DNA of 39,209 nt, taken from Bacteroidota bacterium (GTDB taxonomy: Bacteria; Bacteroidota; Bacteroidia; Bacteroidales; VadinHA17). Positions within the stretch are counted from its first letter, which is position 1, and every line of letters begins with the position of its first letter. The notes under the pieces were generated by a model. The model ran no database searches and had not been told where the DNA came from. It saw only the letters and a program-made list of their open reading frames with translations. The stretch is from positions 1-39,209 of the forward strand of contig JAUVKW010000006.1 of assembly GCA_030596025.1 (NCBI GenBank). Direction: 5' to 3'. Made by a program: the position numbers and the translations under genes. Positions 1-39,209 of the stretch are shown piece by piece.

Positions 1-1
1 T

Positions 2-274
2 GTCCCTTCGGAACGAAATCCTGAAATCAATATTGAGCTCACAGTTAACAAGAAACGTGTTTTCATCAGTCTTGAGGACAATGGGGAAGGAGTCCCGGAG
101 GATATGGGGGAGAAATTATTTGAGCCAAATTTCACAACCAAAAGTAGTGGCATGGGACTTGGACTGGCAATTGCCAGGAAGATAATAAATGATGCAGATG
201 GTACTATTTCCTACCAGACCAATATTGGGAAGGGAACAAAGTTTATTATTGAACTGCCGGAGTATGCAGGATGA
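2..274 (+). CDS. Sensor histidine kinase, C-terminal fragment (cut by window edge)
   Basis: The open frame enters from the left edge and ends at TGA 272-274, giving about 90 residues of an HATPase_c ATP-binding domain. Visible motifs in order are the G1 box DNGEGVP, the F-box-like LFEPNFTTK and the G2 box GMGLGLAIARKI, followed by the usual closing strand GTKFIIELPE. The N box and everything upstream lie outside the window, so the sensor part and the exact family cannot be named. Known for the family: this domain binds ATP and phosphorylates a histidine in the dimerisation domain. The 156-base gap with a promoter-like box before the next gene suggests that it is not part of the following gene run. 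Confidence 0.9.
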   Translation, partial: VPSERNPEINIELTVNKKRVFISLEDNGEGVPEDMGEKLFEPNFTTKSSGMGLGLAIARKIINDADGTISYQTNIGKGTKFIIELPEYAG

Positions 275-391
275 GAAAGAAGGTAGCACAAGTCGAAAAG
301 TCAAAAAGACAAAAGGCCAGGACCGGATGAAGAATTTGCGATAGAATAAATAATGAATGGAGTTTAAGAGCAAGGTTTTAGTAATAATATT

Positions 392-399
392 TATATTTG
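392..399 (+). promoter_or_regulatory. Possible Bacteroidota -7 box
   Basis: TATATTTG matches the Bacteroidota -7 consensus TAnnTTTG and sits about 32 bases before the TTG start of the type B surface protein. I could not find a TTTG -33 element at the usual spacing, so this rests on one box only. Confidence 0.35.
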
Positions 400-430
400 T
401 TGGTTAGCTATAAACCAAAACCTGATTGCC

Positions 431-3400
431 TTGTTGCAAAAGCATCTTAAAATTGTTGTAATATTTATTTTTCTTCTAGGACTCCCACTTGCAGGTAAGT
501 CCCAGACTCCGATTTCAGGTGTGATAAACCATTATGCTAAGGTGGTGTCGGTGGATGAGGCTGATAAGGTGTCAGTAAGTAGCGTAGCAGGCTTCCAGGT
601 AGGGGATACCGTTTTAATCATCCAGATGAAGGGGGCGGAGATAGATACCGATTTGACTAATTTAGCTGCTTTTGGTACTCTGCACAATATTAATTCAGCC
701 GGGAAATATGAATTCCTTCTTATTTCTGCTATCAGTGGAACCCAGGTTACCTTTACTGCTGACCTGCTTGCCAGCTATGATCCTGACGGTATGGTTCAAT
801 TGATTAAAGTTCCTGCTTACAATGAAGCAAATGTAAATGGAGTACTTACTGGCAATTCATGGGATTCTGCCACAGGAACCGGTGGGGTACTGGCTCTTAT
901 TGTGAATAAAACACTGACTCTTGAAGCAGATATTGATATGAGTGGCTTAGGGTTCAAAGGTGGATTGGCTGAAGATGGAGATGGTAATTGCTCAGATACA
1001 GATATAAGTTATGAAAACACTTATTTTAATGCAGCCTCAGTAAAAGGAGCTTTTAAGGGAGAAGGATCTGCTAGCTACACTAATGTTCCCGTTCTGTTGG
1101 GTACTGACTACTCAAAAGGACACGGGGCAATTTTTCAGGGGGGTGGCGGAGGAAATGGAGATCTCTCCGGAGGAGGAGGAGGAGCTAATATTGGAGCCGG
1201 GGGATCCGGAGGATGGGAGCCCTGTACATCAAACATAAGTATTGGAGGAAAGGAGGGATGGGGTCTTCCAGATATTGTAAACTGGGTATCTGAGAATCGT
1301 ATTTTTATGGGCGGCGGAGGAGGTGCCGGAACCCAATCAGGTGGAGCTGTGGCAACTGATGGAGGAATAGGTGGTGGCATTGTGATTATCATGGCAGATT
1401 CAATTATTGTAAACATTGCAGACGTTTACATAAAATCAAATGGAGATGATGTTCCATTGACAAACACAGGTGGTGGTGGTGGTGGTGGTGCCGGTGGAGC
1501 CATAATTGTAAGTGTTGATAATGTAATTGGAACTGGCAGCCTGCATATGGAGGTCACAGGAGGAAATGGAGGAGTTGTAAATTGTGCCGGTCCGGGTGGT
1601 GGCGGCGGAGGTGGATTGATCTGGTACTCAAACTCTACCGATATTACAGTCATTGATACTATTCTTGATGGTGGCGATGAAGGGGCGACTACTTCAGGTT
1701 GCGGTGTTCCCCCCTTAACAGCACGTGAAGGAGAAGATGGTATTACCGAACCAGGTTTGGTATTGCCCCTGAATGGATTTTTATTCAATTCTATTTACTC
1801 ATCTCGTACTATAAGCAATACAGATACAATCTGCGAAGGAGATATTCCTCCTGAAATTCTTGGTACTAAACCAAAAGGAGGAACCCCTCCCTATGATTTT
1901 GAATGGGAAAGCAGTACCGATAAACTCATATGGAACCTGGAAGCACAGGGAGCATTATTTAGAAACTATACACCATCAACACCATTAGTGGATACTACCT
2001 ATTTCAGACGAACTATTCGTGATAATTCAGTCCCAATAATGACTGACATCAGTAAAATACTAACTATTATAGTTCAGCCAAGAATTGAAAATAACCTTAT
2101 AACTTTTAGTGATACTTTTTGCTCTAAAACTCAGCCTGATACCATTTTTGCATCACCCAAACTTCCAACCGGAGGCAATGGTCCCGGTAGCTATACCTAC
2201 CTTTGGGAGAAAAGCCTGGATGATGGTACAACATGGATGGATACCATACAGAATAAGGATAAGTATTATTATGTGCCACCTGTTATGGATGTGGCAATCA
2301 TAACAGATGTTTATTACAGGAGGATTGTAAGTTCGGGAATTGGATGTCCGGATACCAGTACTTCAGGAAAAGTAATTTACCTGGACACCCTGGTAAATAA
2401 AATCTATTTTAACCAATGGATATGTGATGGCGAACAGCCTGATATTTTAACTACAGATCCTTCATATCCGGTATCAGGTGGTTCCGGGCACTATGTGTAT
2501 AAATGGTATAATAGTGATAATGGTGTAGATACTATTCCCGGTGTAATAGGGAATACAGTAGAATTTTACCCACCGGCTCTAATCAATGGAACAAGCAGTG
2601 ACAAATCCTTTTTCTATCTCAGGAAAATTATTTCAGGAGCATGTAAAGATCTCTCCAATTCTGTTGAAATTGTGGTTCATCCGCTAATCAGTGGAAACAC
2701 AATTACTGCAGATCAGACAATTTGCAAAGGAACCGCTCCGGCTGAATTGGGCGGATCTGTTCCACCTGTATTAGCCGGGGGGGATGGAACAAATTATACT
2801 TACCGGTGGATTGAAAGCATTGATGATATTACTTATGTGGATGTTGCAGGTGCTACAGCTGCCCAATATAGCCCGGGAAACCTGGATGTAAAAACTTATT
2901 TCCAAAGGGAAGTTACCTCAACATTCAGTGTATTAAATAATAAATGTATTGACACAACAACTGTCCCGGTAATTATCGATATCCATCCAACTTATACTGC
3001 TGATCTTGCTGATCTTTCAACCGGTCAGGATACGGTATGCTACGGAACACAGGGAAAACTTAGCCTTACGCTTGTGGAAATAGTTCCCGGGTCTAATGGC
3101 CCCTGGACTATTCTATTAGATGATAGTGATGGTAACACATGGCCTTCATTTAGCTCAAATGGCACCGAAGATATTCTGGTGGATGCAAACCACAGCTTTA
3201 CAGGTGCAACTGCCGAAGCAACCATTCAGTATACTTTTAACTCAATTACCGATAAATTTGGATGTGTCCCTGTTCCGGCAGCTACTGACACTGGCTCCAT
3301 TGTTATAGTCAGGCCACCGGTGGCTACCTCTGGTGGCAACCAGGTTATTTGTGGACTGGGCCCTGCAAATCTGAACGCTACCCTCGGGTTTGGCACTGGC

Positions 3401-4120
3401 TTATGGACAGGCCCGATTGGATTTACAGATCCAGCTAACCCCATTACTCCAGCAACTGCCAGCAACCAGGGGGTTTATACACTTACATGGACTACAAGTA
3501 ATGGTATATGCCCGGATGCCACAGATTTGGCAGATTACACTTTTTGGGATACTCCTTCTGCAGCACAAATTATTCCGGATGTGACAGATACTACTCTGGC
3601 AGCCTTTATTAAGGATATCAATCTTTCTGCAAATGCTTATTTAACGGGAGATATTAACTGGACTTTTAATTTTGGCGGAGGAAGCTTCAGTGTACCACAG
3701 GGGAGTTCAACCGTAGCTCAAGGAATGGATAGTGGAGAAAATGAGATTCTGCTTACCATAAGTAGTGGAGGAGGAGATTGTCCTCAATTTGACCAAACTG
3801 ATCTTATTAAAGTTGTAGTTCAGGAAGATCCGTTTATTTCAAAAGGGATGTCTCCTGAAGATAAGACAGGTGGGAATGACTACTTTTATATTGAGAATAT
3901 TGAAAATGTTGAAAATGAACTTACAATTTTCAACAAGTTGGGAACAGTTTTGTTTCAAATCGATAATTATAGCTGTTCTATGATAGATAATTCGAATTGC
4001 TGGGATGGCAGGGATAAAAGTAACAACCCATTGCCTGATGGAACTTATTATTATGTTCTTAAAATAAAAGGAAGTAACCCACAAACAGTTACAGGTTACT
4101 TTGTAATTAAAGGGAATTAG
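431..4120 (+). CDS. Large Gly-rich, Ig/PKD-like repeat surface protein with T9SS type B sorting domain
   Basis: A 1229-aa exported protein. The only plausible start is TTG (431, or the adjacent TTG at 434); no in-frame ATG lies nearby. Residues 1-25 form a signal peptide (hydrophobic run VVIFIFLLGLPLAG). Residues about 237-400 carry several glycine runs, such as GGGGG at about 237 and 350. Four repeats of about 100 aa begin near residues 465, 561, 662 and 761, each with a pattern like ICxGxxP followed by GG..G.Y.YxW, resembling SprB/PKD-like adhesin repeats. Further Ig-like modules follow near 860 and 970. The last 90 residues (ENELTIFNKLGTVLF ... WDGR ... PDGTYYYVLKI ... TGYFVIK) match the gliding-motility-associated C-terminal domain (TIGR04131, type B T9SS signal). 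The PorP/SprF gene starts right after the stop, the arrangement usual for type B cargo. It is probably a secreted, surface-attached adhesin; the ligand is unknown. Confidence 0.88.
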   Translation: MLQKHLKIVVIFIFLLGLPLAGKSQTPISGVINHYAKVVSVDEADKVSVSSVAGFQVGDTVLIIQMKGAEIDTDLTNLAAFGTLHNINSAGKYEFLLISAISGTQVTFTADLLASYDPDGMVQLIKVPAYNEANVNGVLTGNSWDSATGTGGVLALIVNKTLTLEADIDMSGLGFKGGLAEDGDGNCSDTDISYENTYFNAASVKGAFKGEGSASYTNVPVLLGTDYSKGHGAIFQGGGGGNGDLSGGGGGANIGAGGSGGWEPCTSNISIGGKEGWGLPDIVNWVSENRIFMGGGGGAGTQSGGAVATDGGIGGGIVIIMADSIIVNIADVYIKSNGDDVPLTNTGGGGGGGAGGAIIVSVDNVIGTGSLHMEVTGGNGGVVNCAGPGGGGGGGLIWYSNSTDITVIDTILDGGDEGATTSGCGVPPLTAREGEDGITEPGLVLPLNGFLFNSIYSSRTISNTDTICEGDIPPEILGTKPKGGTPPYDFEWESSTDKLIWNLEAQGALFRNYTPSTPLVDTTYFRRTIRDNSVPIMTDISKILTIIVQPRIENNLITFSDTFCSKTQPDTIFASPKLPTGGNGPGSYTYLWEKSLDDGTTWMDTIQNKDKYYYVPPVMDVAIITDVYYRRIVSSGIGCPDTSTSGKVIYLDTLVNKIYFNQWICDGEQPDILTTDPSYPVSGGSGHYVYKWYNSDNGVDTIPGVIGNTVEFYPPALINGTSSDKSFFYLRKIISGACKDLSNSVEIVVHPLISGNTITADQTICKGTAPAELGGSVPPVLAGGDGTNYTYRWIESIDDITYVDVAGATAAQYSPGNLDVKTYFQREVTSTFSVLNNKCIDTTTVPVIIDIHPTYTADLADLSTGQDTVCYGTQGKLSLTLVEIVPGSNGPWTILLDDSDGNTWPSFSSNGTEDILVDANHSFTGATAEATIQYTFNSITDKFGCVPVPAATDTGSIVIVRPPVATSGGNQVICGLGPANLNATLGFGTGLWTGPIGFTDPANPITPATASNQGVYTLTWTTSNGICPDATDLADYTFWDTPSAAQIIPDVTDTTLAAFIKDINLSANAYLTGDINWTFNFGGGSFSVPQGSSTVAQGMDSGENEILLTISSGGGDCPQFDQTDLIKVVVQEDPFISKGMSPEDKTGGNDYFYIENIENVENELTIFNKLGTVLFQIDNYSCSMIDNSNCWDGRDKSNNPLPDGTYYYVLKIKGSNPQTVTGYFVIKGN

Positions 4121-4121
4121 T

Positions 4122-5084
4122 TTGAGAAAAGTCAAGTACATACTATTCTTCTTATTTTTAATGCTGCATGCATTCAGTAATGCACAGCAAAATGATCTTT
4201 CGTACAGTCAGTACTGGATCAATGGTCTTGCTATTAATCCTGCTTATTCAGGAAGTAGAGAGGTTTTTAATATTTCCATGCTTTACCAGAAAAAATGGGC
4301 TGGTATTGAAGGATCCCCGGCAAATATGACCTTTAGTGCTCATGCCCCTTTGAAAAATGAAAAACTGGCCCTGGGCTTGTTTATTATGAACCAGAGTTAC
4401 GGTGTATCAAAGAATACTCAAATATTTCTGAATTATGCATATCGGGTTCAGTTAGGAGAAGGAAAACTTTCTCTGGGCCTGAAGGCTGGAGTTTCTATGA
4501 TAAATGAGGATTTAGGAAGTTTGTTATCTGGCCTTGTCGATCAGACCGACCCGGTCTTTACACAGGTGGAGGAAAAGCGGGTTCAGCCAGGTGTGGGCTT
4601 TGGGGTTTATTATTACACCCCCAGGTATTTTGTTGGGGCCTCTGTTCCAGACATGTTGAATTATGGCCTTAATGTTATTGATTCGGTGAGTACGAAATAT
4701 GAAGGTTCCCTGAGCCCTTCGAATTATACCTATATGTTGACCGGTGGTGTGTTAATTGGAAAGTCAACATCATTTAAGTGGAAGCCTTCTTTTCTGGTTA
4801 GCTACAGAACCGATTATGATGCAATGCGATATGATATTAATAGTAGTTTTATATTGCTTGATAATAGATTCTGGATAGGAGTATCCTATAGATCAGGGGG
4901 TTCTTATCCAAACCCGGTAATCGTTGGGAATATTGAATTGCATATAAACAGGCAGTTTATGCTTGGTTATGCCTATGATTATTCTCTGGGAGGATTAAAT
5001 ACTGCTATGAATGGAACACATGAAATAATTCTCAGGTATGAATTCGGTTTCAAAATTGAGGCTTCAAATCCCAGATTTTTCTAG
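4122..5084 (+). CDS. PorP/SprF family T9SS outer-membrane protein
   Basis: A 320-aa outer-membrane barrel protein. The start is TTG at 4122, immediately after the stop of the upstream gene; the first ATG in frame (residue 14) would remove much of the signal peptide (residues 1-21, ending SNAQQ). The N-terminal hallmark SQYWINGLAINPAYSG, followed by YQKKWAGIEGSPANMTFSAH, is the PorP/SprF signature, and alternating amphipathic strands continue to the end (LRYEFGF). Known for the family: PorP binds PorK/PorN in the T9SS core, and SprF-type paralogues encoded beside type B cargo are needed for its attachment or export. Tight coupling to the type B protein supports a partner role. Whether this is the core PorP or a cargo-specific paralogue cannot be decided here; no porK/L/M/N genes are in the window, which favours a paralogue. 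Confidence 0.92.
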   Translation: MRKVKYILFFLFLMLHAFSNAQQNDLSYSQYWINGLAINPAYSGSREVFNISMLYQKKWAGIEGSPANMTFSAHAPLKNEKLALGLFIMNQSYGVSKNTQIFLNYAYRVQLGEGKLSLGLKAGVSMINEDLGSLLSGLVDQTDPVFTQVEEKRVQPGVGFGVYYYTPRYFVGASVPDMLNYGLNVIDSVSTKYEGSLSPSNYTYMLTGGVLIGKSTSFKWKPSFLVSYRTDYDAMRYDINSSFILLDNRFWIGVSYRSGGSYPNPVIVGNIELHINRQFMLGYAYDYSLGGLNTAMNGTHEIILRYEFGFKIEASNPRFF

Positions 5085-5085
5085 C

Positions 5086-6516
5086 ATGAACAGAGTTGGG
5101 AAATATATATTTTTTGGATTTCTTCTGCTTGTGGCTGACTTTGCCCTGGCACAGGACCTCTACAGGGTAAAATTATTGCCTTTCAGCTCCAGGGTTTATA
5201 ACGATTTTGCTCCTGTAGTTTTTGAAGATGGCCTGATTTTTTGTTCCGACAGAAAAAGTAATGTGCTTATTGATTACAAGACCCCTGACAACAGCCGGCT
5301 TTTGAATATGTTTATGGTGGAAAGAAAGGATAGTCTAAAATGGGGATCCCCGAAGATCTTATCAAAAGAATTAAGCAGTGTTTTTAATGAAGGTCCTTCA
5401 GCTTACAACGAGGAAACTAAAACTCTCTTTTTCACACGTAATTTATCTACAGATAAGAAAGCTAAAAGCAAGGATAATAACTATGGATTATTTTATTCCC
5501 GCTTCAATGGTTCAAGGTGGGTAAATATACGTGCTTTTGAACACAATGATCCCTCTTATAAAGTTGCACATCCAAGTTTGAGCAGTGATGGACAAACCTT
5601 ATATTTTTCATCGGATATGCCGGGAGGATACGGTAAATCTGATATTTATGTAAGCCGTTTGGTTAGAAGCAGATGGACAAAACCAGAGAATCTTGGGCCT
5701 GAGATCAATACTGCCGGATCGGAACTTTATCCTTTTATCCTTTCAGATGAGGTCTTGTATTTTTCATCTGACAGGGCAGGTTCTAAAGGAGGATTGGATA
5801 TATTCACAAGTGCCTATTTAACAGGAAAATGGACTGCTCCAAGTCCTCTTGAAGCCCCGATTAATAGCAACGCTGACGATTTTGGCTTTATTTCTAATAA
5901 TACTGCTTCTTCCGGATATTTTTCCTCTAACCGGAATAGTGTAGATGATATTTATTCTTTTGAATCTAACGTGCCCTTAATGGTAGGTTGCCAGGAGCAA
6001 AAAGAAAATAAATATTGTTATATCTTTTATGACAGGCAGATGTCTGATTTAGATTCAGTTCCAAATCTGGTATTTAGCTGGGATCTTGGGGATGGATCCA
6101 TACTGAATGGAGTGAAAGTTCGACATTGTTATGAAAAGCCGGGAGTGTATGATATACGTTTGGATGTTAGGGATACCCTTACCACCCAGGAAACATATCT
6201 CGAACAATCTTACAGTCTTGTGGAAGCCAAAGCCAGAAAACAGGTTTATATTAAAACTATAGATACTTGCTATACCGGAACTCAACTTGAACTAACTCCT
6301 GAGGGGACCTATCTTCCAGGAGTGGAAATTGCTGAGTATTTCTGGGATTTTGATAATGGGGCAAGGTCAAAACTTAAGGAGCCTAAATGTATTTTTCAGG
6401 TTGAAGGAACTTATATGGTTCGCCTTTTAATAAAAAGTACTGAGGATAAGTTTGGTGAGGTAGAAGAGTTTTGTAGCTATAAAAATATTGTAGTTCTTGA
6501 ACCCCGGCAGGAATGA
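5086..6516 (+). CDS. Exported PD40 beta-propeller protein with two PKD domains, T9SS-linked
   Basis: 476 aa from the ATG at 5086, one base after the upstream stop. A frame extension to an ATG at 5038 overlaps porP and would bury the signal peptide (KYIFFGFLLLVADFALAQ), so I reject it. Residues about 30-300 contain PD40/WD40-like blades with repeated DGQTLYFSSDMPGG and VLYFSSDRAGSKGGLDIF motifs. Two PKD-like domains follow: near 326-365 (FSWDLGDGS ... HCYEKPGVYDIRLDV) and near 412-460 (YFWDFDNGA ... VEGTYMVRLLI). Related T9SS proteins of the PorE/PD40 type usually end in an OmpA peptidoglycan-binding domain; none is present here. Cellular location is periplasmic or surface by inference, and the role is probably an accessory to the neighbouring type B protein and PorP. 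Confidence 0.8.
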   Translation: MNRVGKYIFFGFLLLVADFALAQDLYRVKLLPFSSRVYNDFAPVVFEDGLIFCSDRKSNVLIDYKTPDNSRLLNMFMVERKDSLKWGSPKILSKELSSVFNEGPSAYNEETKTLFFTRNLSTDKKAKSKDNNYGLFYSRFNGSRWVNIRAFEHNDPSYKVAHPSLSSDGQTLYFSSDMPGGYGKSDIYVSRLVRSRWTKPENLGPEINTAGSELYPFILSDEVLYFSSDRAGSKGGLDIFTSAYLTGKWTAPSPLEAPINSNADDFGFISNNTASSGYFSSNRNSVDDIYSFESNVPLMVGCQEQKENKYCYIFYDRQMSDLDSVPNLVFSWDLGDGSILNGVKVRHCYEKPGVYDIRLDVRDTLTTQETYLEQSYSLVEAKARKQVYIKTIDTCYTGTQLELTPEGTYLPGVEIAEYFWDFDNGARSKLKEPKCIFQVEGTYMVRLLIKSTEDKFGEVEEFCSYKNIVVLEPRQE

Positions 6517-6581
6517 TAAATTTATTTGCACTAAAGAAAAAAAACAGGCACGCTATTTGAATGATTGAAGTAAATGATAGT

Positions 6582-7556
6582 ATGATAAAATATATTCAAG
6601 TAATTCTTATTCAGCTGATTTTTATTACTGGTTTGTTTGCTCAACCTGTTCCCGCTCAGGATGAAAATATACCACACCTTGTGACTTTTGGAAATGAAGC
6701 GGAAACTTCCTGGGGGGATGATGACTTTTGCCAGGTTTTCTTTTTTCTTATTCCAACGGAATTTGAAGATCCTGTTTATATTAAAGTCTTTGATCCGGAT
6801 TGTGGAGGTGAAGTAGATGAAATCAATGGAATTTTTAATACCACAACTGAATTTTCAATATATGGGGGTGCCACATGCTGGACAGAGGACGATGCCAGAG
6901 GAACTGAACCAATAGGTAATTATAAGAGTGGAAATCTTCTTGCATCCAGAAAATTTGGGGTTGATCCTGAATATGATGAGGGCTGGTACGTCTTTGGGCC
7001 ATTTAATCCAAAAGAAGGTGAATTTTCAAAAGATTTTCAGGGTTATGTTTTTAAACTGATAGCTGAAGGCCTGAATGGAGATGACGGAAACCTTTACCAG
7101 TATTACCTGAGTACCGATGCTGATTTTAATGTCCCGATTGAGGGTGGCAAAGCCTTTACCTATGAGTATACATTCAGGATGTGGAATACATCAGAAAATG
7201 TCTCTCATATATATCCTTATGTTGAAGAAGGTACAGTTTCTGTGCGGCAATGGAATTTTGACTGGGATAATGATGGTGGAATCCATGCACTTTCTGTTGT
7301 GAGAATTTTTAAAGGAAATAAAGTCTCGGCAGAAGATGTGTGGGCCGATAGTGAATTTAGCATCAATCCTGCCGAAATTGGCAAATCACTTGACTTTAGA
7401 TTTGTGAAGAAACAATATCCTGCAGTGATCAATAACAATGTGGTTATTTCTGTGCAAAATCAGTTTGGTGAAGCAATGCCCTTTTTCAATATTCCTATTG
7501 GGGGTGTCCCTAAGTACCAGCCAATGATCACAATTGAGGAGGAAAAAGAAGAATAG
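6582..7556 (+). CDS. Unrecognised exported protein, conserved-looking, beta-rich
   Basis: I do not recognise this family. From the ATG at 6582 the product is 324 aa and begins with a good signal peptide (YIQVILIQLIFITGLFAQ). An ATG at 6561 in the same frame would add seven polar residues, so 6582 is preferred. The mature part is acidic and strand-rich, with three cysteines in the first third (DDDFCQVF, DPDCGGEVDE, GGATCWTEDD) and many aromatic residues, consistent with a beta-sandwich. There is no lipobox, no transmembrane helix after the signal and no T9SS C-terminal domain. It lies 65 bases after the PD40/PKD gene and 15 bases before the SpoIIE sensor gene, so it is probably co-transcribed with both. 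A sensor ligand-binding partner or envelope component is possible, but this is inference from position only. Confidence 0.7.
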   Translation: MIKYIQVILIQLIFITGLFAQPVPAQDENIPHLVTFGNEAETSWGDDDFCQVFFFLIPTEFEDPVYIKVFDPDCGGEVDEINGIFNTTTEFSIYGGATCWTEDDARGTEPIGNYKSGNLLASRKFGVDPEYDEGWYVFGPFNPKEGEFSKDFQGYVFKLIAEGLNGDDGNLYQYYLSTDADFNVPIEGGKAFTYEYTFRMWNTSENVSHIYPYVEEGTVSVRQWNFDWDNDGGIHALSVVRIFKGNKVSAEDVWADSEFSINPAEIGKSLDFRFVKKQYPAVINNNVVISVQNQFGEAMPFFNIPIGGVPKYQPMITIEEEKEE

Positions 7557-7571
7557 TAAAAGTTTTTAACT

Positions 7572-10500
7572 ATGAACCCTAAGCCTGCCACGTACCTTTT
7601 TGCTTTTTTTATTGCTTTTTTTGGATTTTTGGGAATTTCATATGCCCAGGATTTTCATTTGAAGAATTATAGTACGGAGGATGGTCTTAGCAACAGGTTT
7701 ATTTATACCATCAATCAGGATGAATCAGGATATTTGTGGATTGGAACCGGCTCCGGACTAAGCAGGTTTGATGGTTTTGAATTTCGTACAGATTTCCTGC
7801 CAGATTCCCTGTCAGAGAGTTTCTTTAATTGCAGCATGAAAGATAGCCTGGGATCTCTTTGGTTTGGAAGTAACAATGGCCTTGTTATTCAGTATGATGG
7901 GCAGAAGTTTACTAATTACAATCTCAATGAATATACCACAGGAGCAATAACTGGTTTGCTTGAGGGTCAGAATGGGAACATAATTGTTTCCACACAAAAT
8001 GGAGGCCTCATCAAGATAGATCCAATTAATCCTCATAATATAATTTATCATAAGCTTGAAGTTGGATTAATTTTTTCTATAGGGAAAGATCCAAACGGCA
8101 GACTATTGGTGGGCACGAATGATGGACTGATGCTATATTCCTTCCCGAAAGGAAATCAAAAACCTCAATTAATTTCTAAGCTTGATCAAATTCCTTCCAC
8201 AAGAATCAATGTTTTATATAGTGGGCCTTTTTCAGGAAACCTGTTTGTGGGGACTGAGGATAAGGGCCTTTATTTATTAAAACCCGGAACTCAAACCGAC
8301 CATTTTATTGTATTCAATCTAAGCCGGGATATTGATGTAAAACGACCAAATATTCGTTCCATTATTGAAACTAAACGAGGAGAATTATGGGTAAGTACAT
8401 TTAGATCTGGAGTAGTAAAATTATACCTGGGAGATAACCAGGAAAATGTTCTGGACTATCAATTATTTAATGCTAAGAATGGGTTAGTAAGCAATACTAC
8501 TCAGGTTATATTTCAGGATTTTGAAAAAAATATTTGGATTGGTACTGCTGGTAATGGAATGTCAATTCTTATGGATGAGGCCTTTACTTTCCTGAATATG
8601 GATAAAGATACGCCCGGAAATAGTGTAAGCTCAATTGTATCTGATGAGTCAAACTACTATTTTGCCGGGGATAAAGGAATTGCTGTTTTCGATAGTAAAA
8701 GCATGCAAATTGTTAAATCTTTCGGAAAAAACAATGGTTTGCCTGCTGATCAAATAACCTCGCTTGCATTGTTTGGTAAGAATCTTTGGGTTGGTACAAG
8801 AAAAAGTGGTTTATATCTTCTATCATTAATAACAGGAAGAGCCAATCCTTTTTTTGTATCAAATGATGACAATGAAAAGTCCATAAATCATATTGTTCAG
8901 GAAGGTAAAAAACTATGGCTTGCAACAAATAATGGTATTTTCTTGTTTGATCTTGACTCGGGCAACCGCAAACACTTCTCTACAACCGATGGACTTCCAC
9001 ACAATAACATCAGTCATCTTTACATGGATCAGGATAAAAAACTCTGGATTTCTACCCTGAGTGATGTTCTTTATTACCTTTCAGGAACCAGTGTGGTTAA
9101 ATCTAATTTTCCTTCCGCAGGAATCAGGATAGATTTCCGGCAAATTGCAATAAGCAATAGGGGTGATGTGTGGGCAGCTACCTATGGGAATGGAGTTTTA
9201 CACTTTGCATCCGATACTGTTTATAATGTGACAATGGAGACAGGATTGATGTCTAATTATTGTTATAGCATTTTTACAGATAACCAAAACAGGATATGGG
9301 TAGGGCACAGGCAGGGCTATAGCAGGATTTCTGAAGAAGATAAAATAATTAATACATATGGACAGGAACGGGGAATACTGGGAGATGCAAATCCTAATTC
9401 AGGGATGATTGAAAAGGATGCCAGGGTATTACTTGGTACAACCCAGGGAGTGATGATTTATGACTACAGGATGGATAAAGAAACAGGTCAGCCCCCTAAA
9501 GTAAGTGTCAATTCCATACAATTTAATGAAGAGGAAATTCCTTTTTCCAAAAAAATTGTAATGCCTTATGCAAGCTACGAACTGAAAATTGATTTTGTGG
9601 GAATTAGTTATAGTAATCCGGAGAAGGTAGTATATCAATATAAACTTGAAAATTATGATAATGACTGGTCTCCTTATACCACTGCATCTGAAATCACTTA
9701 TAACAGGCTTGATGATGGAGAATACAAGTTTTTATTGTACGCTTTTAATGCTGATTTTGAAACTTCAGCAGAAGCCTTTAGTTTCGAGATATTAGTTCGA
9801 AAACCAATATGGAAAACATGGTGGTTTTATGTCTTTATTTCAATTCTTCTCGTTTCATTAGTTGTTACTATTATTGTATTGAGAGAAAGAAAGCAGAAAA
9901 AGTTTCAGGCTTTCTTAGAAAATAAACTGGATGAGCGAACAAGGGAAGTTGTTGAGCAAAAAGATGAGATTGAACTTAAGAACAAAGAAATTACCGATAG
10001 CATCAATTATGCCCAAAGAATTCAGGCGAGTATTCTTCCACCTGTACAAAAACTTAAAGATAGTTTCCCGGGATCATTTGTTTTTTATAGACCCAGAGAC
10101 ATTGTTAGCGGGGATTTCTACTGGTGGGATAAGCTTGATGATGAGCGGTTTGTAATTGTTTGTGCCGATTCCACAGGTCATGGTGTTCCGGGAGCTTTTA
10201 TGTCTATGATAGGTTCAACTTTGATTAAAGATATTGTAGCACGAAATCTTAATATCAAACCTTCCAGTCTTTTAAGTATTCTTGACCAGGAAATTACGAC
10301 TTCCCTGAATCAAAATATTGAGGTTCATACTTCAAATGATGGTATGGACATGATTGTTTGTGAGTTTAATACAAGAACAAATCATCTGAGATTTTCTTCT
10401 GCCATGCGTCCAATTATACTGTTCCATAAGGGAGAGCAGTATTATATCCGGGGTAACAGAAGTTCCATAGGTGGAGATACCTTAACAGGAAAGGTGTTTG

Positions 10501-10742
10501 AAGACCAGGAATATCAACTGGATAAGGGAGATGTAGTATACTTGTTTTCTGATGGCTACCCTGATCAATTTGGTGGACCAATAGGTAAAAAACTAAAAAT
10601 GGTCAGGTTAAAAAATCTACTCGAGGATATCCATGATAAAAATATGGATGATCAATACAAGCATGTTAAGCAGAACTTTGAAATCTGGAAAGGAGACCTT
10701 GACCAGGTAGATGATGTTCTGTTTATGGGGATCCAGGTTTAA
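7572..10742 (+). CDS. Two-component-type propeller sensor with SpoIIE (PP2C) phosphatase output
   Basis: 1056 aa. A signal peptide or anchor (residues 1-25) precedes a long periplasmic part with repeated Reg_prop blades (for example ESGYLWIGTGSGLSRFDG and RGELWVSTFRSGVVKLY), giving two seven-bladed propellers by analogy with hybrid sensors. A Y_Y_Y domain follows near 670-745 (VYQYKLENYDNDW). One transmembrane helix lies near 750-770, then a charged coiled coil (residues 775-820) ending in DSINYAQRIQASILPP. The SpoIIE phosphatase occupies about 825-1056. Its metal-binding acidic residues are intact: SGDFYWW (~843), ADSTGHG (~865), SDGYPDQ (~993) and VDDVLF (~1047). The protein probably senses an outside signal and dephosphorylates a cytoplasmic partner, such as an anti-anti-sigma-like protein. 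No kinase or STAS partner is encoded nearby, except the cut histidine kinase upstream. It ends the + strand gene run. Confidence 0.92.
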   Translation: MNPKPATYLFAFFIAFFGFLGISYAQDFHLKNYSTEDGLSNRFIYTINQDESGYLWIGTGSGLSRFDGFEFRTDFLPDSLSESFFNCSMKDSLGSLWFGSNNGLVIQYDGQKFTNYNLNEYTTGAITGLLEGQNGNIIVSTQNGGLIKIDPINPHNIIYHKLEVGLIFSIGKDPNGRLLVGTNDGLMLYSFPKGNQKPQLISKLDQIPSTRINVLYSGPFSGNLFVGTEDKGLYLLKPGTQTDHFIVFNLSRDIDVKRPNIRSIIETKRGELWVSTFRSGVVKLYLGDNQENVLDYQLFNAKNGLVSNTTQVIFQDFEKNIWIGTAGNGMSILMDEAFTFLNMDKDTPGNSVSSIVSDESNYYFAGDKGIAVFDSKSMQIVKSFGKNNGLPADQITSLALFGKNLWVGTRKSGLYLLSLITGRANPFFVSNDDNEKSINHIVQEGKKLWLATNNGIFLFDLDSGNRKHFSTTDGLPHNNISHLYMDQDKKLWISTLSDVLYYLSGTSVVKSNFPSAGIRIDFRQIAISNRGDVWAATYGNGVLHFASDTVYNVTMETGLMSNYCYSIFTDNQNRIWVGHRQGYSRISEEDKIINTYGQERGILGDANPNSGMIEKDARVLLGTTQGVMIYDYRMDKETGQPPKVSVNSIQFNEEEIPFSKKIVMPYASYELKIDFVGISYSNPEKVVYQYKLENYDNDWSPYTTASEITYNRLDDGEYKFLLYAFNADFETSAEAFSFEILVRKPIWKTWWFYVFISILLVSLVVTIIVLRERKQKKFQAFLENKLDERTREVVEQKDEIELKNKEITDSINYAQRIQASILPPVQKLKDSFPGSFVFYRPRDIVSGDFYWWDKLDDERFVIVCADSTGHGVPGAFMSMIGSTLIKDIVARNLNIKPSSLLSILDQEITTSLNQNIEVHTSNDGMDMIVCEFNTRTNHLRFSSAMRPIILFHKGEQYYIRGNRSSIGGDTLTGKVFEDQEYQLDKGDVVYLFSDGYPDQFGGPIGKKLKMVRLKNLLEDIHDKNMDDQYKHVKQNFEIWKGDLDQVDDVLFMGIQV

Positions 10743-10902
10743 GAAGGGATGTTCATGATTTGTTTTACTCCTGAAATTTTGCAAATCATAAAACTCAATT
10801 ACTCCTTGCCTGCCTGCAGATTTCGTTTGCGTATTCCGGTTTTCCTAAAAAGGCAGCCTCTAATGTGCTGTGTTTATTATGGGCTTTGCCCCTAAAACCC
10901 CA

Positions 10903-10936
10903 CAAGCATTCTTTTGACCGATCAAAAGAACGCTTG
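10903..10936. repeat. 34-base near-perfect palindrome
   Basis: The arms CAAGC and TTCTTTTGA pair with TCAAAAGAA and GCTTG around a CCGA loop, with one A/C mismatch between the two arm segments: 14 base pairs in total. It lies 161 bases after the SpoIIE stop and has no T-run on either side, so it is not a typical intrinsic terminator. Confidence 0.7.
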
Positions 10937-11277
10937 ACAAGAAAAATCGCCGACTGCAGGCTACTTGCTCCCAAAGGGGCACCCCTGAAAAGCCACTCGT
11001 GAGCTTGGTTAATGGCCTTATCAATAGTGCATTCACTATACATTCCACTTTATAGTTGTCCTTACGAGGCTTAAAGTTCGGCCACCCACTTATAGCTTGC
11101 TTGCTAAGGTAAAAGAACTCGACAGGTAGTAATTTAAACAGGTCAGTGATATCGTCAGGGAGCAAAACAAAAATAACCCCGGGTCATCCAAATTATACCA
11201 ATCTGAAATTGTATAAGTCTGATTATGCGTCATTTAAGAAATTGCGATGTTTTTTGTGTCGAAGTCAGGAAAAACAG

Positions 11278-11297
11278 CACCAGGCTTCAGCCTGGTG
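11278..11297. repeat. Perfect 8-bp hairpin of the CCAGGC type
   Basis: CACCAGGC and GCCTGGTG pair around the loop TTCA. The core CCAGGCTTC also occurs at the large palindrome at 26697-26743, which suggests a shared REP-like family scattered through spacers. Confidence 0.6.
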
Positions 11298-11462
11298 TTA
11301 AGGCATAAGTATGAGTCAGGTTTTGGCGCAAATTTTGCTTTTTGCTGAACCTTTCGATTTGCAAGGGCTGAAGGTTTAATAAAGGCTGCAAAATTTGTGA
11401 AAAAACCGAAAAACAAGAGGTCCGCAGTATCTGGCTTAATTTGCAGCCTTCAGATTTGGCAT

Positions 11463-12065
11463 CTATTCCGATACTTCCTCAAGATTTATTATCCCGTTAA
11501 GAATAGAATAGACCGTTAAACCAGACACAGTTTTAATACCCAGCTTCTGAGTTATATTCTTTCTGTGAGTTGTTACAGTATGTATACTTATGAAAAGCTT
11601 CTCTCCAATTTCTTTATTGGTTGAGCCCATTGCCACATGGCGAAGAATATTCTTTTCACGCTCACTTAATTTTGAAGATTTTGAATTGGTTTTACCAGCA
11701 GGCTTCCTGCTCTCAATAATTTTATTCAGCTTCTTCAGAAGTTCAGTTTTAGATTGGTATAAGTTTAAGGAATCATAAAAAATACTCTCTGCTTTTTTTG
11801 AGTCTCCAGTACTTCTTAAAAATAATACAGCGGTTTTGTTTTTGTCATGAAAATATTTTTCAAGATCATTTTCTAATTGAGGCTCTAGCATTTCTTCTGA
11901 AATAATTACAAAATCAGGTTCTTCATGTAGAATATTTTCTAATAATTTGAAGGAAGAATCAGACTTGCCCACTATTTCAACCATTGCAACCTCCCTTAAC
12001 AAACTCTCAAGACCTTTTGTAACAAGGTGCGATTTTGAGGCAATATAGAATCCTATCTTACTCAT
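11463..12065 (-). CDS. LuxR-family DNA-binding regulator with degenerate receiver domain
   Basis: 200 aa with the two-part layout of NarL/FixJ response regulators. Residues 1-125 fold like a receiver by pattern, but key residues are missing: the acidic pair expected near residue 8 is replaced (GFYIASKSHL), and the phosphoacceptor Asp is replaced by Ser56 in PDFVIISEEML. Lys107 in YQSKTELL may be the conserved lysine. Residues about 133-195 are a clear LuxR helix-turn-helix: LSEREKNILRHVAMGSTNKE, then IHTVTTHRKNITQKLGI. It probably acts as a DNA-binding transcription factor not controlled by phosphorylation. It lies 119 bases downstream of the hemerythrin/RIC-like gene on the same strand; that neighbour suggests a redox, oxygen or NO-linked input, which is inference. 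Starts at ATG. Confidence 0.87.
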   Translation of the reverse strand: MSKIGFYIASKSHLVTKGLESLLREVAMVEIVGKSDSSFKLLENILHEEPDFVIISEEMLEPQLENDLEKYFHDKNKTAVLFLRSTGDSKKAESIFYDSLNLYQSKTELLKKLNKIIESRKPAGKTNSKSSKLSEREKNILRHVAMGSTNKEIGEKLFISIHTVTTHRKNITQKLGIKTVSGLTVYSILNGIINLEEVSE

Positions 12066-12184
12066 TATTACAACTGTATGTGTTAGGTGTGCAGTAGTTC
12101 AACGGTATTTTTTTTATTGAGCACCATGGCATGTTGTTATTCTCATTAATTATTTGATTCGTCCGGTTGAATGTAGTATAGATG

Positions 12185-12889
12185 CTATTTTCCGGTTTTT
12201 ATTTTTTTCTCCATAAGTAACACCTTTGGAATCAAGACTTTTTCTTCAATTCTGCTGTGATCATTCAGATCTTTTTCCAGGTTGAACAATTCTGTAAGAA
12301 CTTTTGAGCAAAGAGATGGATTACCGGTGGGAGCCAGATATTTGATAATAATATTTTTTAAATCATAAAGCTTTGATTCAATATCATCATGTTCTGAGGA
12401 ATATTCCTGAATGGAATAGCCTTCAGAGGCTGTGCTTTCAATCAGGCTATTATCTTTACCCAGAAATGCCAACTCAGTTGAGATAGAATACGGAAAGACC
12501 TTTTCATCTTCTCTTTTTGTATGGGCAATAAGCTCATTTTTATACTCCCTGAAAAATGATTCCAACAAAACAGCATACTTGTTGTTTGCATAACACTCTA
12601 CCACCATCAGATTAATTAGCTTTTCCAGTTCTGGAATTTTCACATCCAAATAATACCTGTGTGTTTTACTCAGGTAATCTGTGATTAAGCTTACAGAAAA
12701 ATTTTGTAGATTTTCTTCCGGGAAATAATCTTCATCATGAAAGGAATTCACAATTTCTAAAAAGAAGTCCAGTTTAACATTGTGTTCCTGACAAACCTCC
12801 TGAACACTTTTATCTCCAAATCCCAGGTTAATACCAAATCTGTTTATCACAGATATCAGAAGATAATTCAAATGAATCAGGTCAGCCAT
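12185..12889 (-). CDS. Hemerythrin/RIC-like di-iron protein with cysteine-less ScdA N-terminal domain
   Basis: 234 aa from the ATG at 12889. A further ATG at 12910 exists, but a -7 box at 12915-12922 places transcription start at about that point, so 12889 is preferred. The N-terminal part (about 17-50: NRFGINLGFGDKSVQEVCQE) aligns by eye with the ScdA/YtfE N-terminal domain, but the usual DFCCGG is replaced by NLGFGD. The rest is a hemerythrin-type four-helix bundle with candidate iron ligands H77 (SKTHRYY), H123/E127 (HTKREDEKVFP), H167 (SSEHDD) and H211/E215 (HSRIEEKVLIP). RIC proteins are known to repair Fe-S clusters after nitrosative or oxidative damage; whether this variant does so is unclear without the cysteines. 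It precedes the LuxR gene on the same strand and could act as its sensor. Confidence 0.82.
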   Translation of the reverse strand: MADLIHLNYLLISVINRFGINLGFGDKSVQEVCQEHNVKLDFFLEIVNSFHDEDYFPEENLQNFSVSLITDYLSKTHRYYLDVKIPELEKLINLMVVECYANNKYAVLLESFFREYKNELIAHTKREDEKVFPYSISTELAFLGKDNSLIESTASEGYSIQEYSSEHDDIESKLYDLKNIIIKYLAPTGNPSLCSKVLTELFNLEKDLNDHSRIEEKVLIPKVLLMEKKIKTGK

Positions 12890-12914
12890 TTTATTTTTGC
12901 CGGTAATCATATTA

Positions 12915-12922
12915 CAAAGATA
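12915..12922 (-). promoter_or_regulatory. -7 box for the hemerythrin/LuxR pair
   Basis: On the minus strand this reads TATCTTTG, a full match to TAnnTTTG. Transcription would begin near 12908, inside the longer possible start codon, which favours the ATG at 12889. No TTTG was found at the usual -33 spacing. Confidence 0.5.
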
Positions 12923-12937
12923 AAAGATAAAAGTTTA

Positions 12938-12988
12938 CCCCGTGAAATCCTGCAAAGCAGGAGCAACAAAGTTGCTATTTTACAGGGG
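12938..12988. repeat. Three-way-junction palindromic element
   Basis: An outer stem (CCCCGTGAAAT at 12938-12948 against ATTTTACAGGGG at 12977-12988) encloses two perfect hairpins with AAA loops: CCTGC-AAA-GCAGG (12949-12961) and AGCAAC-AAA-GTTGCT (12962-12976). The two inner hairpins abut without spare bases, giving a cloverleaf-like fold of 51 bases. It lies between the lipoprotein stop and the hemerythrin promoter. It could be a REP/MITE-like repeat or an RNA structure at the end of the lipoprotein transcript. Confidence 0.75.
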
Positions 12989-13097
12989 AATAAAGATAAA
13001 AGTAGTAATTCAGGTTGAATGCGGAGATGATTTTTACGAGTATTTGACACTAGCTTAGGGAGTTCCTTATTTCGAATTCAGAATAGCAAAGAGTAAG

Positions 13098-13631
13098 CTA
13101 TTTGCTAAGGTCGGGAAGTATAAATGCAGGAGTTGACTCAGTATTGCTTTCATGCCCGGCCCTGTCAGTGATATAGAAGTCGTAACTAATTGTGTCATAA
13201 TCAAAAAGAAGATATGTAAATTCCACTTCAACTTCACCTGTTATACTTTGATCCATTCTCTGGGGCTCAAGGTATGGTATCCTGTAATTAAGGGGAAATT
13301 CAAGTTCATCATCACCAATTTCAACCGGTATCCCGTTCTGTATATCAAACATAGTAAAAAACAGGTTAGAATATTCTGGATCGGTGGGATCAACAGTATC
13401 GGGGGGCTGTCCCAGTCCAATATCCCCATCTCCATCTACAAATGAAAAAACCAATTTACCTACCAGGCCTTCATTTCCTAACTCATCAATTGTATCTCTG
13501 ATAAAAAAACTCAGGTATTCAATTTCAGGTATTTCTGGATATGTTTCAACTTTTCGACAGGAAGAGAGTATGAGGCTTAAAATTGCACTCCACACAATCA
13601 GATATGTTATTTTTTGTATCATAAAATTCAA
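13098..13631 (-). CDS. Putative lipoprotein, function unknown
   Basis: 177 aa with a lipoprotein signal peptide: a hydrophobic stretch followed by the lipobox LILSSC, with Cys25 as the lipid site. Met4 is an alternative start. The mature part is acidic and carries VDGDGDIGLGQPPDT, a DGDGDIG segment that I associate with uncharacterised Bacteroidota lipoproteins, followed by beta-strand-like sequence to FILPDLSK. It should sit at the outer or inner membrane facing the periplasm. The gene is 28 bases downstream of der on the same strand, so it is probably read from the era/der transcript. No enzymatic motif is visible and I do not assign a function. Confidence 0.75.
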   Translation of the reverse strand: MNFMIQKITYLIVWSAILSLILSSCRKVETYPEIPEIEYLSFFIRDTIDELGNEGLVGKLVFSFVDGDGDIGLGQPPDTVDPTDPEYSNLFFTMFDIQNGIPVEIGDDELEFPLNYRIPYLEPQRMDQSITGEVEVEFTYLLFDYDTISYDFYITDRAGHESNTESTPAFILPDLSK

Positions 13632-13659
13632 TATAATGAAATCTCCTCAAAAATCATAC

Positions 13660-14964
13660 CTATTTTTTTCTGAAAAAGATTTGTATTGGAACACCTGAAA
13701 GCTTGAAATTTTCTCTTAATCTGTTCTCAAGATATCTTTTGTATGGATCTTTTATATGCTGAGGGTAATTACAAAACATGGCGAATGAAGGGGCTAATGT
13801 TGGAAGCTGAGTGGCATATTTAATTTTCACTTCCTGCCCTCTGTGTGATGGAGGATGATGAGCTGCAACTGCCTCAAGAACAATTCGGTTAAGTTTTGAG
13901 GTGGGTATCCTCTGAATTCGGTTTGTATAAACTTCAACCGCGGTATCCAATATTTTTTGCAATCTGATTTTACTTAATGCAGAAGTAAATACAATAGGGA
14001 TATCCTGGAAAGGAGCTATTTTATGCCTGATTTTTTCCTCAAATATTTTTGCAGTATTTGTATCTTTCTCAACCAGGTCCCATTTATTTACCAGGAGAAC
14101 AATGCCTTTTCTGTTTCTTTGAATCAGGTGTAATATATTTTGATCCTGGCCTTCAAACCCTAATTCTGCATCAATCAATAGCAAACATACATCCGAGTTT
14201 TCAATAGCTGTGATTGCCCGCATTACAGAATAAAACTCCAGGTTTTCATTCACTTTGCCCTTTTTTCTCAATCCAGCTGTATCCACCAGGTAAAAATCAT
14301 GCTTATATTTATTATAGCGTGTATAAACCGTATCCCGGGTTGTTCCTGAAATAGGTGTGACAATATTGCGTTCTTCGCCAAGGAGAGCATTTACCAGTGA
14401 GGATTTTCCAACATTCGGTCGTCCAACAATGGCAAACCTGGGCAATACTATTTCCTCTTCATGTATTTCATCGGGAAGAAATGTTACCAGTTCATCAAGC
14501 AGCTCTCCCGTACCACTGCCATTTATTGAGGAGATAGGATAAATGTCCCCGAGACCAAGTTTGTAAAATGTATTTGCCTCATACTGCCTATCATGCTGAT
14601 CTACCTTGTTTACCACCAGCATAACCTTTTTGTCTGTACGCCTCAGGATCTTTGCAAGTGCTTCATCAGGGCTGGTAATTCCTGTCTCCACATCAACAAG
14701 AAATAAAATAATCTCAGACTCCTCAATGGCTATAAGCACCTGCTTTTTAATTTCTTCTTCAAAAATATCTTCAGAACTACTCAGATAACCTCCCGTATCA
14801 ATAACATGAAACAGCTTACCATTCCATTCGCTTGTTCCGTAATGCCGGTCCCTGGTTACTCCACTTGTTTCGTGTACAATTGCCTTTCGGCTTTCTGTGA
14901 GACGGTTAAAAAGTGTGGATTTTCCAACATTTGGCCTTCCTACTATGGCTATGATATTTCTCAT
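13660..14964 (-). CDS. der: Ribosome biogenesis GTPase Der (EngA)
   Basis: 434 aa, the normal length for Der, with two tandem GTPase domains and a C-terminal KH-like domain. The first G domain has GRPNVGKST (9-17), DTGG (56-59) and NKVD (119-122). The second has GRPNVGKSS (181-189), DTAG (228-231) and NKWD (293-296). The last ~90 residues (HPPSHRGQEVKIKYATQLPT ... NRLRENFKLSGVPIQIFFRKK) are the KH-like domain. Known role: GTP-dependent assembly of the 50S ribosomal subunit. It begins at an ATG, 95 bases after the end of era, and is followed 28 bases later by the lipoprotein gene. All catalytic motifs look intact. Confidence 0.98.
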   Translation of the reverse strand: MRNIIAIVGRPNVGKSTLFNRLTESRKAIVHETSGVTRDRHYGTSEWNGKLFHVIDTGGYLSSSEDIFEEEIKKQVLIAIEESEIILFLVDVETGITSPDEALAKILRRTDKKVMLVVNKVDQHDRQYEANTFYKLGLGDIYPISSINGSGTGELLDELVTFLPDEIHEEEIVLPRFAIVGRPNVGKSSLVNALLGEERNIVTPISGTTRDTVYTRYNKYKHDFYLVDTAGLRKKGKVNENLEFYSVMRAITAIENSDVCLLLIDAELGFEGQDQNILHLIQRNRKGIVLLVNKWDLVEKDTNTAKIFEEKIRHKIAPFQDIPIVFTSALSKIRLQKILDTAVEVYTNRIQRIPTSKLNRIVLEAVAAHHPPSHRGQEVKIKYATQLPTLAPSFAMFCNYPQHIKDPYKRYLENRLRENFKLSGVPIQIFFRKK

Positions 14965-15059
14965 TTTTCAGTATTCAAAGTTTTCAATTATGTAGTCATT
15001 ATTTATGATGGAAGCATGAACCACGAAGTGCTCGACATAGTCAATAATTCGGGTTAACA

Positions 15060-15941
15060 TTAATGACCATACCCCCATCTTTTCAATTGTTTTTCATCAT
15101 TCTTCCAGTCTTTCTTTACTTTCACATAAAGTTCAAGGAAAATTTTCTTTCCAAAAAAATCTTCCATATCTTTTCGGGCCAGGACACCTACATTTTTTAA
15201 TGCTTTGCCTTTCTGACCAATGATAATAGCCTTTTGTGATTCCCGGTTAACATAAATATGTGCCAGGGTTCTAATAATTTTCTCTTCTTCAATAAAATGT
15301 TCCACTTCCACTTCTACAGAATAGGGGATCTCTTGCTTGTAATGAAGCAAGATTTTCTCCCTGATAATTTCGGAAACAAAAAACCTTTCCGACCTATCTG
15401 TCAGCTGGTCTTCCGGGAAATAAGGTGGCCCCTCCGGCAATAGCTCTATTATACGATTGAAAACACTCTCTGTATTAAACACTCTCAATGCTGAGATAGC
15501 CATAATTTCAGATGAAGGCAAAACCTTCTGCCAGTCTTTTGCAAGTTGAAGTATGGTTTCTTCATTGGAGAGATCAATTTTGTTGATTAGTAATAATATA
15601 GGGATCTCTAATTTTTGAATTTTTTCGAAAAATTGAATATTCTTTTCGAAAGAATCGTAAATGTCAGTTACATAAATGAGGATATCTGCATCCTGAAGTG
15701 CCGTACTCACATACTTGAGCATATTTTCCTGTAGCTTATATTCAGGCTTTAATATGCCGGGAGTATCTGAATAAACTATTTGAAAATCCGGGCCATTCAC
15801 TATACCCATTATCCTGTGCCTGGTAGTTTGGGCTTTTGAAGTAATAATGGATAGCTTGTCTCCCACAAGGGAGTTCATAAGGGTGGATTTTCCAACATTT
15901 GGATTTCCAATGATATTAACAAATCCTGACTTATGGTTCAC
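15060..15941 (-). CDS. era: GTPase Era
   Basis: 293 aa with the standard Era layout: a G domain with GNPNVGKST (12-20), DTPG (59-62) and NKID (120-123), then a type II KH domain (about 210-285) with the RNA-binding segment IIIGQKGKALKNVGVLARKD and an ending near QLKRWGYGH. Known role: binds 16S rRNA 3' end and supports 30S maturation. The start codon is GTG at 15941; no ATG fits the conserved beginning (SGFVNIIGNPN). A -7 box at 15970-15977 predicts transcription start about 20 bases before this GTG, consistent with the chosen start. It is followed by der and a lipoprotein gene on the same strand. Confidence 0.98.
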   Translation of the reverse strand: MNHKSGFVNIIGNPNVGKSTLMNSLVGDKLSIITSKAQTTRHRIMGIVNGPDFQIVYSDTPGILKPEYKLQENMLKYVSTALQDADILIYVTDIYDSFEKNIQFFEKIQKLEIPILLLINKIDLSNEETILQLAKDWQKVLPSSEIMAISALRVFNTESVFNRIIELLPEGPPYFPEDQLTDRSERFFVSEIIREKILLHYKQEIPYSVEVEVEHFIEEEKIIRTLAHIYVNRESQKAIIIGQKGKALKNVGVLARKDMEDFFGKKIFLELYVKVKKDWKNDEKQLKRWGYGH

Positions 15942-15969
15942 CTTAAAAATTATGTTTTGATGATATTGG

Positions 15970-15977
15970 CAAAGATA
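15970..15977 (-). promoter_or_regulatory. -7 box upstream of era
   Basis: Minus-strand TATCTTTG matches TAnnTTTG fully and is 28 bases before the GTG start of era, suggesting that era-der-lipoprotein is transcribed from here. No clear -33 TTTG was seen. Confidence 0.5.
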
Positions 15978-16018
15978 GTAATATTCAATTAGTCCGCCCC
16001 GGTACCAGACTCCTGGTA

Positions 16019-18520
16019 TCAGAGATTAAGTTTCAGGCTAAGTTTAAATGAGAAATTATCAATAGATTTTTGAAGTTGATAGGGCCCATATCTGTAATAT
16101 ATTCCTATACCATAACCCAGGAAAAATTGATTAATAATATTATTAATGATTATTCCCGATTCATAATACCCTTTTTCCATAGTTTTGAAATTGATTCCTC
16201 TGTGAAGTTCCGGATTCTGAAGTTTCCCAATTCCAAAATTACTGACAAATTCCACCCCTGGCTGAAACCTTTTTGTTTTGAAAAGGAGTTTTCCAAAATC
16301 CTGTCTGAAAAATATAGAGAAGAAATGATCTGACAGGAATTCGTTCATTCTCATCACTCCAAAACTATTTGCTGAAACTAAGGAAAAACCCTGGTAACTC
16401 CCCTTTCCATTATAAAGTTTTGAATATGGCACCCTTCCCTCAACAATTCCTCCCTCAAGATCAATGTATGAATGTCCAAGACTTCGACTGAGAATCTTTT
16501 TTGAAATTCGAATTTCATACCGGGAATAGGTAAAACCTCCATTCATCCAGTCAATTCCTTGATTGAAGTTTGCATATAGTATAGGGAATTTTGTCCCCAA
16601 AGAAATCTTTTTTCTGCCGGATACCATAAATTTTTCTTTGTAAGCAAACCTCAGTTTTATGCCTAATTCAGAAAAAGTAGCCTTGTCAATTAGGTTTTCG
16701 GTTCCATTTTCCAAATCATTAAACTGATAGTTGTTTCCAAAAGTAGTTTTTGAGTTTTGAAAAAATATGTGAGTTTTAAAATATTGCAGGGCATGAAATT
16801 CAAATGATGCTGACCAGCCTTCAATATAATCCATGTGCGAGATTAAGAATCTTCGGAAGTTTTCAGTATCGAAACTTCTGCTTTTTTTCAGAAATTTATA
16901 TGATCCTGACTCTTCAACATCGTTAAAGTAGTTTGCTTGCAAAGAAATGTCATAATTATTTGAGATAAGCCATTTTGCAGAACCACCATATTTTATATTT
17001 TTATCCTTAAATCCATAGGCAAAATACCCTGAGAAAAAGAGATTCTCTGATAAACGTTCATTACTTATTCCACCAAGACCAAGCCTGATTCCTTCGAAAA
17101 GATTATAATTTATTATAGAGTGAATATCCAGGTTGAAAAAACGAATAGGGATATAGCCATTCATTGTTGTTTCTACTATCCAAAGCTTACGATCCAGATG
17201 TTCTTCCTTTCCAATGCTGTCTAAAACATGATATGTGGCTGTATCTTTTTCTGAAAGTGGAGTGGAACGATGGAAGTCCCAAAAACCTTCTGATTTTTTA
17301 TGTGCATCTTTCTCAACTTCAAGTGCAATATTCTTAAATTTCTTTAGTTCAAATACGGGGTTTAGTTTGATGTTTGTAATGTAGGTTTTACCTACCCCTA
17401 TTACTTTAACTTTATTATCTTCACTCTCCACCTGAATAAGCCCTTTATTATTTTCGTCAGCCGGATCCACTAAAATAATGTCGGTATTCAATTGAACCGG
17501 AAACCATTGTTTATTTTCTATAAACTCATATTTCTGTTGAATTTTAATGCGAAACATATCCTTTGACTCTGCAGCTTCGGCTACCACATTTTGCAAAGCA
17601 TATAGGTTTGAATTGATATACATAAACCCCTTCAATCCAGTAAAGTTTTTCCCTTTTTTTGGGAGAAAAGAGATAATAAATAAACTATCCTTCGTGGAGG
17701 TAATAAGAGTATCCTCAAGTATAAATAAATATTTATTTTTACTTCCGTAGCTAATTGGATTCAGGTAATTCTTATCAAGAATGGTGATAAAATCATTGTA
17801 AAATGAAAAAGACTGAATCTGTGTTGCAAGTAAGGTGAAAGAGGGATTGCTGAATCCTGATACTCTCGAAGCTATAATTTTTTCCCGATTATTCCCTGGG
17901 GCAGAGTATTCCCTGTTACTTACAGATTCGAGTAAAAATAAGTGTTGTTTTTCGATGAACTCATTGATCTCAAAAAAGGAGGAATCAATTTCCACAAGAC
18001 TTGAATCCTGAGGGGATATTATTGTATCTATTTTAGGATGTGGAGCTTCAAATGTGAAATATAATTTATTATATGAAGTGTATGAAAAAGACTTGATTTT
18101 TTCAGGGTTATTGAGTTTCTTATTTTCATAAACCAGGTCAATTATTCTGTGAGCCGGATTGATCCCTGGGGCAATTCTTACCTCATCAATATCATAGGTT
18201 TTGGGAATCATTTTTATTAATAGTAAATTCTTCCGGAGGGTGTCCGGCCGGTCAATAAGCAGAGGCTCATATCCTATGTATGAGAAGTTTAACTGGAAAA
18301 CAGATTCCCTGGTATTGAGGGTGAAATCTCCATCAATATTACTCATGGTACCACTGCCTGAATTATTGTAAGAGATATTGACAAAGGCAAGAGCATTTCC
18401 AGATTCTGAGTCGATAATTTTACCGGAAATTTGTGTTTCCTGTCCAATTGATAAAAGGGGGAGGTGTGAGATAATTATCATCCACCATAACCATAAGCTT
18501 ATGTTACTAATGAATTGCAA
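16019..18520 (-). CDS. DUF5686 outer-membrane protein with N-terminal carboxypeptidase-regulatory-like domain
   Basis: 833 aa. The start is TTG at 18520, which keeps a full signal peptide (SLWLWWMIIISHLPLLSIGQ); an ATG at residue 14 is the alternative. Residues about 28-100 are a CarboxypepD_reg-like beta-sandwich (ISGKIIDSESGNALAFVNIS, then FSYIGYEPLLI). The remainder matches the DUF5686 pattern: a central soluble part with SFSYTSYNKLYF and PKKGKNFTGLKGFMYINS, then a long C-terminal region of alternating strands ending KLSLKLNL, like an outer-membrane barrel. The exact role is unknown; the family is common in Bacteroidota and resembles TonB-dependent receptors only in its N-terminal domain, with no plug domain here. 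It lies between the pseudouridine synthase gene and era, all on the minus strand. Confidence 0.85.
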   Translation of the reverse strand: MQFISNISLWLWWMIIISHLPLLSIGQETQISGKIIDSESGNALAFVNISYNNSGSGTMSNIDGDFTLNTRESVFQLNFSYIGYEPLLIDRPDTLRKNLLLIKMIPKTYDIDEVRIAPGINPAHRIIDLVYENKKLNNPEKIKSFSYTSYNKLYFTFEAPHPKIDTIISPQDSSLVEIDSSFFEINEFIEKQHLFLLESVSNREYSAPGNNREKIIASRVSGFSNPSFTLLATQIQSFSFYNDFITILDKNYLNPISYGSKNKYLFILEDTLITSTKDSLFIISFLPKKGKNFTGLKGFMYINSNLYALQNVVAEAAESKDMFRIKIQQKYEFIENKQWFPVQLNTDIILVDPADENNKGLIQVESEDNKVKVIGVGKTYITNIKLNPVFELKKFKNIALEVEKDAHKKSEGFWDFHRSTPLSEKDTATYHVLDSIGKEEHLDRKLWIVETTMNGYIPIRFFNLDIHSIINYNLFEGIRLGLGGISNERLSENLFFSGYFAYGFKDKNIKYGGSAKWLISNNYDISLQANYFNDVEESGSYKFLKKSRSFDTENFRRFLISHMDYIEGWSASFEFHALQYFKTHIFFQNSKTTFGNNYQFNDLENGTENLIDKATFSELGIKLRFAYKEKFMVSGRKKISLGTKFPILYANFNQGIDWMNGGFTYSRYEIRISKKILSRSLGHSYIDLEGGIVEGRVPYSKLYNGKGSYQGFSLVSANSFGVMRMNEFLSDHFFSIFFRQDFGKLLFKTKRFQPGVEFVSNFGIGKLQNPELHRGINFKTMEKGYYESGIIINNIINQFFLGYGIGIYYRYGPYQLQKSIDNFSFKLSLKLNL

Positions 18521-18581
18521 GTTTCTTACTATGATATGAAAGCCATATGAATAGAATTTTTTAAAGAACTAATAAAGCTCT

Positions 18582-19418
18582 TTATTCATAGGAGCCTTTT
18601 TTGATGATCGAGAGTTCTTTATTTGTAAGATGCCTCCACCTGCCACGAGGAAGTCCTTTTTTAGTCAACCCGGCAAAATATACTCTATCAAGACGTATTA
18701 CTTTGTACCCAAGATGTTCAAGCATCCTGCGGATTACCCTGTTTTTCCCTGAATGAATTTCAACGCCAATCTCTCTTTTGTCTTCAGGGAGAATATAACT
18801 GATTGCATCAGGTTTTATAAAACCATCATCAAGAGTGATGCCCTCAGATAACTGTACAAGATCCTTCTGAGTGAGGTCCCCTTCCAGAGACACCTGGTAT
18901 ATTTTTTTCTTTTGATATTTTGGATGAGTCAGTTTTTTAGTAAGGGGGCCATCATTTGTAAGCAATAATACCCCTGTACTCATTCTGTCAAGTCTGCCAA
19001 CCGGATAAATCCTTTCCTCAGGCCCTTTTTTTATTAAAGAAAGTACAGTTTTTCTACCCTGTGGATCATCTGTAGTAGTGATAACATCTTTCGGTTTATT
19101 TAATAAAATGTAAACTTTCTTTTCAGGCACAAGCTTTTTCCCCTTGTATTTTACCTCATCGTTAAAACTAACCTTTGTTCCAAGCTCGGTTATCTTCTTT
19201 CCATTTACTTTCACATCTCCACTTTGAATATAGTTATCCGCTTCTCTTCTTGAACACAAGCCGGTATTAGCAATGAATTTGTTCAGCCTGATTCCTGAAG
19301 TTTCCTGCCTGGACTTTTTTGGATAATCCTTACTTAGCTTTGCTGAATCAAAACGTATCTTTTTGTTTTTTAAATTATCCTGGTAGTTAGATGATCCTGT
19401 TTTTCTTTTTTTTCCCAT
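18582..19418 (-). CDS. rRNA pseudouridine synthase, RsuA/RluB/E/F family
   Basis: 278 aa from the ATG at 19418 (MGKKRKTGSS); a TTG three codons earlier is less likely. A basic, disordered N-terminal tail of about 45 residues precedes an S4 RNA-binding domain (IRLNKFIANTGLCSRREADN, then VKVNGKKI). The catalytic domain carries the family motif VGRLDRMSTGVLLLTNDG, in which the Asp is the catalytic residue, and closes with SGKNRVIRRMLEHLGYKVIR and LPRGRWRHLT. Known role: isomerises uridine to pseudouridine in rRNA; Bacteroidota members are usually called RluB-like (23S position 2605), but the exact site is not certain. It is divergent from glmM, with a 143-base spacer. Confidence 0.95.
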   Translation of the reverse strand: MGKKRKTGSSNYQDNLKNKKIRFDSAKLSKDYPKKSRQETSGIRLNKFIANTGLCSRREADNYIQSGDVKVNGKKITELGTKVSFNDEVKYKGKKLVPEKKVYILLNKPKDVITTTDDPQGRKTVLSLIKKGPEERIYPVGRLDRMSTGVLLLTNDGPLTKKLTHPKYQKKKIYQVSLEGDLTQKDLVQLSEGITLDDGFIKPDAISYILPEDKREIGVEIHSGKNRVIRRMLEHLGYKVIRLDRVYFAGLTKKGLPRGRWRHLTNKELSIIKKGSYE

Positions 19419-19464
19419 TAGACACAATAGATTTTAATTGCAATATGTATTTTTGAAGATCTTT

Positions 19465-19485
19465 AAGGATTACTCTTTAATCCTT
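19465..19485. repeat. Hairpin in the divergent pseudouridine synthase/glmM spacer
   Basis: AAGGATTA and TAATCCTT form an 8-bp perfect stem around CTCTT. It lies between two divergent starts, so it could be a shared operator rather than a terminator. Confidence 0.4.
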
Positions 19486-19561
19486 TAAAAGTACAAATAT
19501 TTAAATCAGTGAGACTTAAATTTTGAAAACAAAAAATTAGAACTCTAAAAACACCATTATC

Positions 19562-20944
19562 ATGACCTTAATAAAATCCATATCTGGAATTCGGGGAACC
19601 ATTGGAGGATCCCCAGGAAAAGGACTAACCCCTCCTGATATTGTAAAATATGCCTCAGCCTATGGCACATGGCTAAAAGAGCAATCAGTAAAAGATAGCT
19701 TTTATGTTGTGCTGGGACGGGATGCGAGGATCTCTGGAGAAATGGTTTCTTCATTGGTGGCAGCAGGATTATCAGCCATGGGGATAAATGTTGACGATAT
19801 AGGACTGGCTTCCACTCCTACAGTTGAGATGGCTGTGATTGATAAAAAAGCAGATGGTGGAATTATTATCACTGCAAGTCATAATCCCGGGGAATGGAAT
19901 GCTCTTAAGTTGCTTAATAAACTTGGGGAATTCCTTTCTGCAGAAGAGGGAGAAAAAATAGTGAATCTTGCTGATTCTGAGGCCATAACATATTCAGGAG
20001 CAAATAGCCTGGGGAAAGTAAGACAGGCAGAACCTTTTCATATGCAACATATACAAAAGATTCTTGAGCTCCCTTTGGTTGACACTAATGCTATCAGGCA
20101 GGCTAATTTTAAAATAGTAATTGATTGCGTAAATTCAGTGGGGGGAGTGATATTGCCTGAATTATTAACTGCTTTGGGAGTAGATAAGATTATTCAACTT
20201 CATTGCAATTTGAATGGGATCTTTCCTCATGACCCTGAACCCATTCCGAAAAATTTGAGTGAAATTTGCCGGGAAGTTAAAGATCAGGGTGCAGATCTTG
20301 GCCTGGTTGTTGATCCCGATGTTGACCGGCTTGCAATTGTGAAAGAAGATGGGACCCTTTTTGGAGAAGAGTATACACTGGTGGCAGTTGCAGATTATGT
20401 GCTTTCTGATAAACCGGGGAATACTGTTTCTAATTTATCATCTACAAGGGCATTGAAGGATCTTACAGAAAAATATGATGCCACATACTATTCTTCACCA
20501 GTAGGTGAAGTGAATGTAGTTAGTGAAATGAAAAAGCGAGATGCCGTAGTAGGAGGAGAGGGAAATGGGGGTGTTATTTTTCCCGGACTACACTATGGAA
20601 GGGATGCCCTGGTTGGAGCAGCATTGTTTTTGTCCCACCTGGCCAAAACAGGCTTAAAGACTTCACAATTGCGGAATACTTTCCCTGATTATTATATAAA
20701 CAAAACCAAGCTAACTGTTGATCATGAATTTGATGTAAATATGCTGGTTCGTCAATTGCAGAAAAAATATCCTTCATCCGGAATTGATCTTGCAGATGGT
20801 ATTCGAATTGATATGGAAAAGGAATGGATCCATGTAAGGAAATCAAATACAGAGCCCGTATTCAGGATTATTGCGGAGTCAGAAAATGAAGAAAGATCCG
20901 AAGTCCTTGTAGGGGAGGTCACAGATTTGTTAAAAGCATTATAA
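19562..20944 (+). CDS. glmM: Phosphoglucosamine mutase (GlmM-like phosphohexomutase)
   Basis: 460 aa of the alpha-D-phosphohexomutase family with all four domains. The active-site phosphoserine is Ser106 in TASHNPGEWNALK, the metal loop is DPDVDRLAI (from residue 251), the sugar-binding loop is GEGNGGVI, and the C-terminal phosphate-binding loop is RKSNTEPVFRI (Ser at 428). The N-terminal SISGIRGTIGG is typical of Bacteroidota GlmM-annotated enzymes. Known reaction: glucosamine-6-phosphate to glucosamine-1-phosphate, feeding UDP-GlcNAc for peptidoglycan and lipid A. The family also includes phosphomannomutases and phosphoglucomutases, so substrate is assigned by similarity of the overall sequence rather than a proven residue. 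It starts with ATG and is a single-gene unit divergent from the pseudouridine synthase. Confidence 0.9.
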   Translation: MTLIKSISGIRGTIGGSPGKGLTPPDIVKYASAYGTWLKEQSVKDSFYVVLGRDARISGEMVSSLVAAGLSAMGINVDDIGLASTPTVEMAVIDKKADGGIIITASHNPGEWNALKLLNKLGEFLSAEEGEKIVNLADSEAITYSGANSLGKVRQAEPFHMQHIQKILELPLVDTNAIRQANFKIVIDCVNSVGGVILPELLTALGVDKIIQLHCNLNGIFPHDPEPIPKNLSEICREVKDQGADLGLVVDPDVDRLAIVKEDGTLFGEEYTLVAVADYVLSDKPGNTVSNLSSTRALKDLTEKYDATYYSSPVGEVNVVSEMKKRDAVVGGEGNGGVIFPGLHYGRDALVGAALFLSHLAKTGLKTSQLRNTFPDYYINKTKLTVDHEFDVNMLVRQLQKKYPSSGIDLADGIRIDMEKEWIHVRKSNTEPVFRIIAESENEERSEVLVGEVTDLLKAL

Positions 20945-20994
20945 AAGATTATTAATCCGGGAATATTTTGATAATATTGAATGTCAAATTGAGA

Positions 20995-21029
20995 CAATGT
21001 TAAAATGTGTTAAAAATAGGATAACATTG
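20995..21029. promoter_or_regulatory. Operator-like dyad before the export operon
   Basis: CAATGTTA (20995-21002) and TAACATTG (21022-21029) are perfect 8-base inverted arms. Between and overlapping them are two direct copies of TGTTAAAA (20998-21005 and 21008-21015) exactly 10 bases apart, one helical turn. The dyad ends 11 bases before the -7 box at 21041, so a protein bound here would overlap the -33 region of the export operon promoter. Confidence 0.4.
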
Positions 21030-21040
21030 AGAAATTGAAA

Positions 21041-21048
21041 TACATTTG
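21041..21048 (+). promoter_or_regulatory. -7 box for the HlyD/permease/TolC operon
   Basis: TACATTTG matches TAnnTTTG fully, 77 bases before the ATG at 21126. A good TTTG -33 was not found; the dyad at 20995-21029 occupies that area. Confidence 0.45.
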
Positions 21049-21125
21049 CAAAACCCCCTATCAGGCTTTTTGAATAAGAACTCAGGCTATATAATTAGGC
21101 TTTTGACTAAAAAAAATATAAACAC

Positions 21126-22625
21126 ATGAAAAAAATAGTTTTAATTAGTGTTGGTGTTGTACTTGCAGCCATTATTGTGCTGCTTATTGTAAACAGAGCC
21201 ACCAGTAAGGAAGATCTCACACAGCTGGAAGCTGTGGTTAAGTTCGGAAAGTTTGATATTAATGTGGTTGTAACCGGTGAATTGCAGGCCGAACAGTCGG
21301 TTCAAATAAGCGGCCCTGCAAAACTCAGAACTTCCAGAAGTCACCGGTTTAGTCAAATAAAAATAACAGATCTTATTCCTGAAGGAACCATTGTAAAAGA
21401 AGGTGATTATATTGCAACCCTCGATCGGTCTGACGCAACAAACAGGCTGAAAGACCTGGAAGATGAAATGGAAGAAAAACGTAATACCCTGGAGCGGGTA
21501 CAACTGGATACAACTATTAATCTTCGGAATCTCAGAGATGAATTGGTAAACCTGGAATATAACATGGAGGAGGCCGAAATCACTCTTGAACAGTCAAAAT
21601 ATGAATCTCCTGCAGTGATCCGGCAGGCCCAAATCAGTCTGGATAAAGCAGGAAGAGCATTTGCGCAAGCCAAATTAAACTACCGATTGAAGGCTCAACA
21701 ATACAGGGCAGATATCAGGGAAGCTAAGATTAACCTGGCCCGCGAGCAAAGAGATTATGACGATATGGTTGACTTAATTTCCCAATTCACTATCATGGCA
21801 CCAGCTCCGGGAATGATCATTTATCAAAAAGAATGGAGTGGGCAAAAAAGAAAAGTTGGATCTATGATCAGTGCCTGGGATCTTACTGTAGCAACATTGC
21901 CTGATCTTTCGTCATTAATTTCCAAAACCTATGTAAACGAAATCGACATCAGTAAAATTAGTAAAGGGCAACAAGTAAAAATTGGAGTGGATGCTTTCCC
22001 CGAAAAAGAATTTATGGGAGAAATACTGGAAGTGGCCAATATTGGAGAACAATTGCCCAATACCGATGCCAAAGTTTTTGAAGTGGTAATTAAACTGGAT
22101 GGTGTGGATCCTGTTTTACGACCTGCAATGACAACCAGTAACAAAATTGTAACTGCTGAATTTGATAGTGTTATGTCAATTCCGCTTGAAACTATTCATG
22201 TGGAAGATAGCATTCCAATGGTTTTCAAGAAAAATGGAGTAAAACAGGTTGTTTTACTTGGGGCGTCTAATGAAAATGAGGTTATTGTTGAAGCTGGCTT
22301 GAGCCCGGGAGATAAAGTCTTATTGTCTCTCCCTGAAGAACCTGAGAATTTTAGATTGCAGGGGGAAGAAATCATTGATCAAATCAGGGAAAGAATACGT
22401 GAGGAGAAACTTGAAGAAGAGCGAATGAAGGCTGAAGCCGCAAAGGTCAATGAGCAAAGTAAAAAAATGCAACAATTTATGCGCATGGGTGGAGGTTCTT
22501 CCCAGGGTACAAGAGTATCTGTTAGTCCCAACCAGGGAAGCCGGAAGCAAACTCAGGAAAAGCCTGAAAAGAGAGTGGACACTAAGATAAGCACCACTGA
22601 TTCCGTAAAAGTTAAGATACATTAA
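21126..22625 (+). CDS. HlyD/MacA-type periplasmic adaptor subunit of an exporter
   Basis: 499 aa. One N-terminal membrane anchor (residues 3-22: KIVLISVGVVLAAIIVLLIV) is followed by a split lipoyl/barrel-sandwich region (EGTIVKEGDYIATLDRSD), a long alpha-helical hairpin rich in Glu, Lys and Arg (about 105-215), the returning lipoyl strand (TIMAPAPGMIIYQKEW), and beta-barrel and membrane-proximal domains (VNEIDISKISKGQQVKIGVD). The last 80 residues form an extra charged tail (EEKLEEERMKAEAAKVNEQ and a Gly/Ser/Gln-rich end) beyond the usual MacA length. Known role: bridges an inner-membrane permease to TolC. The permease and TolC genes follow on the same strand (46- and 18-base gaps), so the three form one operon. 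The substrate is unknown. Confidence 0.93.
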   Translation: MKKIVLISVGVVLAAIIVLLIVNRATSKEDLTQLEAVVKFGKFDINVVVTGELQAEQSVQISGPAKLRTSRSHRFSQIKITDLIPEGTIVKEGDYIATLDRSDATNRLKDLEDEMEEKRNTLERVQLDTTINLRNLRDELVNLEYNMEEAEITLEQSKYESPAVIRQAQISLDKAGRAFAQAKLNYRLKAQQYRADIREAKINLAREQRDYDDMVDLISQFTIMAPAPGMIIYQKEWSGQKRKVGSMISAWDLTVATLPDLSSLISKTYVNEIDISKISKGQQVKIGVDAFPEKEFMGEILEVANIGEQLPNTDAKVFEVVIKLDGVDPVLRPAMTTSNKIVTAEFDSVMSIPLETIHVEDSIPMVFKKNGVKQVVLLGASNENEVIVEAGLSPGDKVLLSLPEEPENFRLQGEEIIDQIRERIREEKLEEERMKAEAAKVNEQSKKMQQFMRMGGGSSQGTRVSVSPNQGSRKQTQEKPEKRVDTKISTTDSVKVKIH

Positions 22626-22671
22626 GAATTTGTTGTAAAACTCAGGAATATTTACTTGAAATCCACTGTAT

Positions 22672-24027
22672 ATGAAAAGATATTTTCATGATGTAACCAT
22701 AGCCCTGGAATCTATACTTACCAATAAGCTGAAGTCAATTCTAACAGCCCTGGGGATTATTTTTGGGGTAATGGCAGTAATCACAATGCTGGCCATTGGA
22801 AAAGGGGCTCAACAAGAAATCCTCGATCAAATAAAAATGGTGGGAGTAAATAATATTCTGATTACCCCCATTGTTGAAGCAGGTAATACTGAAGAAGAAG
22901 GGGAAGATGGTGCCCGTCAGCAAAGTAAATTTTCCAGAGGATTAAGCCTGATGGATGTGGAAGCTATTTTAGAAGTGATTCCCAGTGTTCAGAAAATCAG
23001 CCCGGAGATATCCCTGAATTCATTTGTGCTTCAGAATGGAAGACGCTCACCTGCTAAAATCGTTGGTGTTTCAACAGATTATTTTGAACTCTATAACCTT
23101 TCACTTGAGAACGGAAGCTTTTTTAATGAATTTCAAAAAGATCATGGAGTAACGGTTTGCATTGTAGGAGCAAATATTAAAGCAAAATTTTTCAGCCAGG
23201 TAGACCCGGTTGGACAATACATTAAATTTGGAGATGTCTGGCTGAAAATTATTGGGGTACTGGAACGTACCGAAGTAAGTTTATCGGGCTTTGAAACAAC
23301 CGGGGTAAATGTATATAACGATAATATTTATATTCCTGTAAAAACCATGTTGATGCGTTTCCAAAACAGGGCACTGGTAAATACAAGAGATAATTCCGGA
23401 ATTAGCATCAGTGGAGGGGGACGTTTTATGAGGATGTCCTTCAGTTCTACACCAGGTGAGAATACAAGTTCAAATTATCATCAGCTCGACAGGATTATTG
23501 TACAGGTTAAGGAAACTGAACAATTGAATGCAACCACAGAAATACTCAGCAGGATGATGCTCAGACGACACCAGGATGTAAAAGATTTTGAAATTACTGT
23601 CCCCGAGCTTCTTCTCAAACAGCAACAAAGAACCAAAGACGTTTTTAATATTGTCCTTGGTGCTATAGCAAGCATATCTCTCGTGGTTGGTGGTATTGGA
23701 ATTATGAATATTATGTTTGCTTCAGTCATGGAAAGAATAAAAGAGATCGGAACCCGGATGGCAATTGGGGCGAATAAAACAGATATTGTTGTGCAGTTTC
23801 TCTCAGAAGCAATTTTAATAAGTGTAACGGGTGGATTTATTGGAGTATTCCTTGGTATTTTATTTGCCCAAATTATAGAACAGGTATCTGATATTATAAC
23901 TATTGTCAGCCCCTTTTCTGTTATTATAGCTTTTGGCGTTTCTGCGGCTGTGGGTGTTATTTTTGGTTATTCTCCAGCCAAAAAAGCGGCTGAAAAAGAC
24001 CCAATTGAGTCATTGCGTTATGAATAA
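22672..24027 (+). CDS. MacB-like FtsX-domain ABC permease (without fused ATPase)
   Basis: 451 aa. TM1 (SILTALGIIFGVMAVITMLAI) leads into a large periplasmic MacB_PCD domain (about 45-280), followed by the C-terminal FtsX domain with three helices: SISLVVGGIGIMNIMFASVM, then AILISVTGGFIGVFLGILFA, then FSVIIAFGVSAAVGVIFGYS. The ending PAKKAAEKDPIESLRYE is the standard FtsX/MacB C-terminus. E. coli MacB carries an N-terminal ATPase; this protein is permease only and must borrow an ATPase. None is encoded in the operon. Known role in the family: mechanotransmission driving export of peptides, lipoproteins or drugs through TolC rather than direct transport through the inner membrane. Adaptor and TolC genes flank it. 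Confidence 0.93.
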   Translation: MKRYFHDVTIALESILTNKLKSILTALGIIFGVMAVITMLAIGKGAQQEILDQIKMVGVNNILITPIVEAGNTEEEGEDGARQQSKFSRGLSLMDVEAILEVIPSVQKISPEISLNSFVLQNGRRSPAKIVGVSTDYFELYNLSLENGSFFNEFQKDHGVTVCIVGANIKAKFFSQVDPVGQYIKFGDVWLKIIGVLERTEVSLSGFETTGVNVYNDNIYIPVKTMLMRFQNRALVNTRDNSGISISGGGRFMRMSFSSTPGENTSSNYHQLDRIIVQVKETEQLNATTEILSRMMLRRHQDVKDFEITVPELLLKQQQRTKDVFNIVLGAIASISLVVGGIGIMNIMFASVMERIKEIGTRMAIGANKTDIVVQFLSEAILISVTGGFIGVFLGILFAQIIEQVSDIITIVSPFSVIIAFGVSAAVGVIFGYSPAKKAAEKDPIESLRYE

Positions 24028-24045
24028 TACAACAAGCAAGTAATT

Positions 24046-25557
24046 ATGAAAAATAATAAAAGCATTGTACACTGGAAATTGAAATGGCATTTTTTCTTCT
24101 TTGTTATTGTAAGTATGTTAACATCAGGCATATTTGCACAATCTCAGAAAAGATTAACTCTCGACAATGTACTTGAGATTGCAAGAACCCAATCCCCTCA
24201 GTCCATTCTTGCTAAGCATAGATTTCTTGGGAATTATTGGGAATACCGGACCTTTAAGGCTAAATATCGCCCGGCATTAATGTTAAGCGGGGTCATGCCG
24301 GCCTATAACCGTTCGTTCGAAAAAAGGTATAACTCCTCTACCGGCGAGGATGAGTACGTAGAAATAAATCAGAACAATGTTCAGTTGGGATTAGACCTTA
24401 CTCAAAACATTGGTCTGACGGGAGCATCAGTTTTTGCAAGAAGCGAGATTCAAAGACTTGATAATTTTGGAGATACCGAAAGCAGTCAATATATAACAAC
24501 ACCGGTAAGTGCAGGATTTCACCAGCCATTATTTGCTTATAATCCTTTAAAATGGGAAAAAAAGATTGAACCAATTAAATACGAAGAAGCAAAAAAAAGC
24601 TATATCGATAATATGGAGCAAGTGTATCAAAGAGCGGTTACTTTGTTTTTTAACCTTGCACTGGCAGAACAAAACATGAGAATTGCAATTTTCAATTACT
24701 CAAACTCAGATACACTTTACTTAATAGCCCAGGGCCGGTATAACATTGGTACTATTGCAGAAGATGAATTACTTCAAATGCAATTACGGTTTCTGAATGC
24801 AGGAGCAGACTTTAATCAAAGGCAGATTGACCTTCAAATCCAGGAGTTTCGGCTTCGGTCATTTCTTGGTTATAATGATAATGTAAGTATTGAATTAATT
24901 ATTCCCAGTGAAATTCCTGACCTTACAGTTGATGTCAGCCAGGCATTGTCTCTGGCCTATGAGAATAACCCAGAGATACTCGGGCTTGAGCGTCAGCTTG
25001 TTGAAGCAGAAAGAGATGTGGCTATTGCAAAGGGAGAAAAGGGACTAAATGCAAATTTAACAGCCAGATTTGGTTACTCAGGAAGTGGTGCAACAGCTCC
25101 TGATGCTTATACAAATTTTGATAATACTCAGATGGTAAATCTCCAGTTTAGCGTGCCAATAATGGATTGGGGCCTGGGAAGAGGCAAGTACAAAATGGCT
25201 CAGTCAAACCAGGAAGTTGTAAGAACCAATGTAATGCAGGATAGAATTGATTTTGACCAATCTGTTTTTCTTGCTATATCGCAATTTAATTTCCAGGACG
25301 ACCAGTTGTCTATAGCTGCAAAATCTGACACTATTGCCTCCAGGAGATATGAGGTGACCAAGCAAAGATTTTTAATTGGTAAAATTGATGTTTTAGAATT
25401 GAATGTAGCTGATTCTGAGAAAGATGTTGCTAAGAGAAACTTCATTACAGCACTCCGGAACTATTGGACAGATTTTTACAATGTCAGAAGATTAACTCTT
25501 TATGATTTTATAAAGAATGAAGGTCTTACTGCCGATTTTGACTCTCTGGTGGATTAA
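24046..25557 (+). CDS. TolC family outer-membrane efflux protein
   Basis: 503 aa with a signal peptide (HFFFFVIVSMLTSGIFAQ) and the OEP repeats of TolC-type channels: the first begins RLTLDNVLEIARTQSPQSIL, the second at VSQALSLAYENNPEILGLER. Coiled-coil helices in each half (for example LVEAERDVAIAKGEKGLNAN) and a strand pattern such as VNLQFSVPIMDWGLGRGKY fit a trimeric outer-membrane barrel with a periplasmic tunnel. The Pro-Ile-Met-Asp-Trp-Gly-Leu segment is the usual TolC barrel signature. It is the last gene of the exporter operon, 18 bases after the permease. The substrate cannot be read from sequence. Confidence 0.94.
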   Translation: MKNNKSIVHWKLKWHFFFFVIVSMLTSGIFAQSQKRLTLDNVLEIARTQSPQSILAKHRFLGNYWEYRTFKAKYRPALMLSGVMPAYNRSFEKRYNSSTGEDEYVEINQNNVQLGLDLTQNIGLTGASVFARSEIQRLDNFGDTESSQYITTPVSAGFHQPLFAYNPLKWEKKIEPIKYEEAKKSYIDNMEQVYQRAVTLFFNLALAEQNMRIAIFNYSNSDTLYLIAQGRYNIGTIAEDELLQMQLRFLNAGADFNQRQIDLQIQEFRLRSFLGYNDNVSIELIIPSEIPDLTVDVSQALSLAYENNPEILGLERQLVEAERDVAIAKGEKGLNANLTARFGYSGSGATAPDAYTNFDNTQMVNLQFSVPIMDWGLGRGKYKMAQSNQEVVRTNVMQDRIDFDQSVFLAISQFNFQDDQLSIAAKSDTIASRRYEVTKQRFLIGKIDVLELNVADSEKDVAKRNFITALRNYWTDFYNVRRLTLYDFIKNEGLTADFDSLVD

Positions 25558-25629
25558 ATGAAGATTTCAATAAATACACTTTAGTTACATAATGTGTTAA
25601 AGGGCATATTATTTCACTCTTAATTTCCG

Positions 25630-25637
25630 TAAATTAG
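25630..25637 (+). promoter_or_regulatory. Weak -7-like box before mdh
   Basis: TAAATTAG differs from TAnnTTTG at one position and lies 57 bases before the mdh ATG. Upstream at 25594-25616 is a segment resembling one near 39013-39036 (both contain AGGGCATATT and TTTCA). Confidence 0.25.
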
Positions 25638-25694
25638 TAGGTTGAAACATCCATAACAAAATATTCATCCTATTATTAATTAAATAAAAAGAAA

Positions 25695-26630
25695 ATGAAA
25701 ATAACAGTAATTGGCGCAGGAAATGTTGGAGCCACCTGCGCAGATGTAATTGCCCGAAAGGAGTTTGTCAATGAAGTGGTTTTATTAGACATTAAAGAGG
25801 GTATTGCTGAAGGAAAAACACTTGATTTGTGGCAAACTGCACCTATAGATAATTACGATACCCGTCTTACCGGTGTAACAAATGATTATACTGCTACAGC
25901 AGACTCCGAAATTGTGATCATTACCTCAGGGCTGCCACGTAAACCTGGAATGTCCAGGGATGATTTGATTTCTACAAATGCTAAAATTGTTAAAGAAGTA
26001 ACCGAAAAATCAGTCAAGTATTCTCCCAATGCAATATATATTGTTGTTTCAAACCCCCTTGATGTAATGACTTATACCGCTAAGCTTGCTTCAGGGAAGG
26101 ATGCCAAAACTGTTTTTGGAATGGCAGGAATCCTGGATACAGCCCGTTTTAGAGCATTTATTGCTACTGCTCTGAACTGCTCCCCGAAGGATATTCAAAC
26201 CCTTATTCTGGGTGGTCATGGTGACACCATGGTCCCTCTTATCCGGTATACAACGGTAAGCGGTATTCCAATAACTCAACTTTTAGATAAAGAGACCTTA
26301 GATGCTATTGTTGCCCGTACCCGTGGTGGTGGAGGAGAACTTGTGAAGCTGATGGGAACTTCAGCATGGTACGCACCAGGAACTGCAGCTGCCCAGATGG
26401 CCGAAGCAATTATCAAGGATCAAAATAGGATTTTCCCTGTGTGCGTGGAACTTAATGGAGAATACAATGTTCACAACACTTACCTTGGAGTTCCGGTGAA
26501 ACTTGGAAAAGGTGGGATTAAAGAAATTATTGAAGTTGATCTTAATGAGGAAGAAAGAAAAATGTTTGATCACTCTAAAGATGCTGTAAGAGGCGTTATG
26601 GATGTTTTAGATGGAATGAAATTCTTTTAA
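25695..26630 (+). CDS. mdh: Malate dehydrogenase (LDH-like type)
   Basis: 311 aa. The N-terminal Rossmann motif is VIGAGNVGATCAD, and the NAD-preferring acidic residue at the end of strand 2 is seen in VVLLDIKEG. Substrate-loop arginines lie in GLPRKPGMSRDDL (the two Arg typical of malate rather than lactate specificity), the NAD loop is VVSNPLDVMTY, and the catalytic His is H175 in LGGHGDTMVPL. Length and motifs fit the LDH-like MDH clade found in Bacteroidota. Known reaction: malate + NAD+ to oxaloacetate + NADH in the TCA cycle, in the cytoplasm. It is a single-gene unit followed by a spacer with three palindromes. Nothing is missing from the active site. Confidence 0.97.
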   Translation: MKITVIGAGNVGATCADVIARKEFVNEVVLLDIKEGIAEGKTLDLWQTAPIDNYDTRLTGVTNDYTATADSEIVIITSGLPRKPGMSRDDLISTNAKIVKEVTEKSVKYSPNAIYIVVSNPLDVMTYTAKLASGKDAKTVFGMAGILDTARFRAFIATALNCSPKDIQTLILGGHGDTMVPLIRYTTVSGIPITQLLDKETLDAIVARTRGGGGELVKLMGTSAWYAPGTAAAQMAEAIIKDQNRIFPVCVELNGEYNVHNTYLGVPVKLGKGGIKEIIEVDLNEEERKMFDHSKDAVRGVMDVLDGMKFF

Positions 26631-26663
26631 ACCTCAAATTTACTTTTCTTAATATAACAATAG

Positions 26664-26679
26664 AAGGGTTAAAACCCTT
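26664..26679. repeat. Short palindrome 1 of the post-mdh cluster
   Basis: AAGGGTT and AACCCTT pair perfectly around AA, 33 bases after the mdh stop. Confidence 0.6.
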
Positions 26680-26696
26680 GTGAGATAAAGTTTAAC

Positions 26697-26743
26697 TAAC
26701 CCCAGGCTTCCTGCCTGCCGGCAGGCATGGAAGTCTGGGGTTA
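26697..26743. repeat. 47-base palindrome, centre of the post-mdh cluster
   Basis: The left arm TAACCCCAGGCTTCC continues into TGCCTGCC, and the right arm GGCAGGCA continues into TGGAAGTCTGGGGTTA. The arms pair along about 23 positions with one G-T wobble and one bulged base, and the turn is at CCGG. The fold would be very stable on either strand, and the element lacks a T-run. It shares CCAGGCTTC with the hairpin at 11278-11297. Confidence 0.75.
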
Positions 26744-26764
26744 ATTATTGAATCATAAAAGAAT

Positions 26765-26776
26765 GGGCTTTAGCCC
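26765..26776. repeat. Short palindrome 3 of the post-mdh cluster
   Basis: GGGCT and AGCCC pair around TT. A similar GGGC-TTT-GCCC occurs at 10881-10891. Confidence 0.5.
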
Positions 26777-26819
26777 CTAATTTTGGCGGTTAATTTCAAG
26801 CTAAACTAAAAAAAATTAA

Positions 26820-26827
26820 TATCTTTG
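26820..26827 (+). promoter_or_regulatory. -7 box upstream of secDF
   Basis: TATCTTTG (followed by CGC) is a full match to TAnnTTTG, 51 bases before the secDF ATG. TTTC at 26794-26797 is a three-of-four match to the -33 TTTG, with slightly long spacing (22 bases). Confidence 0.55.
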
Positions 26828-26878
26828 CGCGACATTTAAAAGACCTGTTATTGCCAAGAATTAAATACTTATAAAGAA

Positions 26879-29800
26879 ATGCAAAACAAAGGAGCCATAA
26901 TATTTCTTACCATTGCTGTAGCCATTGTCATCACCTATCATCTTTCCTTTACTGTTGCAACTTACATTGTAAAAAAAGACGCTTCGGAATATGCACAGGG
27001 AGACCTGGTGAAAGAGTCAAACTTCCTGGATTCAATTGCCAGTTTAAAGAAGGATGAGTGGAGTTATCTGGGAAATACATACAGAGAATGCCAGGAGAAG
27101 GAAATTAACCTGGGTCTTGACCTGAAAGGCGGTATGAACGTAATACTGGAAATCTCAGTAATAGATATTATCCAGTCACTTTCAAATTACAGTACCGACA
27201 CTACCTATGTGCAGGCCCTGAACCTGGCAAGGGAGTATCAAAAAGATAGCCAGGAAGACTTTGTCACTCTGTTTGGAAATGCCTTTGAGGAAGTAGATGC
27301 CAATGCCAGGCTTGCTGCTATTTTTAATACTATGGAGCTGAGATCCAGAATTGATTTTAATTCAACAAACCAGGATGTTCTAAGGGTCATTCGTGATGAA
27401 ACGGAAACTGCTATTAAAAATGCATACAATATTCTGGAAAGCAGAATCAACCGCTTCGGAGTGTCTCAGCCTAGTATTCAGAGACTTGGCACCCAGGGAA
27501 GAATAATGATTGAGCTTCCAGGTGTAAAAGACCCTCAGCGTGTAAGAAAACTCCTGAAAGGTACTGCAAACCTTGAGTTCTGGGAAACATATGACAATAT
27601 TGAAATTGCTCCCTTTTTAATGGACGCCAACAATCGTCTGAAAGATATTCTGAGCGCACAGGAACAACTTGAACAAAGCACAGCTGAGGTGGAGGTCGTT
27701 GAGAATGAGCGACTTGCTGAGGATGATACTTCAAAAACAGAATCTTTACTGGATATTATGGCTGCCGATTCAAGTGCTGATGTAGATCAGGCTCAATCAT
27801 TAGATCAGTTCAAAGATGAAAATCCTCTGTTTGCCGTTCTTTATCCCAACACTTCTCAGGATGGGCAATTTCAACATAGCTCAGTCCTTGGTTATGCTCA
27901 TTACAGGGATACGGCTAAAGTGAATGCTTATTTACGAATGGAACAAATAAGCTCACTTTTCCCCCGTGACCTTAAATTAATGTGGCACTGGAAAGCATAT
28001 AAGTATGATGAAGCTCAAAGCCTGATAGAGCTCCACGCTATTAAAATCACTACCCGTGATGGAAGAGCTCCTTTAAATGGAGATGTAGTTACCTCCTCCA
28101 GGGAAGAATTTAGTCAAACCAGCGGTGAAGCCAAGGTGAATATGAATATGAATGCCGAAGGCGCAAAAGTATGGGCGCGACTGACCAGGGAAAATGCCGG
28201 GAATTTTATTGCTATTGTTCTTGACGGATATGTTATTTCAGCCCCTGGGGTTAGCGGTGAAATTAAAGGAGGAAGCTCTGAAATTACTGGTGACTTCACC
28301 ATTGCCGAGGCCCAGGACTTTGCAAATATTTTAAAATCAGGGAAACTTCCTGCTCCTGCAAAAATTATTCAGGAAACCATTGTTGGTCCAAGCCTTGGAC
28401 AGGATGCAATTGATGCAGGACTAAACTCTTTTATGATTGCCTTTATCATTGTACTGCTCTATATGGTGTTTTATTATAGCCATAGGGCAGGGTTTGTTGC
28501 TGACCTGGCATTGATTGTAAACATGTTTTTCCTGATGGGAGTTCTTGCCTCCCTGGGTGCCGTTCTTACATTGCCGGGAATAGCAGGTATCATTCTTACT
28601 ATTGGTATGTCTGTGGATGCAAATGTGCTTATCTTTGAACGTATTAAGGAAGAACTGGCTTCGGGTAAAGGAATTAAACTTGCCATTAAGGAAGGCTATA
28701 AAAACGCTTATTCTGCAATAATAGACGCCAACGTCACAACTCTTTTAACAGGGTCTATTTTGTATTTCTTTGGTACCGGACCAATTAAAGGTTTTGCAAC
28801 TACTCTGGTTCTTGGTATTATCACCTCCCTGTTTTCAGCCATTTTTATTACCAGACTTATTTTTGAAAAATACCTGGATGAAGATGGAAAGTTCAGCTTC
28901 ACAACTATTATTACTAAAGATGCTTTTAAGAATGTAAACATTAATTTCCTTAGTTACAGAAAGATTTCATACATAGCATCTTCTGCACTTGTTCTTATTG
29001 CTATTTTTTCCCTTTCAACAAGGGGCTTAAATTCAAGTGTTGATTTTACCGGGGGAAGAACTTTCGTGGTTCAGTTCCCTGAAGAGCACTCCTCTACCGA
29101 TGTTGCAAATCTTCTAAAGGATGCATTTGGTGAAACTCCTGAAGTGAAAGTTTTTGGAGATATTACTCAGCTAAAGATTACTACCCAGTTTATGATTGAT
29201 GATCCTGAAGCAGATAATATAGTTGAAGATAAACTTTACGAGGGCTTGAAACCTATTTTAGGTGCGGATGTTAGCGAGGAGGAGTTTCTTGCTGATTACA
29301 GGCAAAGTTCCCTTACTGTTGGGCCAACCATTGCAGACGATATTAAAGTCCGGGCTGTATGGGTAATTCTGCTTTCCCTGGTCGTTATGTTTGTCTATAT
29401 CGTTATACGCTTTCGTAACTGGCAGTTTGGTATGGGTGCCGTACTTGCTCTTATGCATGATAGTTTAATTGTGCTTGGAATTTTTTCACTTCTCCATGGA
29501 ATGCTTCCCTTTTCCCTTGAGATTGATCAGGCATTCATTGCCGCAATACTTACTGTTATGGGGTATTCTGTGAATGATACTGTGGTTGTTTATGACAGGA
29601 TCAGGGAATATGTGGGGCTCTATCGTAAGCGCGAAAGATCTGAAATCATGAATGTTGCCCTGAATAGTACTTTGAGCAGAACCCTGAGTACTTCCTTGAG
29701 TACATTTATTGTACTTCTAACCGTGTTCATTTTTGGAGGTGAAGTAATCAGAGGATTCACATTTGCCTTAATGATAGGTGTTATTGTGGGAACCTATTCT

Positions 29801-29887
29801 TCCTTGTTTGTTGCTACTCCTATTGTTTACGATACAGTTAGAAAAGCAGAAACAACCCGTGTTCTGAAAGCCAAAAAGAGAGGCTAA
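26879..29887 (+). CDS. secDF: Fused protein translocase subunit SecDF
   Basis: 1002 aa, SecD and SecF in one chain as usual in Bacteroidota. TM1 at residues 5-25 is followed by the large periplasmic P1 domain beginning NLGLDLKGGMNVILEI, with RINRFGVSQPSIQRLG. Its second part has DGYVISAPGVSGEIKGGSSE before the SecD membrane block (NSFMIAFIIVLLYMVFYY onwards), which contains TIGMSVDANVLIFERIKEE near residue 577. SecF starts near 700, with SSVDFTGGRTFVVQF, and includes VMGYSVNDTVVVYDRIRE. The conserved Asp and Arg of the proton pathway (DANVLIFERI, NDTVVVYDRI) are present. An acidic insertion at about 255-300 (EVVENERLAEDDTSK) lies between P1 subdomains and is unusual compared with the minimal SecD. 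Known role: proton-driven pulling of proteins through SecYEG. It has its own promoter-like box. Confidence 0.98.
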   Translation: MQNKGAIIFLTIAVAIVITYHLSFTVATYIVKKDASEYAQGDLVKESNFLDSIASLKKDEWSYLGNTYRECQEKEINLGLDLKGGMNVILEISVIDIIQSLSNYSTDTTYVQALNLAREYQKDSQEDFVTLFGNAFEEVDANARLAAIFNTMELRSRIDFNSTNQDVLRVIRDETETAIKNAYNILESRINRFGVSQPSIQRLGTQGRIMIELPGVKDPQRVRKLLKGTANLEFWETYDNIEIAPFLMDANNRLKDILSAQEQLEQSTAEVEVVENERLAEDDTSKTESLLDIMAADSSADVDQAQSLDQFKDENPLFAVLYPNTSQDGQFQHSSVLGYAHYRDTAKVNAYLRMEQISSLFPRDLKLMWHWKAYKYDEAQSLIELHAIKITTRDGRAPLNGDVVTSSREEFSQTSGEAKVNMNMNAEGAKVWARLTRENAGNFIAIVLDGYVISAPGVSGEIKGGSSEITGDFTIAEAQDFANILKSGKLPAPAKIIQETIVGPSLGQDAIDAGLNSFMIAFIIVLLYMVFYYSHRAGFVADLALIVNMFFLMGVLASLGAVLTLPGIAGIILTIGMSVDANVLIFERIKEELASGKGIKLAIKEGYKNAYSAIIDANVTTLLTGSILYFFGTGPIKGFATTLVLGIITSLFSAIFITRLIFEKYLDEDGKFSFTTIITKDAFKNVNINFLSYRKISYIASSALVLIAIFSLSTRGLNSSVDFTGGRTFVVQFPEEHSSTDVANLLKDAFGETPEVKVFGDITQLKITTQFMIDDPEADNIVEDKLYEGLKPILGADVSEEEFLADYRQSSLTVGPTIADDIKVRAVWVILLSLVVMFVYIVIRFRNWQFGMGAVLALMHDSLIVLGIFSLLHGMLPFSLEIDQAFIAAILTVMGYSVNDTVVVYDRIREYVGLYRKRERSEIMNVALNSTLSRTLSTSLSTFIVLLTVFIFGGEVIRGFTFALMIGVIVGTYSSLFVATPIVYDTVRKAETTRVLKAKKRG

Positions 29888-30000
29888 GAGGGAAAAAGGT
29901 CAAATAGTCCTAAGGCCAAGGGTCTAAAGTCACAAGAAATTCTCTTAGATTATTAATTCTTTGACTTTCAATTTTGTGACTTTTCGACTTCTTTATCCTT
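29888..30000. repeat. Phrase-like purine/pyrimidine spacer after secDF with inverted repeat
   Basis: A purine-rich tract (29888-29940) turns into a pyrimidine-rich one (29955-30000). AAAGTCACAA (29926-29935) pairs with TTGTGACTTT (29974-29983), a 10-base stem with a 38-base loop. TGACTTTTCGACTT at 29977-29990 is the exact reverse complement of 290-303 after the histidine kinase. Probably a 3' end structure of the secDF transcript or a spacer repeat. Confidence 0.45.
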
Positions 30001-30084
30001 TACCAATCAGTAAGATCTAACAGATAGGATGAATTAGTATGATTTATCTATTAAACTGCATTTTTATATTCCTTACATCTTTAG

Positions 30085-30092
30085 TAAATTCG
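30085..30092 (+). promoter_or_regulatory. Weak -7-like box before tatA
   Basis: TAAATTCG differs from TAnnTTTG at one position, 53 bases before the tatA ATG. The same octamer stands at 31388-31395 just before the LolD-like gene. Confidence 0.25.
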
Positions 30093-30145
30093 TAGCTAAT
30101 AATAAATCATATTGGGCTTGATTTTGCTCTGAAAAAGATTAACAA

Positions 30146-30373
30146 ATGAACAGTTTATTATTTATTAGTGGCGGAGAGATCTTCATTGTTATGATAGTCG
30201 TGTTGTTGTTGTTTGGAGCAAATAAAATTCCTGAAATTGCCAAGGGACTTGGAAAAGGGATGAGAGAATTTAAGAAGGCTACGGATGATATTAAAAAGGA
30301 GATCAATGACAGCTCAAGCAATATGGTTGACGATATAAAAGATATAAAAGACACATTTAAGGATATAAAATAA
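30146..30373 (+). CDS. tatA: Twin-arginine translocase subunit TatA/TatE
   Basis: 75 aa. A short N-terminal transmembrane helix (about residues 6-25: [20 protein letters not shown]) leads through the conserved [23 protein letters not shown], the Phe-Gly hinge and amphipathic helix of TatA, into a charged tail with repeated Asp-Asp-Ile-Lys/Asp-Ile-Lys units. Known role: forms the Tat pore that exports folded proteins with twin-arginine signals. TatC is not in the window. It lies 62 bases before the antiporter gene on the same strand, and could be co-transcribed with it. The length is normal for the family. Confidence 0.93.
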
Positions 30374-30435
30374 AAAACACTACCTCCGGGAGATTACCCA
30401 GACCCTAACCAGTCCAGGAGAAACTACAAAACCAG

Positions 30436-31386
30436 ATGGATAAGCTCTTACCTGATGTATTTATTGTTATTATCAGTATTGCAGCTATTATTTTTGGTTC
30501 TATCTGGCTGGTGGATTCAACAGTTCGTGTAGCCCGTAAACTAAAAATTCCGGAACTGGTAATTGGTCTTACAATTATGGCCATGGCTACTTCCGCCCCA
30601 GAGTTTATGGTAACCATTATGAGTGCTCTTAGGGGCATTGGTGATATTTCGGTTGGAAATATTGTTGGTTCAAACATCTTTAACCTGGGATTTATCCTGG
30701 GCGGAACAGCCATTTTTCATAGCTTGAAAACCGACCCAAAGGTAACATACAGAGATGGGGGATTTTTATTATTTGGAACCCTGTTATTACTGGTTTTTTT
30801 AGTTTTTGATCACTCCCTGGACAGGTATGAGGGGTATATTCTCATATCACTACTTTTGATTTATCTTGTTTACCTGTTCTGGAAGAAAGAAGCCCCGGAG
30901 CCGGAGGCTGAAACAGGTGATATGCGATTTTATGATCCTTTACTTATGATATTGGGCATTGTCATGGTCCTTGCAGGAGCTCACTTCATGGTAGGTTCTG
31001 CAAGAAACCTGGCTGTAGTAATGGGAGTTTCTGATTGGGTTATTGCAGCAACTATAGTTGCTGCAGGAACCTCCGCACCGGAGTTTGCTATTAGCCTCGT
31101 GGCTGCAATTCGTGGACGATACGGCCTTTCTGTTGGTAACCTTATTGGAAGTGACATGTTTAATATTTTCGGGGTACTGGGGGTAGCGGCTATCCTGAAT
31201 AAAGATTTACCAATAGATCCAAAATCAACAGTTAGCCTGTTTTTATTATTTGCAATGGTTTTTCTTGTTCTGGTATTTATGAGAACTGGCTGGAAGATCT
31301 CAAGGAAGGAAGGTATTATTTTGGTAAGCATTGGCTTGATACGCTGGATTATAAGCTTTGCCGATATCGATATAAATATCTTTTAA
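30436..31386 (+). CDS. Calcium/sodium antiporter (CaCA family, YrbG-like)
   Basis: 316 aa, about ten transmembrane helices. It has the two inverted alpha-repeats of CaCA exchangers: GLTIMAMATSAPEFMVTIMS followed by GNIVGSNIFNLGFILG, and ATIVAAGTSAPEFAISLVAA followed by GNLIGSDMFNIFGVLG. The glutamates in both SAPEF motifs are the ion-coordinating residues and are intact. An acidic cytoplasmic loop (KKEAPEPEAETGD) separates the two halves. Known role: exchange of Na+ or H+ for Ca2+ across the inner membrane. It sits between tatA and the LolD-like ATPase on the same strand. Confidence 0.94.
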   Translation: MDKLLPDVFIVIISIAAIIFGSIWLVDSTVRVARKLKIPELVIGLTIMAMATSAPEFMVTIMSALRGIGDISVGNIVGSNIFNLGFILGGTAIFHSLKTDPKVTYRDGGFLLFGTLLLLVFLVFDHSLDRYEGYILISLLLIYLVYLFWKKEAPEPEAETGDMRFYDPLLMILGIVMVLAGAHFMVGSARNLAVVMGVSDWVIAATIVAAGTSAPEFAISLVAAIRGRYGLSVGNLIGSDMFNIFGVLGVAAILNKDLPIDPKSTVSLFLLFAMVFLVLVFMRTGWKISRKEGIILVSIGLIRWIISFADIDINIF

Positions 31387-31405
31387 CTAAATTCGTGAAA
31401 CTCAA

Positions 31406-32056
31406 ATGATACAGATAATAAATATCACAAAATCTTTTGGCGATCTGCAGGTTCTTAAGGGTATAGACATGGAAGTTGCAGAGGGTGAGATAGTTTCTAT
31501 TATTGGTGCCAGCGGAGCAGGAAAAACAACCCTCCTTCAAATCCTTGGCACCCTGGATAAACCAGATGCAGGAGAGATCTTTTTTAAGAAAGTGAACCCT
31601 CTAAAATTAAAAGAAAAACAACTATCTAAATTCAGGAATCAGAATATTGGTTTTATTTTCCAGTTTCATCATTTATTACCTGAATTTACTGCTCTCGAAA
31701 ATGTATGTATTCCAGGTTTTATTGGTAATATGTCCCGATCAAAAGTCGAGAAAAAAGCAAAAGACTTACTTGAATTCTTAAATCTGAGTGATAGGTTAGA
31801 ACACAAACCTTCAGAATTATCGGGTGGTGAACAGCAAAGAGTAGCCGTTGCAAGAGCACTGATTAACGACCCCGAAGTTATTCTTGCAGATGAACCTTCA
31901 GGGAACCTGGACAGCAAAAATAAGAGTGAACTTCATGAATTACTGAAATCCTTACGATCCCAGTTGAACCAGACCATTGTAATAGTTACCCACGATAAAG
32001 ATCTTGCAGGGATATCAGACAGGGTGCTTACAATGAAAGATGGATTAATTCTTTAG
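31406..32056 (+). CDS. lolD: ABC transporter ATP-binding protein, LolD/MacB-ATPase type
   Basis: 216 aa, a single ATPase domain. Walker A is GASGAGKT (34-41), the Q-loop is [16 protein letters not shown], the signature is [15 protein letters not shown] (from 138), Walker B is [12 protein letters not shown], and the H-loop His is H196 (VTHDKDL). The [14 protein letters not shown] segment and length are typical of LolD and of ATPases that pair with FtsX-type permeases. Known role of LolD: release of lipoproteins from the inner membrane to LolA, with LolC/E. No LolC/E gene is adjacent, so the partner is outside the window or could be the ATPase-less permease at 22672 (inference). It ends 16 bases before the TIGR02757 gene. 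Confidence 0.85.
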
Positions 32057-32072
32057 CCTTTTTCTTACCGAT

Positions 32073-32849
32073 ATGCTTTTCCCTTCTTTTAATGATCTAA
32101 AAGATTTCCTGGAGTTGAAATATTCTGAGTTCAATACTCCACAATATATTGAATCTGATCCAATCCAGGTGCCTCATCAGTTTTCTGAAAATAATAATAT
32201 TGAGATAGCAGCATTTCTGACTGCTATCATTACATGGGGAAGAAGAAGCATGATAATTCCCAAGGCATTTGAGTTTATGCATTTAATGGGAAACCAACCA
32301 TATGAATTTGTACTTCAGGCAAGCGAGAATGAGATTCGCAGCATTGAGAAATTCCAGTATAGAACATTTATGGGACTTGATGCTGTCTCTTTTATCAGGG
32401 CCTTAAGGAAGTTGTATGGAGACCATGGAGGACTTTACACGATTTTCGAAAAGGAGTATAAAGCGACAGGAGATATCAAACAAACATTATCCAGGTTTCG
32501 CAAGATTTTTCTAGAATACGATTTTCCTTACAGAAGCTTAAAGCATTTAGCTAATGTTGATAGCGGCTCTGCTGCAAAAAGACTAAATATGTTTCTGAGG
32601 TGGATGGTGCGTAAAGATGACAGAGGTGTGGATTTTGGCTTATGGACAAAAATCTCACCTGCCGACTTAATGATTCCACTGGATATTCATGCCGGGAATG
32701 TAGCTCGCAAGCTTGGAATCTTGTCACGAAAACAAAGTGACTGGAAGGCGGTAGAAGAAGTAACATCTTACTTGCGAAAACTTGATCCGGAAGACCCTGT
32801 TAAATATGATTTTGCCCTTTTTGGACTTGGAGTATTTGAGAAATTTTAA
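32073..32849 (+). CDS. TIGR02757 (DUF2400) family protein
   Basis: 258 aa, ATG start. It shows the conserved pattern of TIGR02757 proteins: DLKDFLELKYSEFNTPQY, then DPIQVPHQFSENNNIEIAAF, LTAIITWGRRSMI, a middle part ending AKRLNMFLRWMVRKD, and the C-terminal motif IPLDIHAGNVARKLGIL, ending DPVKYDFALFGLGVF. The Asp-Pro-Val-Lys-Tyr-Asp-Phe-Ala-Leu ending and the helical content resemble HhH-GPD DNA glycosylases, but the assignment of an activity is inference. It is cytoplasmic, with no signal or membrane segment. The gene follows the LolD-like ATPase by 16 bases and is convergent with the ABC-F gene. Confidence 0.87.
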   Translation: MLFPSFNDLKDFLELKYSEFNTPQYIESDPIQVPHQFSENNNIEIAAFLTAIITWGRRSMIIPKAFEFMHLMGNQPYEFVLQASENEIRSIEKFQYRTFMGLDAVSFIRALRKLYGDHGGLYTIFEKEYKATGDIKQTLSRFRKIFLEYDFPYRSLKHLANVDSGSAAKRLNMFLRWMVRKDDRGVDFGLWTKISPADLMIPLDIHAGNVARKLGILSRKQSDWKAVEEVTSYLRKLDPEDPVKYDFALFGLGVFEKF

Positions 32850-32881
32850 CCCGCTTTTCTCGTGTACTCTTTGCGGTTTCA

Positions 32882-34819
32882 CTAGCTCAAATCTTCAACT
32901 TTCCCGGAAATAATTTCCCATTCATAAAGAAGTTGCTCCTGTTTATGCTTCAATTTCTTATAGCTGTTAAAAATATCATCTTTGTTTTCTAATCCGGATA
33001 AGGATTCGGGGTTTTCCAGTATATTGTCAAGATCCTTAATTTTATTCTCAATCTCTTCAATTTCCTTTTCCTTCCTTACAAGCTCATTGCTTACTTTTCT
33101 TAGCTCTTTTTGTTGGTTTTTTCTATCCAGGTATTGCTGTTTATTACTTTTATCCTTTCCATTTTTTTTGTCCTTTTTTGAAAGTTTAGAACTTTTTTCC
33201 AGTTCATTAAGAGAACCTAGTTTTCTTTTCTCCAAAAACTCCTGAATCCCACCCATATATTCTTTTATTTTATGAGCTTTGAATTCATAAACCTTGCTTA
33301 CAAGACCATCCAGGAAATATCTGTCATGAGAAACCACAATAAGGGTTCCGCTGTAATCAACCAGAGCTTTCTTAAGAATGTCTTTTGATTTCAGGTCCAG
33401 GTGGTTGGTAGGTTCGTCAAGAATAAGTAAAGATACTGGCTTAAGTAATAGCTTTATCAGTGATAACCTTGATCGTTCTCCTCCTGAAAGAACTTTAACC
33501 TTTTTGTCAACTTCATCTTTACCAAACAGAAAAGATCCAAGGAGACTTCTTATCCTTGTTCGTATATCTCCGATTGCCGCATCATCAATAGTTTCCAGAA
33601 TACTTTTACTTTCATCCAGTAATTCGTCCTGGTTCTGCGCGTAATAACCGATACTCACATTATAGCCTAAACGCAATTTTCCGGTATAATCAAGTTCATT
33701 TACAAGAATCCTGGCCATGGTTGTTTTACCCTCCCCATTCCTGCCCACAAATGCTACTTTTTCACCTCTTTCTAAAATGAAGGATGCTTTGTTTAGAACT
33801 TGCCTGGAATCGAAACTCTTACTTAAATCCTCAGCTTCACATACAATATCCCCGGAGCGGGGAGGGGCTGGGAATCTGAAATTTATTTCTCCCTCGTTCT
33901 CTTCAATCTCTATCAATTCCAGTTTTTCAAGTTGCTTGATCCTTGATTGTACCTGGTTGGCTTTTGTTGCCTTATACCTGAATCGTTCAATAAATTCTTC
34001 GGTTTTTTCAATATGCTTCTGCTGGTTGCGGTAAGCAGCCAATAATTGTTCGTTGCGTTCTTTCCTGAGCGCCAGGAATTTTGAATAGGGAACTTTATAA
34101 TCATGCAATTGTCCCAAATAGATCTCAACCGTTCTTTTAGTTACCGAATCTAAAAAAATCCTGTCATGCGATATCAGAACCAGCGAACCGCTATAATTCT
34201 GAAGAAACTCTTCCAGCCAGATAATAGATTCAATATCCAGATGGTTGGTAGGTTCATCCAATAAGAGGAAGTTGGGTTTCTTAAGAAGGATCTTTGCAAG
34301 TTCAATCCTCATTCTCCAGCCACCACTGAAATTGGAGCATGGTTCAGAGAGGTTTTCACGATGAAAGCCAAGTCCCAAAAGAACCTGTTCGGTTTCTCCA
34401 TACACATTTGCCCCACCAAGGAATTCATACCTTTCTGATGCTTCTGAATGCTGATTAATCAGTCTTGAATATTCTTTTGTATCAAAATCACTCCTGCTGT
34501 TAAGCTCCTCACTGAGATTTGCAATTCTTTTTTCAAGAGATAGTGTTTCCTCAAATGCAGTAAGAGCCTCCTCAAGTACAGATTTATTTGTTTTGAAAAT
34601 CATTTTTTGAGGAAGGTATCCAATACTCAGGCCATTTGGTATATTTAGCTTTCCTTCTTCAGGAGTTTCTTTGCCTATAATCAGTTTTAATAAAGTTGAT
34701 TTGCCTGCCCCATTTCGGCCAACTAAGCCAAGCCTCTCTTTTTCTGCAATGCTCAAAGAAATCTTATTGAAGAGTTCAAATCCCCCGTATCTAACCGATA
34801 TGTCCTGAAGTGTAATCAT
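32882..34819 (-). CDS. ABC-F family ATPase (Uup/EttA-like)
   Basis: 645 aa with two ATPase domains and no membrane segment. Domain 1 has Walker A GRNGAGKST (35-43), signature FSGGWRMRIELAKILL and Walker B LLLDEPTNHLD. Domain 2 has GRNGEGKTT, LSGGERSRLSLIKLLL and LILDEPTNHLD. The linker between them is an arm/P-site-tRNA-interaction-like helical segment (YRNQQKHIEKTEEFIERFRY). The C-terminal 100 residues form a Lys/Glu-rich coiled coil (SKLSKKDKKNGKDKSNKQQ, then ELRKVSNELVRKEKEIEEIE), as in Uup. Known for the family: translation factors acting on the ribosome, some giving antibiotic protection. The subfamily cannot be fixed by eye. A -7 box precedes it. Confidence 0.95.
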   Translation of the reverse strand: MITLQDISVRYGGFELFNKISLSIAEKERLGLVGRNGAGKSTLLKLIIGKETPEEGKLNIPNGLSIGYLPQKMIFKTNKSVLEEALTAFEETLSLEKRIANLSEELNSRSDFDTKEYSRLINQHSEASERYEFLGGANVYGETEQVLLGLGFHRENLSEPCSNFSGGWRMRIELAKILLKKPNFLLLDEPTNHLDIESIIWLEEFLQNYSGSLVLISHDRIFLDSVTKRTVEIYLGQLHDYKVPYSKFLALRKERNEQLLAAYRNQQKHIEKTEEFIERFRYKATKANQVQSRIKQLEKLELIEIEENEGEINFRFPAPPRSGDIVCEAEDLSKSFDSRQVLNKASFILERGEKVAFVGRNGEGKTTMARILVNELDYTGKLRLGYNVSIGYYAQNQDELLDESKSILETIDDAAIGDIRTRIRSLLGSFLFGKDEVDKKVKVLSGGERSRLSLIKLLLKPVSLLILDEPTNHLDLKSKDILKKALVDYSGTLIVVSHDRYFLDGLVSKVYEFKAHKIKEYMGGIQEFLEKRKLGSLNELEKSSKLSKKDKKNGKDKSNKQQYLDRKNQQKELRKVSNELVRKEKEIEEIENKIKDLDNILENPESLSGLENKDDIFNSYKKLKHKQEQLLYEWEIISGKVEDLS

Positions 34820-34835
34820 TATAATTTTGAATGTG

Positions 34836-34843
34836 CAAAGATA
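34836..34843 (-). promoter_or_regulatory. -7 box for the ABC-F gene
   Basis: Minus-strand TATCTTTG matches TAnnTTTG, 16 bases before the ATG at 34819, implying a short leader of about 10 bases. Confidence 0.45.
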
Positions 34844-34859
34844 GGGAAATAAAGGATTC

Positions 34860-34919
34860 GAATATTGGAATATTGGAATGTTGGAAACATCTTGTAGTGA
34901 AATGAGAAAATGTTTCCAA
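34860..34919. repeat. Tandem octamers plus inverted repeat
   Basis: Three copies of an octamer run head to tail: GAATATTG, GAATATTG, GAATGTTG (34860-34883). The last overlaps an inverted repeat, TTGGAAACAT (34881-34890) with ATGTTTCCAA (34910-34919), a 10-bp stem with a 19-base loop. It lies in the 335-base divergent spacer between the ABC-F gene and rlmD. Confidence 0.6.
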
Positions 34920-34928
34920 TCTTTAATT

Positions 34929-35147
34929 TGTGCATTAGTTTTTAATCAGTGCATTCGTGATTACTTTCTTTGCGGTTCTCTGCGACTTCTTTGCGCCCCT
35001 TTGCGTAACAGGTCTTTTCTGATATTTTGACTTTATACAATTCTACCCTTGGACTCTGGCTTCTTCTTTTCATTCAGGCTTTATTTCTAGCCTTTGATTA
35101 TTGCCTCTTTACTTTAATCTTTTTACTTTTATCCTTTATCTTAATCA
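34929..35147. repeat. Phrase-like low-complexity spacer before rlmD
   Basis: The stretch opens with two GTGCATT words, then CTTTGCG three times (34968, 34989, 34999) with CTCTGCG at 34978, at about 10-base spacing. CTTTGCGGTT at 34968 also occurs at 32869-32878 on the far side of the ABC-F gene. A T/C-rich part (35085-35147) contains CTTTAATC and TTTATC words that recur in the spacer after rlmD. No gene is visible; a frame from 35027 is made of this repeat DNA. Confidence 0.5.
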
Positions 35148-35154
35148 GGTACTC

Positions 35155-36573
35155 ATGGGACGAAAAAGAAAAAAATTACCACTTCTTGAAAATGTTGAGG
35201 TGGTGGATATCGGAGCAGAGGGAAAATCTATTGCACGAATTGATGACATGGTGATTTTCCTTACAAATACTGTTCCGGGTGATATTGTTGATGTTCAGGT
35301 TAATCGTAAAAGGAAAAATTTCCTTGAAGGATACCCTGTGAAGTTCCATAAGTATTCTGAGGACCGAATAAAGCCATTCTGCCCGCATTTTGGAGTCTGC
35401 GGAGGTTGCAAATGGCAGAGTTTATCCTATTCCGATCAACTCGCCTATAAAGAAAAGCAGGTAAAAGATCAGTTGACAAGGATTGGAAAAATATCGAAAG
35501 AAGAAGCCGAACTCATTTCTCCCATAATTGGCTCTGAGAATATTAAGTATTACCGGAATAAACTGGAGTATACTTTTTCTAATAAGAAATGGCTAAGCTG
35601 GGAAGAACTCAATTCCGGAGAAGAATTTCCTGACAGAAATGCCCTGGGTTTCCATATTCCCAAAATGTTTGATAAGGTTTTGGATATCGAAGAGTGCTAT
35701 TTACAGCCTGAACCCTCCAATAAGATCAGAAACTGGGTGAGGAGCTTTTCTGCAAAGGCAGAAATGAGCTATTTTGATTTACGTAATCACGAAGGTCTCT
35801 TAAGAAATCTGATCATCAGAACAAGTAATACCGGAGAGGTGATGGTAATAGTTTCATTTTTCAGGGAGGAAAGAAGAAGCAGGGAATCCCTTCTATCTGC
35901 CATGTTAAAGGAGTTTCCAGGGATTACTTCCTTAATGTATGTGATCAATCAAAAAGCGAACGATACAATCCTCGATCAGGAGATTATCTTGTATAGTGGG
36001 AAGGAATTTATAGTAGAGAAAATGGAGGATCTTGAATTTAAAGTAGGACCAAAATCGTTTTACCAGACAAATTCATTACAAGCATATAAACTTTATCAGG
36101 TTGCAAGAGAATTTGCAGGATTGAAAGGCGGGGAAATAGTTTATGACTTTTATACCGGTACCGGAACTATTGCTCTTTTTATGTCTGAAAAAGCAGGAAA
36201 AGTGGTTGGAATTGAGTCAGTACCTGAAGCTATTGAAGATGCAAAAGAAAATGCCAGGAGCAATTCCATAAAAAATTCATTTTTTTATGCCGGGGATATA
36301 AAAGATGTATTTTCGAAAGACCTGATCAGTAAGCATGGATCACCTGATGTTGTAATTATGGACCCTCCACGGGCCGGATTGCACGCAGAAGTAATTGCGT
36401 CCCTGCTTGATATTCAGCCCCCCAGGATAGTCTATGTAAGCTGCAATCCTGCCACTCAGGCACGAGACATCCAGCTTTTATCAGAGGTATATGCAATAAA
36501 AAGAATTCAGCCCGTTGACATGTTTCCACAAACCCATCATGTAGAAAATGTTGTTCTGCTCGAACCAAAATAA
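35155..36573 (+). CDS. rlmD: 23S rRNA (uracil-1939-C5)-methyltransferase RlmD-like
   Basis: 472 aa from the ATG at 35155 (MGRKRKKLPLLE). An extension to 35101 would read through low-complexity spacer, so it is rejected. The TRAM domain occupies about 8-62 (VEVVDIGAEGKSIARI). The 4Fe-4S cysteines are C76, C82, C85 (CPHFGVCGGCKWQ) and C181 (IEECYLQPE). SAM-binding motifs are YDFYTGTGTIALFM and VVGIESVPEAIEDAKEN, then VIMDPPRAGLH. The nucleophile is C430 in YVSCNPATQARD, and the general base is probably the Glu in THHVENVVLLE. Known role: m5U methylation of 23S rRNA with S-adenosylmethionine; position 1939 is assumed by orthology with RlmD. It is the only + strand gene between the ABC-F and AGCS genes. 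Confidence 0.94.
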   Translation: MGRKRKKLPLLENVEVVDIGAEGKSIARIDDMVIFLTNTVPGDIVDVQVNRKRKNFLEGYPVKFHKYSEDRIKPFCPHFGVCGGCKWQSLSYSDQLAYKEKQVKDQLTRIGKISKEEAELISPIIGSENIKYYRNKLEYTFSNKKWLSWEELNSGEEFPDRNALGFHIPKMFDKVLDIEECYLQPEPSNKIRNWVRSFSAKAEMSYFDLRNHEGLLRNLIIRTSNTGEVMVIVSFFREERRSRESLLSAMLKEFPGITSLMYVINQKANDTILDQEIILYSGKEFIVEKMEDLEFKVGPKSFYQTNSLQAYKLYQVAREFAGLKGGEIVYDFYTGTGTIALFMSEKAGKVVGIESVPEAIEDAKENARSNSIKNSFFYAGDIKDVFSKDLISKHGSPDVVIMDPPRAGLHAEVIASLLDIQPPRIVYVSCNPATQARDIQLLSEVYAIKRIQPVDMFPQTHHVENVVLLEPK

Positions 36574-36609
36574 CACAAGAGCCACATTAGCAGTTCGAAT
36601 AATTTAAAA

Positions 36610-36870
36610 TTTTCTCACTACTCACCTCTCATCTCTTCTTCAGTCTCTTGCCCTGTGCCCTGCGCTTCCACTCACCTCCTCTTTTCTTCCCTTTTATCTT
36701 TTTCCTTTAATCTTTAATCTTTTTTTGTCTTGCCCTGCGCCCTTAGCCCTGTGCTTCCTCTCATCTTTTATCTTTTCTTTCTTTCTCCCTTTCGCCCCCT
36801 CTCCCCGTCGCTCCCTCGCTCTTTCTCCTCTCTCCCTCGCCTTTCTTCCCCTGCGCCCTGCGCCCAATCT
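36610..36870. repeat. 260-base polypyrimidine phrase tract
   Basis: It fills the spacer between the convergent rlmD and AGCS genes. On the + strand it is nearly all C and T, with few purines, and consists of recurring words: CCCTGTGCCC, CCTGCGCCC (three places), TTTTATCTTT, CTTTAATCTTTAATC, CTCCCTCGC. On the minus strand it is an AG-rich tail after the AGCS stop. No frame in it looks coding; two short frames are low-complexity artefacts. Confidence 0.6.
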
Positions 36871-36873
36871 TTC

Positions 36874-38667
36874 TTACACCAGGTATTTCCTGGAAATCTT
36901 CTCTTCAGGATATTCTTTTGAGAAATCGAGCCAGTATTTACGAATTGTACCTTTAATATCTTTTCTTAATATCAGTATCCCGATTAAATTTGGTACCGTC
37001 ATAATAGCTATCGTTAAATATGATAGTGACCAGATAATTGTGGTATCAGTGAATGAGGCAACAAAAAAGGCCAGTACATACACCATCCTATAGTAGACAA
37101 CATACTTTTGACCTACAAGATAGGTTATGGCCCTGTCTCCATAGTAAGACCATGATATTGCAGTTGAAAAGGCGAATAGTAACAAGCCAATGGAAACAAT
37201 ATATTTTCCCCATTCGCCAAGAACACCACGGGTAAAAGCCCTGGTTGTTAGCGGGGCACTATGCATCAAAGATCGGCCCTGAATAATGATTTTGTCGGAA
37301 GAGCCTTTTACAAAAAGCCCTTTGATCCATTCTCCGGGATTTACTTTAGCTTCTTCGGGGAAAACCATTTTTCCATTCTCAATAATGATTTGTCCGGTAA
37401 ATGGATTTACTCCTTTAAGGAATTTGATATCCTCAGCAACTGATTCTGCATGCAGCAAGCTTATGTTTTCAGTTTCCAGTTTTCCTTCAATTACTTCAAT
37501 AGGGCCATTATAAATCTGTAGTTTTGGCAAATCTAAATCATTGCTTATATGATTAGAAAGCTTAATTCTATGCGATTCAACTTCGTCATCATAATTACCA
37601 ACAACAAATTCCATGTCAGTTTCCTGGAATTGATTTTCAAGTTTTTCATTCCACACTCCCGAGGAAAGAAGTACTAGTCCTGTAAGTGTGCAAATGACAA
37701 TGGTGTCAATAAAAGGTTCAAGAATTGCAACCATTCCTTCTGAAACAGGTTCGGGTGCTTTAGCTGCCGAGTGGGCAATAGGAGCAGATCCCTGGCCGGC
37801 TTCATTCGAGAATAAGCCCCGGTTAACTCCCCTGTTTACGGCAAATGCAAAGGTGGCTCCAAGAAACCCTCCGGTTGCTGCAGTACCTGTGAAAGCATTG
37901 CTGAAAATGGAAAGGAAGGAGGGAATGATATTTTCAAGATTAGTGAATATTACCAGCAGAGCACCTATAAGGTAAATGCTGGCCATAAGCGGTACAAGAG
38001 TGGCAGTAACTTTTGCTATTCTCTTAATTCCTCCAATGATGACCATTGCAAGCAATACTGCAAGGACTGCCCCGGTAACAATGTGGCTGATCCCAAATGT
38101 GGCAAACACTGAATTGGAAATGCTGTTGATTTGCGGAAGACTTCCGGTTCCGAAGGAAGACAACACCGTGGCTACTGCAAAAAAACCACCCATTATAACC
38201 CCAACCTTAATCAACTTGCCATTTTTTCTCTTGATGTTCAGTCGCTTCTTCATGTAATACATGGGTCCTCCTGAAACTGATCCATCTGGCAAAATATCCC
38301 TGTATTTATGCGAAATAGATACCTCCACAAATTTTGTGGTCATTCCAATAAATGCTGTGACCAGCATCCAAAATAGTGCCGCCGGCCCGCCAAGATGAAT
38401 GGCCAGTGCTACACCGGCAATATTTCCGGTTCCAACTGTTCCTGAAAGGGCAGTAGTTAATGCCTGGAAGTGTGAAGTGTCTCCAACATCGCTTTTATGA
38501 TCATATTTTCCCGAAACAATTCTGAGGGCATGCTTAAAATACCTGATTTGTGGGAACCCAAGGTAGAGGGTGAAAAATATTCCTGTGCCAAGTAGCAGGA
38601 AAACAAACCATGGGTGTCCACCAATATATCCATCGAGCCAGACCAGGAAATCATTTACTGCATGCAT
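36874..38667 (-). CDS. Sodium:alanine/glycine symporter (AGCS family) with 130-residue insertion
   Basis: 597 aa. The AGCS hallmarks are present in order: [19 protein letters not shown] (about 72-90), [30 protein letters not shown] (284-302) and APLTTRAF (471-478). There are about 10-11 hydrophobic helices. Between LSSGVW (about residue 339) and APLTTRAF the protein has about 130 hydrophilic residues ([17 protein letters not shown] ... [18 protein letters not shown]), where ordinary AGCS proteins of about 450-480 aa have a short loop. Known role: Na+-coupled uptake of alanine or glycine. The C-terminus is cytoplasmic-like and charged. A -7 box lies 25 bases upstream. The stop runs into the polypyrimidine tract. 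Confidence 0.93.
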
Positions 38668-38691
38668 GCTTTTTGTATTAATTTAAGGAAA

Positions 38692-38699
38692 CAAATGTA
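38692..38699 (-). promoter_or_regulatory. -7 box for the AGCS gene
   Basis: Minus-strand TACATTTG matches TAnnTTTG, 24 bases before the ATG at 38667. Confidence 0.45.
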
Positions 38700-38739
38700 G
38701 CAATTCTGTGACACTAAGAAATGATATGTAATAAAAGAA

Positions 38740-38767
38740 AAAGAGTTCCCGAGACCGGAAACTCTTT
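38740..38767 (-). terminator. Possible intrinsic terminator on the minus strand
   Basis: AAAGAGTT and AACTCTTT, then CCG and CGG with one mismatch, close on the loop AGAC (11 base pairs). Read on the minus strand, the stem is followed by TTCTTTTATT, a usable T-rich tail. It would stop transcription arriving from the intron side before the AGCS promoter. On the + strand the tail is poor. Confidence 0.4.
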
Positions 38768-38935
38768 ACCCCTAACTTTTATCCTTTCGGATAGAATAAA
38801 AACAACCAATTAATCCATCTAAAACTGGTATTTTTATTATTTAACCCCACAAACCAATTACAATCTCTGTGCCACTATTCACAATGCCCACATAATCAAC
38901 AACATGTGACAGGGAGGCTGTTTTTGAAAGGAATT

Positions 38936-38983
38936 ATTTTTGTTCGGTTTTAATACATGGGAGGTTCGTTTTCGAACAAAAAT
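38936..38983. repeat. 11-base perfect inverted repeat with alternative inner hairpin
   Basis: ATTTTTGTTCG (38936-38946) pairs with CGAACAAAAAT (38973-38983). The same CGAAC (38973-38977) can instead pair with a second GTTCG at 38964-38968 around TTTT. The 38668-39099 spacer holds no gene; besides this and the boxes listed, it has a small hairpin TCCGC-GTA-GCGGA at 39077-39089 just before the intron. Confidence 0.5.
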
Positions 38984-39099
38984 TGCTTCTGGTATAATGA
39001 AATGTTAATTTTTGTTAAGGAAGGGCATATTTTTTCAACTACATAAATCCCCTGCCTGCACTGCTTATGGAGAATTTCCGCGTAGCGGATTAAGTATTG

Positions 39100-39209
39100 G
39101 TGTGCCGGGCATGTTTTTATACTAAGGGGTGCAAGTCCCGAGAGAGCCGTAATGACCGGAATCTCCTAGCCGAGAGCAAGGGTGTCCATCGTGAGATGGA
39201 ATCTAAAGG
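39100..39209 (+). mobile_element. Group II intron, 5' end (domain I), cut by window edge
   Basis: The boundary GTGTGCCGGGCATG at 39100 resembles the GUGYG-type 5' end of bacterial group II introns. It is followed by GGGTGCAAGTCCC (39126-39138), the GAGAGCCGTAATGACCGG segment, and GGTGTCCATCGTGAGATGGA, whose stem TCCATC-GTGA-GATGGA has a GNRA tetraloop (39185-39200). This order matches domain I of bacterial introns that usually carry a reverse transcriptase/maturase ORF; that part lies to the right of the window. The 5' exon ends AAGTATTG, giving GTATTG as the probable intron-binding site 1. Confidence 0.85.

Follow-up and report, generated by a model that had tools for sequence, protein, structure and literature searches.

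The gene pair described here is very probably already in the literature as the iron-regulated hemerythrin/CdhR operon. PG1236-PG1237 (CdhR) of P. gingivalis and BT0519-BT0520 of B. thetaiotaomicron each consist of a hemerythrin gene followed by a response-regulator-type gene, and Prevotella intermedia PIN17_RS10465 is a naturally fused version of the operon (PMC10434189). Low iron induces the operon 7-fold in P. gingivalis and 16-20-fold in B. thetaiotaomicron. CdhR activates the haem uptake genes hmuYR. The authors themselves call the mechanism unclear, and the same paper states that CdhR has not yet been shown to bind iron (PMC10434189).

Hemerythrin-like domains proposed or shown to pass iron status to a regulatory output also occur in eukaryotic ubiquitin ligases. 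In animals, FBXL5 carries a hemerythrin-like di-iron domain within such a ligase and reports iron status. In plants, the ubiquitin ligase BRUTUS is a hemerythrin-type iron sensor (PMC12022348). The locus described here differs from both in that its output would be a bacterial DNA-binding protein and its domain is of the RIC type. The RICs (YtfE/ScdA; TIGR03652) provide the structural reference: in YtfE the di-iron ligands are H84 and H204, and H129 and H160, with E133 and E208 as bridges (PMC9268430, PMC9052748). The NarL/LuxR-type regulators LiaR, VraR, NarL and ChrA, for their part, combine a receiver-like domain with a LuxR-type helix-turn-helix (HTH) and take a histidine kinase as partner. 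The pair analysed below consists of one relative of each of these bacterial families, and we think it probable that together they constitute a two-protein, phosphorylation-independent, iron-responsive transcription switch that works by direct contact.

The window is the whole 39,209-nucleotide stretch that was analysed, from a bacterium that belongs to another family of the order than the hosts of the CdhR operon. Its gene pair comprises the following features:

12185-12910, minus strand: di-iron (hemerythrin-type, RIC-derived) protein, the proposed sensor; 241 amino acids, ATG start
11463-12065, minus strand: LuxR/NarL-type regulator with an aspartate-less pseudo-receiver; 200 amino acids, ATG start
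12066-12184, minus strand: intergenic gap of 119 nt, the longest among 159 adjacent pairs
11278-11297, minus strand: terminator-like stem-loop 3′ of the regulator; 8 pairs, 6 of them GC, then a T run

The first-pass annotation had placed two altered proteins side by side on one strand, and both open reading frames are confirmed there, the di-iron gene being transcribed first and the regulator second. The strong, terminator-like hairpin lies ∼165 nt past the regulator gene and suggests that the transcript may end there in this organism; terminator-like hairpins, scored by consensus match only, numbered 2 versus 1.3 expected in shuffles.

Linkage of the two genes was followed at several phylogenetic depths. 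A first search of named genomes brought up 18 proteins related to the di-iron protein, each of which adjoined or was fused to the regulator on the same strand; RIC profile matches were also found in the genome of Bacteroides ihuae, a named control. In a phylum sample of 395 genomes, the relatives fell into two groups: window-like proteins, all with the regulator where the locus was fetched, and canonical RICs, none with it. With ∼120 further loci fetched, the di-iron family comprised 174 non-redundant members including that of the window. These loci were picked by match strength, which biases the sample of the family to window-like members; family scores are cleanly bimodal (≥220 versus ≤139). 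In 159 of the 174 the next gene downstream, on the same strand, is the regulator, and in 10 the two are fused, so that 169 of 174 share with the CdhR operon a hemerythrin gene placed directly before, or joined to, its regulator. Four members lack a regulator nearby, each in a genome that carries a family regulator elsewhere (G410, G562, G430 and G740), and one is cut by the contig end. Canonical or intermediate RICs, in contrast, had no regulator beside them at any of 16 loci.

The same association holds for whole genomes. Among 393 genomes of the order, the di-iron family is present in 257 and the regulator family in 251; both occur in 248, neither in 133 and just one in 12 (nine di-iron only, three regulator only). 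This pairing is far beyond chance, the Fisher test being one that ignores relatedness. Across the 159 adjacent pairs the intergenic gap has a median of −1 nt, is ≤20 nt in 149 and vanishes into overlapping or abutting genes in 85, gap sizes from which the pair appears to be translationally coupled. Paired mutual information over 157 pairs (effective number 135) was only slightly above that of near-neighbour swaps, and its top pairs look phylogenetic. The earlier proposal had staked itself on adjacency being frequent, and the 169 loci bear it out: the two altered proteins are supported as a tight functional unit, by a linkage stronger than the first-pass annotation could show. The window family is probably the CdhR operon family, an orthology that rests on architecture, fusion and neighbourhood.

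The di-iron protein matches Pfam Hemerythrin (E 1.2e-7) and the NCBIfam RIC model TIGR03652 (E 5e-21), the latter at 75.4 bits and so short of the 204.7-bit cut-off. Its AlphaFold2 model, built from 104 sequences, reaches a pLDDT of 94.2 and a pTM of 0.90, and its best matches in the PDB are the S. aureus RIC ScdA and E. coli YtfE (Z 15-16 over ∼150 residues). The positions that matter for the metal site are these:

12659-12661, minus strand: His84, equivalent to YtfE H84 (Fe1 ligand, PMC9268430); kept in 173/174
12509-12523, minus strand: His130 and Glu134, equivalent to the YtfE metal ligands H129 and E133; 173/174 each
12377-12391, minus strand: His174, equivalent to the YtfE ligand H160, and Glu178, a carboxylate gained in the family (family alignment)
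12245-12259, minus strand: His218 and Glu222, equivalent to the YtfE metal ligands H204 and E208; 174/174 and 173/174
12818-12823, minus strand: codons 30-31, Gly-Phe, in place of the adjacent Cys-Cys of RICs (alignment to canonical RICs)

The window protein thus shares with RICs the fold and all six first-shell ligands (H84, H130, E134, H174, H218 and E222), a set that is complete in 173 of the 174 family members. In the 104-sequence alignment, no column is invariant apart from these six and E234. It departs from RICs in its score, far under the cut-off, in an extra carboxylate at position 178 (Glu or Asp in 158/174), and in the loss of the cysteine pair and of His105. The Cys-Cys pair is present in 14 of 16 RIC or intermediate rows, against any cysteine at the pair in 1 of 174 family members, and no His105 was seen in the alignment of those 174. 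The first-pass annotation had called the protein cysteine-less, which is correct for the adjacent pair (now G30-F31) and wrong for the chain as a whole, where C40, C106 and C201 remain. The missing His105 was considered as a lost di-iron ligand. This was ruled out because YtfE crystal structures assign the metal to six other residues, all of which are kept here (PMC9268430, PMC9052748).

Window-like di-iron proteins form a distinct RIC-derived family; when canonical RICs are used to root the tree, the paired family is one group (support 0.69). Ligands kept beside a lost Cys pair and His105 make up the pattern of a strongly selected metal site in a protein that has departed from RIC function, and the protein presumably binds metal. 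Two proteins of genome G190 (loci L035 and L194) are intermediate between RICs and the family: they have no Cys pair, a Tyr at the His105 position and a Glu at 178, stand without a regulator partner, and occupy the branch adjoining the family. They may reveal the order of changes from RIC to family. One observation counts against the proposed switch. The third of three copies in genome G347 (L025:1486-2193, contig 59) has lost nearly all metal ligands and kept its regulator partner; it is possibly dead or a metal-free modulator.

The regulator, in turn, has moved away from the response regulators that it resembles:

11706-12065, minus strand: pseudo-receiver, residues 1-120 (AlphaFold2 model)
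11466-11675, minus strand: LuxR-type helix-turn-helix, residues 131-200 (PF00196 match)
11898-11900, minus strand: Ser56 at the phospho-acceptor Asp position (family alignment)

In a Pfam search, the sole match of the window protein was the LuxR-type HTH PF00196 (E 4.4e-17, 61.9 bits versus a cut-off of 23.5), and no receiver model was matched. The AlphaFold2 model (106 sequences, pLDDT 91) nonetheless predicts a receiver-like beta-alpha fold followed by the LuxR HTH, and the closest PDB structures are LiaR/VraR (E 4e-11), with ChrA and RcsB also among them. What sets the protein apart from LiaR, VraR, NarL and ChrA is the absence of the phospho-acceptor Asp and acidic pocket, a di-iron protein as partner in place of a histidine kinase, and, in the window model, the absence of helix alpha4 between strands 4 and 5. 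The window protein has S56, S10 and K11 in place of the Asp and the acidic pair. Across the 106 family members, the phospho-acceptor column holds N in 55, S in 15, D in 13 and E in 7, and the second acidic position is most often Pro, Lys or Arg. A canonical NarL-type regulator directly upstream of one pair (L009:4195-4890) looks phosphorylatable and holds the full set (VDDHH, IVDIS, YLPK), which serves as an internal control; at that locus classical and pseudo-receiver regulators stand side by side.

Could the regulator still be phosphorylated, at another residue or by small phosphodonors, with the di-iron protein modulating it indirectly? The receiver fold is kept in the model and the 13 proteins with Asp at the acceptor column would allow it. 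Yet in none of the 106 do the phospho-Asp and both acidic-pocket residues occur together, the window model lacks helix alpha4, and the fusions described below manage without a receiver. We regard phosphorylation as highly improbable. The first-pass description of a regulator without a phosphoacceptor extends from Ser56 in the window to the family as a whole.

Ten natural fusions join the di-iron domain to the HTH through a linker of 11-46 residues, and because the linker is no longer than this the receiver is gone in all ten. On the RIC-rooted tree these fusions need about five parsimony changes. Most simply read, the pseudo-receiver would merely bring the sensor and the HTH together and become dispensable once the two are covalently joined. 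The receiver-less fusions are thus the strongest argument for direct signalling from the di-iron protein to the regulator, which the first-pass annotation had put forward as one explanation, and which we infer here from domain architecture. They also bear on whether the di-iron protein might still be an enzyme (an iron donor, a nitrite or NO reductase, or a peroxide remover) whose gene simply shares a transcript with that of its regulator, with no contact between the two proteins. Regulators often adjoin the enzyme gene under their control, and the active-site ligands are intact; what the fusions unite, however, is precisely the sensor with the DNA-binding domain, the receiver being left out. 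In addition, the gene order of the pair is nearly invariant while the surrounding genes change, the Cys pair and His105 of RICs are lost, and no canonical RIC examined has a regulator partner. An enzymatic role of this kind is in our judgement improbable.

Neighbouring genes were read in the 16-kb surroundings of 40 diverse loci and in 40 control regions from the same contigs. Beyond the pair itself, two genes came top at 6/40 loci apiece: FeoB and a Der-type GTPase, the latter a reflection of local synteny. Every one of these FeoB genes followed the pair directly on its strand, and at least three families were represented (6/40 versus 0/40 controls, Fisher p 0.026). A flavodoxin gene lay within ∼1 kb of the pair in 2/40 loci versus 0/40 controls, divergent from it in one. 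Flavodoxin, an iron-sparing stand-in for ferredoxin, is likewise found near the B. thetaiotaomicron operon as BT0517 (PMC10434189); here it adjoins pairs of family f2 (L028/L029), in which both fused and unfused forms occur. FeoB and flavodoxin adjacency is a minority pattern among the 40 loci.

Other features of the surroundings recur as well. Around the window pair (7572-10742, plus strand; 13098-14964, minus strand) lies a block with an upstream Der GTPase in 20 loci, a small lipoprotein in 19 and, downstream and convergent in 13, a propeller/Y_Y_Y/SpoIIE-phosphatase protein that puts a PP2C-type phosphatase beside the regulator; the block is probably synteny. An outer-membrane porin gene adjoins the pair in ∼10 loci (L204, L215, L232, L205 and others), several times divergently, and is a possible target of the regulator. 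No shared motif stood out among gapped inverted words in 173 upstream regions. One palindromic candidate operator, GTTT-N9-AAAC, occurred in 12 of them versus 1.2 expected; it is a weak AT-rich signal counted without multiple-test correction and was not used.

Taken with these neighbours, the iron-responsive switch would operate as follows. A RIC-derived protein that kept its di-iron ligands and lost its N-terminal Cys pair would now work as a sensor; what it reports is most likely its iron occupancy and, through that, the iron supply of the cell. It would signal through direct protein contact with the LuxR/NarL-type regulator encoded by the neighbouring gene, whose receiver, not phosphorylatable in the usual way, would serve as a docking adaptor; on gene fusion the adaptor would be dropped and the sensor coupled directly to the DNA-binding domain. 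The regulator would control genes of iron limitation, such as those for haem uptake, ferrous iron uptake and flavodoxin. For this organism we infer both the direction of the response and the target genes.

Low-iron induction of the operon does not prove iron sensing by its product. The first-pass annotation had suggested a gas or redox signal, and the same two-protein switch could have a di-iron centre that reads O2, NO or redox state and not iron supply. All the YtfE ligands remain, nitrosative stress induces RICs, which react with NO and with O2 (PMC9268430, PMC9052748), and cdhR and hmu fall jointly under microaerophilic conditions (PMC10101095). A bacterial hemerythrin domain has moreover been described, as cited in PMC10101095 (Schaller 2012), as regulating a diguanylate cyclase by redox state. 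Set against this, the genes that recur beside the pair serve iron uptake or iron sparing (FeoB, flavodoxin) and included none for NO or O2 defence, and iron depletion elicits a strong response from the probable orthologues (PMC10434189). A switch that reads gas or redox state is therefore unlikely, and iron availability is the better reading, although O2 or NO at the same di-iron site could add to the iron signal or replace it.

Relative to the papers searched, the new elements are that the pairing is near-obligate across the order, that the di-iron protein descends from RICs with its ligands retained, that the phospho-site is lost family-wide, and that the fusions lack a receiver; PMC10434189 treats the CdhR operon without RIC ancestry, ligand set, dead phospho-site or receiver-less fusions. 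Iron control is poorly understood in Bacteroidota, a phylum that counts major commensals of the gut and an oral pathogen among its members, and CdhR has been published as a haem-uptake regulator with neither signal nor sensor assigned. The pair's anatomy offers CdhR a candidate sensor, names six residues, would account for regulation in which no partner kinase takes part and makes iron sensing by CdhR testable, with the receiver-less fusions used to predict how the signal travels. On a wider scale, we tentatively suggest a widespread class of ‘split one-component’ regulators, in which a repair enzyme turned iron sensor contacts a regulator with an aspartate-less receiver, and in which that receiver is a pure adaptor that several lineages dropped by fusion. 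If true, this class would provide CdhR with its missing sensor and Bacteroidota with a way of sensing iron in addition to Fur.
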